DNA of 64,000 bases. Source: an uncultured Flavobacteriales bacterium (GTDB lineage: Bacteria > Bacteroidota > Bacteroidia > Flavobacteriales_D > Parvicellaceae). The notes under the pieces are model-generated. The model saw only the letters and a list, made by a program, of their open reading frames with translations. It had not been told where the DNA came from and made no database searches. The position numbers were made by a program, and so were the translations under genes. This document shows, piece by piece, positions 1 to 64,000 of this stretch; positions within the stretch are counted from its first letter, which is position 1; every line of letters starts with the position of its first letter. The stretch is taken from positions 1 through 64,000 of the forward strand of contig CALSRM010000003.1 in NCBI GenBank assembly GCA_943788755.1, in the 5' to 3' direction.

Positions 1-3000
1 TAGCTCCTACAATACTTAATGTTGCAGTCGGTAAATCGTTTGTCAAAACATTTACTGATCCTCCTAAAGAAGTTGCTGCGCATCCATTATCATCCGTTAA
101 AGAAATTACACTATAATCACCATCTGCTCCAGATGAAATTATATACGGACTACTTGAAACTGTCTCTGTAACCGGCAGGTTAATCCCATCCCAATAAGTT
201 AAACTCCAATTTGGAGTCCCTTCCAATTCTATTTCTACTTGAGGAAATATTTCTCCTGGGCAATACGAACCACCACCAGTTACTCCGAGAATTGTTGGCA
301 ATGGATTTGTAGTAATTGTAACTACTCCAAATACGTCCCCTACACAATTATTATCTGATACAGTTTGAAGCGTATAAACCCCATCTGCTGCACCCGTTAT
401 AACAAATGGACTTGAACTAGATGAAAATGGAGTTACAGTTCCATCAATGAAATAATTCCCTGCCCAAGGCCCTGTCCCAGTAAGATCAATTGTTACATCT
501 GGAGCCGTTTCTCCTGCACAAATTACACCTCCACCGCTTATTTCGGCAGTAGGCTGGGCATTGGTTGTAATATTGACTGAATTAGGTGAACTCCCAACAC
601 ATCCATTAGCATCAACAACATTTGTAACAGTATAAGTCCCATCGATACCATTAGATATAGTATAAGGACTTGTTGATTCATCAGTTACAGTGATAGTTTC
701 TGTTCCATCTGAATATACAAAATCCCATGGTCCTGTTCCTGTAAATGTAATTGTAACATCTGGAATTGCTTCAATTGTTTCACAATAAGTACCTCCAGCA
801 CTTACAGCTGCTATCGGTAAAGAATTAACAGTAAAATTAACACCTATACTGACTGGTGGACAAGTCCCTTGTGTCACTTCTATATTAATAATATCTCCAT
901 CATTAATAGTAACACCTGTAGGACCAGTTGCCCATGTATAAGTAGTTGCTCCAGCAAAAACTGCGTCATTAAAATCATTTAAATCTATTCCTGTTACTTC
1001 ACCACTACCAACTGCATCTTCGCAAAAATCTGGCATAGGATCATTAAGTGAAATATTATTTCCTACTGCATAAGTAATACTATTTTGAACTGTACATCCA
1101 TTACTTGTTACTTCAAAATAAAAGGTTTCCCCATCACTTACAGTAACGTCTGTTGGTTGCGGAGCAGAAGGTGTTACATAACTATTATCTGTAAACCAAA
1201 TGAATGTTCCAGAACCATGCAACCCTGCTTCCAATCCTGTTACATCAATATTTAAAGCTTGCCCGGATCCAGAAACGTTCTCACATTCAGATGGTGTTAT
1301 AGAATTAACTACTGGCAGTGCATTTACCGTTACCGTAATTGAACCATTTGCTGCACAACCTGCGTTTGTTGCCTCAACATAATATGTTCCTGCACTAACT
1401 ATTGTTGCATCTGGAACAAGTATCGTCATTGCAACATCTGAATAATAAAGCATCGTGCCAACATCTGTACTTGAAACAGCATTAGCCGTAATATCAACTG
1501 TTAATGGCGAACAAACTGGTGATGGGTTATTAAGAATTATTGTTGGTGTGGTATTTACAACCACATCCATTGTTGCTGTTGTAAAACAGCCAGAACCGGG
1601 TGTAAAGGTATATGTTATTGTCCCATTCGCTGCTGTAGATATAGCAGCATCCCATGTCCCTGTTGCTCCATTTGTAGATGTTGTAGGCAGTGTACCTGCT
1701 ACATCTCCAACACAATAAGGCCCTAATTGAGCAAATGTTGGGGTTACGTTTGGATCAACTGTAACATCCATTGTTGCTGTTGTAAAACAGCCAGAACCGG
1801 GTGTAAAGGTATATGTTATTGTCCCATTCGCTGCTGTAGATATGGCAGCATCCCATGTCCCTGTTGCTCCATTTGTAGATGTTGTAGGTAGTGTACCTGC
1901 TACATCTCCAACACAATAAGGCCCTAATTGAGCAAATGTTGGGGTTACGTTTGGATCAACTGTAACATCCATTGTTGCTGTTGTAAAACAGCCAGAACCG
2001 GGTGTAAAGGTATATGTTATTGTCCCATTCGCTGCTGTAGATATGGCAGCATCCCATGTCCCTGTTGCTCCATTTGTAGATGTTGTAGGTAGTGTACCTG
2101 CTACATCTCCAACACAATAAGGCCCTAATTGAGCAAATGTTGGGGTTACGTTTGGATCAACTGTAACATCCATTGTTGCTGTTGTAAAACAGCCAGAACC
2201 GGGTGTAAAGGTATATGTTATTGTCCCATTCGCTGCTGTAGATATGGCAGCATCCCATGTCCCTGTTGCTCCATTTGTAGATGTTGTAGGTAGTGTACCT
2301 GCTACATCTCCAACACAATAAGGCCCTAATTGAGCAAATGTTGGGGTTACGTTTGGATCAACTGTAACATCCATTGTTGCTGTTGTAAAACAGCCAGAAC
2401 CGGGTGTAAAGGTATATGTTATTGTCCCATTCGCTGCTGTAGATATGGCAGCATCCCATGTCCCTGTTGCTCCATTTGTAGATGTTGTAGGTAGTGTACC
2501 TGCTACATCTCCAACACAATAAGGCCCTAATTGAGCAAATGTTGGGGTTACGTTTGGATCAACTGTAACATCCATTGTTGCTGTTGTAAAACAGCCAGAA
2601 CCGGGTGTAAAGGTATATGTTATTGTCCCATTCGCTGCTGTAGATATGGCAGCATCCCATGTCCCTGTTGCTCCATTTGTAGATGTTGTAGGTAGTGTAC
2701 CTGCTACATCTCCAACACAATAAGGCCCTAATTGAGCAAATGTTGGGGTTACGTTTGGATCAACTGTAACATCCATTGTTGCTGTTGTAAAACAGCCAGA
2801 ACCGGGTGTAAATGTATATGTTATTGTCCCATTTGCTGCTGTAGATATGGCAGCATCCCATGTCCCTGTTGCTCCATTTGTAGATGTTGTAGGTAGTGTA
2901 CCTGCTACATCTCCAACACAATAAGGCCCTAATTGAGCAAATGTTGGGGTTACGTTTGGATCAACTGTAACATCCATTGTTGCTGTTGTAAAACAGCCAG

Positions 3001-5416
3001 AACCGGGTGTAAAGGTATATGTTATTGTCCCATTCGCTGCTGTAGATATGGCAGCATCCCATGTCCCTGTTGCTCCATTTGTAGATGTTGTAGGCAGTGT
3101 ACCTGCTACATCTCCAACACAATAAGGCCCTAATTGAGCAAATGTTGGGGTTACGTTTGGATCAACTGTAACTGTTTCATCAACGTCACAACCATTAGCA
3201 TCAGTATAAGTTATTACACTTGTTCCTGCTGATACTCCAGTTACTAATCCTGTATTATCAACAGAGGCCACTGCCACGTTTGAGGAAACCCAAGGAGAAA
3301 CAGCAGCTGGAGTTCCTGACCCAGTTAACTGTGTCGTTAATCCTATACATGCATTTAATGTCCCAGTTATTGTTGGTAATGCATTTACTGTTATCACTGC
3401 AGATCCGCTAAAGGTTCCAAAACAACCTCCTCCTACATCTTCTATGGATACAATTTCGTAAGTTGTTGTGCTAGTAGGTGCAATAGTAACTGATTCACCA
3501 TCAGTAGCACTATTTAAGGTGAAGTTAGATGTACCATCAGTATATGTTAGAATGTAGGGACCTATGCCTGTTGGAATGTTGAACGTCAGATCAGCCGAAG
3601 ATGCACCATCACCGCAAATTGATGCATTTCCAGAAATTGATGCTGATGCTGAACAAGCACATGAAACACTAACGGTTGAAGTACCTGCATATTGACAATT
3701 ATACTCATCCTCAACAGTAAAGTCATAAGAAAAATTACCGCTAACGCCTGCACCGTAGCATAATTCTCCTGTATTGGTAACGATAGTTCCTGCGCAATTA
3801 TCTGGAGAATCTCCCGGGCAATCATCTCCGGGTGCCGGATCAACAGGCACAGATGCTTGAGAATTACTGGTAAAATCTCCCGGCGTATCCCAAGTTACAG
3901 AAGAAATAGTTGGTGATATCTCCTGTAAATCCTTAAAACATACATCTGGAAAAGTTAATGACCAGCCATGAAGAGTACCATCATCTTGATCCAAATTATC
4001 AGTAATATTAATTGACCAAGTACCGTTCAAATCAGCACCTAATAACGAATTAAAATTACCTCCATTGGGAGCATATGTGCCAGCAGAATAGTATCCTCCT
4101 AACTCTAAGGAAGCATCACATGCACCACAAGTATTATCAGTTCCAGCATCTGTACCATACGTTGTTCCCCCTCCATCAACAAAACAATATTCTCTTGGAC
4201 AACCAGGATTACCATCATCTGCAGGATCTGTACAAGCACCAAAATTATTCCCAAAACCCTGCTCGTTCCATAAAATAACTTCTTCGCCTGTTGGAGCTAC
4301 CAGAACTATATCTAAATCTCCCGAATACGAGTGATCTATGTCAATACATACTGATGGGTAACATCCTGCATCAATTATGGTCCCTCCATCAGGAAAATAA
4401 CCGCTGTAATCAACACCGTTGGTAAAACTATCGCCTGATCCGTCCGGTAAATTAGTTGGTTGAGCTACTATGTCTGGAGGATTATCAGCAACTGTTACAG
4501 ATGAACCTTCGGCTGTTAAATCAACACAACCTCCACATACCGCTGAAATAGCAGAGGTAGCAATTGCTGGATCTGGAACCACAATAACTTTTCTTGACAC
4601 AGCATTAGTACTTGAACAACCTGTTGGGGAAACAATATCGGTATTATCATCATTTACAGAAAGTGTTATTGTGTAAATACCTGGTGTGCTGTAGGTGTGA
4701 TCTTCCATGCCATTTGCACTGATTGTTGCTGTTCCATCACCCCAATCAAATATATATTCATCAATACTATGTGAAGTAGTTCCTGAGATATTATAAGAGC
4801 CAATAGATGAAACACTTGCATCAAAACTAACCACACCTGATCCTGCATTTATTGCAGAGTTAGGACAAATTGAAACATCACTATCATCTAACAAGATTGC
4901 AATTGGGTTTTCACATGGCGTTCTACATGATATGTCTGCTGTCCAACCACATTCCTCATTATTATTATTTGAAATAAACCTAAAAGTCAAACATCCCGAA
5001 GGACTAGTTGATGTGATAATCGGATTAATATCTCCACACACTGCATCATCAGGAAATAAAGGCTCGGCCAAAGCATCATCCCCTGTAGCTAGATAGTATG
5101 CACGGTCTCCTTGATATATGTATAAAATATCATTACATCCGTTTTTGTTACCTTGAATACATATTTCTGTAAATGATAATCTAATAATATCTCCAGCATT
5201 ATCAGGACAAAAGGTAACCACATAATCCTCATTAGAACCGTAATCCCCAAGTGTTGTAGGTCCAGAACCATCTGCTACATCACTATCAGTAAAGGTACCA
5301 CTGCACGCTGTAATCGTTGTTCCATCATTTGAGGCGATATCATATTGCGCAATTACTGCACCGGAAATTAGAATAATGAGTAATGTAAGAAAGGCTTGTT
5401 GGAATATATTTTTCAT
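1..5416 (-). CDS. Giant secreted multidomain adhesin-like protein (C-terminus beyond window)
   Basis: One open frame runs leftward from ATG at 5416 to the window edge, about 1,805 codons with no stop. It begins with a signal peptide (about 23 residues ending VIAQ). A CUB-like domain follows (about 30-165, Cys-rich), then a PKD domain with a WGDG motif (about 170-260), then a proprotein-convertase P-like domain (about 350-495) containing Cys pairs and a GTWSINITDN motif. After that comes a long run of Cys-containing Ig/SprB-like beta repeats, including eight near-identical 67-residue units (751-1286). Such proteins in Bacteroidota are usually exported by the type IX system and act as surface adhesins or gliding/matrix proteins. 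The sorting domain would lie off the left edge, so export by T9SS is inference. No catalytic domain is visible; the P-domain stands alone. The gene starts 6 bp after the stop of the small secreted protein at 5423-5815, so the two are probably co-transcribed. Confidence 0.88.
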   Translation of the reverse strand, partial: MKNIFQQAFLTLLIILISGAVIAQYDIASNDGTTITACSGTFTDSDVADGSGPTTLGDYGSNEDYVVTFCPDNAGDIIRLSFTEICIQGNKNGCNDILYIYQGDRAYYLATGDDALAEPLFPDDAVCGDINPIITSTSPSGCLTFRFISNNNNEECGWTADISCRTPCENPIAILLDDSDVSICPNSAINAGSGVVSFDASVSSIGSYNISGTTSHSIDEYIFDWGDGTATISANGMEDHTYSTPGIYTITLSVNDDNTDIVSPTGCSSTNAVSRKVIVVPDPAIATSAISAVCGGCVDLTAEGSSVTVADNPPDIVAQPTNLPDGSGDSFTNGVDYSGYFPDGGTIIDAGCYPSVCIDIDHSYSGDLDIVLVAPTGEEVILWNEQGFGNNFGACTDPADDGNPGCPREYCFVDGGGTTYGTDAGTDNTCGACDASLELGGYYSAGTYAPNGGNFNSLLGADLNGTWSINITDNLDQDDGTLHGWSLTFPDVCFKDLQEISPTISSVTWDTPGDFTSNSQASVPVDPAPGDDCPGDSPDNCAGTIVTNTGELCYGAGVSGNFSYDFTVEDEYNCQYAGTSTVSVSCACSASASISGNASICGDGASSADLTFNIPTGIGPYILTYTDGTSNFTLNSATDGESVTIAPTSTTTYEIVSIEDVGGGCFGTFSGSAVITVNALPTITGTLNACIGLTTQLTGSGTPAAVSPWVSSNVAVASVDNTGLVTGVSAGTSVITYTDANGCDVDETVTVDPNVTPTFAQLGPYCVGDVAGTLPTTSTNGATGTWDAAISTAANGTITYTFTPGSGCFTTATMDVTVDPNVTPTFAQLGPYCVGDVAGTLPTTSTNGATGTWDAAISTAANGTITYTFTPGSGCFTTATMDVTVDPNVTPTFAQLGPYCVGDVAGTLPTTSTNGATGTWDAAISTAANGTITYTFTPGSGCFTTATMDVTVDPNVTPTFAQLGPYCVGDVAGTLPTTSTNGATGTWDAAISTAANGTITYTFTPGSGCFTTATMDVTVDPNVTPTFAQLGPYCVGDVAGTLPTTSTNGATGTWDAAISTAANGTITYTFTPGSGCFTTATMDVTVDPNVTPTFAQLGPYCVGDVAGTLPTTSTNGATGTWDAAISTAANGTITYTFTPGSGCFTTATMDVTVDPNVTPTFAQLGPYCVGDVAGTLPTTSTNGATGTWDAAISTAANGTITYTFTPGSGCFTTATMDVTVDPNVTPTFAQLGPYCVGDVAGTLPTTSTNGATGTWDAAISTAANGTITYTFTPGSGCFTTATMDVVVNTTPTIILNNPSPVCSPLTVDITANAVSSTDVGTMLYYSDVAMTILVPDATIVSAGTYYVEATNAGCAANGSITVTVNALPVVNSITPSECENVSGSGQALNIDVTGLEAGLHGSGTFIWFTDNSYVTPSAPQPTDVTVSDGETFYFEVTSNGCTVQNSITYAVGNNISLNDPMPDFCEDAVGSGEVTGIDLNDFNDAVFAGATTYTWATGPTGVTINDGDIINIEVTQGTCPPVSIGVNFTVNSLPIAAVSAGGTYCETIEAIPDVTITFTGTGPWDFVYSDGTETITVTDESTSPYTISNGIDGTYTVTNVVDANGCVGSSPNSVNITTNAQPTAEISGGGVICAGETAPDVTIDLTGTGPWAGNYFIDGTVTPFSSSSSPFVITGAADGVYTLQTVSDNNCVGDVFGVVTITTNPLPTILGVTGGGSYCPGEIFPQVEIELEGTPNWSLTYWDGINLPVTETVSSSPYIISSGADGDYSVISLTDDNGCAATSLGGSVNVLTNDLPTATLSIVGA
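1559..3166 (-). repeat. Eight tandem 201-bp coding repeats (67 residues each)
   Basis: The anchor GGGGTTACG recurs at 1740, 1941, 2142, 2343, 2544, 2745, 2946 and 3147, a strict 201-bp period that keeps the reading frame. The core copies look identical by eye. The outer ones carry a few substitutions: the outermost copies have GGCAG where inner ones have GGTAG, the leftmost has GATATAG for GATATGG, and the 2745-2946 copy has two C/T or G/T changes. Each unit encodes a Cys-containing beta domain beginning VDPNVTPTFAQLGPYC and ending GCFTTATMDVT. Homogenised inner copies with divergent edges are the usual mark of recent unequal recombination or gene conversion, so copy number may vary between strains and short-read assemblies may collapse it. 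Confidence 0.97.
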
Positions 5417-5422
5417 GCACAA

Positions 5423-5815
5423 TTAATGTTTTAATAATTCATTCTTCAATGCTGGGTTAAACATATATATAGCCCAAAGTTCATCATAAGTAAAAGCTAA
5501 TTTAACCCTTAGCGATAAACGCCTTACGTAATTTTTAACTTTTAGATAGTATTCATATTCATGTGGACTTGACAATTTCATTTTTTCAAAATCATTATCT
5601 GTAAACGATTTCAGTAAATCAGCTCTTGGCAAATTTTTATCTGACACATCTATCAAATGAATATTTTTGAGCTTGTACCAATAATTCGCTGAAAAATCTG
5701 CTTTCTTGCTCAATATAAAACCAGGAGGCAAATCATATTCATTTACATTTTTAGATTGGGAAAAACCAAATAATACCGGGAGGAAAAATAACAATGTTAC
5801 AATTATGTTCTTCAT
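5423..5815 (-). CDS. Small secreted protein of unknown function
   Basis: 130 residues. An N-terminal signal peptide (hydrophobic LLFFLPVLFGFSQ) is followed by a charged, probably helical, mature part rich in Lys, Tyr and Leu. I do not recognise a family. It lies directly upstream of the giant adhesin gene (6 bp between its stop and the adhesin ATG) and is transcribed with it, so it may be an accessory to that surface protein; this is inference from position only. It has no lipobox and no internal membrane segment. Confidence 0.72.
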   Translation of the reverse strand: MKNIIVTLLFFLPVLFGFSQSKNVNEYDLPPGFILSKKADFSANYWYKLKNIHLIDVSDKNLPRADLLKSFTDNDFEKMKLSSPHEYEYYLKVKNYVRRLSLRVKLAFTYDELWAIYMFNPALKNELLKH

Positions 5816-6071
5816 AATATTGGAAAATATATCAAATATATCAATAAAATAGACCTTGACAAAAGAATTAAGGGATATTGCATGAGCATAAGACTTGTTC
5901 TGAAACCAAAAAGTTGCTTTACCCTTACAATTTCGAAATTGAAGAATAATACCTTAACAATTTCATTTTTTTAAACCAAATAGCAAAATAAATAGGCTAG
6001 GACAATCTCGACTAAATCGCACTATTATAGATTTTACACTGCACAAAACTTTCAAATTGAATTTTTTCAAA

Positions 6072-6098
6072 TTGAACACAATCATTTTGTTATCTTTG
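6072..6098 (+). promoter_or_regulatory. Bacteroidota-type promoter for the helicase gene
   Basis: TATCTTTG at 6091-6098 matches the -7 consensus TAnnTTTG. A TTG at 6072-6074 lies 16 bp upstream as a possible -33 element. The ATG at 6104 is only 5 bp downstream of the box, so the transcript would have almost no leader. Confidence 0.5.
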
Positions 6099-6103
6099 TA
6101 CTC

Positions 6104-8434
6104 ATGGAGTACTTGAAAGAATTGAATGAAGCACAGAGAGTTGCCACCACGCATTTACAAGGACCATTAATGGTTATCGCTGGTGCAGGATCTGGAAAAA
6201 CGAGGGTATTAACCTATCGCATAGCTCATTTAATAGATAATGGAGTTGATCCTTTTAATATTCTGGCGCTTACTTTTACGAATAAAGCTGCCAAGGAAAT
6301 GAAAGAACGTATTTCCACAATTATTGGTGCTGATGGCGGTAGGAGCATCTGGATGGGAACATTCCACGCTGTTTTTGCAAGGATACTAAGAGTGGAAAGT
6401 GAAAAAATTGGATACCCTAGTAATTTCACCATATATGACACGCAAGATACAAAAAGCTTAATCAGAACAATCGTTAAAGAACTTTGTCTAGACGATAAAC
6501 TTTATAAACCAGGCATTGTATATTCTAGAATCTCATCGGCAAAAAATAACCTTATTTCGGCTCGTGCTTATATGGATGATACTGGAATTATGGCTGATGA
6601 CAGATCTACAGGAAGACCAAGATTACATGAAGTATACATAGAATATGAAAAAAGATGTTTCAAAGCACATGCAATGGATTTTGATGATCTTCTTTTTAAA
6701 ACAAATGTTTTACTAAAAAACAATCCGGATGTATTATTAAAATATCAAGAGAAATTCAAATACATTTTGGTGGACGAGTACCAAGATACTAATTACTCGC
6801 AATATCTAATTGTAAAAAGATTAGCAGCAAGACATGAAAACCTTTGCGTAGTTGGAGATGATGCGCAAAGTATCTATGCTTTCAGGGGCGCTAATATTCA
6901 AAATATATTAAATTTTAAAAAGGATTACCCTGATTATAACTTATACAAATTGGAGCAAAACTATCGATCTACCAAAATAATTGTAGATGCTGCTAATAGT
7001 ATTATCTCAAATAACAAGAATCAGATAAAGAAAAATGTCTGGACTGCTAATGGCGAAGGTGATAAAATTAAGGTATTAAAAACCTATTCGGATAACGAAG
7101 AAGGGAAATTAATCTCAAACGATATTTTTGATGTTAAAAACAATGAGCAAGCTCTCAACTCTGATTTCGCAATATTGTACAGAACAAACGCTCAGTCTCG
7201 TTCATTTGAAGAATCATTAAGAAAACTTAACATTCCCTATCGAATCTATGGAGGGTTATCTTTTTATCAACGAAAAGAAATAAAAGACACTTTAGCTTAC
7301 TTCCGATTAACTGCCAACCACAATGATGAAGAAGCTTTAAAAAGGGTTATTAATTACCCAAAGAGAGGTATTGGCGGAACAACCCTTGACAAAGCTAGAA
7401 TTTGTGCAAGTGAAAATGACAAAAGCCTGTGGGAAGTTTTGGAGAACCCTGTTCAAAATGGATTAAGGGTAAATGCAGGAACTCAAAATAAAATAGGAGA
7501 ATTTGTCAATATGATAAAAAGTTTTGCTACTAAACTTTCCTCAGAATCTGCTTTTGATTTGTGTAACGATATAGCTGTAAACAGCGGAATACTTAAGGAA
7601 CTTTATACTGACAAAACTCCTGAGGGAGTGGCTAAGTACGATAACATTCAGGAGTTGTTAAATGGAATAAAAGGATTTGTTGAAACACAGAAAACAAGTG
7701 AAGAACAGATTGTAACACTTCCGGATTTTCTAATAGACGTAGCCCTACTAACTGATGCCGACAATGACGATCCTGATGATAAAAACAAAATAAGTCTAAT
7801 GACTGTTCACGCTGCAAAAGGGCTTGAATTCCAATATGTTTACGTTGTGGGGATGGAAGAAAATTTATTCCCATCTCAAATGGCACTAAACACCCGTTCG
7901 GAACTGGAAGAAGAAAGAAGGTTATTTTATGTCGCAATAACGCGAGCTGAAAAAAAAGCGACTTTATCATTTGCTACAAGCCGATACCGATGGGGACAAT
8001 TGGTTCAATGTGAAATGAGCAGATTCATTGAAGAAGTTGACAGTAGGTTTCTAAATATGGAGCGTGTATTTTCAAGAAATGAAGAAAAGAATGACTTACC
8101 ATTTGGGATGCCGGCAAACAACAGTTCTGGCTTTAGTTCAAAAAAAGGAACTAACACCTATAAAACCAAGAAAGCTATGCCCACAATAACTACTTCCAGC
8201 ACTTATAATAAGAAAAACTTAAAGCGTATTGAAAGTGTTGAAAATAAAGAAGGATCGGAAGTTGATGTAAAAAGAATTGTAGTTGGAGCAAAAGTATCTC
8301 ATGAAAGATTTGGAAAAGGAAAAGTAATAAACATTGAAGGTACTCCTCCAAATGTCAAAGCAACTGTTTTCTTTCCTGAGAAAGGTCAGAAACAACTTTT
8401 ACTCAAATATGCTAAACTCAATGTAATCGGATAA
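6104..8434 (+). CDS. pcrA: UvrD/PcrA-type ATP-dependent 3'-5' DNA helicase
   Basis: 776 residues, the usual size for UvrD/PcrA. Superfamily 1A motifs are in order: Walker A GAGSGKT (about 27-33), motif Ia FTNKAAKEM, Walker B DEYQDTN (about 223), GDDAQSIYAFRGA, the LEQNYRST motif IV, and the GLEFQYVYVVGMEENLFP motif region (about 573). The C-terminal VGAKVSHERFGKGKV segment is the Tudor-like domain that binds RNA polymerase in PcrA. The enzyme unwinds DNA in nucleotide-excision and mismatch repair and removes RecA filaments or stalled polymerase. The ATG at 6104 follows a good -7 box and begins the conserved N-terminus, so the start is secure. UvrD and PcrA cannot be told apart here. Confidence 0.95.
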   Translation: MEYLKELNEAQRVATTHLQGPLMVIAGAGSGKTRVLTYRIAHLIDNGVDPFNILALTFTNKAAKEMKERISTIIGADGGRSIWMGTFHAVFARILRVESEKIGYPSNFTIYDTQDTKSLIRTIVKELCLDDKLYKPGIVYSRISSAKNNLISARAYMDDTGIMADDRSTGRPRLHEVYIEYEKRCFKAHAMDFDDLLFKTNVLLKNNPDVLLKYQEKFKYILVDEYQDTNYSQYLIVKRLAARHENLCVVGDDAQSIYAFRGANIQNILNFKKDYPDYNLYKLEQNYRSTKIIVDAANSIISNNKNQIKKNVWTANGEGDKIKVLKTYSDNEEGKLISNDIFDVKNNEQALNSDFAILYRTNAQSRSFEESLRKLNIPYRIYGGLSFYQRKEIKDTLAYFRLTANHNDEEALKRVINYPKRGIGGTTLDKARICASENDKSLWEVLENPVQNGLRVNAGTQNKIGEFVNMIKSFATKLSSESAFDLCNDIAVNSGILKELYTDKTPEGVAKYDNIQELLNGIKGFVETQKTSEEQIVTLPDFLIDVALLTDADNDDPDDKNKISLMTVHAAKGLEFQYVYVVGMEENLFPSQMALNTRSELEEERRLFYVAITRAEKKATLSFATSRYRWGQLVQCEMSRFIEEVDSRFLNMERVFSRNEEKNDLPFGMPANNSSGFSSKKGTNTYKTKKAMPTITTSSTYNKKNLKRIESVENKEGSEVDVKRIVVGAKVSHERFGKGKVINIEGTPPNVKATVFFPEKGQKQLLLKYAKLNVIG

Positions 8435-8656
8435 TAGTGAAAGGTATTTCTACAACTCAATTAAAAATAATTATAAGCCAATAATTTCATTAACCGCCAT
8501 TAAAATGAACTCACTATAATAGAATCATTCACCTCTTTTGGAGATTTAATAATTATTATTACTACTTTTGAAATCATCAAGTATAAGAAAAGCTATAATT
8601 GTTCCATTTTATTGCCTATAGGAAACAATTTAAAAAAAAGAACATTAATACAAATC

Positions 8657-9355
8657 ATGTTAGAAACATTAGAATTAGATTACAATACCAGTCGTCAAAA
8701 AATGATTATTCCAGAATACGGAAGAAACGTTCAGAACATGATTCATCACTGCGTTTCAATTGCAGACAAAGAAGAAAGAAATAAGTGTGCGCGAGCAATC
8801 ATCAAAGTTATGGGACAATTAAAACCACAGCTCAGAGACGTTGAAGATTTTACACATAAATTATGGGCCCATCTATTTATCATGGCAGATTTTAAATTAG
8901 ATGTTGATTCTCCATACCCAATACCAAGTAAAGAGTCTTTTAACTCTAAACCTGAAAGGGTAGAGTATCCCCATAAAAAAATTAAGTACGGGCATTACGG
9001 AAAAGTTCTCGAAGAAATGATTACTGCTGCAGTGACATATCCTGAAGGAGACGAGAAAACATATTTAACGCTTCGTGTTGCAAATCTTTTAAAAACATCC
9101 TATTTGCTTTGGAATAGAGACACGGTTAACGACAACACAATTGTAAAACAATTAGAAGAATTGTCTGGAGGGAAGCTTACGGTTAATGCGAGCGAACTTC
9201 AAGATACAGCTGATATATTGAAATTAATGAGAAGTAACTCTGTTCCAAAAGACATCACTGTTTTAACCCGTAAGCGATCCAACAACAGCAGCAACAATAG
9301 GTCAAATAATAACAGCAAAGGCAAACAGAAGAATCATAAAAGAAACAAAAGATAA
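8657..9355 (+). CDS. DUF4290 family protein
   Basis: 232 residues from the ATG at 8657. The frame is open 15 codons further upstream to a TTG, but MLETLELDYNTSRQ is where the conserved domain begins and is preceded by an A-rich leader. The body is alpha-helical with conserved-looking Trp/His segments (KLWAHLFIMADF), and the tail (about 205-232) is a low-complexity Ser/Asn/Lys stretch that is probably disordered and basic, possibly nucleic-acid binding. DUF4290 proteins are restricted to Bacteroidota and commonly sit next to murA, as here (14 bp before it). Function is unknown; the linkage suggests co-expression with cell-wall synthesis. Confidence 0.88.
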   Translation: MLETLELDYNTSRQKMIIPEYGRNVQNMIHHCVSIADKEERNKCARAIIKVMGQLKPQLRDVEDFTHKLWAHLFIMADFKLDVDSPYPIPSKESFNSKPERVEYPHKKIKYGHYGKVLEEMITAAVTYPEGDEKTYLTLRVANLLKTSYLLWNRDTVNDNTIVKQLEELSGGKLTVNASELQDTADILKLMRSNSVPKDITVLTRKRSNNSSNNRSNNNSKGKQKNHKRNKR

Positions 9356-9369
9356 AACGAAGTTGAAGA

Positions 9370-10683
9370 ATGGGAGCTTTTGAAATTCATGGTGGTAAGA
9401 AGTTAAAAGGAGAGTTAATTCCTCAGGGAGCTAAAAACGAAGCATTACAAGTAATAAACGCTGTACTATTGACACCTGAAAAGGTTATCATCGAGAACAT
9501 TCCCGACATTATAGATGTTAATAAATTAATCAATTTATTACAAGCGTTAGGCGTAAAGGTTGAAAAATTAGATAAAGGAAAGTACAGTTTTCAGTCAAAT
9601 GAAGTAGATGTTGACTTCATGATGACGGAAGAGTTCAAAGAGAAAGGTGGCGGCCTGAGAGGATCTATAATGGTTGTTGGGCCTTTATTGGCTAGATTTG
9701 GAAAAGGGTACATCCCCAAGCCAGGTGGTGACAAAATTGGAAGAAGAAGAATTGATACGCATTTCATCGGATTTGAAAGACTTGGCGCCAATTTCAATTA
9801 CGACGCTAAAACAAACTTCTATAAAGCCGAAGCTAAAAGGTTAAAAGGTTGTTATATGCTTCTTGACGAGGCTTCTGTAACAGGAACAGCAAATATTATT
9901 ATGGCTGCTGTTTTAGCTGAAGGAAAAACCACAATATATAACGCAGCTTGCGAACCCTATATTCAGCAACTCTGTAAAATGCTAAATAGCATGGGAGCAA
10001 ATATTAGCGGCCTGGGCTCTAATATGTTAATCATTGAAGGAGTTGAAAAACTAAGTGGATGTAAACATCGAATTCTTCCTGACATGATTGAAATAGGTAG
10101 TTTTATAGGTTTAGCAGCAATGACGCAATCAGAAGTTACGATTAAAGATGTTTCCTATGAGAACTTAGGACAAATACCTGGGATTTTTAAAAAACTAGGG
10201 ATTAAACTAGAAAGAAAAGGAGATGATATTTACATTCCTTCTCAAGAGAATTATGAGATTGAGTCATATATTGACGGTTCAATTTTAACAATTTCAGACG
10301 CACCTTGGCCAGGTTTTACACCTGATCTTTTAAGTATCATTTTAGTTGTCGCAACGCAGGCAAAAGGAAGTGTTTTGATACATCAAAAAATGTTTGAGAG
10401 TCGCTTGTTTTTTACGGATAAATTAATCGATATGGGGGCTCAAATTATTCTTTGTGATCCGCATAGAGCAAATGTAATTGGACTGAATAGGAAATCACCA
10501 CTTCGAGGAATCACAATGACATCTCCAGACATTAGAGCCGGGGTATCCTTATTAATCGCTGCTTTATCGGCTGATGGTAAAAGTGTCATAAAAAATATTG
10601 AACAAATTGACAGAGGGTATCAAGATATTGAATTAAGGTTAAACAATTTAGGAGCAGATATTAAAAGAATTGAGAGTCAATAA
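9370..10683 (+). CDS. murA: UDP-N-acetylglucosamine 1-carboxyvinyltransferase (Asp-type active site)
   Basis: 437 residues. It transfers enolpyruvate from PEP to UDP-GlcNAc, the first committed step of peptidoglycan synthesis, in the cytoplasm. Diagnostic segments are the N-terminal GAKNEAL motif, the RGSIMVVGPLLARFG stretch, the active-site loop KPGGDKIGRRRIDTH, and the C-terminal domain with TSPDIRAGVSLLIAALSADG. The loop residue that is Cys115 in E. coli is Asp121 here (codon at 9730). Asp at this position is known to keep activity and to make MurA insensitive to fosfomycin in, for example, mycobacteria and chlamydiae. The gene is co-directional with the DUF4290 gene 14 bp upstream and probably in one operon. 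Confidence 0.95.
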   Translation: MGAFEIHGGKKLKGELIPQGAKNEALQVINAVLLTPEKVIIENIPDIIDVNKLINLLQALGVKVEKLDKGKYSFQSNEVDVDFMMTEEFKEKGGGLRGSIMVVGPLLARFGKGYIPKPGGDKIGRRRIDTHFIGFERLGANFNYDAKTNFYKAEAKRLKGCYMLLDEASVTGTANIIMAAVLAEGKTTIYNAACEPYIQQLCKMLNSMGANISGLGSNMLIIEGVEKLSGCKHRILPDMIEIGSFIGLAAMTQSEVTIKDVSYENLGQIPGIFKKLGIKLERKGDDIYIPSQENYEIESYIDGSILTISDAPWPGFTPDLLSIILVVATQAKGSVLIHQKMFESRLFFTDKLIDMGAQIILCDPHRANVIGLNRKSPLRGITMTSPDIRAGVSLLIAALSADGKSVIKNIEQIDRGYQDIELRLNNLGADIKRIESQ

Positions 10684-10695
10684 CTTTCGTCTAAA

Positions 10696-10717
10696 TATTC
10701 CAACATAGTTTGGAATA
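10696..10717 (+). other. Hairpin between murA and the thioredoxin gene
   Basis: An 8-bp perfect stem (TATTCCAA / TTGGAATA) with a 6-nt loop begins 12 bp after the murA stop. There is no T-run, so it may be a weak terminator, a processing site or an RNA end-stabiliser. Confidence 0.4.
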
Positions 10718-10769
10718 ATAATTGCGACAATCTGTGCGAAATTCAACTAATTAAATAGTATAAATACAC

Positions 10770-11342
10770 ATGAAACAATTTAAATTAATCATAGTCCTTG
10801 CCCTTTTAGCGTTAACTGCATCTAATTTTGCTTGGCCTCCTAAAAAGAAAAAAAGTAAAAAGAAAAATCCGCATCTTGTAGAAGCTCAGACCGGCACAAA
10901 TATTGGAGACATTGCACCTAATATTAAATTAAAAAGCCCTGACGGAAAGGAAATGAGTTTATCTGATTTACGTGGCCAAGTAGTTTTGATTGACTTTTGG
11001 GCTTCTTGGTGCGGGCCTTGTAGAAGAGAGAACCCAAATGTTGTAAAGGCATACAATAAGTACAGTAAAGCAAAATTTAAAAACGCAAAAGGTTTTGAAA
11101 TCTTCAGTGTTTCTCTCGATAAAAGTGTGGGACCTTGGAAAAGTGCAATTGCAAAAGATGGATTAACATGGAAGTATCATGTGAGTGATTTATTATACTG
11201 GAATAGTAAAGCAGCAGCGCTATATCATGTAAATTCTATACCTATGAGTTTTTTAATTGATGAAAATGGAAAAATAATCGCAAAAAACTTAAGAGGGATT
11301 CAACTGCATCAAGCACTAGACAAATTGGTTGAAAAACTGTAG
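10770..11342 (+). CDS. TlpA-like periplasmic thioredoxin / thiol-disulfide oxidoreductase
   Basis: 190 residues. A signal peptide or N-terminal anchor (1-22) is followed by a very basic stretch (KKKKSKKK, about 25-32). The AhpC/TSA-redoxin fold starts near residue 45 (GDIAPNIKLKSPDGKEMSLSD) with WCGPC at 80-84 and the cis-Pro loop SIPMSF. Proteins of this type act on disulfides in the envelope, often in cytochrome maturation or protein reduction. The basic patch just after the membrane segment is unusual and may hold the protein near the membrane surface. It is followed by a clear intrinsic terminator, so transcription ends here. Confidence 0.88.
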   Translation: MKQFKLIIVLALLALTASNFAWPPKKKKSKKKNPHLVEAQTGTNIGDIAPNIKLKSPDGKEMSLSDLRGQVVLIDFWASWCGPCRRENPNVVKAYNKYSKAKFKNAKGFEIFSVSLDKSVGPWKSAIAKDGLTWKYHVSDLLYWNSKAAALYHVNSIPMSFLIDENGKIIAKNLRGIQLHQALDKLVEKL

Positions 11343-11366
11343 TGAATTAATTATTGATCATGCTTA

Positions 11367-11395
11367 AAACCCAGTTAAATTAGCTGGGTTTTTTT
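11367..11395 (+). terminator. Intrinsic terminator after the thioredoxin gene
   Basis: Stem AAACCCAG / CTGGGTTT (8 bp) with a 9-nt loop, running into a T-run ending at 11395; it begins 24 bp after the stop codon. Confidence 0.85.
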
Positions 11396-11538
11396 ACATC
11401 CGAAAACTGACAAAAACTTCACGAAAACTGTCATCTGACATAATATTCAACTGAAGCAGGGCAATATTCTGCCACTTTGACTTAACATTTTAATTGGCAC
11501 GTTTTTGATAAATACGACTTCCACTTAAAGACTAAGGA

Positions 11539-12108
11539 ATGGGTAACAAAGAAAACACTGAACAAAACGTTGAAAACCAAGAGGAAATCAACAATGAAGT
11601 AGAGGCTAATGAGGAGATTAATCCCGAGAAAGAAGAAGTGGAGGATGTTCCAGAACTTTCTGAGTTAGAACAGAAGGAAGAAGAAATTTCAGCCGCTAAT
11701 GAAAAATTTCTTCGTCTATATTCCGAATTTGATAATTTTAGAAGAAGAACGGCAAAAGAAAAAATTGAGCTTACTAAGACTGCTGGACAAGATATTATCA
11801 AAGATCTTCTTACTATTTTAGACGATTTTCAAAGAGCTATTGACAACAATGAAAAAAGTGAAGATATCGAAGCAGTAAAGGAAGGTTTTAAATTGATACA
11901 GCATAAATTTTCGCACACTCTAGAATCAAAAGGATTAAAATCTATGGATTCTTTGGGAGAAGTATTTGATGTTGACAAACATGAAGCTTTAACGCAAATT
12001 CCAGCTCCTTCTAAGAAGAAAAAAGGAACCGTTTTAGATGTAATTGAGCCAGGATATTTATTAGGCGACAAAGTAATTCGATTTGCTAAAGTTGTTGTTG
12101 GAAACTAA
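11539..12108 (+). CDS. grpE: GrpE nucleotide-exchange factor
   Basis: 189 residues. The first ~55 residues are an extremely acidic Asn/Glu-rich segment, then a long coiled coil (ELEQKEEEISAANEKFLRLYSEFDNFRRRTAKEK) characteristic of the GrpE dimer, then the four-helix and beta-wing region ending GYLLGDKVIRFAKVVVG. GrpE releases ADP from DnaK. dnaJ follows after 5 bp, so the two form an operon; dnaK is not in the window. Confidence 0.95.
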   Translation: MGNKENTEQNVENQEEINNEVEANEEINPEKEEVEDVPELSELEQKEEEISAANEKFLRLYSEFDNFRRRTAKEKIELTKTAGQDIIKDLLTILDDFQRAIDNNEKSEDIEAVKEGFKLIQHKFSHTLESKGLKSMDSLGEVFDVDKHEALTQIPAPSKKKKGTVLDVIEPGYLLGDKVIRFAKVVVGN

Positions 12109-12113
12109 AACCC

Positions 12114-13220
12114 ATGAGTAAAAGAGATTATTACGATATACTAGGCCTTTCAAAAGGTGCATCTGAAGGTGAGGTTAAAAAAGCTTATCGAAAGATGGCA
12201 ATCAAATTCCATCCAGATAAAAACCCTAATGACACAAGTGCAGAAGCTAAATTTAAAGAGGCTGCAGAGGCTTATGAAGTTTTAGGAGATGGTCAAAAAA
12301 GACAACAATATGACCAATTTGGTCATGCTGGAATGGGGCAACAAGGTTTTGGCGGTGGCGGCGGCGGAATGAACATGGATGACATATTCTCACAATTCGG
12401 AGATATCTTCGGAGGTGGGGGCGGTTTCGGTGGAGGAAGAAGCAGAGGCCCAAGAAGGAGAAAAGGCTCCAATCTACGTGTTAAGTTAACTTTAACGCTT
12501 GAAGAAATAGTTAACGGTGTAGAGAAAAAGATTAAAGTCAACAAAATGGTGAATGCCGAGGGCGTTGAATTTAATTCTTGTTCTACATGTGGCGGCACAG
12601 GCCAAGTAACAAGAGTTACCAATACAATTCTAGGCGCCATGCAAACGGCATCAACTTGCCCAAGTTGTGGAGGAGTCGGTCAAACTGTTGGAAAAAGACC
12701 TGCTGGAGTTGATGCAAGTGGATTGGAAAGAAAACCAGTTGTTGTTCCAATAAATATTCCTGCCGGTGTAGAAGATGGTATGCAATTAAATATGCAAGGG
12801 AGTGGAAACGATGCTCCTGGAGGTGGCGTTCCTGGTGATTTAATAATTGTTATCACCGAAGAAGAGCATGAAACATTATACAGAGACGGTAGCGACCTTC
12901 ATTACGATTTACACATCAGCTTTATCGATGCTGCAATAGGTTCTCAAGTTGAAGTTCCCTTAGTCGATGGGAAGGCAAAAATTAAAATTGCGCCCGGAAC
13001 ACAAAGCGGTAAAGTTCTCCGATTAAGAAATAAAGGAATTCCAGAATTAAATGGCTATGGTAGAGGCGACATCTTAATTAATGTACTGGTTTGGACTCCT
13101 CAAAAATTAACAAAAGAAGAAAGACAAACTTTGGAAGAATTAAAGGAAAGCGAAAACTTTAACCCGATCCCAGGAAAGACCAAAAGCTTTTTTGACCGAA
13201 TGAAAAACCCATTTGGTTAA
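12114..13220 (+). CDS. dnaJ: DnaJ chaperone with a reduced zinc-finger region
   Basis: 368 residues. The J-domain has HPD at 33-35, followed by a long Gly/Phe-rich linker (about 75-115), a zinc-binding region and the two C-terminal beta-sandwich client-binding domains. Only two CxxCxGxG motifs are present (C156/C159 and C182/C185) where E. coli DnaJ has four, so at most one zinc site can form. I believe this short form recurs in flavobacteria, so it is probably lineage-typical rather than a defect; this is from memory. It delivers clients to DnaK and stimulates its ATPase together with GrpE, encoded immediately upstream. Confidence 0.94.
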   Translation: MSKRDYYDILGLSKGASEGEVKKAYRKMAIKFHPDKNPNDTSAEAKFKEAAEAYEVLGDGQKRQQYDQFGHAGMGQQGFGGGGGGMNMDDIFSQFGDIFGGGGGFGGGRSRGPRRRKGSNLRVKLTLTLEEIVNGVEKKIKVNKMVNAEGVEFNSCSTCGGTGQVTRVTNTILGAMQTASTCPSCGGVGQTVGKRPAGVDASGLERKPVVVPINIPAGVEDGMQLNMQGSGNDAPGGGVPGDLIIVITEEEHETLYRDGSDLHYDLHISFIDAAIGSQVEVPLVDGKAKIKIAPGTQSGKVLRLRNKGIPELNGYGRGDILINVLVWTPQKLTKEERQTLEELKESENFNPIPGKTKSFFDRMKNPFG

Positions 13221-13245
13221 AATTTATAACATATCTTAACTTTTG

Positions 13246-13271
13246 AAGGGGAATCTTGTATTCCCCTTTTT
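13246..13271 (+). terminator. Intrinsic terminator of the grpE-dnaJ operon
   Basis: Stem AAGGGGAAT / ATTCCCCTT with a 5-nt loop (CTTGT), followed by Ts; it starts 25 bp after the dnaJ stop. Confidence 0.85.
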
Positions 13272-13295
13272 ACATTTTTTTAGTAGATTTACTAC

Positions 13296-14273
13296 ATGAC
13301 CAAAGAAACACCAATTTTCGAAGCGAAAAACATTGTAAAAGAATACTCAGGGCATCGAGCATTAGATAATGTCAGCATCAAGGTTCCAAAACAAAGTATA
13401 TTTGGTTTACTGGGGCCTAACGGAGCAGGAAAAACATCCTTAATTCGAATAATCAATCAAATCACTGCACCTGATTCAGGTGAAATACTAATTGACGGAA
13501 AGCCTTTGCAAAGAGAGCATGTTAGCCAGATAGGTTATCTTCCAGAAGAAAGAGGCTTATACAAAAAAATGAAAATTGGTGAGCAAGCTGTTTACTTAGC
13601 CCAATTAAAAGGTATGCCAAAGAAACAGGCAAAACAAGAATTGATGCTTTGGTTTAAAAAATTTGAAATTGACACTTGGTGGAATAAAACAGTAGATGAA
13701 CTATCGAAAGGAATGGCACAGAAAATACAGTTCATTACAACCGTTGTTCATAGACCTCAACTTTTAATTTTAGATGAACCTTTTAGTGGATTTGATCCGA
13801 TAAATACGAACTTGGTCAAAAGTGAGATACTAAAATTAAGAGATGAAGGCGCAACTATTCTCTTGTCTACCCATAACATGGGCTCTGTTGAAGAAATATG
13901 CGATAATATTGCATTGATAAACAACTCTAAAAAAATATTAGGAGGAAAGGTTTCTGAAGTTAAAGAACAGTTTTCTGAAGAAAAGTACATTATTGAGTTT
14001 AAAGGCACAGGCGTAGCTTTTGCCAACGCTGTATGGGGAGGATGGGAGATGCTAAACAACAAACAACTAGACGAACATCATGCTATTGCTACTATCAAAC
14101 TAACAGGGGGAACTCAATTAAATGATTTTCTTAAGGGAATTATTAATGCTGTGGAAATTCAAAGCGTTAATAAAGTTATTCCAAGTATGAATGAAATATT
14201 TATTAGAGCTGTTGAAAACGAATCTACCACTGAAGAAGAAGTTGTAAACGAAAACACAAATCAAGATGGGTAA
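13296..14273 (+). CDS. ABC exporter ATP-binding subunit (NatA-like)
   Basis: 325 residues. The nucleotide-binding domain shows Walker [10 protein letters not shown], a Q-loop region, the signature LSKGMAQKIQ, Walker B LLILDEPFSGFDP and the switch His in STHNM. A C-terminal extension of about 100 residues follows the ATPase core, as in NatA/YhaQ-type proteins. The permease gene overlaps its 3' end by 8 bp, so translation is probably coupled. Together they form an ABC-2 type exporter; by family the cargo may be sodium, a small molecule or a peptide, but nothing here identifies it. Confidence 0.9.
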   Translation: MTKETPIFEAKNIVKEYSGHRALDNVSIKVPKQSIFGLLGPNGAGKTSLIRIINQITAPDSGEILIDGKPLQREHVSQIGYLPEERGLYKKMKIGEQAVYLAQLKGMPKKQAKQELMLWFKKFEIDTWWNKTVDELSKGMAQKIQFITTVVHRPQLLILDEPFSGFDPINTNLVKSEILKLRDEGATILLSTHNMGSVEEICDNIALINNSKKILGGKVSEVKEQFSEEKYIIEFKGTGVAFANAVWGGWEMLNNKQLDEHHAIATIKLTGGTQLNDFLKGIINAVEIQSVNKVIPSMNEIFIRAVENESTTEEEVVNENTNQDG

Positions 14274-15612
14274 AATTGGTTTAATAATAAAGCGAGAATA
14301 CACAACCAGAGTTAAGAAAAAATCTTTTCTCTTAATGACCATTTTAGGACCAATATTATTGGTTGGGTTCTTGGTTGGAGCAATTTGGCTTGGGCAACAA
14401 GAGGAAAAAGATTTAGAAATTTTAGTTCTTGATGACACGTATGTTTTAAGTAATACATTGTTACAATCGGAAAAATATCATCTAACCTCCAGTCAAGATG
14501 AGGGCATAGAAAATATTGATGCCGGAAAAACTTTCCTTAAAGAAAGTGAGCAATACGACATCTTTCTTTATTTACCTGCAAACATCGTTTCTGGAAATAC
14601 GAGTGTTGGAAAATTATTTTATAAAGACGCTCCTAGTTCTAATGTTCAAAGACACTTAGAGAATATTGTTGATGGTTCCATTGAACGCTTGAGGCTAAAA
14701 GAACTAAAAATTAGCAACGAAGACTATGCTCGATTAAAAAACAAAGTTCAATTACATACAATTGATGTTGTTTCGAATGAAGAAAAAAACGTTGGTATGC
14801 GTGCGGGAGTTGGCTTTATATTTGGGTTAATGATTTACCTATTTATTTTCATGTATGGCATACAAGTCATGAAAGGAGTGATTGAGGAAAAATCAAATCG
14901 AATAGTAGAGGTTATTGTTTCTTCCGTAAAACCATTCGAATTAATGATGGGCAAAATTATTGGAATTATGTTTGTTGGACTAACACAATTTATAATTTGG
15001 GTAATGCTCTCGCTTGCTTTAACGACTACATTAAGCCTTACCATATTTCCCGACCTGATGAACCCTGAGAATGTTGCTCAAACTGCCCAGATAGAGCAAG
15101 TTGCAGTGGGAGTTACAGTAGAACCTGTTAATACTGATATAACAGAAACTGGAAAAGAATTCCAAGATTTAATATTTAATCAAATTCCTTGGGGCTTGAT
15201 GATCGGCCTGTTTATTTTCTATTTCATTGGTGGCTACCTACTGTATGGATCGTTACTTGCCGCCATTGGAGCAGCTGTTGATAGCGAAACGGATACGCAG
15301 CAATTTATGCTTCCCGTTACTGCACCCTTAATATTTGCATATATCGTTGCGGCTATGGCAATTGAAAACCCGAATAGTGCAGCTGTAGAATGGTGCAGTC
15401 AAATTCCATTCACCTCCCCTATTGTTATGTTAGTTAGAGTCTCCATGGGAGCTGAAGGACTAGGCTGGGCAATTGTATTATCTATGAGCTTACTTATTGC
15501 TACCTTTATTGGAACAACCTGGGTTGCTGGTCGTGTTTATAGAACAGGAATACTTATGTACGGAAAAAAAGCGTCCTATAAAGAAATGTTTAAATGGCTG
15601 AGACATAAGTAA
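14266..15612 (+). CDS. ABC-2 type exporter permease (NatB/YhaP-like)
   Basis: 448 residues. It has one N-terminal membrane helix (about 20-42), a large extracytoplasmic domain (about 50-180), then a cluster of about five hydrophobic helices from 185 onward, the layout of ABC-2 permeases with a big periplasmic loop. The motif GVIEEKSNRIVEVIVSSVKP just after the second helix is typical of the NatB/YhaP family. It overlaps the ATPase gene by 8 bp and is followed by a 12-bp palindrome (CGTTTATAAACG at 15613-15624) without a T-run. Confidence 0.88.
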   Translation: MGKIGLIIKREYTTRVKKKSFLLMTILGPILLVGFLVGAIWLGQQEEKDLEILVLDDTYVLSNTLLQSEKYHLTSSQDEGIENIDAGKTFLKESEQYDIFLYLPANIVSGNTSVGKLFYKDAPSSNVQRHLENIVDGSIERLRLKELKISNEDYARLKNKVQLHTIDVVSNEEKNVGMRAGVGFIFGLMIYLFIFMYGIQVMKGVIEEKSNRIVEVIVSSVKPFELMMGKIIGIMFVGLTQFIIWVMLSLALTTTLSLTIFPDLMNPENVAQTAQIEQVAVGVTVEPVNTDITETGKEFQDLIFNQIPWGLMIGLFIFYFIGGYLLYGSLLAAIGAAVDSETDTQQFMLPVTAPLIFAYIVAAMAIENPNSAAVEWCSQIPFTSPIVMLVRVSMGAEGLGWAIVLSMSLLIATFIGTTWVAGRVYRTGILMYGKKASYKEMFKWLRHK

Positions 15613-15665
15613 CGTTTATAAACGGCACAATTATTTCTATCAAGGCATCTTAAAAAAAACACACC

Positions 15666-16835
15666 ATGACAAAAATATTAGTAATAGATGATGAAAGGCC
15701 TATTCGAAGTACACTTAAAGAGATCTTAGAATTCGAAAAGTTTACTGTAGAGACTGCTGAAGATGGTAAAGCTGGATTGGATTTAATCTTGAAAAACAAG
15801 TACGACCTTATTTTATGTGATATTAAAATGCCTAAAATGGACGGCATGGAAGTCTTAGATAAAATTGTAGAAAATAATATCGAAACTCCTGTTGTAATGA
15901 TTTCTGGGCATGGAAATGTGGAAACCGCAGTTGAAGCAATAAAAAAAGGAGCTTATGACTTTATTCAAAAGCCGCTAGACCTCAACAGAACACTCGTTAC
16001 ATTAAGAAATGCACTCGATAATAAAGAGGTGATTCAAGAAGTAAAAAAACTAAAACGAAAAGTTAGCAAGGGAAAAGTAACTGATATAATTGGAGAATCT
16101 GAAGCTATTACGGCAATTAAAGAAATGATTGGAAAAGTTGCACCTTCAGACGCCCGAGTCTTAATAACAGGCGGGAACGGTTCTGGAAAAGAACTAGTAG
16201 CACGTCAATTACATGAAAAAAGTACGAGAGAAAAAGCTCCTTTTGTGGAAGTGAATTGTGCTGCCATACCTTCAGAATTAATTGAAAGTGAGTTATTCGG
16301 ACACGAAAAAGGGGCTTTTACATCTGCGCATAAACAACGTCCTGGTAAATTCGAAACTGCAAATGGCGGAACAATATTTTTAGATGAAATTGGAGATATG
16401 AGCGCTTCGGCTCAAGCAAAAGTTTTAAGAGCTTTACAAGAAAATAAGATTACCCGCGTTGGGGGGGATAAAGAAATTAAGGTTGATGTAAGAGTGCTAG
16501 CCGCTACTAATAAAAACTTGCGCAAAGAAATTGAAGAAGGAAACTTTAGAGAGGATTTATATCATAGACTAAATGTAATTCCAATTCATGTACCTTCATT
16601 AAATGACAGAAAGGATGATATTCCAATATTGGCGGAACACTTTCTAGCAATTATTTGTGAAGATCAAGGATTACCTTTAAAAGTAATTGACAAAAGTGGT
16701 ATCACTGCATTAAAGGATGTCAATTGGACTGGTAATATTCGTGAGCTAAGAAACATTATAGAAAGATTAGTAATCCTATGTAGCGACACGATAACTGGCA
16801 AGGATGTAAATCTATACGCTAATCCAAAAGGATAA
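15666..16835 (+). CDS. Sigma-54-dependent response regulator lacking the DNA-binding domain
   Basis: 389 residues. The receiver domain has acidic residues DDE at 8-10 and phospho-acceptor Asp52 (LCDIKMPKMDG). The AAA+ sigma-54 activation domain has Walker A GGNGSGKE (about 170), the loop GAFTSA (the family consensus is GAFTGA) and the R-finger region. The protein stops just after the AAA+ C-domain (NIRELRNIIERLVIL) and has no Fis-type helix-turn-helix, whereas NtrC-class proteins are usually about 450-470 residues. It may therefore activate sigma-54 promoters from solution, or bind DNA through a partner. Shortened forms of this length are, from memory, frequent in Bacteroidota. No histidine kinase is adjacent. 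Confidence 0.9.
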   Translation: MTKILVIDDERPIRSTLKEILEFEKFTVETAEDGKAGLDLILKNKYDLILCDIKMPKMDGMEVLDKIVENNIETPVVMISGHGNVETAVEAIKKGAYDFIQKPLDLNRTLVTLRNALDNKEVIQEVKKLKRKVSKGKVTDIIGESEAITAIKEMIGKVAPSDARVLITGGNGSGKELVARQLHEKSTREKAPFVEVNCAAIPSELIESELFGHEKGAFTSAHKQRPGKFETANGGTIFLDEIGDMSASAQAKVLRALQENKITRVGGDKEIKVDVRVLAATNKNLRKEIEEGNFREDLYHRLNVIPIHVPSLNDRKDDIPILAEHFLAIICEDQGLPLKVIDKSGITALKDVNWTGNIRELRNIIERLVILCSDTITGKDVNLYANPKG

Positions 16836-16875
16836 TAAAATACCGTTAAAATTTCAATCAAAAGTAACTTTTTGC

Positions 16876-19515
16876 CTAAGCTAAATAATCCTTTGCCTTA
16901 GCCAATGCAATTGAAATTCCGCTAGCATTTTTTCCTCCAGCAGTTGCAAAGGTTGGCTGTCCACCTCCACCACCTGCTATTTCCTTAGCTAGCTCACGAA
17001 TCATATTTCCTGCATGCAAATCCTTTCCTTTAACTAAGCTATCGGAAAGAGCAATTGAGATAACAACCTTTCCATCTATTTCTGCTCCCAATATCATAAA
17101 CAAATCATCGACCTCCCCCTTTAATTGAAATGCCAAATCTTTAATTGCTCCACTATCTAAATCTACTTTTTTCGCTAAAAAGTTAACTCCATTAATGGGC
17201 TCTATTGCATCCAATAATTCCTTTTTAACATCCCCTGCTTTGTCTTTTTTAAAAGATTCTATCTCCTTACCTAATCTAGAGTTTTGAGATAGTAGGTCAA
17301 TGATAGCTTTTTTTATGTCTTTTGGACCTTTTAATAAATCCCTCACTTCATCAATTAAGTCCAATTGAGACTGCAGGTGTTTATCTGCTGCTATTGATGT
17401 TATAGCTTCAATTCGTCTTATTCCCGCAGCAATTGAGCTTTCCGTTGTTATTTTAAAAGAGCTAATTTGAGAAGTATTCTCAACATGTATTCCTCCGCAG
17501 AGTTCTATACTCGTACCAAACTTAATAACGCGAACCACATCTCCATATTTTTCTCCAAACAACATCATCGCTCCCATCTCTTTTGCTTTGTTTACAGGAA
17601 CCATTCTTTGCTCTTCCAAATTAATATTTTGACGAATACGTTGATTTACTAAAGCCTCAACTTTAGCTATCTCTTCGTCAGTTACTTTGCTAAAATGAGA
17701 AAAATCGAAGCGCAAATATTTTTCGTTTACCAAAGAGCCTTTTTGCTCTACATGCGTTCCTAAAACATCTCTCAAAGCTTCATGCATTAAATGCGTGGCA
17801 GTATGATTATTAGCAGTAAGGGTTCTTTTATTCGTATCAACTACTGCCTTAAAGTTGGAGGATGTATCTGCTGGTAATTCATTCGTAAAGTGAATTATTA
17901 AGTTATTCTCTTTCTTGGTGTCGAAAATTGATGTTTTATCACCATTCGCCTCAATGTACCCTCTATCTCCAACTTGCCCGCCACCTTCAGCATAAAATGG
18001 TGTGAAATTAAAAACAAGCTGGTACACTTCTTTTTCCTTCACAATTACCTTTCTATATCTTGTGATATATACCTCAGATTCGGTATAGTCGTATCCAACA
18101 AACTCTTCCTTATCATCTTGTTTTAGGACAACCCAGTCGCCTGTTTCTGTTTCAGCATCTTTACGAGAACGGCTTTTTTGTTTTTCCAATTCCTCATTAA
18201 AACTTACTTCATCAATAGTCATCTTATAACCTTCAGCAATTAGGTTGGTTAAATCTACTGGAAACCCAAATGTGTCATACAATTCAAAAACTTCCTTACC
18301 TGGCACAACATTCTTCTTTTCAGCATTTAATTTTATACAAATCTGATCGATTCTTTTTAAACCAAGTTCAAGCGTTCTAAAAAAAGAAGTTTCTTCTTCT
18401 TTTATTACCTTTTCAATTAACACTTTTTGATTTGCTAATTCCGGAAAAGCATCTCCCATTTGATTTGCCAGAACCGGCACTAGTCGATACATAAATGGTT
18501 CTTTCAATTCAAGAGATTGATAACCATAACGTACTGCTCTTCTTAAAATCCTTCGAATTACATAACCAGCACCAGTATTTGAGGGTAGCTGACCGTCTGC
18601 TATTGAAAAAGCAATTGCTCTAACGTGATCTGAAATAACCCGCATTGCAATGTTTACCATCAATGCTTGTTTATGTTTTTCCTCATTTTCGGGACGGTAT
18701 TTTAACCCCGATAAATCTTCTATTTTATTTAATAGTGGGGAAAAAATATCTGTATCATAATTACTCGTTTTTCCTTGTAATGCAACTGCCAAACGTTCAA
18801 ATCCCATTCCAGTGTCAATGTGTTTGTTCTTCAGCGGAACCAAGCTTCTATCTGACATTCGGTTATATTGCATAAAAACCAAATTCCAGATCTCAATCAC
18901 TTGTGGGTGATCCATATTTACTAATTCAGTTCCGGGAGTTTTTTTACGTTCATCATCGCTTCTTAAATCTATATGAATCTCGGAGCAAGGTCCACATGGG
19001 CCAGTTTCTCCCATTTCCCAAAAGTTGTCTTTTTTATCACATGCTAAAATATACTCCGCTGGAATTATTGAATTCCAAATATCGTAAGCTTCCTGATCCT
19101 TCTCCGTGCCATCTTCTTTATCGCCTTCAAAAACGGTAATATATAATCTGTCTTTATCCAAACCATATACCACTGTCAATAATTCCCATGCCCATTCGAT
19201 TGCCTCCTTTTTAAAATAATCTCCAAAAGACCAATTTCCTAACATTTCGAACATTGTATGGTGATACGTATCAACACCTACTTCTTCTAAATCATTGTGC
19301 TTACCAGATACACGTAAACATTTTTGAGAATTTGCAACACGAACATCTTTGGGAGTAGAATTACCAAGGAATATATCTTTAAATTGATTCATCCCTGCGT
19401 TATTAAACATAAGTGTAGGGTCATCTTTTACCACCATAGGTGCCGACTCAACGGTTTTGTGATTTTTTGAAGCAAAAAAGTCGAGAAATTTTTGACGTAT
19501 TTCCTTAGATGTCAT
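16876..19515 (-). CDS. alaS: Alanine-tRNA ligase
   Basis: 879 residues, full length for AlaRS. Class II catalytic motifs lie in the N-terminal half, including GPCGPCSEIH and GAGYVIRRILRRAVRYG. The editing domain has HTATHL and the CGGIHVENTS zinc/deacylation motif. The C-terminal C-Ala/DHHA1 domain ends with a Gly-rich GGGGGQPTFATAGG. It charges tRNA-Ala and hydrolyses Ser/Gly-tRNA-Ala. It faces the M23 peptidase gene across a 103-bp divergent intergenic region and converges with the sigma-54 regulator gene 40 bp away. Confidence 0.98.
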   Translation of the reverse strand: MTSKEIRQKFLDFFASKNHKTVESAPMVVKDDPTLMFNNAGMNQFKDIFLGNSTPKDVRVANSQKCLRVSGKHNDLEEVGVDTYHHTMFEMLGNWSFGDYFKKEAIEWAWELLTVVYGLDKDRLYITVFEGDKEDGTEKDQEAYDIWNSIIPAEYILACDKKDNFWEMGETGPCGPCSEIHIDLRSDDERKKTPGTELVNMDHPQVIEIWNLVFMQYNRMSDRSLVPLKNKHIDTGMGFERLAVALQGKTSNYDTDIFSPLLNKIEDLSGLKYRPENEEKHKQALMVNIAMRVISDHVRAIAFSIADGQLPSNTGAGYVIRRILRRAVRYGYQSLELKEPFMYRLVPVLANQMGDAFPELANQKVLIEKVIKEEETSFFRTLELGLKRIDQICIKLNAEKKNVVPGKEVFELYDTFGFPVDLTNLIAEGYKMTIDEVSFNEELEKQKSRSRKDAETETGDWVVLKQDDKEEFVGYDYTESEVYITRYRKVIVKEKEVYQLVFNFTPFYAEGGGQVGDRGYIEANGDKTSIFDTKKENNLIIHFTNELPADTSSNFKAVVDTNKRTLTANNHTATHLMHEALRDVLGTHVEQKGSLVNEKYLRFDFSHFSKVTDEEIAKVEALVNQRIRQNINLEEQRMVPVNKAKEMGAMMLFGEKYGDVVRVIKFGTSIELCGGIHVENTSQISSFKITTESSIAAGIRRIEAITSIAADKHLQSQLDLIDEVRDLLKGPKDIKKAIIDLLSQNSRLGKEIESFKKDKAGDVKKELLDAIEPINGVNFLAKKVDLDSGAIKDLAFQLKGEVDDLFMILGAEIDGKVVISIALSDSLVKGKDLHAGNMIRELAKEIAGGGGGQPTFATAGGKNASGISIALAKAKDYLA

Positions 19516-19618
19516 TCCGTTAATTTTTATTATATCAATGCCTTAAACCTTAAGCTAGTCTAGAAGGTTGCAAATTTAGCGATTTTACCCTAATTTCACC
19601 CTCACAAATAAACCTATT

Positions 19619-20590
19619 TTGTCAAAAACCAAATTCAGATACAATCCTGAGAGTTTAAATTACGAAGAAGTAGAACTTGGTTGGCAAGGTTATATTAGAA
19701 AGTTTTCTTATTTCATCATTTCTGCCATTGTTTTTACAACAATAGTTGTTGCATTACTATACCCCTACATTAAAAACCAAGGAATTAAAGAAGCTAAAAT
19801 GGATGTTGATTCGACCAAAGAAGAGCTAATTAGTTTTATGAGAGAATTAGAAGAAATTGAATTAATCTTGGGAGAGTCGCAAAGCCGAGATGACAATATA
19901 TACAGAGCTATTTTTGAGGCGGACCCATATCCACAACACAAAAGAGGTCTAGGTACCGGGGGAAACCCCATGAAATATGACAAGTATAAAAACATTGCCC
20001 ACAGTGAACTAGTTATCGATATAGCGAAAAAAATAGAGAAAATAGAAAAAAAGCTAGTTGCTCAATCACGATCCTATGATGAAGTGATTGAATTGATTAA
20101 AACCAAAGGAGAAATCCTACACTCAATTCCTTCTATCCAACCTATTAACAATGCTGATTTAACACGTTTAGCATCTGGTTTTGGAATGCGAATGCACCCT
20201 ATTTACAAAATCATGAAACTACATGCTGGAATGGACTTTACAGCCAAAAGTGGGACAGAAATATATGCTTCTGGTGATGGTATCGTAGAAAAAGCTAATT
20301 GGATGAGCGGTTACGGTCAGATCGTGATTATCGATCACGGTTTTGGTTATAAAACAAGATATGCGCATTGTAGTAAATACAATGTAAAAAAAGGACAAAG
20401 AGTAAAAAGAGGTGATGTAATTGCATTTGTAGGAAACACAGGAGCTTCTGTTGGTGCACACCTACATTATGAAGTAAGGAAAAATGGAAAAGCAATCAAT
20501 CCGGTTAACTATTTCTTCAATGATCTATCTCCTGAAGAATACGAAAAAGTGATTGAGTTATCTTCTAAACCAACCCAATCAATGGAGTAG
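19619..20590 (+). CDS. M23-family zinc peptidase, membrane anchored
   Basis: 323 residues from a TTG codon. MSKTKFRYNPESLNYEEV is the usual N-terminus of this Bacteroidota peptidase group, so TTG is preferred over any later ATG. One membrane helix lies at about 30-50, then a coiled-coil region (about 60-170), then the LytM/M23 domain with HAGMD and HLHYE zinc motifs and a GYGQIVIIDHGFGYKTRYAH core. Enzymes of this type cleave peptidoglycan cross-bridges or, when degenerate, regulate amidases; the visible zinc ligands suggest it is active. It is transcribed divergently from alaS. Confidence 0.92.
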   Translation: MSKTKFRYNPESLNYEEVELGWQGYIRKFSYFIISAIVFTTIVVALLYPYIKNQGIKEAKMDVDSTKEELISFMRELEEIELILGESQSRDDNIYRAIFEADPYPQHKRGLGTGGNPMKYDKYKNIAHSELVIDIAKKIEKIEKKLVAQSRSYDEVIELIKTKGEILHSIPSIQPINNADLTRLASGFGMRMHPIYKIMKLHAGMDFTAKSGTEIYASGDGIVEKANWMSGYGQIVIIDHGFGYKTRYAHCSKYNVKKGQRVKRGDVIAFVGNTGASVGAHLHYEVRKNGKAINPVNYFFNDLSPEEYEKVIELSSKPTQSME

Positions 20591-20591
20591 G

Positions 20592-21086
20592 TTAATCATT
20601 TAAGATCTCGTCCAAATAATCTATTTCATCATCTGAATTATCATCTTTCACTTTACCATTGTTTATTGGCTTGGTAACTGGTGGACTATTCTGAATTATT
20701 TTGTTTTTATTATTGGCCCTTACAACAATTAGTAGTATCGAAAGAGTCAAGGATCCATATTGAATAAAGGCTATAAAGGCAATCCAATCTTTTGCCCCTT
20801 TACGCCAAAATTCTCCAAATAATGGTATAGAAATTACAGAACATAGGGCAAAAACAGAAACAAATACGATAGCAATAACCCGTATTGATGATTTGGGAGA
20901 CTTAGTGCTTATTGCACTAAAAACAATGGAAGGTATACCTCCAATAATCATAACAATAAGAAAGAATAATGTTGCAAAAAACGTATTAATATCTCGTTCA
21001 AATTTTGCATTGTTGTCGCACTCTGTAAATAACAGAACAATACAAACGAATACTACAAACTGTAAGATATAACTACTTAATTTCAT
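20592..21086 (-). CDS. Multi-pass membrane protein of unknown function
   Basis: 164 residues with about four hydrophobic segments (about 6-22, 36-58, 68-90, 100-122) and an acidic cytoplasmic tail (DDNSDDEIDYLDEILND). I do not recognise a family. The first segment ends LLFTEC, which could be read as a lipobox-like site, but the protein looks polytopic. It converges tail-to-tail with the M23 peptidase gene (1 bp between stops). Codon use looks like its neighbours. Confidence 0.65.
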   Translation of the reverse strand: MKLSSYILQFVVFVCIVLLFTECDNNAKFERDINTFFATLFFLIVMIIGGIPSIVFSAISTKSPKSSIRVIAIVFVSVFALCSVISIPLFGEFWRKGAKDWIAFIAFIQYGSLTLSILLIVVRANNKNKIIQNSPPVTKPINNGKVKDDNSDDEIDYLDEILND

Positions 21087-21178
21087 TTTAGAAATATAGG
21101 AATATTATCACATAAAAATAATGACATTATATAAAAAATGCAATGGAGATAGAGAACCTTAGTTCATCAATAAATAAG

Positions 21179-21198
21179 ATTCTTGCTTTCGCAGGAAT
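21179..21198. repeat. Dispersed hairpin repeat, imperfect copy
   Basis: ATTCTTGC-tttc-GCAGGAAT is a near-perfect inverted repeat with one mismatch. A perfect copy of the same element (ATTCCTGC-tttc-GCAGGAAT) is at 38681-38700. This is a short intergenic repeat of REP-like character in a gene-free gap; the following 100 bp hold only degenerate-looking sequence. Confidence 0.6.
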
Positions 21199-21304
21199 GG
21201 AGTCTAACATCCATGACCTACAAAGAAATCGAATTCAATGGTGAGATTGCTTTACCCATTAAATCGGGATTGGCAATGACGTGTTACTTAGCTATCTAAA
21301 CAGG

Positions 21305-22111
21305 TTAATAATTCAATACAAAATGTTGTTTCTCAACTCCTTTTCGAAAAAAAACAATCCCAAATTGGAAAATATCGATGGTAAGAGTTACTTCCGGATG
21401 CTTTTTAATCTCTTCCCAAGCTTCTGTCATTTCATCTGACCAATGGATATCGTCAAAAACAAATATACTCTGCTCATTTGCTTTCTCTAAACACTGATTA
21501 AAATATTCAAGTGTTGGTTTCTTTTGGTGGTTACCATCAAAAAAAGCAAAATCTAAAACAGCAATTTTAGGAAGAGTTTCTGGCAAGGTTTCACTAAAAT
21601 TCCCTTGGACCAATTCTGCGTTTTTAATGAGTAAAGATTTAAAAGTATTTTTAGCCACTTCACCAATTTCTGGACTTCCTTCGAAGGTATAAACTTTAGC
21701 TTTTTTTCTGGCTTTAGCCAAATAGGCTGTTGTCAAACCTAAAGATGTACCGAGCTCCAAAATAGTATTAGGCTGGTAATAATTCACCAATTTAAATAAT
21801 AGCTGTGCATATTTAGGTTTCTGAGCAGAATACTTTACTATATCCTTTATTTTTCTTTGATTCGACTTAAAAACTCGGGAGCCAGCACCCATATCTTCAA
21901 CCGTAAGAGTGCGTTTGGTTAGTAATAGTTTTTTACGAATCAACTCCACTGCAGGAAAGGAGTAATAACTATTCTCGTTTTCAAAAACATCGACTATTAA
22001 ATCAAATACAAATGGTGAATGAACCTTGTGTTTTGAAACAGCCTTTTTCTTATATGAAATGTATTTTGAAACCCGAGAACTCAACCTATCTTTTCTAATT
22101 ATTTGAACCAC
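21305..22111 (-). CDS. Class I SAM-dependent methyltransferase (O-methyltransferase-like)
   Basis: 268 residues. A Rossmann SAM-binding motif ILELGTSLGLTTAYLA (about 110-125) is followed by an acidic strand-end VYTFEGSPE and a catalytic-type loop FAFFDGNHQKKPTLEYF, then FVFDDIHWSDEM. This D-G-N-H / D-D-I-H arrangement resembles the catechol-type O-methyltransferase family. The N-terminal ~90 residues are basic and helical. Substrate is unknown. It is divergent from tatC and appears monocistronic. Confidence 0.85.
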   Translation of the reverse strand: MVQIIRKDRLSSRVSKYISYKKKAVSKHKVHSPFVFDLIVDVFENENSYYSFPAVELIRKKLLLTKRTLTVEDMGAGSRVFKSNQRKIKDIVKYSAQKPKYAQLLFKLVNYYQPNTILELGTSLGLTTAYLAKARKKAKVYTFEGSPEIGEVAKNTFKSLLIKNAELVQGNFSETLPETLPKIAVLDFAFFDGNHQKKPTLEYFNQCLEKANEQSIFVFDDIHWSDEMTEAWEEIKKHPEVTLTIDIFQFGIVFFRKGVEKQHFVLNY

Positions 22112-22311
22112 AAAAATAAGGAGAAGAAAAGAATATTTGGCTTATTAAATGATGAAATCAGTCATTTTGAAGAAGCCTAAGAATGGACGTGCACAGTTCG
22201 TACTTTGCTCCGTATTACTATATACTTCTTTTATATAGCTCTCCATGCATGATTAATTTAACGATATTCCGTATTTTCGCTGCCCTTAACATTGGATATA
22301 CTAATTTAAAA

Positions 22312-23121
22312 ATGGCTGAAGAAGAAAAAGACGATAAAAAAATGCCTTTCTTAAAACACCTTGAGGAATTGAGATGGCGTTTGGTAAAGTCTTCCATTGC
22401 CATTTTAATTATAGCAACGGTTTTATTTATTTACACAGATCCTATTATTAATCATGTGTATTTAGCCATGTCAGAAATGGATTTTCCTACCTACCAGTTC
22501 TTTTGTTGGATGTCCCAATCACTTGGATTAGAAGACACATTATGCGGAACAGAAATCCCTATTGATATTCAATCGATTGAAATGACACAGCAATTTGCTA
22601 CCAACATGTACTTTGCTATAGTAGGAGGATTTTTAATGTGCTTTCCATTTATTTTTCATCAAATATGGAGCTTTGTAAAGCCTGGACTTAAAAACAAGGA
22701 AGTCTATGTAACAAAAGGGATTGTATTTTATGGATCGCTACTGTTCTTTTTTGGAGTAGCATTCGGCTACTTTTTAGTCAGTCCATTATGCGTTCAGTTT
22801 TTTGGTTCTTATAAACTTACCGCAGAGATTCAAAACAACTTCACCATCAATAGTTATATGACAATGATAACAACCACAACGCTTTTTAGTGGACTATTTT
22901 TTGAACTACCCATAATTATTTACCTTCTTACTAAACTCAGCATTATTTCTCCAGCACTCCTAATAAAGTATAGGAAACATGCCTTAGTTGCCATATTGGT
23001 GCTCTCGGCAATAATAACCCCTCCAGATGTTATAAGTCAAGTACTGGTCTCTTTTCCTATATTAATCCTTTATGAAATAGGGATCATTGCCTCAAAAAGA
23101 GTGGCAAAAAAAAGAAAATAA
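22312..23121 (+). CDS. tatC: Sec-independent (twin-arginine) translocase subunit TatC
   Basis: 269 residues from ATG at 22312. The frame is open 43 codons upstream, but MAEEEKDDKKMPFLKHLEELRWRLVKS is the conserved TatC N-terminus (HLEELR motif). Six membrane helices follow, ending with a basic tail. It forms the receptor for folded twin-arginine precursors with TatA/B, which are not in this window. A 42-residue insert between helices 1 and 2, containing two Cys, is longer than in E. coli TatC. It lies 15 bp before the DUF5686 gene and is probably co-transcribed with it. Confidence 0.95.
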   Translation: MAEEEKDDKKMPFLKHLEELRWRLVKSSIAILIIATVLFIYTDPIINHVYLAMSEMDFPTYQFFCWMSQSLGLEDTLCGTEIPIDIQSIEMTQQFATNMYFAIVGGFLMCFPFIFHQIWSFVKPGLKNKEVYVTKGIVFYGSLLFFFGVAFGYFLVSPLCVQFFGSYKLTAEIQNNFTINSYMTMITTTTLFSGLFFELPIIIYLLTKLSIISPALLIKYRKHALVAILVLSAIITPPDVISQVLVSFPILILYEIGIIASKRVAKKRK

Positions 23122-23136
23122 CTTAGTGTAAATAAA

Positions 23137-25611
23137 TTGATTAAAACATATCACATATTAATTTGCATGATTTTGCTAATACGTATAAACAGCTTTGGGC
23201 AAAAAACAAAAGTTTATGGCATTGTAACGGATGCCGAAACTGAAGAAACGCTCCCTTTTGTTAACGTTATGTTTCAGGGCTCGAAAATTGGAATAACAAC
23301 AGATTTAGATGGATATTATGAATTAGAATCTTATTATGGCACCGATTCTCTTTCAGCTTCCTTTGTTGGATACACAAGGTTGACCATTGCTATTAAAAAA
23401 GATATTGCCCAGGAAGTCAATTTTAAGCTTTCAGAAGCGTCGACAGATTTACCTGAATTAATCGTAATTCCTAGTGATATAAACCCAGCACATCCCATTC
23501 TTAAAAAAGTAATTGCAAACAAGCACATTAACAATAGGGAAAAGTTAGAATCGTATGAGTATGAAGTTTACAATAAAATGGAATTTGATATCAATAACCT
23601 CTCAAATAAATTTCAAAAAAGTAAAGTGTTTAAAAAATTCGATTTTATATTCGATAATATTGATACAACAGATGGGAAACCCTATTTACCTATCTTAATC
23701 TCAGAATCCATTTCGAAATACCACTATCGAAAAAATCCAAAATCTCACAAAGAAACAATAAAAGCTACTAGAGTCTCTGGAGTTGACAATGAAAGTGTTT
23801 CACAATTTACAGGAGATATGTATCAGCAAATTAATGTCTATGAAAATCAACTAAAATTATTAGGACGGGATTTCATTAGCCCAATAGCAAATTATGGATT
23901 AAATTATTATAAATACTACTTAATGGATAGCATGAATATTGATGGGTATTGGTGTTATGAATTAAAATACATGCCGAAGAGGAAAGGAGAACTAACCCTT
24001 AATGGAACTATATGGGTTCACGATACTACTTACGCAGTTAAAAAGATTGAAGGCAAAATGGCAAAAGATGCCAACCTTAATTTAGTGGAAGAATTATCCA
24101 TTACCCAAACTTTCCAACAAGTGGAAGATGAGGTTTGGATGCTAACAAAAGATGAGCTATTCATCTCTTTTTCTGTAGTAAAAAATAAAACTGGATTTTA
24201 TGGACGAAAAGCAACTTACTATTCTGACTTTATTATAAATAAACCTAAGACAAATCAATTCTATAAAGGGTTGGAGAATATTGTTGTCGAAGATAGCGTG
24301 CAACTAAAAAGCAAAGAATACTGGACTGAACACCGGCAGGATACCTTAACAGAAAAAGAGCAAGGTGTTTACGACATGATCGATACATTAAATAACTTAC
24401 CAATAATTAAGAGTTACACCGACGTTATTAAAACTATTGCTACGGGATACAAAATAATTGGGAAATTTGAACTTGGCCCAATATATTCTCTATACAGCTG
24501 GAACCCGATTGAAGGACATCGATTTAGTATTGGTGGAAGAACCAGTAACGACTTTAGTAAATCTATAGAAATATCTGGATACGCAGCTTATGGCTTATTA
24601 GACGAAAAATTCAAATATGGAGGCGGGACGCGATTCTTTCTTACTAAAGAGCCAAGAAGGCTAATGAAATTGGTTTACAAACATGATGTTGAACAAGTTG
24701 GACTGAGTTCAAATTCCTTTAACTCTGCAAATGCTGTATCTTCAGTTGCACGAAGAAACCCATTAAATAAATTAGTCTTTAATACTAAATATAGAGCTTC
24801 TTTCGAGAGAGAATGGACTGCTGGATTACAGAGTACTATAATGCTTCGAAATGCTTCGATTTCACCTTTAGGAATTACACCTTTTATAAAAACCAACCCA
24901 GAAACATCAATTCAAGATTCAATAACAAATATTACAACTTCTGAAGCTTCATTATTGATCCGATATGCTCACAATGAAAAACATGTTTCTGGAGAGTTCG
25001 ACAGAGTATCTTTAGGAACCAAACATCCTATTATTACTGTTTTTTACACATATGGAATTCCAAATTTATTTAACAGTGAATATGAATATCACAAACTTGT
25101 TTTTGGTTACAAACATAAGTTTTCGTTAGGCATTATTGGAACTACAAAATATCAATTTTCAGTTGGTAAAGTTTGGGGTGATCTCCCATACCCTTTGCTA
25201 GAAGTACACCCTGGAAATGAAACTTGGGGATACAACGAAAACTCTTACAACCTAATGAACATTAATGAATTTGTAAGTGACGAATATGTCAGTTTCAATA
25301 TACATCAGCATCTTGGAGGAATATTTTTAAATAAAATTCCGTTACTCAAAAAATTAAAATGGCGAGAGGTCATTACTTTTAAAGGCATATACGGTACACT
25401 TGACAAAAAAAACATTATTTTAATGGACTTAGCAGACTACACAACAAGCTTAAGGGCAAAGCCTTATATGGAGTTAGCAGCAGGAATCGAAAACATCTTT
25501 TCATTTTTTAGAGTAGATGCCGTTTGGAGACTCACCTATCTAAGTCATAAAGTAGATGGAATGAAGGTTAGTCCATTTGGAATTAGAGGGAAATTACAGT
25601 TTGAATTTTAA
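23137..25611 (+). CDS. DUF5686 / CarboxypepD_reg-like outer-membrane protein
   Basis: 824 residues from TTG at 23137. This start keeps a complete signal peptide ([21 protein letters not shown]); the internal ATG at 23167 would leave only about 12 hydrophobic residues. After it comes a carboxypeptidase-regulatory-like Ig domain ([20 protein letters not shown], about 24-100), then a long DUF5686 region ending in amphipathic strands and a terminal Phe (LQFEF), which suggests an outer-membrane barrel. DUF5686 proteins are widespread in Bacteroidota; function is unknown. It is followed closely by lptB (10 bp gap), so tatC, this gene and lptB may form one envelope-related operon. Confidence 0.85.
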
Positions 25612-25621
25612 GAGCAAATTT

Positions 25622-26356
25622 ATGATATTACGAACGGAAGAAATAAGGAAAGCTTATAAAAGTAAAGAAGTTGTAAAAGGTGTAACGATAGAGGTGAAAC
25701 AAGGGGAAATCGTTGGTTTATTAGGACCAAATGGGGCAGGAAAAACAACATCCTTTTATATGATTGTTGGCCTAGTAAAACCAGACTCTGGCAAAGTATT
25801 TTTAGACAATAAAGATATCACAAAAGTTCCTATGTACAAACGTTCAAAAATGGGACTTGGATATTTACCGCAAGAAGTGTCCGTATTTAGAAAATTAAGC
25901 GTAGAGGATAATATACTTGCTATTCTACAAATGACTAAACTCTCGAAGACCAAACAACAGGAAAGACTAGAGGAACTTTTAAATGAATTTGGGCTCCAAC
26001 ATGTTCGGAAAAATCTGGGAAATAAACTTTCAGGAGGAGAAAAAAGAAGGACTGAAATCGCAAGAGGATTAGCCATCAATCCAAAATTCATTCTTCTTGA
26101 TGAACCATTTGCAGGAGTAGATCCAATTGCTGTAGAAGATATTCAGAGAATCGTTTTAGATCTTCAGAAAAAAAACATAGGAATATTAATAACAGACCAT
26201 AATGTTCAAGAAACCTTGAGCATTGTAGATAGAGCTTACCTATTATTTGAGGGCTCAATTCTTAAATCTGGAGCTGCGGAAGCATTGGCAGATGATGAAC
26301 AAGTTAGAAGTGTGTATTTGGGACAAAATTTCGTTCTTCGTAAAAAAGTATTTTAA
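25622..26356 (+). CDS. lptB: LPS export ABC transporter ATP-binding protein
   Basis: 244 residues from ATG at 25622; the longer frame opening at 25577 overlaps the upstream gene and adds non-family sequence. Walker A is [10 protein letters not shown], the signature is [15 protein letters not shown], Walker B is [13 protein letters not shown], and the switch His is in ITDHNV. These are the hallmarks of LptB (YhbG), which powers lipopolysaccharide extraction with LptFG. Its partners are not in the window. Confidence 0.94.
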
Positions 26357-26541
26357 CAGGGTGGTATTACATCCATATCCTATTTTTAATTCTAGTGTTC
26401 TTTTATTGCTTAAGCCTTCCTGATAGCTATCGCCAGAAACGTTTTTTCAATTTTACATTTTATAAAGGCGAAAACAATATTTTGTTTAAAAGAAATCTTT
26501 TATACCTTAAATTCTTTCATTAAACTTGCATTTAGCAACCA

Positions 26542-27774
26542 ATGAAGCACATTTTATTAATCATATTATTTGCTCTAGTCAATATTGGATTTGGGCAAAA
26601 GTTTGGCAAGGAACAATCTGACTGTGCTGGATCTGTTGTATTTTACGACTCTATTACCGGAGCTATAAATATTCCTAAAGGACATGGTTACAAATTGGAA
26701 ATCAAAGGGCATGATATTCGAAACCCTTATTTTTTCACGAAAGAACATAACACACTTTGGATTAAGTTGATTTTCACTAAAGACGCAAAGTTCGAGTTTT
26801 TTATCCGCCCTGATTTACCGGATGAAGACTATGATTTTTCAATCTTTAAAATAAATGGCGATAATTATTGCGATTCTATAGCTACTAATAAAATACTACC
26901 CGTTCGCTCCAATATATGCAGAAAAAAGCCTGAAGAAAAAAGTGTAACTGGATTAAAAGATGGTTATGACAATTATTTTGCGGCGGCGGGGGGATCTCCT
27001 TCTTTCTCTGCACCTTTACTGGTGTTTGCTGGCGAAGAGTATTATTTAATAATTGATGGTCCTTATGGCAGTATTGGAAGCTTTCAATTTAAAACTGTGT
27101 ATTCAGAAACAATCGCGGAAAAAAGATTAGATATTATCGAAATTCCGAAAGTAAAAGAACCTCCACCAAAAATACATATTAGTGCAGTTGATCAAACTGG
27201 AGCAAAAATTGAAAACCTAAATATAGAAGTTAAAGAAACAAGAAGCACTGATTCCGTTTATAGGGACAGTATTGGTGATTGGATTATAGAAAATGTTAAA
27301 AGGCTTACACGTTATAGATTCACCCTTACGAGCAAAGGATTCGAGCAAGAAACTTTTAATTATTTTCATAAAATAATAGGTGATTCTTCACTCGTTTTTA
27401 CACTTAAAAAATTAACAATAGGATCGAAATTACAATTTGAACACATAAGTTTTCTGGGGGACAAAGCCACCATCCTACCTTCTAGTCAAGGCGACTTAAT
27501 AAAGCTAACTTCATTTTTAATGGAAAACCCACATATTATGGTCGAAATTGGAGGGCATGTAAATGGTAAAGGGAGAAATAAAAGAAGGTATAAAGAACTT
27601 TCAAAGGAGCGAGCAAAAGCTATTGTGGACTATTTAGTTAACAAAAACATAAACCCAAATCAACTAACTTATGTTGGCTATGGCAACTCTAAAATTATTT
27701 ACAAAAAAGCGCTTACAGAAACTCAAAGTAAAGCCAATAGAAGAGTTGAAGCAATTGTTACGAGTATTGAATAA
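26542..27774 (+). CDS. OmpA-family outer-membrane / peptidoglycan-binding protein
   Basis: 410 residues. Signal peptide (1-18), then a beta-rich N-terminal domain with a few Cys residues (about 25-200) and an Ig-like linker domain (about 208-285). A C-terminal OmpA/MotB domain follows (about 300-410) with GGHVNGKGRNKRRYKELSKERAKAI and the NRRVE terminus. In the canonical motif GHTDN the Asp contacts diaminopimelate; here the segment reads GHVNGKG, so peptidoglycan binding may be weakened. It stands alone between lptB and tsaB. Confidence 0.87.
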   Translation: MKHILLIILFALVNIGFGQKFGKEQSDCAGSVVFYDSITGAINIPKGHGYKLEIKGHDIRNPYFFTKEHNTLWIKLIFTKDAKFEFFIRPDLPDEDYDFSIFKINGDNYCDSIATNKILPVRSNICRKKPEEKSVTGLKDGYDNYFAAAGGSPSFSAPLLVFAGEEYYLIIDGPYGSIGSFQFKTVYSETIAEKRLDIIEIPKVKEPPPKIHISAVDQTGAKIENLNIEVKETRSTDSVYRDSIGDWIIENVKRLTRYRFTLTSKGFEQETFNYFHKIIGDSSLVFTLKKLTIGSKLQFEHISFLGDKATILPSSQGDLIKLTSFLMENPHIMVEIGGHVNGKGRNKRRYKELSKERAKAIVDYLVNKNINPNQLTYVGYGNSKIIYKKALTETQSKANRRVEAIVTSIE

Positions 27775-27830
27775 TCTGCAGAACTAAAATTACCGAACCA
27801 TATAAAATCAATTTTAACAATCTCTATTCA

Positions 27831-28487
27831 ATGACCCTAATATTAAACATCGAAACTTCTACCAAAGTTTGTTCTGTCTCACTTGGTCTTGATGGAGAGC
27901 TTCTAGCCGTTAAAGAAGAATCTTCTGATAAATACATTCATTCTGAAAAACTAAACGTATTTATTAAGGATTTATTTACACAAGTAGATTACCAACTTAA
28001 AGATTTAGCCGCTGTTTGCGTCTCTACAGGACCAGGATCTTATACTGGTTTGCGAATTGGGATTTCTAGTGCTAAAGGGTTTTGTTACGCCTTAGATATC
28101 CCATTAATCAGCATAGATTCAGTATCGGTATTAGCTTGCGGCTACTTAAACAATAACGTGATAGATGCAAATACTATTTTGATGCCAATGATAGATGCCA
28201 GAAGAATGGAAGTCTATACAGCAGCTTTTAATAATAAAGCTGAGATGAAAACTCCTATTTCAGCAGAAGTGATTGACGTAGCGTTTTTCGACGCAAACAA
28301 AGAAATTATCTTAATTGGCGATGGCGCTGAAAAGTGTAATGCCGTTATTCCTGCTAATGTCAGGATTGAAAATCATTTATCCTCTTCAAAAGGAATGATC
28401 AATCTATCTTATTTAAAGTTTTCCAAAAAGGAATTTGAAGATGTAGCTTATGTTGAACCTTTTTACTTGAAGTCTTTTAAATTTTGA
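27831..28487 (+). CDS. tsaB: tRNA t6A threonylcarbamoyltransferase complex subunit TsaB
   Basis: 218 residues. ASKHA-fold N-terminus LNIETSTKVCSVSLG and the TsaB signature STGPGSYTGLRIGISSAKGF. TsaB is a non-catalytic Gcp-like paralogue that dimerises with TsaD to make t6A37 on ANN-decoding tRNAs. Length and motifs are standard. A short stem (AGCTAAT / ATTAGCT, 28492-28514) follows the stop but lacks a T-run. Confidence 0.95.
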   Translation: MTLILNIETSTKVCSVSLGLDGELLAVKEESSDKYIHSEKLNVFIKDLFTQVDYQLKDLAAVCVSTGPGSYTGLRIGISSAKGFCYALDIPLISIDSVSVLACGYLNNNVIDANTILMPMIDARRMEVYTAAFNNKAEMKTPISAEVIDVAFFDANKEIILIGDGAEKCNAVIPANVRIENHLSSSKGMINLSYLKFSKKEFEDVAYVEPFYLKSFKF

Positions 28488-28536
28488 GTTGAGCTAATGC
28501 GGATAGGATTAGCTAAAAAACTAAAGGTGATTAGAA

Positions 28537-28776
28537 TTATGAAGCTAGGTTCTCAGACATCACTACATCATTAATATCTAATTTGAACCCCAATTCTTGA
28601 ATCATTTCCAATCGGTTTTCAGATGTTTCTATTTTTACTTTTTGGGATGCTGAAGTAAAGAAATAAGCAGGGGAATCTTCAACACTTACTTGCCATATTA
28701 TCCCATAAACCTCCTTTCCCGATTTTAATTTAAATCGGCAATGCTCATTGAATATATGTCCTTTTAAAGTAATCAT
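28537..28776 (-). CDS. Small conserved-looking hypothetical protein
   Basis: 79 residues, no signal peptide or membrane helix. The pattern of short strands (MITLKGHIFNEHCRFKLKSGKEVYGIIWQV) suggests a small beta domain, perhaps SH3-like. I do not recognise a family. Base composition and codon use match the neighbours, and the start at 28776 follows an A/T-rich leader. Confidence 0.6.
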   Translation of the reverse strand: MITLKGHIFNEHCRFKLKSGKEVYGIIWQVSVEDSPAYFFTSASQKVKIETSENRLEMIQELGFKLDINDVVMSENLAS

Positions 28777-29064
28777 TATATTTCTAATTTATTAATGTAA
28801 CGGTGTGTCTTCATTTTAGTTTCTCAGAGTTCTTAACAATTTAGCCCCTGAGAATTACGCCAACAATAAAAAAGAGCACTTCATCCTTTTGCAAGAATAT
28901 TTTATCTCGATTTATATGGGCTTAGTCATTGTTTATAACAGTCCTTTTTTATTTACAGGAAAATTCTGCTAACTAAGTTGGATTAATTTCTCTTGTGGAA
29001 ACTCATTGATTAAATAGCTAACAAACAAAATAATTTAGCTAGCGGCAATAAATAAAGAAATCAC

Positions 29065-30015
29065 CTAAAGTTTTTTAATCTCGTCACGCTGTTCTTTAGC
29101 TTTTCTTTCTTCCTCTTTCAATTTCTCCTGTTCAATTTTTGAAGTTTGCGCACTTGGGATGTTATCTGACATATTTTGCGCCAAGATTGAAAAATAATTA
29201 TTTATTATCTTATTCATATCATTTGTAGTAGATGGCATATAAACAATGGCGGCACCTCCATGAAGCTGCTTACCATCCTTATTAAAAATGGTGTAATGGA
29301 CTTTTACTTTTCTTTTATAAGACAATGTCGATAAGCCCGACCTAGAAGCAGATGCAGCTGCTTCAATGTTTAACTCATTAATGAAAAGAAACACATCCGC
29401 ATTGTATTTAACACTCAACACTTTTAGTAAATTAGGATTATGAATAGACGTATTCATAAACTTCTCACCATAACTAACCGTTGAGTGAATCTGCCCATTT
29501 TTTATCCGTGTTCCTCCATCCGTTTCTTTGGGACCAAGGTTATCATGTTTTATCAACTTATTAAATGACCCCTTCAATTTATTTATTGGTTTTACGTCCA
29601 CTTCGTTTTGTTTATTCTTAGCAACATCCTCTGTGGGTAAGGGCTTGTATTTATACCCAATAGAATTATAAATGTATCCCAAATCTCTTCCAACATCTCC
29701 AGTATCAATGTGCAGTAAAGAAACCGATTTCATCCCTTTTCCTAGCGCATTCCTCATTTGGTTAGATATGCCATATCGCATATTTTCTCGAATCTCTTGA
29801 TGGGTAAGATTTGTCCGATTAGCAATCTCTTTATCTGCACTAGAAATGTACATTTTCGGTTCAAAAGGAATAATCAGTACCCTGGAATATTCTGGCTGCC
29901 CTTCAGCATATACTTCCTGATCAGATTTAACATTTCCATTTTTCTGGAAAGCATTTTCCTGAGCATTAAAACCCAAAAATAAAAAAACACAAACAATAGT
30001 AATTACTTTATACAT
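29065..30015 (-). CDS. Secreted protein of unknown function with coiled-coil tail
   Basis: 316 residues. Signal peptide (1-18) ending GFNAQ. The middle region contains alternating strands, with RVLIIPFEPKMYISSADKEI, and a late KVHYTIFNKDGKQLHGG segment; a highly charged C-terminal coiled coil closes the protein (about 290-316, KEEERKAKEQRDEIKKL). The opening RVLIIPFEP recalls proteins that report periplasmic/outer-membrane assembly states, but I cannot name a family. It is transcribed divergently from hemA across a 270-bp region. Confidence 0.72.
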   Translation of the reverse strand: MYKVITIVCVFLFLGFNAQENAFQKNGNVKSDQEVYAEGQPEYSRVLIIPFEPKMYISSADKEIANRTNLTHQEIRENMRYGISNQMRNALGKGMKSVSLLHIDTGDVGRDLGYIYNSIGYKYKPLPTEDVAKNKQNEVDVKPINKLKGSFNKLIKHDNLGPKETDGGTRIKNGQIHSTVSYGEKFMNTSIHNPNLLKVLSVKYNADVFLFINELNIEAAASASRSGLSTLSYKRKVKVHYTIFNKDGKQLHGGAAIVYMPSTTNDMNKIINNYFSILAQNMSDNIPSAQTSKIEQEKLKEEERKAKEQRDEIKKL

Positions 30016-30179
30016 AACGTCAGGTATTAACCTACCAAAGGTAAGGTAATCAACATGGCTGTTTTAAAGATGTGTGGTTAACTTGTTAAATGGCAAAGGT
30101 TGAAAACCTCTTTTATTTTTCTAATAAAAACGTAGAATGAAGTTATGACCTACCTTTTATTAAACAGAACAAAAACTCA

Positions 30180-30240
30180 GAATAAACAAGATTTATTCAG
30201 AATGGATATATTTAAACATTGTATGACATTTGTATGACAT
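30180..30240. promoter_or_regulatory. Candidate operator between a secreted-protein gene and hemA
   Basis: Two perfect back-to-back copies of TTGTATGACAT lie at 30219-30229 and 30230-30240. Twenty bp upstream is an inverted repeat GAATAAA-caaga-TTTATTC (30180-30198). Both sit in the divergent region 46-106 bp before the probable hemA start. Direct plus inverted repeats here suggest a regulator-binding region. Confidence 0.45.
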
Positions 30241-30285
30241 AAAAAGAGGCATTCTTTAACACATTTGTCATAATCTATAGATATT

Positions 30286-31515
30286 CTGAATACATTAAAA
30301 GTCATAGCATTTACCCACAAAACTACTGAAATAGATAAAGTAGGTAAATTTCACGTCGAAGACACGGAAAAACAAGACCGACTTGATTTTTTGTGCCAAA
30401 ACGCTAACATTAATGAGCTCATGTATCTTTCTACTTGCAACAGAGTAGAATTTGTATTTACTACAAAAGAAAATTTAACGAATGCCTACTTAGTTAAATT
30501 CTTTCAAGCATTTAATCCTAATTGGGATTCTAAACAAATAAGTTTTGCAACTGAAAACTGCTCCATATTACAAGGTGAAGAAGTTATTTTGCATTTATTC
30601 AATGTAGCTTCATCATTAGACTCCTTGGTAATTGGCGAAAGAGAAATCATTACACAACTTCGAAAAGCATTTGAAGATTCGAAACAAATGAACCTTACAG
30701 GAGATGTTATTCGAATAGCTATTGAAAGAACAATAAACGCAGCTAAAGCAGTTTACACGCAAAGTGACATAGCCACTAAACCCGTTTCAGTTGTCTCGTT
30801 AGCCTACCACAAGTTAAAAAGCCTCAATATAAATAGTAATTCGAAATTTTTAGTCGTAGGAGCGGGTAAAACCAGCGCTAACATGCTTCGTTTTCTAGAT
30901 AAACATGGTTTTAATAATTTCACTCTTTTTAATAGAACCTTGGAAAAAGCTGAATGGCTAGCTGGAAATGTAAATGGAGTAGCTTTACCATTATCCGATT
31001 TAAATAATTACAAAGGAGATTTTGATGTTATTGTAACCTGCACAGGATCTGCCAATAAAATATTTACAGAAGAGGTATATAGTAAATTATTAGATAATGA
31101 TACTTCTCGAAAAATTGTTATTGACCTTGCTGTTCCGAATGACTTTGACAGAAAGTTAACAAAGCAACATAATGTTCAATTAATCGCTGTAGAAGATTTA
31201 AAAATTATTGCTGAACAAAACCTAAAGGAGAGAGAAAAAGAAATTACTAAGTGTAATAAAATATTAAAAGAACACTTTGAAGATTTCAAAAAAGCATTTC
31301 ATCTTAGAAGAGTTGAAATAGCAATGAAAGCTGTTCCAAAAACAGTAAAAGATATCAAAGAAAAAGCCTTTACTGAAGTTTTTGCCCAAGAGTTAAATCA
31401 ACTAGATGGAGAATCTAAAGAAGTATTAGACAAAGTGGTTTCTTATTTAGAGAAAAAATATATTAGTGTTCCCATGAAAATGGCTAGAGAAATACTAATT
31501 AAAAATCAACAATAA
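30286..31515 (+). CDS. hemA: Glutamyl-tRNA reductase with a non-canonical start codon
   Basis: 409 residues if read from CTG at 30286. The frame is open from 30274 and encodes the conserved N-terminus LKVIAFTHKTTEIDKVG, but contains no ATG, GTG or TTG until 30391. Starting at CTG places the catalytic Cys of STCNRVEF at residue 51, matching Cys50 of E. coli HemA; the TTG at 30391 would put it at residue 16 and remove essential sequence. ATT at 30283 is an alternative. The NADPH-binding fold (FLVVGAGKTSANML) and the C-terminal dimerisation helix are complete. The enzyme reduces Glu-tRNA to glutamate-1-semialdehyde. The hemC-hemD fusion follows after 7 bp. Confidence 0.92.
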   Translation: MNTLKVIAFTHKTTEIDKVGKFHVEDTEKQDRLDFLCQNANINELMYLSTCNRVEFVFTTKENLTNAYLVKFFQAFNPNWDSKQISFATENCSILQGEEVILHLFNVASSLDSLVIGEREIITQLRKAFEDSKQMNLTGDVIRIAIERTINAAKAVYTQSDIATKPVSVVSLAYHKLKSLNINSNSKFLVVGAGKTSANMLRFLDKHGFNNFTLFNRTLEKAEWLAGNVNGVALPLSDLNNYKGDFDVIVTCTGSANKIFTEEVYSKLLDNDTSRKIVIDLAVPNDFDRKLTKQHNVQLIAVEDLKIIAEQNLKEREKEITKCNKILKEHFEDFKKAFHLRRVEIAMKAVPKTVKDIKEKAFTEVFAQELNQLDGESKEVLDKVVSYLEKKYISVPMKMAREILIKNQQ

Positions 31516-31522
31516 TCCCAAC

Positions 31523-33055
31523 ATGAGTAAGAAAGTAATTATTGGTTCGCGCGGAAGTGACCTCGCTTTGTGGCAAGCATATAGCGTGAAATCTCAACTA
31601 GAAGATTTAGGATGCACTGTTGAGCTAGAGATTATTCAAACGCAAGGGGATAAAATTCAAGACCTAAGTTTTGATAAAATGGAGGGTAAAGGTTTTTTTA
31701 CTAAAGAAATTGAAGAAGCGCTCCTAAATAAAAAGATTGATTTAGCGGTTCATTCACATAAAGATTTAGAGACTAACCCTCCAAGAGGATTGCTTGTTGC
31801 AGCTGTGTCAGATAGAGAAGACCCTTCTGAACTGCTGTTAATTAGAAAGGAAGCGGTGAACACAAGTAAAAGGTTTTCAATGAAAGAAAAAGCAATTGTT
31901 GGAACTTCTTCTGCTAGGAGAAAATCGCAATTATTAGCTTTTCGGCCTGATATAGAAATTAAGGAACTCCGCGGTAACGTTCCAACTCGAATCAATAAAT
32001 TGCGAGAAGGAGATTACGATGCTATTATGCTGGCAAAAGCCGGAGTCACAAGGCTTAAAATAGATCTTTCTGAATTTCATGTTGTAACACTAGATCCTAA
32101 AGAATTTATACCGGCTCCGGCACAAGGAGTGCTTGGATTGCAAATAAGAGAAAACGATACGGAATTGTTCAAAATACTTCAAAAAATGAACGAAAGAGGC
32201 GTTCAAAAGCGCATTTACATTGAACGAAAAGTATTGAACCTATTGGATGGAGGATGTCAACTGCCTTTGGGAGTTTATTGCGAAGAAGAATATGGAATTA
32301 TGAAAACTTGGGTTTCTCAAGCAGAAAATTCGGAAGGAATTCCAAAAAGACTTTATGTAGAAAACACATCTGCTGAGGAAATAGTAGAATTACTCAAGGC
32401 AAAAGAAAGTAAGCGTGTATTTATTTCTAGAGAGCTAAAATCGGATAGTGATTTTAAACGTTTCTTGCCTAATGGGTACAAACTTCATGATGAATCATTA
32501 ATTGAAATCGTTCCTGTTCCATTTGAAGAAACACCTGAATCTGATTGGATCTTTTTTAGCTCTAGCAATGCCGTTTCTGCGTTTTTTGAAAATAAACCCT
32601 CTTATAAAGACGGGACTAAATTTGGTGTTATTGGAAAAGCTACCGGAAAAGCGCTAGCAAAATATGCACAAGCAGATTACATAGGCAAAGGTAATACACA
32701 AAAAGTTGCAAAACGATTTGTAAAAGCACTAGGTAAAGGCTCAGTACTTTTTCCTGTTTCTGATAAGAGTTTGCGGACAATTCAGAAAAAATTACCTAAA
32801 ACACAAGTAATAGAATTAATCGTTTATAAAACAATTCAAAAACTTGATTTTAAATTACCTGAATCTGACATTCTCGTTTTTACAAGCCCTTCTAATGTTG
32901 AAGCATTTTTTAATACGGAAAATTCAATACGTGGTCAACGTGTAATTTCTATTGGTGAAACAACTCGAAAAGAATTACTGAAACACAATGTAAATTCTGT
33001 TGTGCCATGGCAAAGTTATGAATTAGCAATGCTAGATTTGGTTTTGGCTAATTAA
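31523..33055 (+). CDS. hemC: Hydroxymethylbilane synthase fused to uroporphyrinogen-III synthase
   Basis: 510 residues. Residues 1-about 290 are porphobilinogen deaminase: IIGSRGSDLALWQA, catalytic Asp81 in HSHKD, GTSSARRKSQ, LRGNVPTR and Cys245 (LLDGGCQLPLG), which carries the dipyrromethane cofactor. From about 300 to the end is an uroporphyrinogen-III synthase (HemD) fold: RVFISRELKS, IFFSSSNAVSAFF, ILVFTSPSNVEAFF and ISIGETTRKELLKH. The fusion would pass the unstable hydroxymethylbilane directly to the cyclising enzyme. It follows hemA by 7 bp. The 3' end overlaps the convergent dehydrogenase gene by 8 bp. Confidence 0.93.
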   Translation: MSKKVIIGSRGSDLALWQAYSVKSQLEDLGCTVELEIIQTQGDKIQDLSFDKMEGKGFFTKEIEEALLNKKIDLAVHSHKDLETNPPRGLLVAAVSDREDPSELLLIRKEAVNTSKRFSMKEKAIVGTSSARRKSQLLAFRPDIEIKELRGNVPTRINKLREGDYDAIMLAKAGVTRLKIDLSEFHVVTLDPKEFIPAPAQGVLGLQIRENDTELFKILQKMNERGVQKRIYIERKVLNLLDGGCQLPLGVYCEEEYGIMKTWVSQAENSEGIPKRLYVENTSAEEIVELLKAKESKRVFISRELKSDSDFKRFLPNGYKLHDESLIEIVPVPFEETPESDWIFFSSSNAVSAFFENKPSYKDGTKFGVIGKATGKALAKYAQADYIGKGNTQKVAKRFVKALGKGSVLFPVSDKSLRTIQKKLPKTQVIELIVYKTIQKLDFKLPESDILVFTSPSNVEAFFNTENSIRGQRVISIGETTRKELLKHNVNSVVPWQSYELAMLDLVLAN

Positions 33056-33986
33056 ACTCGTCCAATATTTTCTTAACTAAATAATCAGCCATTTTAAACT
33101 TGGCTTCATGCGTCCAACCCGCAATATGCGGTGTCAACACTGCTCTATCTGAACCGTATAAATACGCCATTTCTTCTGGAAAAGATTCAGTTTCTAATTT
33201 TGTAAAAGTAGAGCTCTCGTATTCAGAAACATCCAAGCAAACACCTAAAATACTTTGTGCTTTAATTCCATCAATAATTGCCTTTGTAACAACTGACTGA
33301 CCTCGAGCTGTATTGATAAAATAAATAGGCTTTTTGAATTCTTTTAAAAACGCACTATTTACCAAACCAATTGTTTCTGTGGTTAGCGGTGTGTGCAAAC
33401 TTACCACCTCTGCCTCTTCGAAAATAGTTTGGAGACTCACTTCTGTAACATTGTCATCTCCAAAATTCTGAAGGTATTTGTCATAAGCAATAACCTGAAC
33501 TCCAAAACCCAGTAGTCTTTGCGCAAATGCTTTTCCCATATACCCATATCCAATAATACCAATAGTTTTACCCCTCAATTCTACACCCCTATTTTCCTCT
33601 CGTAACCAAACACCTTTTCTTACTTCAGTATCTGCTTTTTTAAGCTTATTAAACAAACTCAGCAACATTCCTATTGTATGCTCCGCTACTGCAGCTCTAT
33701 TTCCTTCCGGAGATCGAAATACTTTTATCCCATTCGCTTCACAATAGTCTAAATCAACATTTTCGAGCCCAGCCCCAGGCCGACCAATAAACTGTAATGA
33801 TTTCGCTTCCTGTAAAAAGTCTTCATCCATTTTGATTCTACTTCTTAAAATGATGCCTTGGTAAGAATGAATTGTTTCCTTTAACTCACTTCTAGATGCT
33901 TCAAACAAATTGACACATTGCCAACCCTTCTCACAGAGCTCCTCTTGAATTAAAGGGTGTACTTTATCCAGTATGGCTATTTTCAT
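33048..33986 (-). CDS. D-2-hydroxyacid dehydrogenase (phosphoglycerate dehydrogenase-like)
   Basis: 312 residues. The NAD-binding fold reads KTIGIIGYGYMGKAFAQRL with Asp at the end of the second strand (IAYDKY), indicating NAD rather than NADP. The catalytic Arg is in NTARGQSV, the Glu in the LDVSEYE region and the His in LTPHIAGWT. Substrate could be 3-phosphoglycerate, glycerate or another 2-hydroxyacid; a C-terminal ACT domain is absent, so this is not the long SerA form. Its 3' end overlaps hemCD by 8 bp in convergent orientation. Confidence 0.9.
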   Translation of the reverse strand: MKIAILDKVHPLIQEELCEKGWQCVNLFEASRSELKETIHSYQGIILRSRIKMDEDFLQEAKSLQFIGRPGAGLENVDLDYCEANGIKVFRSPEGNRAAVAEHTIGMLLSLFNKLKKADTEVRKGVWLREENRGVELRGKTIGIIGYGYMGKAFAQRLLGFGVQVIAYDKYLQNFGDDNVTEVSLQTIFEEAEVVSLHTPLTTETIGLVNSAFLKEFKKPIYFINTARGQSVVTKAIIDGIKAQSILGVCLDVSEYESSTFTKLETESFPEEMAYLYGSDRAVLTPHIAGWTHEAKFKMADYLVKKILDEFN

Positions 33987-34056
33987 TCGGTAAAAATAAC
34001 GTTTAAAAAACTACATATCAAAATCAAATATCTTTGACTTGATTAGCACTTTTTCA

Positions 34057-36498
34057 TTAAAAATTAAACGAATACTGTATGAGAAATGTTCTTGGGGGTA
34101 AAACATTTCCGGGTCGATTAGAATATTCTCTGTTAAGGGCATTATTCATTAAAAAGGAAACTTTGGCGTTTTTAGATGCGCTCAATGCAACTCTGAGATC
34201 TAGTATATAATCTCCCATTCTCCGGGCATTTCTATAATCACCATAACCGGGTAAAATAAGATCTCCTAAAAATGATGATGTAAAGGTTTCATCTACTTGC
34301 TCCATAAAGCTATTGTATCGATTGCTGATTCCTATCGCCAATTTTCTATATGTAAATTCAATATCCAATTTAAAGTTGTGTCTATTTCTATATTTCAAGA
34401 TGACGTCAGGGTCAGCTACTGTAGTTTCAATACCATTAGCATCCGTTGTAGTAGAATAATAATCGCTAAAAGTTGCTAAATAGGCTGAATCGGCTCTAAT
34501 GCTTTTTGGAAGAATATACGTGTAACCAGTAAGAACTCCAATATCAACTTTTCCAATTTTTCCTTTTCCCACAATAGAAATTTCACCTCCAATAATTCGA
34601 GCATCTTCAACATTTTGAGATTGAAAACCTAAATTACTAAATGATGGATATCCCATTAGATCTGTATCCCATTCAGCGCCTGTTGAATCATAAACCCCAA
34701 AAGTAAATTCCATCATATCTTCGTACTCTGTAATAAAACCAGCTAAATCTAAGTACCCCATAAAGTTGCCAATTTTAAAGCCTTGCTTGATGCCCAATTC
34801 AGCACTCCAACCTGTTTCTGCTTTCACATTTGCATTTGGGAAGAGAGTTAAACCTCCAACACTTGTGGCAATAAATTTTTCTGCAATAGTTGGAAAACGA
34901 TACCCCTCGCCATAAGAAGCGCGTAAATAGGTTTCTTCTGCAAGTTGATAGGTAGCTCCCAATCTAAAAACAGGTTTGATAGGAATTGAAAATGTAGCTG
35001 TTTTCGTTGAATATGTTGTTAAGGTACTTGTAGTATCAATTCTATAATGCTCACCTCGTAAGCCTGCAGTAAAATTAAATCGTTTCCATTTTAAATCTCC
35101 TTGGGTAAAAAAAGCAATATTATGTGAAGTGTGATCACCATACAATTCTGCAACAACATTGGTATATGTGTTTGTCAGACCTGTTGTAAATGTCACGCCA
35201 TTATCATATTGCTGCTGAAATTGATATTCTGCATAATATGACGTTGCTATGGATGATTGATTTGTATTGTTTTTATTTGTCGTATTGTAAAACCTTCCTT
35301 TCAACGAATGCTTTCTACCAGCGGTATCTATAAAAGTAATAAATGGGTCAACATTTAACCGGTAAGAATGATATCCACTTAATGTTGTAGTAGCAGTATC
35401 GGTTAATCCCTGAGGCATCAATACACTATCCGCATTATGCCAAAGGAAAAACAGATTTCCCGTTTCCTCATTATAGTTTGAATTCAAGCCATAACTTAAT
35501 CCTGCATGTTTTTTAGATCGCCATCTGGTATTCGTATTAAACCTAAATCTATTTTCATCTGCTCCCTTTTTGATTCCATCATTTACATAAAAATTACCCC
35601 CAACCACAAAGTCAAAGTTTTCTTTGATTCTTCTAGAATGTAAAAAATTACCCGAAACGTAATATGGTCCACCACCATCCCACCATTTCTGGGCAGATCT
35701 GTTAAATAAGGTATCGGTACCGTCTTGTTTTCGCCCCTTTTGATTACCAAACCCTGCCATATAAAACCCATTAGAAAAGTTTATTTTGGTCATTGGCACT
35801 GCTTTGGGATAAGCTGTTCGAATATTCACAACCCCATTTAACGCAGACGAACCGTATAAAACGGATGACGCTCCTTTTATTACTTCAATCTGCTCCACAT
35901 TCTCTATTGGAAGTGAAGACCATTTAATATCTCCAGCATCACCTGCTAACATAGGGATATCATCTACCATTAACAATACACGACTTCCAGAACCATAACT
36001 AAATCCACTTCCTCCGCGAATACTAATTTGATTCTCTAAAACTTGAACTCCAGGAACCTGATCTAAAATAGCCTCACAAGTAATCGTAGCTTTAGATTCT
36101 AGTAAACTGGGTTTTATAATAGCAATAGATACAGGTACATCTCCAATTGATTGTTCAAACTTACCAGCAGATATTACCACATCATTTAACTGACTTGCGT
36201 TAATCTGTAGTTTGACATCCAGCATTTTTTCTTCACCAGCAGCAAGTGCGATATTTATCTTTTGGTTATCATACCCAACGTATCTATAGATAACCTCATA
36301 AGGTCCTGGAGAAACTTTTAACGAATATTCCCCGTCAAGATTAGTAACAGTACCTAATCCATCTGCCATCACAACTGTAACACCGATTAAAGTTTCATTT
36401 GTATTTCCATCCGTAACAATACCTTTCAAGGTTGCTGTTTGAGCAAAAGAACATATGGATAGAAAAAGAGGAAAAAGTAATAGTAGCGCTCTAATCAT
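34057..36498 (-). CDS. TonB-dependent outer-membrane receptor with CarboxypepD_reg domain
   Basis: 813 residues. Signal peptide (1-19), then a carboxypeptidase-regulatory-like domain (about 22-105), a plug domain with the IRGGSGFSYGSGSRVLLMVDDIPM segment and the IEVIKGASSVLYGSSALNGVVNI motif. A 22-strand barrel follows, ending in the aromatic terminus YSFNF. Such receptors import siderophores, vitamin B12 or oligosaccharides with TonB energy. No SusD partner is present, which favours a metal-chelate or cobalamin-type substrate (inference). The next gene upstream, 62 bp away, is the MORN-variant protein. Confidence 0.92.
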   Translation of the reverse strand: MIRALLLLFPLFLSICSFAQTATLKGIVTDGNTNETLIGVTVVMADGLGTVTNLDGEYSLKVSPGPYEVIYRYVGYDNQKINIALAAGEEKMLDVKLQINASQLNDVVISAGKFEQSIGDVPVSIAIIKPSLLESKATITCEAILDQVPGVQVLENQISIRGGSGFSYGSGSRVLLMVDDIPMLAGDAGDIKWSSLPIENVEQIEVIKGASSVLYGSSALNGVVNIRTAYPKAVPMTKINFSNGFYMAGFGNQKGRKQDGTDTLFNRSAQKWWDGGGPYYVSGNFLHSRRIKENFDFVVGGNFYVNDGIKKGADENRFRFNTNTRWRSKKHAGLSYGLNSNYNEETGNLFFLWHNADSVLMPQGLTDTATTTLSGYHSYRLNVDPFITFIDTAGRKHSLKGRFYNTTNKNNTNQSSIATSYYAEYQFQQQYDNGVTFTTGLTNTYTNVVAELYGDHTSHNIAFFTQGDLKWKRFNFTAGLRGEHYRIDTTSTLTTYSTKTATFSIPIKPVFRLGATYQLAEETYLRASYGEGYRFPTIAEKFIATSVGGLTLFPNANVKAETGWSAELGIKQGFKIGNFMGYLDLAGFITEYEDMMEFTFGVYDSTGAEWDTDLMGYPSFSNLGFQSQNVEDARIIGGEISIVGKGKIGKVDIGVLTGYTYILPKSIRADSAYLATFSDYYSTTTDANGIETTVADPDVILKYRNRHNFKLDIEFTYRKLAIGISNRYNSFMEQVDETFTSSFLGDLILPGYGDYRNARRMGDYILDLRVALSASKNAKVSFLMNNALNREYSNRPGNVLPPRTFLIQYSFNF

Positions 36499-36560
36499 AG
36501 ACTTACATAAATAATTATCTAAGCTAAATATAGCAATTATTTTTAAAGTGTAATTCGAAC

Positions 36561-38408
36561 CTACCTTAATATGGAAGAGCCTTTGGTTTTCTTTGATTTG
36601 TTTTTCTTGGGCTTGTCTCCCGACCCGTATTTATACATAATCTTTGCTTCTTGCCCTCTCATCACAAGACTTTTTGTACGTACCCCATTTTTATATACGA
36701 CATGCAGCATCAGTTTCCCTTTTCGGTTATAAACCTTCATAGCACCATGCTTCTTGTTGTTTTTAAAACCTATTTCATTTTGAACCTCTCCTCTTCTTGT
36801 ATATGTTTTTGAAACACCGTTTAGCATACCGTCTCCATATGAATTTTCTGTGGCTACAATTACTCCACCTGGATAATAATATTCCCATTTTCCATCTTGC
36901 TTCCCGTAAGCGTAATCTCCCTCACTGGTTAACTCTCCATCTAGATCACTATAAGATTTCCAATGCCCGTGCCTAAAGCTTTGCTCGTATCCATCACCCT
37001 CTGAAAAGGTGATATCTCCTTTTCTTTTTAAGATTTTAAAACTCCCCACATCTTTTAAAACTTCTTTATCTGTCCAAAAAGTCCACTTACCGTCTCTCAT
37101 ATCATTGGTATAAGGACCTTCGTATCTTTTCTTCCCATTTGGATACCACCCAGTCCAATTCCCTTTCATTTTAGCCATATCGTAAGCTCCTTGATCTTTT
37201 AACTGTCCATTTTCGAACCATGCAGACCAGTCGCCATTTTCTTTATCCTGCAAGTAACTTCCTTTCATGGCTTCTTGGCCATTTTCAAACCAGGTTGTCC
37301 ACTCCCCTTCTCTTAAATTTTTTTTATAGCTTCCTTCTTTCCAAGTTTCTCCGGTTTTGTAAAAGAACTGCCAGAACCCATCTTTTCCTCCTTTGATAAA
37401 ATTACCTTCGTAATACAATTGCCCATTTGGATACCAAAAGCGCCATTTCCCATCTTGCAAATCGTCGACAAAATTTCCTGTCATATCTTTTGCGCCTGTT
37501 TCAAAGAAATATTCCCATTTACCATTTTTTAAACCATTGTCGTACATCCCGTTTAAAACCAATGTGCTATCCGGCAAATACTCTTTAAAAACACCTTTTT
37601 TCAATCCATTTTCGTAGTTTATTTCTTGATATACCTGATCGGTAACAAAATAACGAAACTCCCAAGGTCCGGTTCTTTTACCTTCTTTATATTCACCCGT
37701 TGTTTTAAGCATCCCGTTTGCATTCCATTCTTTAAAAACACCCTCTCTTAATCCATTCTTATAATGGGCTTCTTCTTTTGGCTTTCCGGTAGAATACTTA
37801 TTTATAATAGAACCCATTCCTCCTGTAACAGTAGCCGTTCCAGAAGTATCATAATATTCCATCATGTATTCGGTTGAATCATTTTCTTTATGGTTGGTCA
37901 CCATCATAGGCTTACCATTTTCAAAGAAATATTCCCATTTACCAATTTTAACTGCTCCGAATTGATCCAGTTTCATTGCCCAATCGGCATTGGCTGTATC
38001 TTCTAAAAAGGCATCTGGAATACCCCCATAATTGCCTGTTTCTGCAAGGTTTCCATTATCATAATAAGCTTTGAAGATGGAATCTTCGATCCCTAAATAA
38101 TAATATCCTTCAACAAATAATTTTCCATTTGGATAAAACTGCTGCGTTTTTCCGTGCTTAAATCCCATCCAATAAAATACCGTTTCTTCAATTATCCCTT
38201 TGTTATTCCAAAAGCGCCAAAGACCTGTTCTCTCGCCTACCGAACCATAACCGCTTTTGTTATAAAACCCCAAACTTCTGACAAGTGTGCTGTCAATATC
38301 CCAATAGGTTGTTACTTTTTCAATTTTTAAGAGACCTTCCGGATGATTACCTTGACTAACGACTGTTGTAAGAGCAAAAAGTAAAATTATACTAGATATT
38401 ATTTTCAT
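36561..38408 (-). CDS. Large secreted MORN-variant (YwqK-like) repeat protein
   Basis: 615 residues. After a signal peptide (1-19) it consists almost wholly of ~23-residue MORN-variant repeats of the form W-E-Y-F-x-x-G (for example GKWEYFFENGKPM, GDWSAWFENGQLKDQG, GNWTGWYPNGKKRYEGPY), about 18 to 20 in number. The tail is Lys-rich. Repeats of this type form stacked beta-hairpins; in YwqK they are annotated as a toxin-antitoxin partner, but this long secreted form has no toxin gene beside it and is more likely a surface or envelope scaffold. Function is unknown. Confidence 0.85.
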   Translation of the reverse strand: MKIISSIILLFALTTVVSQGNHPEGLLKIEKVTTYWDIDSTLVRSLGFYNKSGYGSVGERTGLWRFWNNKGIIEETVFYWMGFKHGKTQQFYPNGKLFVEGYYYLGIEDSIFKAYYDNGNLAETGNYGGIPDAFLEDTANADWAMKLDQFGAVKIGKWEYFFENGKPMMVTNHKENDSTEYMMEYYDTSGTATVTGGMGSIINKYSTGKPKEEAHYKNGLREGVFKEWNANGMLKTTGEYKEGKRTGPWEFRYFVTDQVYQEINYENGLKKGVFKEYLPDSTLVLNGMYDNGLKNGKWEYFFETGAKDMTGNFVDDLQDGKWRFWYPNGQLYYEGNFIKGGKDGFWQFFYKTGETWKEGSYKKNLREGEWTTWFENGQEAMKGSYLQDKENGDWSAWFENGQLKDQGAYDMAKMKGNWTGWYPNGKKRYEGPYTNDMRDGKWTFWTDKEVLKDVGSFKILKRKGDITFSEGDGYEQSFRHGHWKSYSDLDGELTSEGDYAYGKQDGKWEYYYPGGVIVATENSYGDGMLNGVSKTYTRRGEVQNEIGFKNNKKHGAMKVYNRKGKLMLHVVYKNGVRTKSLVMRGQEAKIMYKYGSGDKPKKNKSKKTKGSSILR

Positions 38409-38533
38409 GGGATTAACGGTTCAATTATTCTACTCAAATGTAGAGTATATTACCAATCAAGAGTTGGGGTACTCCGATTAAAGTTCACAGTGAATTGTTT
38501 TAAAACAGTATAATCATTAATCACAGTTGGGTT

Positions 38534-38583
38534 AAGAGCTGCAAAAAAGCTCTTTTAAAACTAGATTTGGGTCTAGTTTTAAA
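38534..38583. terminator. Two consecutive hairpins, terminator-like
   Basis: Stem 1 is AAGAGCT-gcaaaaa-AGCTCTT (38534-38554). Stem 2 is a perfect 12-bp stem TTTAAAACTAGA / TCTAGTTTTAAA around a 6-nt loop (38554-38583). Both lie downstream of the small lipoprotein gene on the minus strand. Flanking runs are A/T-rich but no long uninterrupted T-run is present, so the terminator call is moderate. Confidence 0.5.
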
Positions 38584-38680
38584 CGGAGGTGTGTTTATGC
38601 ACCATATCCTTACTTCATTCCTAACGATCAAAGCGGTGATCAGGAATCTTATTACAATAATCTAAGGCATCATTAACAAG

Positions 38681-38700
38681 ATTCCTGCTTTCGCAGGAAT
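38681..38700. repeat. Dispersed hairpin repeat, perfect copy
   Basis: ATTCCTGC-tttc-GCAGGAAT, a perfect 8-bp inverted repeat. A second, imperfect copy is at 21179-21198. It ends 17 bp before the stop codon of the small lipoprotein gene. Confidence 0.65.
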
Positions 38701-38716
38701 GAAGAACTGGTTAATA

Positions 38717-38836
38717 TCACATTGTTCCCATATTTGTTTTAACGCCCTTACTACCATCGCACTTTTTTGTTGTGGAACAAGAACTTAAAAACAATAAGGA
38801 ACAAAAGACGAATGCTAAAATAAATTTTACTTTCAT
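38717..38836 (-). CDS. 39-residue lipoprotein
   Basis: ATG at 38836, TGA ending at 38717. Short basic N-terminus, hydrophobic core (FILAFVFCSLLF) and a lipobox LSSC at 17-20, then a tiny polar mature peptide of about 20 residues ending KTNMGTM. Small lipoproteins with a Lys-Cys-Asp-Gly and a terminal Met-Gly-x-Met are, from memory, a recurrent type in Bacteroidota, which supports this call despite its length. Function is unknown; it stands alone among repeat-rich non-coding DNA. Confidence 0.65.
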   Translation of the reverse strand: MKVKFILAFVFCSLLFLSSCSTTKKCDGSKGVKTNMGTM

Positions 38837-39138
38837 ACTGCTACTATTTTAATTCAGAACGGGAAATATAGGTTTTTGGTATAATTAACTACAATTACCT
38901 AAAAAAAGCCTTCTTTATAGAGGGTAAACCTTTTCTTTTCAGTACTAAAATAGTATTTTTTCTGAAGGAATCATTCTTTAAAAACCGACCCGCTGCGCGG
39001 GTTATTTAGTAAACTCTCTGCCCTGCGGGACAAAGAGTTTAAGTGTCACCCATCGACTCCGCTAAAGCTCTGCTCAGGGTAAAAATAAATCAAATCGCTT
39101 CGCTAATCAACCCTTCGACTTCGCTCAAGGTAAAAGTG
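38837..39138. other. Gene-free, repeat-rich stretch
   Basis: No gene. It contains two GC-richer hairpins (38988-39002: ACCCGC-tgc-GCGGGT; 39011-39040: AAACTCT ... AGAGTTT with an inner CCC-tgc-GGG) and two diverged copies of a CCCTTCGACT..CGCTCAGGGT element (about 39046-39080 and 39109-39131). That element resembles an intergenic repeat widely scattered in Bacteroidota genomes. Confidence 0.6.
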
Positions 39139-40681
39139 TCAATCCTTAATACAACGGATGGTTGCTCCGCGTGCTCGGTGGCTAAAGTAAAGGTTAGCAA
39201 GATTATCAATATTAAGTATGCGTGCATTGGTACCACTAAACGTACTGCTCCAATATAAGCCATAGGCCCCTACAAGTGTTTTTACACCAGTGCCCCAGTG
39301 GCGGTAGCCAGCGATGGAGAACTTAAGGGGAGAGGCTAAAGCACCCGCTATTGTAGTGCTGCTCCAGCTTGCACGCTCTGCATTTAACTCGGCTTCTGTT
39401 GGTAAACGGTAGCCACTTGGACATGGGTTATTTATACCATTTAACCCTTGCCATAAATTGTCGTTTTGAGGGCTGCGCCAATCATCATAGGTAAGACCAA
39501 TGTCGTTCAATATAAAATCACTTGTTCCAGGTTGGTCATATGGACTTAGCGTACTTGTAAGAGATACTCCAGTACGACACTGATGTCCATCACTTCTTCT
39601 TCCCCATTGATACAAATCACCATAAGCATCCACATCGGTGCTGCTTGTAGCTGCTTGCGTAGCTCCCAAATTACGGTCCATCCATATAGCTCCCGTTGTA
39701 GGATTGGTTACATCTACTATGGTAGTTGGAGAACCGTTACAAAATACTGAGCCTGTTGGATAGGTTCCGCCGCCACCGCCTGATGCATTTGCTGCACTGA
39801 TTCCTGGAATGATTACATAACCACCATTTTGTAGGTGTAATGTGTCGCCTGTAGTGGATACGGTAAGTTGTTGCAGTTCATTGGTAGCATCTGTATCGTC
39901 TATATTTACTGAGCCACCGCCGTCACTCAATGTAATGGTACCACCAACCTTAGATAACGTCTGTGCAATTCCAACTCCATCATTTCCGGCTGGGCCTTGA
40001 ATACCTTGTGCTCCCTGTGAACCAACTGCTCCATCATTTCCTATTGGTCCTTGTGGGCCTGTTGCACCAATTGGTCCATCGTTTCCTATCGGTCCTTGTG
40101 GGCCTGTTGCACCATCTGCTCCGGCTAAACCATCAGTTCCGTTTGTTCCGTCTGCTCCGGCTGGTCCGGCTGGTCCTTGTGGGCCTGTTGCACCATCTGC
40201 TCCGGCTAAACCATCAGTTCCGTTTGTTCCGTCTGCTCCGGCTGGTCCGGCTGGTCCTTGCGGTCCTGCTCCATTTCCAGAAGTTTTTGCATACAGCGCG
40301 TAAGGAACACTCATTAATTGGCTTGTTCCCATCACAACCCATGTCATGCCTCCTAAGAAATCTACCGCAGTCTCCATAAAGTAAGGACCGTTTGACCAAT
40401 CTATATTGGTAAAGTCATCTGTAGTTGTTCCTGTTCCTATCTCTAGGTTTACTAACCCATAAGCGTTGGTGGTCGTTGACTGAACGTTTCGGCATACACC
40501 AGCTGTTCCGCCGATACGTGCCTTGCTGAACTGTTAGACGCATTCCAACTGCTTGGTTGTTTAATATTAACCCACCAGCATCTCTTACCACTGCTTGGTA
40601 TTTAAAACCTTCTGGTGCTTGACCGAATGAGCTTAGTGAGAGTGTTGCTATCGCAACCAGTGAGAGTAGTATTTTTTTCAT
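39139..40681 (-). pseudogene. Frameshifted FISUMP-domain protein with collagen-like repeats
   Basis: The ATG at 40681 opens a signal peptide and a conserved N-terminal domain (APEGFKYQAVVRDAGG, to about residue 54). The frame is then lost. The family sequence resumes in other frames: VYAETF in a third frame near 40487-40506, and from about 40480 downward STTTNAYGLVNLEIG in the frame that continues to the TGA at 39139. That second part holds a METAVDF... PYALYAK segment, a collagen-like Gly-X-Y region, and a C-terminal FISUMP domain (WMDRNLGA, YQWGR, CPSGYRLPTEAEL, YWSS). At least one, and more likely three, single-base indels separate the parts. The coding sequence is otherwise undecayed, so sequencing or assembly error is as likely as a true pseudogene. 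It follows the sorting-domain gene by 1 bp. Confidence 0.75.
40091..40252 (-). repeat. Two perfect 81-bp collagen-like repeats
   Basis: GGTCCTTG(T/C)G recurs at 40091, 40172 and 40253, an 81-bp period. The two full units look identical and encode 27 residues of Gly-X-Y triplets (GPQGPAGPAGADGTNG...). Expansion or loss keeps the frame. Confidence 0.9.
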
Positions 40682-40682
40682 C

Positions 40683-41150
40683 TTATTGTTGTTTAATTAG
40701 TCTAAATGTTTTCAGCTTTTGTGCGTCGTTATTCAAGGTCAAAGAATAAGCGCCTGGTGCTAGTTGATTTACTTGAATAGGTGTTTGTACCGAAGAAAGC
40801 TTATCCTGTATTACCAATTTTCCCACGTGCATCATACAGTGTATAGGTTACATTCTCGAACGTGCTTGTTCTAATGTTTAATATCATCTGAAGTTGGATT
40901 GGGAAAAATTGTTGCTTCATAACTAGGAACATGATCTTCTATGCTTACAAAGTTCCAGTTCGTTTGATGAAAACCTTGCGTTAGATCGTTGCTTCCATCG
41001 CTGCCTGTATTGATTACAACTTCACCTATTGTAAAGTCTATACTTCCACTTGGAATTGGTATAGGAATCTCCTTGAGTGACTACTACTTCTTGTGCCGAA
41101 ACACACACGCTAGTAAGTAGTGAAAAGAATAATAATGTGTTTTTAAGCAT
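40683..41150 (-). pseudogene. Frameshifted secreted protein with a T9SS-type sorting domain
   Basis: ATG at 41150 opens a signal peptide (MLKNTLLFFSLLTSVCVSAQ) and EVVVTQGDSYTN. Three breaks follow, each explained by one extra A on the coding strand: in CCAAG (restoring NSSGSIDFTIGE), in ATTAAAC (restoring FPNPTSDDINIRTS) and in GGGAAAATTGG (restoring YDARGKLVIQD). With those removed the frame runs to TAA at 40683, ending LKTFRLIKQQ. The C-terminal part (FPNP, YDARGK, LAPGAYSL) is a typical type IX (type A) sorting domain. Single-base gains at A-runs suggest sequencing error or recent inactivation. Confidence 0.8.
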
Positions 41151-41198
41151 AGGTTAACCTGTTTATATTGGCCAAGTTAACAAATAATATTAAAAATT

Positions 41199-41210
41199 GT
41201 GTGTGTGTGT
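41199..41210. repeat. (GT)6 microsatellite
   Basis: Six GT units followed by AGAAAGAAAG, about 50 bp upstream of the ATG of the frameshifted sorting-domain gene. Slippage here could alter promoter spacing. Confidence 0.75.
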
Positions 41211-41287
41211 AGAAAGAAAGAAAATACATACACCTAGTGTAATATTTTAAAAACCAATTGAGCTGAACAAAAGGTCATTTATAAAGT

Positions 41288-41335
41288 AGTGGAGAAACCT
41301 TCTTTTCGAAGTTCACACATGAAAATTTCTCCACT
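41288..41335. other. Nested hairpin between two minus-strand genes
   Basis: A perfect 10-bp outer stem (AGTGGAGAAA / TTTCTCCACT) encloses a 28-nt interior containing a second stem (CTTC ... GAAG). It lies between the DUF4139 gene stop and the next gene. There is no T-run, so this is a structured element rather than a plain terminator. Confidence 0.5.
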
Positions 41336-41375
41336 CTTTGTCTTCGGCAATCCTGGCGAAATGCTGTTTATAAAT

Positions 41376-43073
41376 TTACAACACGTCCATGTCTTTATTG
41401 TACTCTACCTTATAAGTAAACGAAATTATTTTTGTTTCATCTGGCTTGAGTTGTAAATTCCAAGTTAACATTCCCGTATTATCATCTAATTCAGCATGGT
41501 CCAAATCAATTGATTTAACGGTAACTCCTTTTTGCTTAGAAATTGGAATTTGATCTTTTAACTGCATATTTACAGTCTCGTTTTTATTGTTTTTTACCAC
41601 TAACTCTATTGTAATTTCGCGCGACACTTTTTTGCCAGTTGCGCTTTTCTTGTCATCATCGCTTACCTTTTTTCGAGAAGTTGCAATCCCTTTTTCTCGA
41701 GCTAAAGAGATCTGTAGGGTATCTGTCAAAACATTGGGGTTTAAATAGGTTTCTCCTACATACGTATTATTGAAGTATATATTTGCCTTGGCATGCAGCA
41801 AGTTCATATCTTCCCAATCTGTAATTTTAGCTAACAAAAAGGCGTCTGTATTGACTTTCGGAATTCCGAAATATTCGAAATTTGATTTTAACTTTTCGTT
41901 TTTCACTACCATCAGGACTTCCTGACCGTCTGGTTGGATAGAGTAACGTTGTTCAATGTTAAATTCTATATTATTTAATGATGATTGCATTTGGTTATTG
42001 GAAAGTGCCGCTAAGAAATCATCGACAGGTGTTGCTTGTTCCAACTGTAATTTGCCATTATCAAAACGCGCTTCTTGCGGGATATTTGCGTTAGACATAA
42101 TCATCACCGTATCCAAAGACATGTAGCCAGAACTAAATGATTGATGCTTTGGAATTCGTGTTTTCTTATCAAATAAATCCCAGGTCGGCAATGTAGGAAT
42201 TGTGAAACTGCAATTTTGATTATAAGTAGATAAAGTCAATTTGACATCATCCCAATTTTCTCCTGTTTTTTGAAATACCGTAGCTTTGTAAGTTAGGCTT
42301 ATTTCCTCTTTTCCACTTGCTCTCAAATCATAAGAAGGATGCCATCCAGCATTATCAACGAGGTAATTAACCTTTATCGTTGAAGAAGCTGCAACTTCAC
42401 TATTTACAGTAATCACTACTCGATGAATCTTTCTGCTCGAGACAACCGGTTGTGCTATATTGTGATTGTAGCGCTTCAACTCTGCCAATCGCTCTTTCAT
42501 TTTATTAAAGTTATTGGAAAGCTTATGCTCCTTAACTTTAACCTTAAATAATTTAGCCTCAATTTCTCCTAATCTCTCTCTGTAAAAGTTAACCGCTTTT
42601 ATTAATACTTCAAGTGAATCATTTCTCCCTTCTCCCCGCATTACCTTATTATTAATAATGAGTTTCTTTTCGTTGAGAAAGTTGTTTTTAAGAGTCGTAA
42701 CCATGTTCAATTCATACTGCTTAATTAGAATTGAATCATTTAAACCATTAATCTCTTTTTGAATTCTTTCGGGAATAATTTGCGGTTTTTGCGCTTTCGG
42801 TTCTTTATAAAAAATGGTATGCTTTACGTCCAAAATCAATGCTCCATTGGATGCCGAAGCCTGAATACTCTTTGGGTTTAAAAAAGGAGAGACATCATCG
42901 AATATTATTTTATTCGTTCCAGGTTTTAGGGAAGTCCTTCCTTGTCTGAATACTTGCGCCCCTTTCAAAAAAACAGTCGCGCTTTTAACTTTAGACGTTA
43001 TTATTTTTTCATTTTCAACTCCAAAAAGAGATGGGCTGATAAATAGGGCAATAATTATTATTGAGTTTTTCAT
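41376..43073 (-). CDS. DUF4139 (mucoidy-inhibitor A-like) secreted protein
   Basis: 565 residues. Signal peptide (1-18), an N-terminal DUF4140 domain (VKSATVFLKGAQVFRQG, about 28-110), a long helical hairpin/coiled coil (about 110-215, LGEIEAKLFKVKVKEHKLSNN), then the DUF4139 beta domain (SSTIKVNYLVDNAGWHPSYDLRA to the end). This is the domain order of MuiA-family proteins, named after a Streptomyces/Azotobacter phenotype; the biochemical role is not established. It appears monocistronic, with a gene-free leader of 209 bp carrying a 15-bp direct repeat. Confidence 0.88.
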   Translation of the reverse strand: MKNSIIIIALFISPSLFGVENEKIITSKVKSATVFLKGAQVFRQGRTSLKPGTNKIIFDDVSPFLNPKSIQASASNGALILDVKHTIFYKEPKAQKPQIIPERIQKEINGLNDSILIKQYELNMVTTLKNNFLNEKKLIINNKVMRGEGRNDSLEVLIKAVNFYRERLGEIEAKLFKVKVKEHKLSNNFNKMKERLAELKRYNHNIAQPVVSSRKIHRVVITVNSEVAASSTIKVNYLVDNAGWHPSYDLRASGKEEISLTYKATVFQKTGENWDDVKLTLSTYNQNCSFTIPTLPTWDLFDKKTRIPKHQSFSSGYMSLDTVMIMSNANIPQEARFDNGKLQLEQATPVDDFLAALSNNQMQSSLNNIEFNIEQRYSIQPDGQEVLMVVKNEKLKSNFEYFGIPKVNTDAFLLAKITDWEDMNLLHAKANIYFNNTYVGETYLNPNVLTDTLQISLAREKGIATSRKKVSDDDKKSATGKKVSREITIELVVKNNKNETVNMQLKDQIPISKQKGVTVKSIDLDHAELDDNTGMLTWNLQLKPDETKIISFTYKVEYNKDMDVL

Positions 43074-43143
43074 AATACATTTTTTAGTGAAACAAAGTTT
43101 ATTGGTTCAAATGTATTGTTAGTGTATCTTTTATTAAAGCACG

Positions 43144-43179
43144 ACTTAGTGAAGGCCATCTATAACTTAGTGAAGGCCA
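43144..43179 (-). promoter_or_regulatory. Two 15-bp direct repeats upstream of the DUF4139 gene
   Basis: ACTTAGTGAAGGCCA occurs at 43144-43158 and again at 43165-43179, a 21-bp period, or two helical turns. They lie 71-106 bp upstream of the DUF4139 start. Spacing and part of the sequence (TTAGTGAAG) resemble LytTR-family binding sites. Confidence 0.45.
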
Positions 43180-43282
43180 ATATACCTCGCTATTAAAAAG
43201 AAAATATTGCCACAAATTTCTTATTGAAAATTTTCGCAATGACGGAAGAATTGGAAATGAAATAAAAAATGGGGATGATAAC

Positions 43283-44038
43283 TTATTGTGCTACATATGT
43301 AAATTTAATCCAGCCATTTTTACGCATGGAATCATCAAAGTCTTGTGTGAAACGCCACTTTTTAGAATAATTTAAAGCTTCTGTGCGCAGACAATCATTT
43401 TGGGTATTGGTTTTACTTTCATTAATGGTTCGTGCAATCACATCTCCCTTTTGATTGACCTTAATATCAATTACAACGACTCCTTCAACCCTACATTTAT
43501 AGGAAGGAACACTTTCGCTCCTGGTAGATCTCCCTTCTAAAAAATAAGAAGCGATGGCTTTCACATCTGCACCATAGGAAGCATCATCGTTTTTCTCTGC
43601 GTCAGCATCCACTAAATTCGGATCAATCGTTTTATCCTTATTATCTTTGGGATTATCTGTTGGCGTATCTTTATTTTCGTTGATGCGCTTATATTCCTCT
43701 GCTTCCATTCGCTTTAACTCCTCCCAAACGTCTTTATCTGCTTGATTTTTACTAAAATTCTCATCTGTATAGGTAGTCTTTTCTTGATTCGCATTAGCGG
43801 CAACATTTAGTAGGTTACTCTCAATTGGGTTTCCATTTTCATCTAAAACTTCCGTTGGTTCATCTTGAGGCTGTTCTTCCTCATTCGTATAATCTAATAC
43901 AGCTACAATTTTATTTTTTGGCTCATAAACGCCGTACTCTACAATCTGAATGTTGAGCCAAACAAATACAACTATATGCAAAGCAATTGTTCCTAGTATG
44001 CCAAATTTATGTCTCTCTATGAAGTCTATTACATTCAA
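43283..44038 (-). CDS. TonB-family energy-transducer-like protein
   Basis: 251 residues. One membrane helix at about 14-33 (ILGTIALHIVVFVWLNI) is followed by an acidic, Asn/Asp/Lys-rich disordered linker (about 40-165). The C-terminal domain (about 170-251) has the TonB-like pattern GVVVIDIKVNQKGDVIARTIN, conserved Cys, and ends WIKFTYVAQ. The linker is acidic rather than the Pro/Lys type seen in E. coli TonB. It follows the M50 protease gene by 2 bp, so both are made together. Confidence 0.8.
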   Translation of the reverse strand: MNVIDFIERHKFGILGTIALHIVVFVWLNIQIVEYGVYEPKNKIVAVLDYTNEEEQPQDEPTEVLDENGNPIESNLLNVAANANQEKTTYTDENFSKNQADKDVWEELKRMEAEEYKRINENKDTPTDNPKDNKDKTIDPNLVDADAEKNDDASYGADVKAIASYFLEGRSTRSESVPSYKCRVEGVVVIDIKVNQKGDVIARTINESKTNTQNDCLRTEALNYSKKWRFTQDFDDSMRKNGWIKFTYVAQ

Positions 44039-44040
44039 GC

Positions 44041-44985
44041 CTAACTAAATTTTAGTATTATTTCCGCTAAATAAGGCAATGCATATAAAATTGGTAAAAT
44101 AAGACTAGCCGCCCAAAGCAATAATAAAAATAATTTACCTGTGGCAGATATATCTTTTTCTATGGGTGTAATCAAAACATTTCGAACTGAAATAGCGATC
44201 CTATCTTCAAATTGAGACTCCACATATTCATTTGGATCTATCATTTTGTTTAGCTTAGAACTCAGTATATATTCTTTTCGAATCGTCCAATATTCCTTAT
44301 CTGTCAATTCATCATACGTTCTAATCAACGGAATTTTATATACACTTATTTTCTTCCTTAGTTCAGAAAGGCTTTTTACCATTTTAATTCTTAACGACAT
44401 GTATAAACCAAAAAACGCTAATAGATACATTTGAAAAAATACGCCAGCTACAACCATAATTACAACTGAGGCAATTAAAAACACTTGTTTAATATTTTCA
44501 TTTGAAGAAAAGAAAAGTGTTTCAATTAGTTTCCCTCCATCAAGAGGATCTAGCGGAAGTAGGTTCAGGACATTAATTAATAAAAACATAAAACCTGCAA
44601 TAGCTGCTCCAGTATGCCCAATGGTTTGAGCATATGCAATTATTCCACAACCAATCAACACTCCCGGCACAGGCCCAGCAAGGATAATTATAGCTCTTTG
44701 CAATTGAGATATTCTGTCTTTTTCGCCCGTCACCATTGCTCCCATTAATGGGATAAAAAACATATTTACACCATTATATCCAAAAACTTTCATAGCAATA
44801 AAGTGTCCCATCTCGTGAATAAACAAAATAAGTACAATGAGAAATAAAACTTGAAGATCGTCGATCAAAAAATAAAACACCAAAATAAATAATCCCAAAC
44901 TCAACAATGACTTATTAATATTGGTTTTAGCTTGTTCTTCTATGTCGGGTTTCGGGGGGTAATATGTATCGTCAACTTCTTGCAT
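44041..44985 (-). CDS. M50-family (site-2-protease-like) membrane metalloprotease
   Basis: 314 residues. Zinc motif HEMGH at 57-61 lies inside a membrane helix, and the third ligand motif LPLDPLDGGKL lies near residue 145; about six hydrophobic segments in all. No PDZ domain is present, unlike RseP/RIP1. Such enzymes cut membrane-embedded regulators or signal-peptide remnants. It starts a two-gene unit with the TonB-like gene (2 bp gap) and lies 66 bp downstream of the DUF4924 gene. Confidence 0.9.
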   Translation of the reverse strand: MQEVDDTYYPPKPDIEEQAKTNINKSLLSLGLFILVFYFLIDDLQVLFLIVLILFIHEMGHFIAMKVFGYNGVNMFFIPLMGAMVTGEKDRISQLQRAIIILAGPVPGVLIGCGIIAYAQTIGHTGAAIAGFMFLLINVLNLLPLDPLDGGKLIETLFFSSNENIKQVFLIASVVIMVVAGVFFQMYLLAFFGLYMSLRIKMVKSLSELRKKISVYKIPLIRTYDELTDKEYWTIRKEYILSSKLNKMIDPNEYVESQFEDRIAISVRNVLITPIEKDISATGKLFLLLLWAASLILPILYALPYLAEIILKFS

Positions 44986-45051
44986 CTAAGACAAAGATAC
45001 AAGAGAAAACTAGAAACATTACAAAAATAAAATATGAAAAAGGGAGAATCT

Positions 45052-45591
45052 TTAAACTAATTTTCCTTCTTTCATTAGCTTATATTTTACGGATAGGTAA
45101 CCTAAAACCTGAGCAAATGCATTGAAAGCTTCTTCCGTTTCGGGTGTGATAGGCTTATTTTGCAAGCGTAACATTAGTTTCGCATATAGCCCATTAAAAC
45201 AAATCTCTATTTCTGTAATATTATTTGTGTTTGCTCTTTTTTTAAAATCATCCATTAAAGGCATTGCGGTTTGATAAATACCTTTGTATTTTTCATCACC
45301 TAAAAGGCCAATTAAAGTGCCGTGTAAATAGTTTATCTCTATAAACAAATCATCAAGATCTCTTAAATGACCCTTTTTTTCTTTGCCTTCCAATTTCATT
45401 TTAGAAATTAAATCTGCGTACCAAACTCTAATCTCTTTTCGAATAGCATCGTCATCTACCATTGGGTTGACAATTCTTTCCTGAATTACATCTATATCCA
45501 AGTTACAAGCGCGAATCATATCTTCGACTTGCCACATATACAGAATGTACTCTGCTATGTTTTCTTTTAGTTTTTGTTGAGCTATTAACAT
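45052..45591 (-). CDS. DUF4924 family protein
   Basis: 179 residues, all-helical with MLIAQQKLKENIAEYILYMWQVEDMIR at the start, the pattern I associate with DUF4924 of Bacteroidota. No signal peptide or membrane helix, so it is cytoplasmic. Function is unknown. Its ATG directly abuts the stop of the OmpH gene (0 bp), implying translational coupling. Confidence 0.8.
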   Translation of the reverse strand: MLIAQQKLKENIAEYILYMWQVEDMIRACNLDIDVIQERIVNPMVDDDAIRKEIRVWYADLISKMKLEGKEKKGHLRDLDDLFIEINYLHGTLIGLLGDEKYKGIYQTAMPLMDDFKKRANTNNITEIEICFNGLYAKLMLRLQNKPITPETEEAFNAFAQVLGYLSVKYKLMKEGKLV

Positions 45592-46239
45592 CTAGTCAGC
45601 CATTTTATCGGCACGGTATTCATTGTTTAATAATTCAATAACTTGCTTTGTAATGTCAAAATCAGGATTCGCATACATTACTAAATCACCTGTTCTGTAT
45701 CCGAAAATATAATCGTAACCCAGGTCTTTTCCAATTTTCTGGAGGTACTTATCGGTAGCCATAATATAATCGTAATTTGCTTTATAACCTTTGTCCTGTA
45801 ATTTTTGACTTAACTCATACTCCATCATTTGCAACTCTTCCTGTCTTTGCATCAGCTCTGATTGGGTTCTCTCCAGCTCCTCTCTACCCATAATTGGCGC
45901 CGCTTGCTGAAACTTCTCAGCATCCGCCTGAAGTTTTTCAGCTTCTTTTCTTAGCTTGTTTTCAGCTGAAGATTGCTTTGCCATTAAATCGGCATTTAAT
46001 TGCTTACTAAATAAATAATTTGCAGTAACAGTATCACTATTTACATAGCCAATTCTTAATCCAACCCTATTTGAATCTGCAGAGTTTGTGCTGACAATAG
46101 GTGCATCATCAACCTGTTCTGCTACTGCTGAAGTATCCGCAACATTTGATTTAGTATCGATAGAAAAATGCAATACAAATAATACTATTATTGCTATTCC
46201 TAAGATAATATTTATGACTAATGGTCCTTTATTTTTCAT
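45592..46239 (-). CDS. OmpH/Skp-family periplasmic chaperone-like protein
   Basis: 215 residues. An N-terminal membrane anchor (about 6-25) is followed by GLRIGYVNSDTVTANY, the conserved OmpH strand, and a long coiled coil (about 85-160), then a C-terminal strand segment (YDYIFGYRTGDLVMYANPDFDITKQVIELLN). Skp-type proteins hold unfolded outer-membrane proteins; here the uncleaved-looking anchor suggests membrane tethering. Its start overlaps the upstream gene's stop by 4 bp. Confidence 0.88.
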   Translation of the reverse strand: MKNKGPLVINIILGIAIIVLFVLHFSIDTKSNVADTSAVAEQVDDAPIVSTNSADSNRVGLRIGYVNSDTVTANYLFSKQLNADLMAKQSSAENKLRKEAEKLQADAEKFQQAAPIMGREELERTQSELMQRQEELQMMEYELSQKLQDKGYKANYDYIMATDKYLQKIGKDLGYDYIFGYRTGDLVMYANPDFDITKQVIELLNNEYRADKMAD

Positions 46240-46487
46240 GATAATGTATTGATATTATTAAACGCATTTTTTAAATCCTTACTCATTTCTACAAAACGCA
46301 TATAGACAGTAGATAAAAAATCGCCACTTACCATAGCTTTCATATCATCCATTCCAGTTACATCAGTTGCGTTAATCCTATATACTTGTTCAAACTGATC
46401 CATAACGATTTTAACAATGTATTTATTTTCTCGTAAATAAATACTTATATCCATTTTAGGATGTTCAACTTTAGCTACTGTTCGCAT
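46236..46487 (-). CDS. Small hypothetical protein upstream of OmpH
   Basis: 83 residues, cytoplasmic, alpha/beta. I see no known motif. Its stop overlaps the OmpH ATG by 4 bp (ATGA), a strong sign that it is real and translationally coupled. The order small protein - OmpH - DUF4924 suggests a single operon, continued after 66 bp by the M50 and TonB-like genes. Confidence 0.65.
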   Translation of the reverse strand: MRTVAKVEHPKMDISIYLRENKYIVKIVMDQFEQVYRINATDVTGMDDMKAMVSGDFLSTVYMRFVEMSKDLKNAFNNINTLS

Positions 46488-46727
46488 TCAATGAAAATTT
46501 GTGCAAATGTAATATACCCAAGCCAAATAGCTTCCCAAATTTTTGACTTTTTATTTAAACCCTCGTTGTTCTATAATATGTATCAACATATTCCTGCACT
46601 TTAAATTCTATTCATATTATTTTTGAGTTATTCATAAGAGTAAAAACATCAAGATGAACAGCACGGTTGTTTCACTCCTCCAAAAAGGATGGAACTTGAA
46701 TAAAAAAGAGAGAGAAATAAACTTCGA

Positions 46728-47126
46728 TTATCCCGCTAAAGATTCGTAGTGAGAATATTCAATAAATTCAAACGGGATATTTACCATAAATGCAAAATCT
46801 TGTCCTACCTCATGCATATCGTCTTCACCTTCGTGGAAATACCACTTAACATCAACCTGATGACCAGCATCTATAAGCTCATTTAACTTATAAAAAATGA
46901 AAAGAATTCTCTTTGATGAGGAAATATTAAAGTAGTCTAGTTTTAAAACGAGTGTGGTTTTCAAATTTGGTTTATCCACATATTCATTTAGCCAATTCAA
47001 AACGGGACCATAGAACCCTTCAGCATCACTAGGGATAGATTTCCCCTCAATGACAAACTCACCTAACCCAGCATCAAGCATTAACAAGGGTGTAGTATCT
47101 GTTGCAGGTTTCGTAAAATTTTCCAT
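46728..47126 (-). CDS. SiaC-family (DUF1987) regulatory protein, Ile at the phospho-site
   Basis: 132 residues. The fold pattern (LDAGLGEFVIEGKSIPSDAEGFY at the start, YFNISSSKRILFIFY in the middle) matches SiaC, which in Pseudomonas is phosphorylated on Thr68 by SiaB and otherwise activates the diguanylate cyclase SiaD. Here residue 68 is Ile (codon within N-I-S-S) while neighbours Asn67, Ser69 and Ser70 remain. No siaA, siaB or siaD homologue is adjacent. It may be locked in the unphosphorylated, active state, or phosphorylated on a neighbouring Ser; both are inference. Confidence 0.82.
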   Translation of the reverse strand: MENFTKPATDTTPLLMLDAGLGEFVIEGKSIPSDAEGFYGPVLNWLNEYVDKPNLKTTLVLKLDYFNISSSKRILFIFYKLNELIDAGHQVDVKWYFHEGEDDMHEVGQDFAFMVNIPFEFIEYSHYESLAG

Positions 47127-47244
47127 TAATATAGCTAAGTTTAAATAGAATGCTAATATCGCTATTAAAGTTAAGCACTCAAGACAATTTTCTACAAAAC
47201 GGAAATAGCAAACGACGAACTATCTAAACATCTCGACTAACGCG

Positions 47245-47970
47245 CTATAGACTCATTAATGCTTTAAATTTTACCGCTTGTCTTCTCGAAATTTCTACTT
47301 TTTCACCATCTTTCAAAACTACCTGAAGACCACCATTAAACCAATTTTCAATATGAGAAACCCATTTTAAATTAATAATATATTTTCTATTCGCCCTGAA
47401 AAATAATTTCTGATCCAATCTTTCTTCAAGACCATTTAGCGATTTTAAAACCAGTGGCTTAAATGTTTCAAAATAGATTCGAACATAATTACCTTCGGAT
47501 TCAAACATTCTTACATCTTTTAAATGTATGAACCAACATTTCTCACCATCTTTAATGAAAATTTGGTCGTTTGAAGACAAAGTCCCCCTGTCGGGCAAAT
47601 CATATAATTCTTCATCTTCAATATCTTCAGACAACACCTTAACCATGGTTTCTTTTAACCTTTCGGGATCGACTGGTTTCATTAGATAGTCTAGCGCATT
47701 TACTTCGAATGCTTTTACCGCATACTCATCAAAGGCTGTTACAAAAACTACTTTAGGAGATTTATTTAGCTCTTGTAAAAGATCAAACCCGGTTTTTTCT
47801 GGCATTTGAATATCTAAAAATAATAGATCTGGATTATGCTTTTCAATACTTTTTAAAGCTTCTTCAGGACTGGCACATTCATCAACAATTTCAATCTCAT
47901 GATAATCCTTTAACAAAGATTTTAATTCCTTTCTTGCTAATCTTTCGTCATCTATAATAATTGCTCTCAT
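47245..47970 (-). CDS. LytTR-family response regulator
   Basis: 241 residues. Receiver domain with acidic residues DDE at 7-9, phospho-acceptor Asp53 (LLFLDIQMPEKTG), a conserved Lys (LMKPVDPERL), then a C-terminal LytTR DNA-binding domain (about 135-241) with FIHLKDVRMFESEGNYVRIYF and KALMSL end. LytTR domains bind direct repeats spaced by about two helical turns. The histidine-kinase gene lies 12 bp upstream in the same direction, forming a two-component system. Confidence 0.93.
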   Translation of the reverse strand: MRAIIIDDERLARKELKSLLKDYHEIEIVDECASPEEALKSIEKHNPDLLFLDIQMPEKTGFDLLQELNKSPKVVFVTAFDEYAVKAFEVNALDYLMKPVDPERLKETMVKVLSEDIEDEELYDLPDRGTLSSNDQIFIKDGEKCWFIHLKDVRMFESEGNYVRIYFETFKPLVLKSLNGLEERLDQKLFFRANRKYIINLKWVSHIENWFNGGLQVVLKDGEKVEISRRQAVKFKALMSL

Positions 47971-47982
47971 AGCCTGTATTAT

Positions 47983-49086
47983 TTAAAGTCTATTAATTTT
48001 TTCCTTGGGTATAATCACTCTTGTTTCAACTCGGTTACCTACATTACTTATCTGAATACTTCCTCTATCACCGTATAAAATTTCCAATCTTTTTATTGAA
48101 TTCTTCAGCCCAATACCTTCTACCTCAGAAGGTTTAGGATTGTATTTTCCGTCATTAAAAATTGTAATGTGTAATTCATCCCCCTTCAGCATTCCAACAA
48201 TTCTTAAGGTCCCTCCTTTTCTTATCGTACTGACGCCATGCTTAATAGCGTTTTCCACCAATGTTTGCAAGAGTAAAGGAGGAACAAGACATTTTTCAAT
48301 TCCGTCTTCTAATTGTATCTCAATATTTAAGCGCTCTTCGTACCTAATTTTTTCAAGTGCTAAGTAATCTTGCACAATTTTCATTTCTTCCTCGATAAGA
48401 ACCACTTTCCTTTTTCCTGTTTGTAAAGTATTTCTCAATAGATTCGATAATTGCGTAATGGCCTTTTTGCACAATACCGGATCTTCTTCTACTAATGCTC
48501 GGATGCTATTCATTGCATTGAACATGAAATGGGGATTTAACTGAGCTTTTAAATTATTCAATTCTGTTTCATTTATAGATGCTGCCCATTGAAGGCGTTC
48601 AATTTCTTGTTGCCTTGATCTCTCGAAAAAGTGGTAGCCAAAGTAAATTACAGACCAAATAAAAAACAACAAGGCATTATTGATAATAGCTAAAGTGAGC
48701 CGCAAGGCAACAAAGCTAGTAGACATATTCTCATCTCTTCCTCCAAAGAATCTTGACAAGGTATCTTTTTCCCCACCTATGTCTGCAGTTTCTTTAACAT
48801 ACACCATTATAATTTCTATCCCATAAAATATAGTGCCTATGGCAATAGAAGCAAAAATGATTCGGGGTATCGCTTTTACAACATTACTGCTCAACCAATC
48901 TCGGTGTATAATAAAGTATCTATATAAGTGACTTATACCTATTCCTAAGCAAAAAATAATTAACGACTGAACCAATGACCTGATAGCTATAGAGTTCTCG
49001 GCTTGAAACTCTTGAAGCAGTCCTAAAAAAATTAGGAACCCCCAACCAGAAATTTGAAACAACCAGTAAAACCCTTTTTTTGTCAT
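47983..49086 (-). CDS. Sensor histidine kinase of the LytS/YehU type
   Basis: 367 residues. Four membrane helices in the first ~165 residues, a short coiled linker, then the His_kinase domain with QLNPHFMFNAMNSIRALV (phospho-His in NPHF) and a GHKL ATP-binding domain (LQTLVENAIKHGVS, GIGLKNSIKRL). This layout, with no separate sensor domain, matches kinases paired with LytTR regulators. The regulator gene follows after 12 bp. The stimulus is unknown. Confidence 0.92.
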   Translation of the reverse strand: MTKKGFYWLFQISGWGFLIFLGLLQEFQAENSIAIRSLVQSLIIFCLGIGISHLYRYFIIHRDWLSSNVVKAIPRIIFASIAIGTIFYGIEIIMVYVKETADIGGEKDTLSRFFGGRDENMSTSFVALRLTLAIINNALLFFIWSVIYFGYHFFERSRQQEIERLQWAASINETELNNLKAQLNPHFMFNAMNSIRALVEEDPVLCKKAITQLSNLLRNTLQTGKRKVVLIEEEMKIVQDYLALEKIRYEERLNIEIQLEDGIEKCLVPPLLLQTLVENAIKHGVSTIRKGGTLRIVGMLKGDELHITIFNDGKYNPKPSEVEGIGLKNSIKRLEILYGDRGSIQISNVGNRVETRVIIPKEKINRL

Positions 49087-49182
49087 ATTTCAAAGATAAT
49101 ATTTAAGGGTAAATGAATAATTACAGATACATGAATGGAAACAAATGGAAATATTAACACCTAATTTAAGGATAAGTGATTC

Positions 49183-50532
49183 CTAAAAATAAATCATCCA
49201 ACCAATAGTAAAATAGAGAAGCAGTCCAACAACATCATTAATAGTAGTAATAAATGGCCCTGTTGCTAATGCTGGATCAATATTATACTGATCCAAAACC
49301 AATGGAATTAAAGTTCCGAAAATTCCGGCAAAAATAATAACAACAAACAATGATAAACTTACGGTGAAACACAATTCCCAAGCCTCTCCAAAAGCTATAT
49401 TGTAAATAAAAATTAAGCTCGAAAGTACCGCGCCATTTATTAAGGCAACTCCAACCTCTTTCACAACTTTAGAAAATGTAGAACCATAAGAAAGCGAATT
49501 ATTCGCTAATCCTTGAACTATAATTGCAGAAGACTGAACCCCTACATTACCTGCCATTGCTGCGATTAGCGGGATAAAAAAAGCTAAAACAGGAAATTCT
49601 ACTAATTCATATTCAAATGATTTTATCACAACCGCACCAAATATCCCTCCAACTAAACCGATTAACAACCATGGTAATCTTGCTCTGGTCAAAAGCCAAA
49701 CAGAATCTTTCGACTCAACATTTTCAGAAATACCACTTGCCAATTGAAAATCTTTTTCTGCTTCTTCTTTTATTACATCAACAATATCATCAATTGTTAT
49801 ACGTCCAACCAAAATATTGGCTTGATTTAGAACTGGAAGGGCAACCAAATCATATTTTTCCATTATGTTAGCCACATCCTCATCTGGTGTATCCGTTTTT
49901 ACATAGATAGGTTCTTCTTTATACAAGTCAGAAATTTTAGTATTATTCCCGGCGAACAAAAACGTTTTTAACGACAATGTTCCTTGCAGTTTATTTTGAT
50001 TATCAACAACATAAATAGTGTGAACATAATCGACATCTTCAGCTTGAGAGCGCAATTCTTCCAGACATTCTTCAACCGTCCAGTTGATATTTGCCTTAAT
50101 ATATTCTTTCGCCATCAAGCCACCTGCAGTGTCTTCTGGATAGCTTAAAAGTGATACAATATCACTTGCTTGTTCAGCATCTTCGAGCTTAGAGAGTACT
50201 TTCTCCTTCCTTTCCTCAGATAAATCTTGGATTAAATCCGTGGCGTCATCTGAGTCCATATTGTCGACCTGACTCGCAATCTCCTGAGCAGTAAATGATT
50301 TTAGAAACTTATCTCGGACATCCTCTTCTAATTCAACAAGAACATCAGACGCTACTTCTTCATCTAAAAGTTCGTAGATAAATTGTGCTTCAAACAAATC
50401 TATTCTATCAAATATTTCAGCAATATCAGCAGGATGGAGATCTTGAATTTTTTCGGAAACATAATTCCCATTTCGTTTAGCAACAGCTAATGAAAGTTCT
50501 TGTAAAAACTCTTTTGTTAGTTCGAAGTTCAT
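49183..50532 (-). CDS. mgtE: Magnesium transporter MgtE
   Basis: 449 residues, the standard length. An acidic N-domain (about 1-125), tandem CBS domains (about 130-250, with LVGRITIDDIVDVIKEEA) and five membrane helices (about 280-449) with the GNVGVQSSAIIVQG and TTINDVVGLLLYF motifs that line the Mg2+ pore. Mg2+ bound in the cytoplasmic domains normally closes the channel. A bulged hairpin lies immediately 5' of the gene. Confidence 0.95.
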   Translation of the reverse strand: MNFELTKEFLQELSLAVAKRNGNYVSEKIQDLHPADIAEIFDRIDLFEAQFIYELLDEEVASDVLVELEEDVRDKFLKSFTAQEIASQVDNMDSDDATDLIQDLSEERKEKVLSKLEDAEQASDIVSLLSYPEDTAGGLMAKEYIKANINWTVEECLEELRSQAEDVDYVHTIYVVDNQNKLQGTLSLKTFLFAGNNTKISDLYKEEPIYVKTDTPDEDVANIMEKYDLVALPVLNQANILVGRITIDDIVDVIKEEAEKDFQLASGISENVESKDSVWLLTRARLPWLLIGLVGGIFGAVVIKSFEYELVEFPVLAFFIPLIAAMAGNVGVQSSAIIVQGLANNSLSYGSTFSKVVKEVGVALINGAVLSSLIFIYNIAFGEAWELCFTVSLSLFVVIIFAGIFGTLIPLVLDQYNIDPALATGPFITTINDVVGLLLYFTIGWMIYF

Positions 50533-50548
50533 GCCTTTCAGAGTCCGT

Positions 50549-50578
50549 TAGGTAGTTATCAATTTTATAATTGACCTA
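50549..50578 (-). promoter_or_regulatory. Bulged hairpin in the mgtE leader
   Basis: TAGGT and TCAATT (50549-50553, 50559-50564) pair with AATTGACCTA (50569-50578), leaving a 5-nt bulge and a 4-nt loop. It ends 17 bp from the mgtE start. It does not match known Mg2+ riboswitch classes and is offered only as a structured leader. Confidence 0.35.
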
Positions 50579-50687
50579 TTGCGAAAATACAGTTTTTAAC
50601 CAATATAACACCTCAAAAACACTATGTAATCTCAAACGGCACAAAAAACAAACAATACAGCTGGACTAGATTTAACAAAATAAGCTT

Positions 50688-51449
50688 TTAACCAAAAATT
50701 CGTTTTGTTAACTCAATAAATTGCTCAACGCCCAATTGTTCTGGACGCTCTTTAAAAATTGGAGCAGATGTGTCCACATCGCCTAAAAGTTGTTTTAAAG
50801 AATTTCTTAAAGTTTTTCGACGCTGGTTAAAAGCCATTTTGACTACTCTTTTAAAGTCCTTCTCATCACACGACAATTTTTTGACATCATTTCGAATTAA
50901 ACGAATAACACCCGATTTAACTTTTGGTGGTGGATCAAAAACATCTTCATTTACTGTAAATAGGTATTCGATATCGTAAAACGCTTGGAGTAGCACACTT
51001 AAAATACCATAACGTTTAGTCCCTGGTGGTTCGGCAATTCTTTCAGCTACTTCTTTTTGCAACATCCCTACAACTTCTGTTACACGGTCTTTTTCTTCCA
51101 ATACTTTAAACAATATTTGTGAGGAAATATTGTAAGGAAAATTACCTATCACACCTAACTTTTCAGACTTAAATTTGGAAAAATCCATGTTTAAAAAATC
51201 TTCCTCAAGCACCTTCAATCCCTGAAAATTTATGTTTAGATAAACAACAGATTCTTGGTCCAATTCAACAACTGTAGTTTTAAAATTTTTATTTTTAACT
51301 AAAAACTTCGTTAAAGCTCCAGTGCCCGGCCCAACCTCTAAAACTTCCTTATAATCACCATGATTAGTTAATGCATTGGTAATATTCAAACAAATACTTT
51401 CATCTTTTAAAAAATGTTGCCCTAAATGTTTCTTTGGTTTTACTGTCAT
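50688..51449 (-). CDS. rsmA: 16S rRNA (adenine1518/1519-N6) dimethyltransferase
   Basis: 253 residues. The SAM motif VLEVGPGTGALTKFL and the catalytic GNFPYNISSQIL (NFPY) are intact, as is the FDPPPKVKSGVIRL C-terminal signature. It dimethylates two adjacent adenines near the 3' end of 16S rRNA; loss gives kasugamycin resistance. Divergent from the DUF983-crp unit. Confidence 0.96.
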   Translation of the reverse strand: MTVKPKKHLGQHFLKDESICLNITNALTNHGDYKEVLEVGPGTGALTKFLVKNKNFKTTVVELDQESVVYLNINFQGLKVLEEDFLNMDFSKFKSEKLGVIGNFPYNISSQILFKVLEEKDRVTEVVGMLQKEVAERIAEPPGTKRYGILSVLLQAFYDIEYLFTVNEDVFDPPPKVKSGVIRLIRNDVKKLSCDEKDFKRVVKMAFNQRRKTLRNSLKQLLGDVDTSAPIFKERPEQLGVEQFIELTKRIFG

Positions 51450-51475
51450 TAAGCTATGGATATAGAATTACCAAA

Positions 51476-51520
51476 TGTAACATTTGTTATATTCGGAAAC
51501 AAAATAGTTGCCTATATTTG
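51476..51520 (+). promoter_or_regulatory. Crp/Fnr-type operator and promoter of the DUF983-crp unit
   Basis: TGTAAC-ATTT-GTTATA at 51476-51491 is a near-perfect dyad (half-sites of 5-6 bp, 4-bp spacer). The -7 box TATATTTG is at 51513-51520. The dyad centre is 36.5 bp upstream of the end of the box, roughly -41.5 to the expected start site, the classic class II activator position. The identical arrangement recurs at 54381-54425. Confidence 0.65.
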
Positions 51521-51537
51521 ATTAATCATTCGGTTCA

Positions 51538-51924
51538 ATGCTCAAAAAAACAAGACTCTATAGTATTTTAAATTTCAAGTGCCCGAGGTGCCATAAAGGG
51601 GAATTTTTAGAATCTAGGAGAGTTTACAATCTTAAAAAAGCCGGAAACCTTAGAGAAAAATGTGCCTGTTGTGATTTAAAATACTCTCGTGAACCTGGGT
51701 TTTATTTCGGGGCGATGTTTGTCTCTTACGCATTAGGTGTAGCGTTATTTGTTACAATATGGGTGGCAACAGCTGTATTATATCCAGAATATTCTTCAGA
51801 ATTATTATTGGGAATAATTATAGGGTCAATTCTTATTTTAGGCCCCTATTTATACGCTCTTTCAAAAATAATTTGGGCTAATTTATTCTTTCACTATGAA
51901 GATACTGCACTAAAGAAAAATTAG
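51538..51924 (+). CDS. DUF983 membrane protein with zinc ribbon
   Basis: 128 residues. An N-terminal four-Cys ribbon (CPRCHKGEF and CACCDLKYS) is followed by two membrane helices (about 58-82 and 88-112). DUF983 is common in Bacteroidota and proteobacteria; function is unknown. Its stop is directly followed by the ATG of the Crp/Fnr gene (0 bp), so the two are co-expressed from the dyad-bearing promoter. Confidence 0.88.
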   Translation: MLKKTRLYSILNFKCPRCHKGEFLESRRVYNLKKAGNLREKCACCDLKYSREPGFYFGAMFVSYALGVALFVTIWVATAVLYPEYSSELLLGIIIGSILILGPYLYALSKIIWANLFFHYEDTALKKN

Positions 51925-52557
51925 ATGATAGAAGAATTGAAAGAAAACTACGGTTTTTTATTTGAAGAAGATTTGATTACTGAAATTGGTCAGGTAGGCC
52001 TCATTAAGTCATTAAAACGAGGAGAGACACTTATGGAAATAGGAAGTGCTATTAGGTACATGCCTCTTCTATTTAAAGGCTCCATAAAAGTTGTACGAGA
52101 AGATAGCGATGGAAATGAATTACTCCTCTATTTTTTAGAAATAGGAGATACTTGCGCTTTTTCTTTATCATGTTGTATTGGTAATAAAAAAAGCGAAATT
52201 AAAGCTATCATTGTCGAAGATGCCGAAATGGTGTTAATACCAGTCCAAAAAATGGAGGAATGGATTGGTAAATACAAAACATGGAAAAATTTTGTATTTG
52301 AAAGCTACAATATTCGCTTAGAAGAAATGTTAGAAACCATCGACACCTTAGCCTTCATGAAAATGGATCAAAGGCTCTACAAATTTTTAACCGATAAAGT
52401 AAAACTAATTGGATCCAGAAATATTGAAAACACGCATCAACAAATTGCACATAACTTGAATACTTCTAGGGTCGTAATTTCTCGACTTTTAAAGCAACTT
52501 GAGAATGAAAAAAAGATTAGGTTGCATCGCAGTAGAATTGAAGTACTTGATTTCTAG
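51925..52557 (+). CDS. Crp/Fnr-family transcriptional regulator
   Basis: 210 residues. N-terminal cyclic-nucleotide-type beta-barrel (about 20-120, ELLLYFLEIGDTCAFSLSCCIG), a long dimer helix and a C-terminal winged helix with the HTH HQQIAHNLNTSRVVISRLLKQLE (about 170-195). There is no N-terminal Cys cluster as in Fnr, so an iron-sulfur sensor is unlikely; Cys residues in FSLSCCIG could be redox- or persulfide-sensitive, which is speculation. Dyad sites before its own operon and before the CstB-like operon suggest autoregulation and control of the downstream sulfur genes. Confidence 0.9.
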   Translation: MIEELKENYGFLFEEDLITEIGQVGLIKSLKRGETLMEIGSAIRYMPLLFKGSIKVVREDSDGNELLLYFLEIGDTCAFSLSCCIGNKKSEIKAIIVEDAEMVLIPVQKMEEWIGKYKTWKNFVFESYNIRLEEMLETIDTLAFMKMDQRLYKFLTDKVKLIGSRNIENTHQQIAHNLNTSRVVISRLLKQLENEKKIRLHRSRIEVLDF

Positions 52558-52601
52558 GCTACAATAGTGGATTATGACTTCAATAAAGCATGTTACTTTT
52601 G
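52557..52601 (+). promoter_or_regulatory. sulP promoter with a decayed Crp/Fnr-like dyad
   Basis: The -7 box TACTTTTG is at 52594-52601. Centred 36.5 bp upstream of its end (52564.5) is GGCTAC-AATA-GTGGAT, which keeps only the central AC-N4-GT and one more base of the dyad seen at the other two promoters. Phasing is exact but the sequence match is weak. Confidence 0.4.
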
Positions 52602-52645
52602 TTTTTAATTTGCCAATATTACCATTAACTTCGTTCTTACAATAA

Positions 52646-54385
52646 GTGAATCTTTTAAAAAAATACATACCTATCCTATCGTGGCTGCCAGACTACAACA
52701 AAGCAGCTTTTTCTGGGGATATATCTGCTGGACTTACCGTTGGCGTGATGCTTATCCCGCAAGGTATTGCCTATGCCATGATTGCCGGTCTTCCGCCCAT
52801 TTATGGTTTATATACGGCTATGACGCCGCAAGTTATCTATGCTATTTTTGGAACTTCTCGTCAATTATCGGTGGGACCTACCGCAATGGACTCGTTAATT
52901 GTTGCTGCCGGAATTACATCTATAGCAACTGTTGGCCCTGACAATTATATAGCTGCTGCAATTCTGTTAGCGTTTCTTATGGGGCTTATGCAATTGGCTT
53001 TTGGGATTTTTAAACTTGGTTTTTTGGTCAACTTTTTATCGAAGCCCGTAATAAGTGGATTCACATCTGCTGCGGCAATAATTATTGGTTTAAACCAATT
53101 AAAGCATATTTTCGGCATAGAAATTCCCAGAAGTAACCAAGCACATTCTTTATTGTATGACACAGGAATAACAATCAATTCAACTAACCTAATTACTCTT
53201 TGCCTTGGAATAGGAACCATTCTTACAATTATTATCTTAAAAAAGTATTTTAAAAAAATACCTGCAGCCTTAACTTCAGTTGTATTAGGTATCCTAATCG
53301 TTCAATTTTTTCATTTGGATTTATATGGTGTACACATTATTAGAGATATCCCTACCGGACTTCCAAGTCCCTCAATCCCTGATTTTACCCAAAATTATTT
53401 TAATGACCTATTACCCTTGGCACTCACCTTATCTTTAATTGCATTTATGGAAGCTATATCGCAGGCAAAAGCCATAGAAGATAAGCACAATGATTATAAA
53501 GTAGATGCGAATCAAGAACTAATTGCACTTGGGCTAAGTAATATTGTAGGTTCTATTTTTAAGAGCTATCCTTCTACAGGAGGCTTTTCTCGAACCGCAG
53601 TAAATGATCAAGCCGGAGCAAAAACGGGAATGTCGTTTATTATAGCAGCTGGGGTTGTAGCATTAACATTACTATTCCTAACCCCATTATTTTATTATTT
53701 ACCAAAAGCAGTGTTGGGTGGGATTATCATCGTTGCTGTGATGGGGCTCATTAACATTAAATACCCCGTCAAACTTTGGAAATACAAGAAGGACGATTTA
53801 ATTATGCTCTTGGGAACATTTGCCGTAACGTTAACCATCGGAATTAAAGAGGGAATTATTGTTGGAGTAATTCTATCCTTGGGGTTCTTGATTTTTAGAA
53901 GTACGCGACCTCACATTGCTGAATGTGCGAGAATTGAAGGAACGAATTATTTCAAAAATGTAAAAAGATTCGATAATACAAAAGGACGAAAAGATGTTCT
54001 CATATTACGTTTTGATGGACAACTTTATTTTGCTAACACCAATTATTTTAAGGACCAATTAAATGATATGATTGCAAAAAAAGGCCCTACTCTAAAACTG
54101 GTAATATTAAACGCCGAAGCTATTAACCACCTGGACTCAAGTGCTGTTCATATGATGGATACGACGATAAAAGAGCTTTGCAAAAAAGAAATCTACTTTG
54201 CGGTTGCTGGAGCAATAGGACCAGTAAGGGATATTATTTTTAACAGTGGGTTATCTGAAACAATTGGAAAAGAGCTAATGTTTGCCGAAGTCAATGAAGC
54301 TTTAGAATGTTTAGAAGAAGATGAAGCAATGGACTTTGAAAGAATTTGCAAACGAATTGCTTTACAAAATAACAGTAATTTGTAA
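52646..54385 (+). CDS. SulP-family inorganic anion transporter
   Basis: 579 residues from GTG at 52646, which starts the family N-terminus MNLLKKYIPILSWLPDYNK. The SulP motif GLTVGVMLIPQGIAYAMIAGLPPIYGLYTA is intact, about a dozen membrane helices follow, and a STAS domain closes the protein (about 430-560, LVILNAEAINHLDSSAVHMMD). Substrates in the family include sulfate and bicarbonate; the neighbouring sulfur-oxidising gene favours sulfate or sulfite efflux or uptake (inference). Confidence 0.93.
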   Translation: MNLLKKYIPILSWLPDYNKAAFSGDISAGLTVGVMLIPQGIAYAMIAGLPPIYGLYTAMTPQVIYAIFGTSRQLSVGPTAMDSLIVAAGITSIATVGPDNYIAAAILLAFLMGLMQLAFGIFKLGFLVNFLSKPVISGFTSAAAIIIGLNQLKHIFGIEIPRSNQAHSLLYDTGITINSTNLITLCLGIGTILTIIILKKYFKKIPAALTSVVLGILIVQFFHLDLYGVHIIRDIPTGLPSPSIPDFTQNYFNDLLPLALTLSLIAFMEAISQAKAIEDKHNDYKVDANQELIALGLSNIVGSIFKSYPSTGGFSRTAVNDQAGAKTGMSFIIAAGVVALTLLFLTPLFYYLPKAVLGGIIIVAVMGLINIKYPVKLWKYKKDDLIMLLGTFAVTLTIGIKEGIIVGVILSLGFLIFRSTRPHIAECARIEGTNYFKNVKRFDNTKGRKDVLILRFDGQLYFANTNYFKDQLNDMIAKKGPTLKLVILNAEAINHLDSSAVHMMDTTIKELCKKEIYFAVAGAIGPVRDIIFNSGLSETIGKELMFAEVNEALECLEEDEAMDFERICKRIALQNNSNL

Positions 54386-54425
54386 CTTTAGTTACAGTAT
54401 AATTTAACGCAATGATTTATCTTTG
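54381..54425 (+). promoter_or_regulatory. Crp/Fnr-type operator and promoter of the persulfide operon
   Basis: TGTAAC-TTTA-GTTACA at 54381-54396 is a perfect 6-4-6 inverted repeat, overlapping the sulP stop codon. TATCTTTG (-7 box) is at 54418-54425, and the ATG of the dioxygenase is 18 bp beyond. The dyad centre is 36.5 bp from the box end, identical to the crp promoter. Confidence 0.7.
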
Positions 54426-54443
54426 CTTAAGATTTAAGAAAAT

Positions 54444-55853
54444 ATGAAAATAGAACAAATATATACTGGATGTTTAGCGGAAGCTGCTTACTACATCCAA
54501 TCGCAAGGAGAGGCTATAATTATTGATCCATTGCGCGAAACTTCACCATACATTGAAAGAGCGGAAAAAGATGGCGCTACAATTAAGTACGTTTTCTTGA
54601 CGCACTTTCACGCTGACTTTGTTTCTGGGCATGTTGATTTAGCTAAAAAAACGGGTGCTACTATTGTTTTTGGGCCCAATGCAAAAGCTGATTTTGATTT
54701 TCACACCGGCACAGATGGTGAAGAATTCAAAATTGGTGAATTAACGCTAAAACTATTGCACACTCCTGGTCATACAATGGAATCTTCAAGTTACTTACTA
54801 TTGGATAAAGAGGGCAAAGAAAACTGCGTATTTACAGGAGATACTCTTTTTATTGGAGATGTTGGAAGACCAGATTTAGCTGTAAAATCCGACATTACTC
54901 AAGAAGGTTTAGCGGCACATTTATTCGATTCATTGCGCAGTAAGTTAATGACGTTACCTGACAGCGTTATTGTTTACCCTAGTCACGGTGCAGGTTCTGC
55001 TTGTGGTAAAAACATGAGTAAGGAAACATTCGATACTTTAGGGCATCAAAAAGAAGTCAACTATGCTTTAAGGACTGACATGACTAAAGATGAATTTGTA
55101 AAAGAAGTTCTTACTGGATTAATTGCTCCTCCAGCCTACTTCCCTAAAAATGTTGCTATGAATAAATCAGTAAACACGGAGATAGATAACATTTTAAAAA
55201 CGGGAACAATTGCCCTTACTATTGACACATTTAAAGCAATGGCCGATAGCGAAGGAGCAATGATCATTGATACGAGACATCAAACTTCTTTTACTAAAGA
55301 GCATATACCTGGGTCAATATTTTTTGGAATTGATGGTGGTTTTGCGCCATGGGTTGGAGCACTTGTGTCCGACATTAATCAGCCTATTATAATAGTTGCT
55401 GATGAAGGTCGGGAAGAAGAAGTTGTAACACGATTATCTCGAATTGGATATGATAACTCGTTAGGATATTTAAAAGGAGGAATAGCAGCATGGAAAGAAG
55501 CTGGGTTAGATACAACCTCTATCATTTCATTGCAGCCTTCAGAAATAGTTGAATTAGTAAATGCGGAGAAAAGTAACTTAGTTGATATAAGAAAACCATC
55601 TGAGTTCCTATCAGAACACGTTGAAGAAGCTGTAAATGCACCATTAGATGTTATTAATGATCAAATGGATGATTTATCTAAAGATATTACTTACCACATT
55701 CACTGCGCAGGTGGATATCGTTCGGTAATTTATATCTCAATTATGAAATCAAGAGGGTATCACAATCTAATTGACATTGCTGGAGGGTATGGTTTAATTA
55801 GGGAAACAAAAGGGTTTCATCTCTCTGAGTATGTTTGTCCCACAACATTATAA
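54444..55853 (+). CDS. CstB-like persulfide dioxygenase with two rhodanese domains
   Basis: 469 residues. Residues 1-about 245 are an ETHE1/PDO-type metallo-beta-lactamase fold with THFHADFVSGH, the HTPGHT motif and FTGDTLFIGDVGRPDL. Two rhodanese domains follow. The first (about 260-355) has Asp/Glu in its catalytic loop (VADEGREEEV) and no Cys, so it is a pseudo-rhodanese. The second (about 365-460) has catalytic Cys421 (IHCAGGYRS). This order is that of Staphylococcus aureus CstB, which oxidises low-molecular-weight persulfide and releases thiosulfate. A cytoplasmic sulfide/persulfide detoxification role follows from the family. It heads a five-gene operon. Confidence 0.9.
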   Translation: MKIEQIYTGCLAEAAYYIQSQGEAIIIDPLRETSPYIERAEKDGATIKYVFLTHFHADFVSGHVDLAKKTGATIVFGPNAKADFDFHTGTDGEEFKIGELTLKLLHTPGHTMESSSYLLLDKEGKENCVFTGDTLFIGDVGRPDLAVKSDITQEGLAAHLFDSLRSKLMTLPDSVIVYPSHGAGSACGKNMSKETFDTLGHQKEVNYALRTDMTKDEFVKEVLTGLIAPPAYFPKNVAMNKSVNTEIDNILKTGTIALTIDTFKAMADSEGAMIIDTRHQTSFTKEHIPGSIFFGIDGGFAPWVGALVSDINQPIIIVADEGREEEVVTRLSRIGYDNSLGYLKGGIAAWKEAGLDTTSIISLQPSEIVELVNAEKSNLVDIRKPSEFLSEHVEEAVNAPLDVINDQMDDLSKDITYHIHCAGGYRSVIYISIMKSRGYHNLIDIAGGYGLIRETKGFHLSEYVCPTTL

Positions 55854-55858
55854 ATAAT

Positions 55859-56104
55859 ATGAAAATCACGTTTGAAATAGAAAACTTAAAATGTGGCGGC
55901 TGTGTTAAAACAGCAACCGAAGGAGCAGCAGCTATGGATGGAATCTCCAATGTTATTGTTTCACTTGAAAACAATTCTATTACATTTGAAAGTTCTGATG
56001 CAGACTCTATTAATATAGTAGAAGAAAAACTAAAAGAAATTGGTTATCCAAAAAAAGAAGAAACCTCTTTATTAGACAAAGCAAAAGCATTCTTAAATAA
56101 TTAA
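55859..56104 (+). CDS. Heavy-metal-associated (HMA) domain protein
   Basis: 81 residues from ATG at 55859, 5 bp after the previous stop (an earlier in-frame start at 55835 overlaps the dioxygenase gene). A single ferredoxin-like HMA fold with LKCGGCVKT (metal-binding Cys pair, CGGC) and a short helical tail. In other genomes such proteins pass copper or bind thiols; beside the persulfide genes its Cys pair might carry sulfane sulfur instead, which is speculation. Confidence 0.85.
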   Translation: MKITFEIENLKCGGCVKTATEGAAAMDGISNVIVSLENNSITFESSDADSINIVEEKLKEIGYPKKEETSLLDKAKAFLNN

Positions 56105-56128
56105 AGTTCCAGCCCAAAACAATAGATA

Positions 56129-56404
56129 ATGAGTATAGAAAACATAGACATTAAAGAAGCAACGATTATCGACGTGAGAACGCCTGTAGAGTTTATGATG
56201 GGAAATGTAGAAGGGTCAATAAACATTCCTTTAGATGAAGTTTCTTCAAGAGTTGAAGAATTTAAAAATATCGAAGGAAACCTTGTTTTATGTTGTGCTA
56301 GCGGAGGTAGAAGTGGTCAAGCGACACTATTTCTGCAGCAAAATGGACTTTCCAATGTGCACAACGGTGGCGGTTGGCAAACAGTAGACTTGCTAATGAA
56401 ATAG
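56129..56404 (+). CDS. Single-domain rhodanese
   Basis: 91 residues. The rhodanese fold has IIDVRTPVEFMMGNVEGSINIP and the active-site loop CCASGGRSGQA with catalytic Cys56 (C-x4-R). It transfers sulfane sulfur between thiols; within this operon it probably supplies or removes persulfide for the dioxygenase. 24 bp after the HMA gene and 24 bp before the thioredoxin gene. Confidence 0.92.
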   Translation: MSIENIDIKEATIIDVRTPVEFMMGNVEGSINIPLDEVSSRVEEFKNIEGNLVLCCASGGRSGQATLFLQQNGLSNVHNGGGWQTVDLLMK

Positions 56405-56428
56405 CCTTTCCGAAGAAATTTAAATTCT

Positions 56429-56722
56429 ATGTCCAAATTCAGTGACTTAATAAATGGAGATACGATTGTCTTAGTCGACATGTTTGCGGAATGGTGTGGC
56501 CCTTGTAAAACGATGGCTCCTATTTTAAAAGATGTTAAAAGTAAGGTGGGTGATAATGTGAAAATTATAAAAATTGACGTTGACAAAAACCCGCAGGCTG
56601 CAGAGAAATTTCAAGTTCGAGGCGTTCCTACTTTCATTCTTTTTAAAAAAGGAAAACTGCTTTGGAGGCAATCAGGAATAATCCCAGGAGATCAATTAGT
56701 TGAATTAATCAATTCACATTAA
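56429..56722 (+). CDS. Thioredoxin
   Basis: 97 residues, classical thioredoxin with WCGPC in MFAEWCGPCKTMAPIL, the cis-Pro loop VRGVPTFILFKKG and the C-terminal helix. No signal peptide, so cytoplasmic. Thioredoxin releases sulfide or persulfide from rhodanese and protein thiols, fitting the operon. The small membrane-protein gene follows after 1 bp. Confidence 0.93.
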   Translation: MSKFSDLINGDTIVLVDMFAEWCGPCKTMAPILKDVKSKVGDNVKIIKIDVDKNPQAAEKFQVRGVPTFILFKKGKLLWRQSGIIPGDQLVELINSH

Positions 56723-56723
56723 A

Positions 56724-56981
56724 ATGAAGGGGTCGAGCCAACCTTTTTATAAAAACATAACCTTGTGGCTCATAGCTTCATTAACCCTTGGGTTAGCTCC
56801 TTTTGCCCCGCCTCACATTTGGGGTAAATTAAAATGGATATATGGTGGAGGTGCTTTTGCTGGAGAACAACCGATGCAACCGATGGACTGGTTTGATTTA
56901 GTACTTCATGGCACACCATGGCTAATGCTCTTTATTTCATCAGGCATAGCAATAAAAACTAAATTGAAAACTAAAAGTTAA
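56724..56981 (+). CDS. Small two-helix membrane protein in the persulfide operon
   Basis: 85 residues with hydrophobic helices at about 12-28 and 60-78, separated by a loop containing HIWGKLKWIYGGG and PMDWFDLVLHGTPW. I recall similar short proteins being annotated loosely as transporter components, but no function is established. Its ATG is 1 bp after the thioredoxin stop, making it the last gene of the operon. Confidence 0.72.
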   Translation: MKGSSQPFYKNITLWLIASLTLGLAPFAPPHIWGKLKWIYGGGAFAGEQPMQPMDWFDLVLHGTPWLMLFISSGIAIKTKLKTKS

Positions 56982-56991
56982 TCGAAGGAGT

Positions 56992-58440
56992 CTATTTATT
57001 TAATAGGTGACCTAAATAGAACTTATCTTTTGTCGCGTTTTCAGCTACGATGATTAACTCCTCTCCCGAGAAATAATAGGTCTTAGCGAATAGAATAACA
57101 CTTTCTTTAGTTCCTTTAAATAAATCTAAATAAGGATTATTCGTTACAACTCCATCTGCATCAACGCTACAAAGCCTTGTCCCTATTAAAGCATTGACAC
57201 CATACACATCTTCCGGTTTTCTAACCCCCTCTCCTACAGGATTGTAAAGAACGTATAAGGTCGTATCATTTCCAATCAAAACCGATGAGCTCCAATACCC
57301 ATTGTATAGGTTGTCAATTTGATTGCTGGCAATTGGTGCCGCCCATAAAAAATCTCCTTTACTGGAAAACTTTATAACTGCAATTCCTGTGCGTTCTTCA
57401 ACGCTTTCTTTTTCTGTTTTATTTACACTTAGGTGTTCTGCTATCAAGTAACTACTCCCTTTTGGAGTCACAATTAATTTCTTCACATGAAACTTATTCA
57501 ATCCATTACCAAATTTTGAGATTTCCTTTTTGCTTTTTAAGCCTGTAATCAAATTTACAGGGAGCATTAATTCTTTTCGGTACATAGATATGGAAGACTC
57601 ATTATACTTCATAACAAACGCTCCCTGAAAATCGAGTCCATTAAAGCCCGCATAAAAACCTGCAACGATTAATTCACCATCTTTATTAAACGCTCCAGTA
57701 ACATCAACAATTCTCATACTTCTCAATTGTAAATCATGATGTTCTTCAAATCCACTTTCTTTAACTAAGGTAAGGAAGTACCTGTTTTTTGTTTTACTTC
57801 TTGCTCTTTTTAGAATATATAAAGAACCCTTATTATTTATCAAAGGAACGTTAAATCGCCTTTTCATAGAGGCTATGTTATAACCATAATCTTTTGTTAA
57901 TATTGGCTGAAGGTCTTTATCTAATATTTTTATCACTAACCCCTCAGTTTTCTCCTTCATAAAAGGTTTCTCACAAAGGACTCCTACTTTTTGACCGTCA
58001 CTACTTACAGCCACTTTAAATGTTGCCAAATAACCTCCGTTAGATTTTAATGATGCAATCAAGGTTGTTCTAGACAATTCTCCTTTACTATTTAATGTAT
58101 AAGCTCTTAATTGGTCCTCTTTCTTCTCATTGTTATGTATAGTAGAAAACAACGTCACCCTGCCATTCACCATATCAATATGCATAATTTCATCTTCAGG
58201 AACCTCAACATTATTAGTGTATAAAAGCACATTATTAGAATCCAAAATATCAATGGAAATAGAATTTTTAACATCGGAAATCCTTTTGACAACTGAATAT
58301 CCTGAATCTCTATTTATAAAAATTTTATACGGTGTTTCTGTCGCAGTTTTCGAAATTGCAGGACTCCATTCGCAAACGAAATCTTGCGAAAACGCTGCAA
58401 AAGTAAGTAGAGAAAATACTATGCAAACAAACAATTTCAT
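56992..58440 (-). CDS. Secreted beta-propeller-like protein of unknown function
   Basis: 482 residues. Signal peptide (1-18), then a series of strand-rich modules with recurring V-x-x-D-x-D-G-x segments (CSVDADGVVTNN, VAVSSDGQKVGVL, GAFNKDGELIVAGF), which suggests a beta-propeller. There is no sorting domain or lipobox at the ends visible. It converges with the persulfide operon 10 bp away. I do not recognise a named family. Confidence 0.75.
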   Translation of the reverse strand: MKLFVCIVFSLLTFAAFSQDFVCEWSPAISKTATETPYKIFINRDSGYSVVKRISDVKNSISIDILDSNNVLLYTNNVEVPEDEIMHIDMVNGRVTLFSTIHNNEKKEDQLRAYTLNSKGELSRTTLIASLKSNGGYLATFKVAVSSDGQKVGVLCEKPFMKEKTEGLVIKILDKDLQPILTKDYGYNIASMKRRFNVPLINNKGSLYILKRARSKTKNRYFLTLVKESGFEEHHDLQLRSMRIVDVTGAFNKDGELIVAGFYAGFNGLDFQGAFVMKYNESSISMYRKELMLPVNLITGLKSKKEISKFGNGLNKFHVKKLIVTPKGSSYLIAEHLSVNKTEKESVEERTGIAVIKFSSKGDFLWAAPIASNQIDNLYNGYWSSSVLIGNDTTLYVLYNPVGEGVRKPEDVYGVNALIGTRLCSVDADGVVTNNPYLDLFKGTKESVILFAKTYYFSGEELIIVAENATKDKFYLGHLLNK

Positions 58441-58584
58441 GACTTCTAGGAATCGTTTAATTAGCTCAAATCTAAGAGATAATGTTCACGCTTACAAATA
58501 TTTCGCCAAACCAAGTAGATTTTAGAAAAACCTACTGCAGAAATAAGCGCTGTAGAGAAATGAATTAGAAAATTTAATAGCATT

Positions 58585-59406
58585 TTATTTTTTGACAAAG
58601 TTTTCTATTAAATTGTCATAGCTTAACCAATAGCTATCTTTTACTAACTCCGAAACATCAACAGTTGATCCGAAACCACGAATTATTATTGCTCCGAATT
58701 GATCGTAAAGTTCGTATTTCGTTTTACCACTAAAAATGACTTGCTGATCATTTTTATTATAAACATAAGTCAACTTAGGCATTAATGAGGTTATTTCTAC
58801 AGATGGAGACTTTTTCATCTTCCCATTTCCATCTCGTTGTATAACTCTGAATTTATTTACTCCTGAAATAAATTCAACATAAAATGCATAGTTATTAGTT
58901 AAAGGAGTGCCTTTTCCTTGTACCTCTCCAACATCAACCCATTTACTCCATTTGTATTGTTGTATTATATAAGGAAGAGATCCAAACTCATCTGTAGTTA
59001 TCCACTCCAAGAATCCATCTTCCTCAATTGTAATATCTTCCGCTACAAATGTTGGCTGAGGAGTTAGACCTCCGGGATTAATCACTTTAGGTGTACATCC
59101 GTTTTTGTGACGTATTTCAATGATTACGGCATCTCCAAACTGTAATTTAAAATTATTTAAATCAATCTCAAAAGCACTAGAATTAATTCCATCGGTAATG
59201 AGGGTGCCATTTACGCGAATCTCATAAGTGCAATATCCATACCCTTCGCTGCCAAATGCATTAGATACGTAAATGTTTTTATTTTGGTATTTACCTTCCA
59301 AAATTATTATTCCTTCTCTGTCCGCATCAATGTTAGAAGCAACAAAAGGCACCATTGTAATAAATGGCAAACTTGAAAAATATATAAGAAGCGATAATAA
59401 ATTCAT
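58585..59406 (-). CDS. Secreted protein of unknown function with fibronectin-like fold
   Basis: 273 residues from ATG at 59406. The frame opens 20 codons earlier, but MNLLSLLIYFSSLPFITMVPFVAS is a good signal peptide. The mature part has ILEGKYQNKNIYVSNAFGSEG and GFLEWITTDEFGSLPYIIQQYKW, strand patterns like fibronectin/Ig domains, and a C-terminal Ig-like segment (YELYDQFGAIIIRGFGSTVDVSEL) that resembles a degenerate sorting domain. Function unknown. Confidence 0.72.
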   Translation of the reverse strand: MNLLSLLIYFSSLPFITMVPFVASNIDADREGIIILEGKYQNKNIYVSNAFGSEGYGYCTYEIRVNGTLITDGINSSAFEIDLNNFKLQFGDAVIIEIRHKNGCTPKVINPGGLTPQPTFVAEDITIEEDGFLEWITTDEFGSLPYIIQQYKWSKWVDVGEVQGKGTPLTNNYAFYVEFISGVNKFRVIQRDGNGKMKKSPSVEITSLMPKLTYVYNKNDQQVIFSGKTKYELYDQFGAIIIRGFGSTVDVSELVKDSYWLSYDNLIENFVKK

Positions 59407-59630
59407 TTTCCTATTTCCTAACAACCTCCAACCAAGGTTATTTAAAATATTAGTTACAACCAACAAAGTTAAGTAACCTATCCCTATTGTACCTCCTCTA
59501 AAATAACAAAGAAGCTATTTTATGATTAAACTGTACATTTTTCCTTTAAAGTGTTTATTTATCTATACGTTTTATAGGCATAAAGTTTTGTTTTATTAGA
59601 ATACGCTACCTAACTAGAAGACCAATTAAA

Positions 59631-60215
59631 TCAATAGTTGGCTAAAAACTCTTTTGAAAAGGCTTTCATTTCATAAAAAAAGGTATTGAACTCCTCGATG
59701 AACATTGCCTCGTTTTGCTTAAATTCTATAACTGAATCCCCAACAGAAGAACCAAAGCCTATTCTTTTTCCGATTTGCATTAAAGACAATGCTGTTCCCT
59801 CTATGGTTTGATACCTAGAAAACCAATCGTGTGATCTCATATGCGCGTAAACTGGAGTAATTCTAGAAGGCATTTGATGTATACGCGTATCCAAATAATC
59901 GTATGATCTATTAATAAATAATGGTAATTTTTCAATCGAATGTTTATCCCACTCGAGGCATAATAAATGATCGTATAATATATCAGTTATTACTCCTGAT
60001 ATTTTAGGATAGTTTTTGTAAAACCTTCTCTTACTTTGCAAATAAATCGGATGAGAATCTGTAAATGTATCAATCTGCCTATGGAGAAGAATTCCTTTCT
60101 GAATGCTACCTGAATATTCCTGATACTGCTTTCCCTTTATTGCATCTCCAATAAAATTACCAAAGATTACATCTTCATCATTGCCTGACAGCAATAAATG
60201 AGCTAAATAATTCAT
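59631..60215 (-). CDS. acpH: Acyl carrier protein phosphodiesterase
   Basis: 194 residues. MNYLAHLLLSGNDEDVIFGNFIGDAIKG and the conserved ILLHRQIDTFTDSHP and ILYDHLLCLEW motifs are those of AcpH (DUF479), an HD-like metal enzyme that removes 4'-phosphopantetheine from ACP. It starts 6 bp downstream of the stop of the receiver gene. Confidence 0.9.
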   Translation of the reverse strand: MNYLAHLLLSGNDEDVIFGNFIGDAIKGKQYQEYSGSIQKGILLHRQIDTFTDSHPIYLQSKRRFYKNYPKISGVITDILYDHLLCLEWDKHSIEKLPLFINRSYDYLDTRIHQMPSRITPVYAHMRSHDWFSRYQTIEGTALSLMQIGKRIGFGSSVGDSVIEFKQNEAMFIEEFNTFFYEMKAFSKEFLANY

Positions 60216-60221
60216 GCTAAA

Positions 60222-60590
60222 TTAGGCTTGCACTCCATCTATTTTTGCTAATACTGATGGAAGGTTAACGTCTAAGTGGTCTGTAGAAAAGCAACCAATA
60301 ACCCCTGCATATTTTACTTCTTTTCTTGCATTATCATTCACCTTATCCGTAAAAAATAAAACTGGAATATCATATCCAAAACTGTCCATTAGTTTTTTCA
60401 AATCAAAGCCAGTAAGCACAGGGAGATAAACTTCAGATAAAACTAAATTATACTGGCTAACAGCAAGTAATTGAATAGCATCTGATGAATTTGTACAAGA
60501 ATCTACATTTACTATTTCTTCTTCTCCTAAAATATTGGTTATCCAACGAACATCATCCTCGCTTGAACTTACTATTAACACTTTCATCAT
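60222..60590 (-). CDS. Degenerate single-domain receiver
   Basis: 122 residues with a receiver fold, but the phosphorylation site is missing. The acidic pair that holds Mg2+ is Ser-Ser (LIVSSSEDD), the phospho-acceptor Asp is Glu (LVLSEVYLP), and the conserved Lys before the last strand is absent (GCFSTDHL). The switch Thr is kept (LFFTDK). This is the pattern of a pseudo-receiver that is permanently 'on' or used only for protein binding. It precedes acpH by 6 bp; no kinase is adjacent. Confidence 0.82.
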   Translation of the reverse strand: MMKVLIVSSSEDDVRWITNILGEEEIVNVDSCTNSSDAIQLLAVSQYNLVLSEVYLPVLTGFDLKKLMDSFGYDIPVLFFTDKVNDNARKEVKYAGVIGCFSTDHLDVNLPSVLAKIDGVQA

Positions 60591-60670
60591 AAAACTTCAA
60601 AATTTAAGGGACTAAAATACAGAACATCAATTTAATAAAAAAACACTTTTATTAATATATTTCTGGATAC

Positions 60671-61195
60671 CTAAAAATTATCTCTCTTACCCTTCTCCTT
60701 ATCACGTGTAAATACTAAGGTAGCGTCGACAATTTCCTCAACAATTTTATCGGTATAAGCATGATTCCACGCAATTTTTTTTTCTGTATAATTATAAGAA
60801 GCGATTCCAATCGGTTTGTTACTTAAAAATTTCATCGCCAGTTCCTTTCTATTCTTAAATAACCCTACATTAACTTTTATTCTGCTTTTTCTTTTATATT
60901 CTTTGGGCAACTCTGTTGTTTCCACAACAAGATATTTGCTGACATAATCGTGTTTTGAAAATTCAATCTTATAAACATAACCCGTATCAAGATTAAACAA
61001 GCATCTACCTGTTTGGGTGACAGTTGAGTCTATTAACTTACCATTTTGATACAAATATACGGAACCAATATTCAATTTTTTTCCCATTTCCTCTACAGCC
61101 GAAAGCTTTACATCGAAAACTATTTGCACCCTCTTCCCCTGCCCAAATATATTTGAAAAAACACTGATGAATATAAATGCATATAATAGCCTCAT
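60671..61195 (-). CDS. Secreted protein of unknown function
   Basis: 174 residues. Signal peptide (1-18) ending SNIFGQ, then a strand-rich domain with IGSVYLYQNGKLIDSTVTQTGRC and YVYKIEFSKHDYVSKYLVVET, resembling carboxypeptidase-regulatory or Ig-like folds, and a charged C-terminal segment. Not recognised. Confidence 0.68.
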   Translation of the reverse strand: MRLLYAFIFISVFSNIFGQGKRVQIVFDVKLSAVEEMGKKLNIGSVYLYQNGKLIDSTVTQTGRCLFNLDTGYVYKIEFSKHDYVSKYLVVETTELPKEYKRKSRIKVNVGLFKNRKELAMKFLSNKPIGIASYNYTEKKIAWNHAYTDKIVEEIVDATLVFTRDKEKGKRDNF

Positions 61196-61311
61196 AATCT
61201 TATCTTGTAAAGATACACATTCTTTGGTTTCTCATTAAATTTAGGAGGCACTAAAGTCCCTAATTTAGAGCAGACATGAAAGGGTAATTGGTTTTGCTCA
61301 GTACAAAATTA

Positions 61312-61701
61312 TTACTTTTTATTTTTTATCGCCTGACTAATTCCTTCTAGCACAACATTGAAAGATGTTTTACGAATACTTCGAATTGTTCCCAAAGCAG
61401 ACGCGTTTTTTAGCAAAGGGTCTAATTTCGCTCCTTCATCGATAATTTTCATCCACAGTTCAGCAAAACTAACATTATCTTCCCTTGCTTTTTCATGCAA
61501 ATAAGAAGCAATTTCGCCCATTGAAGCACCCTCCAAACTAGGATTTGATTTACTTTCTGTTTTTATTTTTGGAACCTCCACTAGTGAATTTGGCTTCCTT
61601 TTTATAAAACCCTCCTTCGTTATGGTTTTACCCAAATCAATTTCATTTGGATTTTGATCGAGGTAATCAGAAAGGTCCGTTAGTGTGTTTTTTTTCGCCA
61701 T
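61312..61701 (-). CDS. Small partner protein of the ParA-like ATPase
   Basis: 129 residues, no signal. A short basic N-terminal tail (MAKKNTLTDLSDYLDQ) leads into a disordered-looking linker (about 18-60) and a helical C-terminal half. It lies 2 bp after the ParA stop, so the two are co-translated. In many ParA-like positioning systems a small partner with a short Lys/Arg-bearing N-terminal tail stimulates the ATPase. There is no ParB motif or parS-like sequence. Confidence 0.7.
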   Translation of the reverse strand: MAKKNTLTDLSDYLDQNPNEIDLGKTITKEGFIKRKPNSLVEVPKIKTESKSNPSLEGASMGEIASYLHEKAREDNVSFAELWMKIIDEGAKLDPLLKNASALGTIRSIRKTSFNVVLEGISQAIKNKK

Positions 61702-61703
61702 AA

Positions 61704-62333
61704 CTACTCGTTCAAGTGTTTAATAATTTGCGTCGCTACACCCCGATACCTTTTCTCTGGTTTTATTGTACTCGGGCTAGTATATAGCTTTCTTTGCGGC
61801 ACATATGTATCAATCAGATCAGCATTTAAATGTTTTAGAACCTCCCTAACTGTGCGCATTCTAGTATGACTGTGAATTCTGTTTGGTAGGATATATAATT
61901 TAAGATCTGGTTTAATATCTTTTGCAGGCAGTAAATCTTTAACCGTTTGATAGGCAACTAATAAATCATTTTGTGTCAAACTGGTAGTAATAATAACCAT
62001 ATCACTTTCCAAACACAACTCTCTAATCCCTTGATCTGTAGTTTTTCCAGCGCTATCGACTATTATATAATCCAACTCGTTTCTCTTTCTAAGAATTTGA
62101 ATTTCTGAAGCAACACGGTTATCTTCAGACCCTACAATTGGAAAATTATTATCGCTGGTAATTTTCCTTTTAAAGAGTTCCAATTTACGAAGGGAATTAA
62201 GCGTATAGTTTGTATCCGTTTCTACCAGCATCACTTTTTTTCGACGATTCTGCAACGTTGTAGCTAAGTTGATAGCATTGGTCGTTTTACCAGAACCACC
62301 TTTTCTACTAATAAATGATAATACTTGTGTCAT
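61704..62333 (-). CDS. ParA/MinD-family ATPase
   Basis: 209 residues. Deviant Walker A KGGSGKTT at 11-18 with the signature Lys, the A' motif VMLVETDTNYT and Walker B YIIVDSAGKTTDQ. The protein is short and lacks both an N-terminal HTH (as in plasmid ParA/SopA) and an obvious membrane-targeting tail (as in MinD). Such orphan chromosomal ParAs position protein complexes. What this one positions is unknown; metF is the upstream neighbour and appears unrelated. Confidence 0.88.
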   Translation of the reverse strand: MTQVLSFISRKGGSGKTTNAINLATTLQNRRKKVMLVETDTNYTLNSLRKLELFKRKITSDNNFPIVGSEDNRVASEIQILRKRNELDYIIVDSAGKTTDQGIRELCLESDMVIITTSLTQNDLLVAYQTVKDLLPAKDIKPDLKLYILPNRIHSHTRMRTVREVLKHLNADLIDTYVPQRKLYTSPSTIKPEKRYRGVATQIIKHLNE

Positions 62334-62365
62334 CTAGAAAGGCAAAGTTACACGGAATCAGCATA

Positions 62366-63316
62366 TTAAAAAACTGCAGAGGCAATTTCTTTAACTGCAG
62401 TACTTTTATTCATTGTATAAAAATGCAACACGGGAGCACCTTTAGCTTTTAATTCTTTCGCTTGTTCAATCCCCCACTCAACACCAACTGTTCTAACAGC
62501 ATCATTGGTTTTACATTTTTCCAATTCGTTAGCAAGAGTTTCTGGCAAATCAATATTGAAGAACTTAGGTAAAAAAGTGGTATGCTTTAAAGTCGTTATA
62601 GGTTTTAAACCTGGAATAATTGGAACATTTATACCTGACGCTCGACATTTGTCTACAAATTCAAAATATTTAGCATTATCATAAAACATCTGCGTCACAA
62701 TAAATTCTGCCCCAGCATCTACTTTTTCTTTTAGATGCTTCATATCTGAATGTAAATTCATCGCTTCAAAATGCTTTTCTGGATAACCAGCAGCTCCAAT
62801 GCAAAAGTCGGTAGGTGAATTTTGACGTTCATCATCTAAATATTTACCGTCATTCATCGTAGCAATTTGTTCTATTAATTGAGAAGCATAATGATGACCT
62901 CCAGTACTGGGTTTAAAAACAGATTCAGATTTGATTGGATCTCCTCTTAAGGCAAGAATGTTATCCACACCTAAAAATTGTAAGTCAATTAATGCATTTT
63001 CTGTATCTTCTACATTAAACCCTCCGCATATTAAATGAGGAATAGCATCAACTTTATATTTATGCATAATTGCAGCACAAATACCTACAGTTCCTGGACG
63101 CTTTTTTATGGATATTTTTTTCAATAATCCATCGCCCATATTTTTATAGATAAATTCTTCTCTATGATAAGTGACATTGATAAATGGAGGGTTAAATTCC
63201 ATTAAAGGATCAATTCCTTCGTATAAATTCTCAATTCCTTTACCTTTTAACGGAGGGATAATTTCGAAGGAAAATAATGTTTCGTTCGCATTTTTGATGT
63301 AATCGGTTACTTTCAT
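62366..63316 (-). CDS. metF: Methylenetetrahydrofolate reductase
   Basis: 316 residues, standard MTHFR catalytic domain without the eukaryotic regulatory extension. FSFEIIPPLKGKG (family FEFFPP), VTYHREE, NILALRGDP and FIVTQMFYDNAKYFEFVDKCRASG are conserved. It makes 5-methyl-THF for methionine synthesis. It is divergent from lepA. A -7 box TATATTTG precedes it at 63335-63342 on its own strand; no riboswitch-like fold was seen. Confidence 0.94.
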   Translation of the reverse strand: MKVTDYIKNANETLFSFEIIPPLKGKGIENLYEGIDPLMEFNPPFINVTYHREEFIYKNMGDGLLKKISIKKRPGTVGICAAIMHKYKVDAIPHLICGGFNVEDTENALIDLQFLGVDNILALRGDPIKSESVFKPSTGGHHYASQLIEQIATMNDGKYLDDERQNSPTDFCIGAAGYPEKHFEAMNLHSDMKHLKEKVDAGAEFIVTQMFYDNAKYFEFVDKCRASGINVPIIPGLKPITTLKHTTFLPKFFNIDLPETLANELEKCKTNDAVRTVGVEWGIEQAKELKAKGAPVLHFYTMNKSTAVKEIASAVF

Positions 63317-63334
63317 TATTTATAATAAGGGATG

Positions 63335-63342
63335 CAAATATA
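63335..63342 (-). promoter_or_regulatory. -7 box of metF
   Basis: TATATTTG on the minus strand, 18 bp upstream of the metF ATG; no clear -33 element at the usual distance. Confidence 0.4.
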
Positions 63343-63427
63343 TACTCCAAACACGAGAAAAGATAATTATTTCGCAATTCCCTTTGTTCCACTCTTCTAA
63401 TCTCCGAACATTACCGAAGTTTTTCAC

Positions 63428-63435
63428 TACTTTTG
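63428..63435 (+). promoter_or_regulatory. -7 box of lepA
   Basis: TACTTTTG, matching TAnnTTTG, 22 bp before the lepA ATG. Confidence 0.45.
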
Positions 63436-63457
63436 CGCAGCTTATTTAGAGAAAGAA

Positions 63458-64000
63458 ATGAAGAATATTCGAAATTTTTGCATCATTGCGCATATTGACC
63501 ACGGTAAAAGTACCCTAGCTGATAGATTATTACAGACTACAGGAACCATTGAAGATAGAGATATGCAGGCCCAGGCACTTGACGATATGGATATTGAACG
63601 AGAGCGAGGCATCACCATAAAAAGCCATGCCATTCAAATGGATTACGAGCAAGATGGTCAAAAATATGTTTTGAATTTAATTGATACTCCTGGGCACGTA
63701 GATTTTTCATACGAAGTTTCACGATCTATTGCTGCTTGCGAAGGTGCTTTATTAATTGTTGATGCATCTCAAGGAATTGAAGCACAAACAATATCGAATT
63801 TATACCTAGCCATTGAAAATGATTTGGAAATTATTCCAATCCTAAACAAAATGGACCTAGATAGCGCTAACCCGGAAGTTGTATCGGATCAGATAATTGA
63901 ATTAATTGGTTGCGACCAGTCTGACATTATCCCTGCAAGTGGTAAAACTGGCTTAGGTATTGATGATATTTTAAGAACCATTGTAAAAAAAGTTCCTGCT
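63458..64000 (+). CDS. lepA: Elongation factor 4 / LepA GTPase (C-terminus beyond window)
   Basis: 181 residues visible from ATG at 63458. The G1 motif [17 protein letters not shown] switch I, DTPGHVDF (G3), NKMD (G4) and SGKTGLG (G5 region) are all present, with the LepA signature [26 protein letters not shown]. It is a ribosomal back-translocase-like factor and normally about 600 residues long; the rest lies off the right edge. Confidence 0.97.

Follow-up and report, generated by a model that had tools for sequence, protein, structure and literature searches.

The locus lies in a window of 64,000 nucleotides, which is the whole stretch of DNA that was analysed. Its genes and promoter elements, all on the forward strand, are as follows.

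51476..51491, +, dyad TGTAAC-ATTT-GTTATA (TGTAACATTTGTTATA), predicted operator of the DUF983-crp unit, with its centre 36.5 bp before the end of the box, at about -41.5
51513..51520, +, TATATTTG, putative sigma-A -7 box of the DUF983-crp promoter, assigned from the TAnnTTTG consensus in F. psychrophilum (PMC9723704)
51538..51924, +, DUF983 membrane protein (PF06170), first gene of the regulator's unit
51925..52557, +, crp, Crp/Fnr-family regulator of 210 residues (PF00027, PF13545) with C77-x5-C83-C84 in the phosphate-binding-cassette region
52591..52606, +, weak dyad TGTTAC-TTTT-GTTTTT upstream of sulP
52652..54385, +, sulP, SulP-family anion transporter with STAS domain (TIGR00815, 502 bits; PF00916, PF01740)
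54381..54396, +, dyad TGTAAC-TTTA-GTTACA (TGTAACTTTAGTTACA), predicted operator of the persulfide operon
54418..54425, +, TATCTTTG, putative -7 box of the persulfide operon
54444..55853, +, MBL-rhodanese-rhodanese protein of 469 residues (PF00753, two PF00581), CstB-like persulfide dioxygenase/sulfurtransferase
55862..56104, +, HMA-domain metal-binding protein (PF00403)
56129..56404, +, single-domain rhodanese (PF00581)
56429..56722, +, thioredoxin (TIGR01068, above cut-off)
56724..56981, +, small membrane-protein-like ORF, last gene of the persulfide operon

The start of sulP was set at 52652, while the ORF listing has 52646. The product of 54444–55853 has a CstB-like architecture: two rhodanese domains come after an MBL domain, and the second of the two, which contains the loop HCAGGYRS, has the catalytic cysteine. 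Compared with PDB entries, it aligns nearly end to end with 3tp9 (E 2e-67) and 3r2u (E 4e-60), the latter of which we take to be staphylococcal CstB, and it also matches human ETHE1 (4chl, E 2e-16). The small ORF at the end of the operon has no family match among NCBIfam/TIGR and Pfam profiles, and it is kept beside thioredoxin in five genomes (G001, G002, G003, G010, and G017).

We then inspected the promoter elements. Re-reading of the sequence found both 6-4-6 dyads and both TAnnTTTG boxes where the original prediction had placed them, and the centre-to-box-end distance of 36.5 bp that it had given was measured for the dyads at 51476 and 54381 alike. The second dyad overlaps the sulP stop codon. 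For the searches, the phased site was defined as the 14-mer GTAAC-N4-GTTAY, a gap of 22, and TAnnTTTG. The weak dyad before sulP had been predicted to share the AC-N4-GT core and the identical phasing. The core is present, but the phasing is rejected: no TAnnTTTG ends at 52635, as a distance of 36.5 bp would require, and the only box-like octamer downstream of this dyad (TAACTTCG, 52626–52633) gives 34.5 bp. In relatives, perfect and in-phase sulP sites occur at the orthologous place (L081, position 9042) and in L133.

In the host genome (3.17 Mb, five contigs), GTAAC-N4-GTTAY occurs at 10 distinct places. The bare dyad is not enriched there, with 15 matches as against 41 for the reversed control, and was rejected as evidence because its frequency is at or below that of the control. 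At four of the 10 places, TAnnTTTG follows at a gap of exactly 22, the chance of the octamer at a given position being about 6e-4 as estimated from base composition. Hence, of the combination for which a genome scan had been proposed, the dyad by itself does not rise above control and the phased arrangement does stand out; the phased dyad and box, not the bare dyad, is the signal.

The four phased host sites are those at 51476 and 54381 and two on contig C1, at 564972 (minus strand) and 566450 (plus strand). The former C1 site ends 20 bp before a molybdopterin sulfite-oxidase-like gene, which is followed in a sulfite-dehydrogenase operon (L001:251-2953, corresponding to C1 562250-564952) by a haem-protein-like gene and the gene of a two-domain rhodanese (lipoprotein). 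Downstream of the site at C1:566450 come a small ORF, which is interrupted, and a histidine kinase gene. The prediction of a regulon of three adjacent promoters is supported as to the sulfur regulon but not as to its extent, as the distant sulfite-dehydrogenase operon and one further promoter are included. Orthologues of the sulfite dehydrogenase were found in only six genomes and were therefore dropped as a general test; the exact site is present in the host alone, and in G025, from another family, a rhodanese-sulfite dehydrogenase operon has the site with one mismatch in the box. The operon at C1 562250-564952 is missing in all three congeners. The membrane-protein-like ORF behind C1:566450 (L001:4517-4660, near C1 566516) has one in-frame TGA, and may be a pseudogene, an assembly error, or an unusual reading.

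The spacing is conserved in relatives. When gaps of 7 to 37 were allowed, the dyad and box are separated by 22 in 41 of 52 pairs from 60 genomes of the order (hand count). The same gap is found in 85 of 94 pairs (gaps 5–59) from 80 named loci, which are the surroundings of regulator homologues in Flavobacterium, Maribacter, Kordia, Salegentibacter, and others. These 80 loci contain 138 GTAAC-N4-GTTAC dyads and 85 phased sites, compared with 0–1 and 0, respectively, in Markov sequences. In 197 genomes of the class, phased matches number 48 as against three in the reversed control. Data on transcription start sites in F. psychrophilum place the TAnnTTTG box at -12 to -5 (PMC9723704), which puts the dyad centre at about -41.5, the position of a class II activator. 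The predicted class II geometry of the phased sites is thus strongly supported by the fixed spacing to the sigma-A box in relatives together with the published start sites.

These comparisons also bear on whether the dyads are chance palindromes beside ordinary promoters, with no regulatory role. Chance would agree with the bare dyad being no commoner than its control in the host genome, as well as with the combined pattern at up to two mismatches, which falls below its control there and is uninformative. Against this, the phased combination is far above expectation in relatives and recurs before orthologous genes, and positions on which the search pattern placed no constraint are conserved as well (T-49 in 92%, A-46 in 96%, and T-37 in 89%, with T-34 and G-33 conserved more weakly). 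The spacing histogram and the Markov control refute the chance reading, which we regard as hardly credible.

The genes behind the sites are largely those of sulfur metabolism, and conservation upstream of orthologues, on which the original prediction had been staked, was found. In the named loci, and allowing one mismatch, phased sites lie upstream of the gene for the persulfide dioxygenase/rhodanese in 49 of 63 cases, of TauE in 33 of 50, of YeeE in 10 of 13, and of SulP in five of 11; 12 sites lie before DUF983 and 10 before crp itself. In-phase sites are located at the orthologous place before DUF983 in six genomes (G001, G002, G010, G017, G023, and G031). The remaining sites of the named loci, as judged by eye, are mostly before rhodaneses, peroxiredoxin-like genes, and further TauE genes, and targets across the order also include SQR, thioredoxin, and rhodaneses by the same kind of inspection.

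In the host genome, which is 97% complete, no Crp/Fnr protein other than the crp product was detected. This product has a cNMP-binding-like N-terminal domain (PF00027) and a C-terminal HTH_Crp domain (PF13545), both above cut-off, and its AlphaFold model (mean pLDDT 85) has the Crp fold and matches the structures of CRP, NtcA, and FNR. With E. coli CRP and its class II promoters it shares the fold, the dyad geometry (TGTGA-N6-TCACA in E. coli and TGTAA-N6-TTACA here), and the centre at -41.5. It differs in that the half-site is TGTAAC, V183 stands at the position aligned with CRP Glu181, the cassette has cysteines, and the promoter is of the Bacteroidota TAnnTTTG type. In a hand alignment to the E. 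coli cassette, GDTCAFSLSCCIGNKKS lacks Glu72 and has a lysine for Arg82, and the score against the NCBIfam CRP profile is 47 bits, below the cut-off of 266; these features do not fit a cAMP-responsive CRP. The best NCBIfam match is NtcA of cyanobacteria (E 4.6e-13), which has a valine at the same position of the recognition helix and a GTA-N8-TAC dyad centred at about -41.5 (PMC3898017). The score of 49.3 bits is, however, far below the NtcA equivalog cut-off of 244.95, and NtcA is a 2-oxoglutarate sensor of nitrogen status with other targets and no cysteine motif. An N-terminal cysteine cluster of the FNR type, which binds 4Fe-4S, is absent, as the regulator has no cysteine before C77. In both sequence and fold, the nearest solved structure is PDB 3dv8, a Crp/Fnr protein of Eubacterium rectale with unknown function; it has C-x5-C at the same place, but belongs to another phylum and has a glutamate where the regulator has V183.

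Among 81 proteins, C77 and C84 are present in all 81 and C83 in 80, and in the recognition helix R182, V183, S186, and R187 do not vary. Distant homologues retain C77 and mostly C83. In a hand alignment, the three cysteines map to the phosphate-binding cassette, which in CRP accommodates cAMP and which the AlphaFold model predicts with less certainty than any other part. V183 was considered as a recognition code for GTA over GTGA, as in NtcA, and is suggestive only, because homologues with E183 in G027 and G038 also accompany GTAAC sites.

The sites and the regulator occur together. Among 40 relatives, exact phased sites are present in 18 of the 20 that have a homologue and in two of the 20 that have none (hand tally; Fisher 5e-7), and class-wide in 32 of 124 genomes with a homologue as against three of 73 without (p 7e-5); both p-values are optimistic since phylogeny was left uncorrected. 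The low share of homologue-bearing genomes with an exact site in the class-wide set, 32 of 124, counts against the regulator reading. Fifteen of the 48 class-wide sites, including the locus under study as one, lie within 3 kb of a homologue, with about 0.1 expected. The predicted control of the regulon by the adjacent Crp/Fnr protein gains support from this co-occurrence and from the sites before orthologous genes, and the comparative data strongly support such a sulfur regulon.

Three genomes of the same genus (G001, G002, and G003; loci L076, L077, and L078) have the same gene order but for crp, which is cleanly absent from its place between DUF983 and sulP. The rest of these assemblies, which are 82–94% complete, yielded no close homologue; G003 does encode a Crp-like protein, but a distant one that lacks the cysteine motif. 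Among the operators, the one before DUF983 in G003 has lost a single base, GTTGC replaces GTTAC before the dioxygenase in all three, the sulP site is degraded or absent, and some other sites are intact. The partial operator decay fits a recent loss of the regulator. The absence of crp together with operator decay makes the three genomes a natural experiment on regulator loss.

Since some of the congener sites are intact, a transcription factor other than the neighbouring Crp/Fnr protein might read them. The retention of sites in G001–G003, which lack a detectable close homologue, would agree with this, as would G019, with six exact sites and no homologue match. Such a reader is nonetheless unlikely in view of the incompleteness of the congener assemblies, the partial decay of their sites, the lack of a detected second Crp/Fnr protein in the host genome, and the class-wide co-occurrence and proximity of site and homologue.

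Taken together, the dyads are quite probably operators of the Crp/Fnr activator encoded at 51925–52557, which would control a class II sulfur regulon in response to sulfane sulfur. The DNA half of this circuit is well supported by sequence comparison. A dimer of the regulator would bind TGTAAC-N4-GTTACA with the dyad centre at -41.5 and would activate, in the class II manner, sigma-A promoters that have the TAnnTTTG box. The site before the regulator's own unit suggests autoregulation. Of the predicted products, the persulfide dioxygenase and rhodaneses would convert persulfide to sulfite, the unlinked sulfite dehydrogenase would oxidize sulfite to sulfate, and SulP (TauE or YeeE in relatives) would move sulfur oxyanions or thiosulfate.

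The signal is most likely reactive sulfane sulfur, as the targets remove persulfide and the effector pocket has conserved cysteines; it would be sensed via C77, C83, and C84, at the place of cAMP in CRP. The main rival is that the same DNA circuit responds to redox state, oxygen, NO, or a metal, Fe-S, or heme cofactor on the cysteines, with the sulfur genes belonging to a broader redox response. The Crp/Fnr relatives FNR, CooA, and HcpR employ such cofactors, heme binding being reported for HcpR and PgRsp (PMC12040651). Conserved cysteines in the Crp pocket could equally bind metal or sense redox, and, by eye, peroxiredoxin-like genes are among the targets and a CcoG-like gene is behind a site in G004. 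On the other hand, the commonest targets are genes for persulfide, sulfite, and thiosulfate, and the cluster ligands of FNR are in another part of the Crp/Fnr fold than the cassette. We regard a redox or cofactor signal as a real possibility, albeit a doubtful one. The sulfane-sulfur reading in its fullest form is proposed tentatively, as close to an even call: an undescribed Crp/Fnr clade, widespread in the class, may have turned the pocket into a thiol sensor of persulfide or polysulfide, and may control the oxidation of sulfide, persulfide, and sulfite through the phased class II site TGTAAC-N4-GTTACA.

The Crp fold, the class II geometry, and persulfide sensors of other families in other phyla are already known. 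FisR, BigR/SqrR, CstR, and MarR-type persulfide-responsive regulators control genes for persulfide dioxygenase, rhodanese, SQR, TauE, or YeeE (PMC7315123, PMC5823870, PMC11211675), which are the same kinds of target as in the present regulon. In contrast to the Crp/Fnr protein studied here, they are a sigma-54 activator or repressors of the ArsR, CsoR, or MarR family, from other phyla and with other operators. HcpR, PgRsp, and CrpPg of Porphyromonas are likewise Crp/Fnr proteins of Bacteroidota, but the available parts of the sources (PMC12040651, PMC6955866) assign them to nitrosative stress, redox/heme, and virulence, and report neither a sulfur regulon nor a TGTAAC-N4-GTTACA operator; the distinction is made by these descriptions and not by sequence. 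No description of the motif or regulon was found in the published literature, a weak argument as mainly open-access papers were covered, and the literature searched contained no persulfide-responsive regulator for Bacteroidota.

For a sulfur response, the circuit provides a candidate regulator with its operator consensus and targets, together with the exact geometry of the promoter, all of which can be tested in culturable species such as Flavobacterium limnosediminis, Maribacter, or Kordia. Marine and sediment habitats commonly contain Flavobacteriaceae and related bacteria, and the phased site could be used as a marker to predict sulfur-oxidation regulons in individual genomes. The findings also suggest a conversion of the Crp fold's cyclic-nucleotide pocket into a cysteine switch.

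Aside from the sulfur genes, a few sites precede other functions. In G004 (L117), the phased site before the CcoG-like gene, which relates to cbb3 oxidase assembly, has a second Crp-type gene about 9 kb away and may be part of another Crp/Fnr regulon. In a further family (f3), two genera (L108 and L112) have perfect phased sites before an efflux unit of TolC-like and membrane-fusion proteins, and two species of genus g22 (L098 and L099) have them before a large Kelch-like exported protein of about 540 residues.
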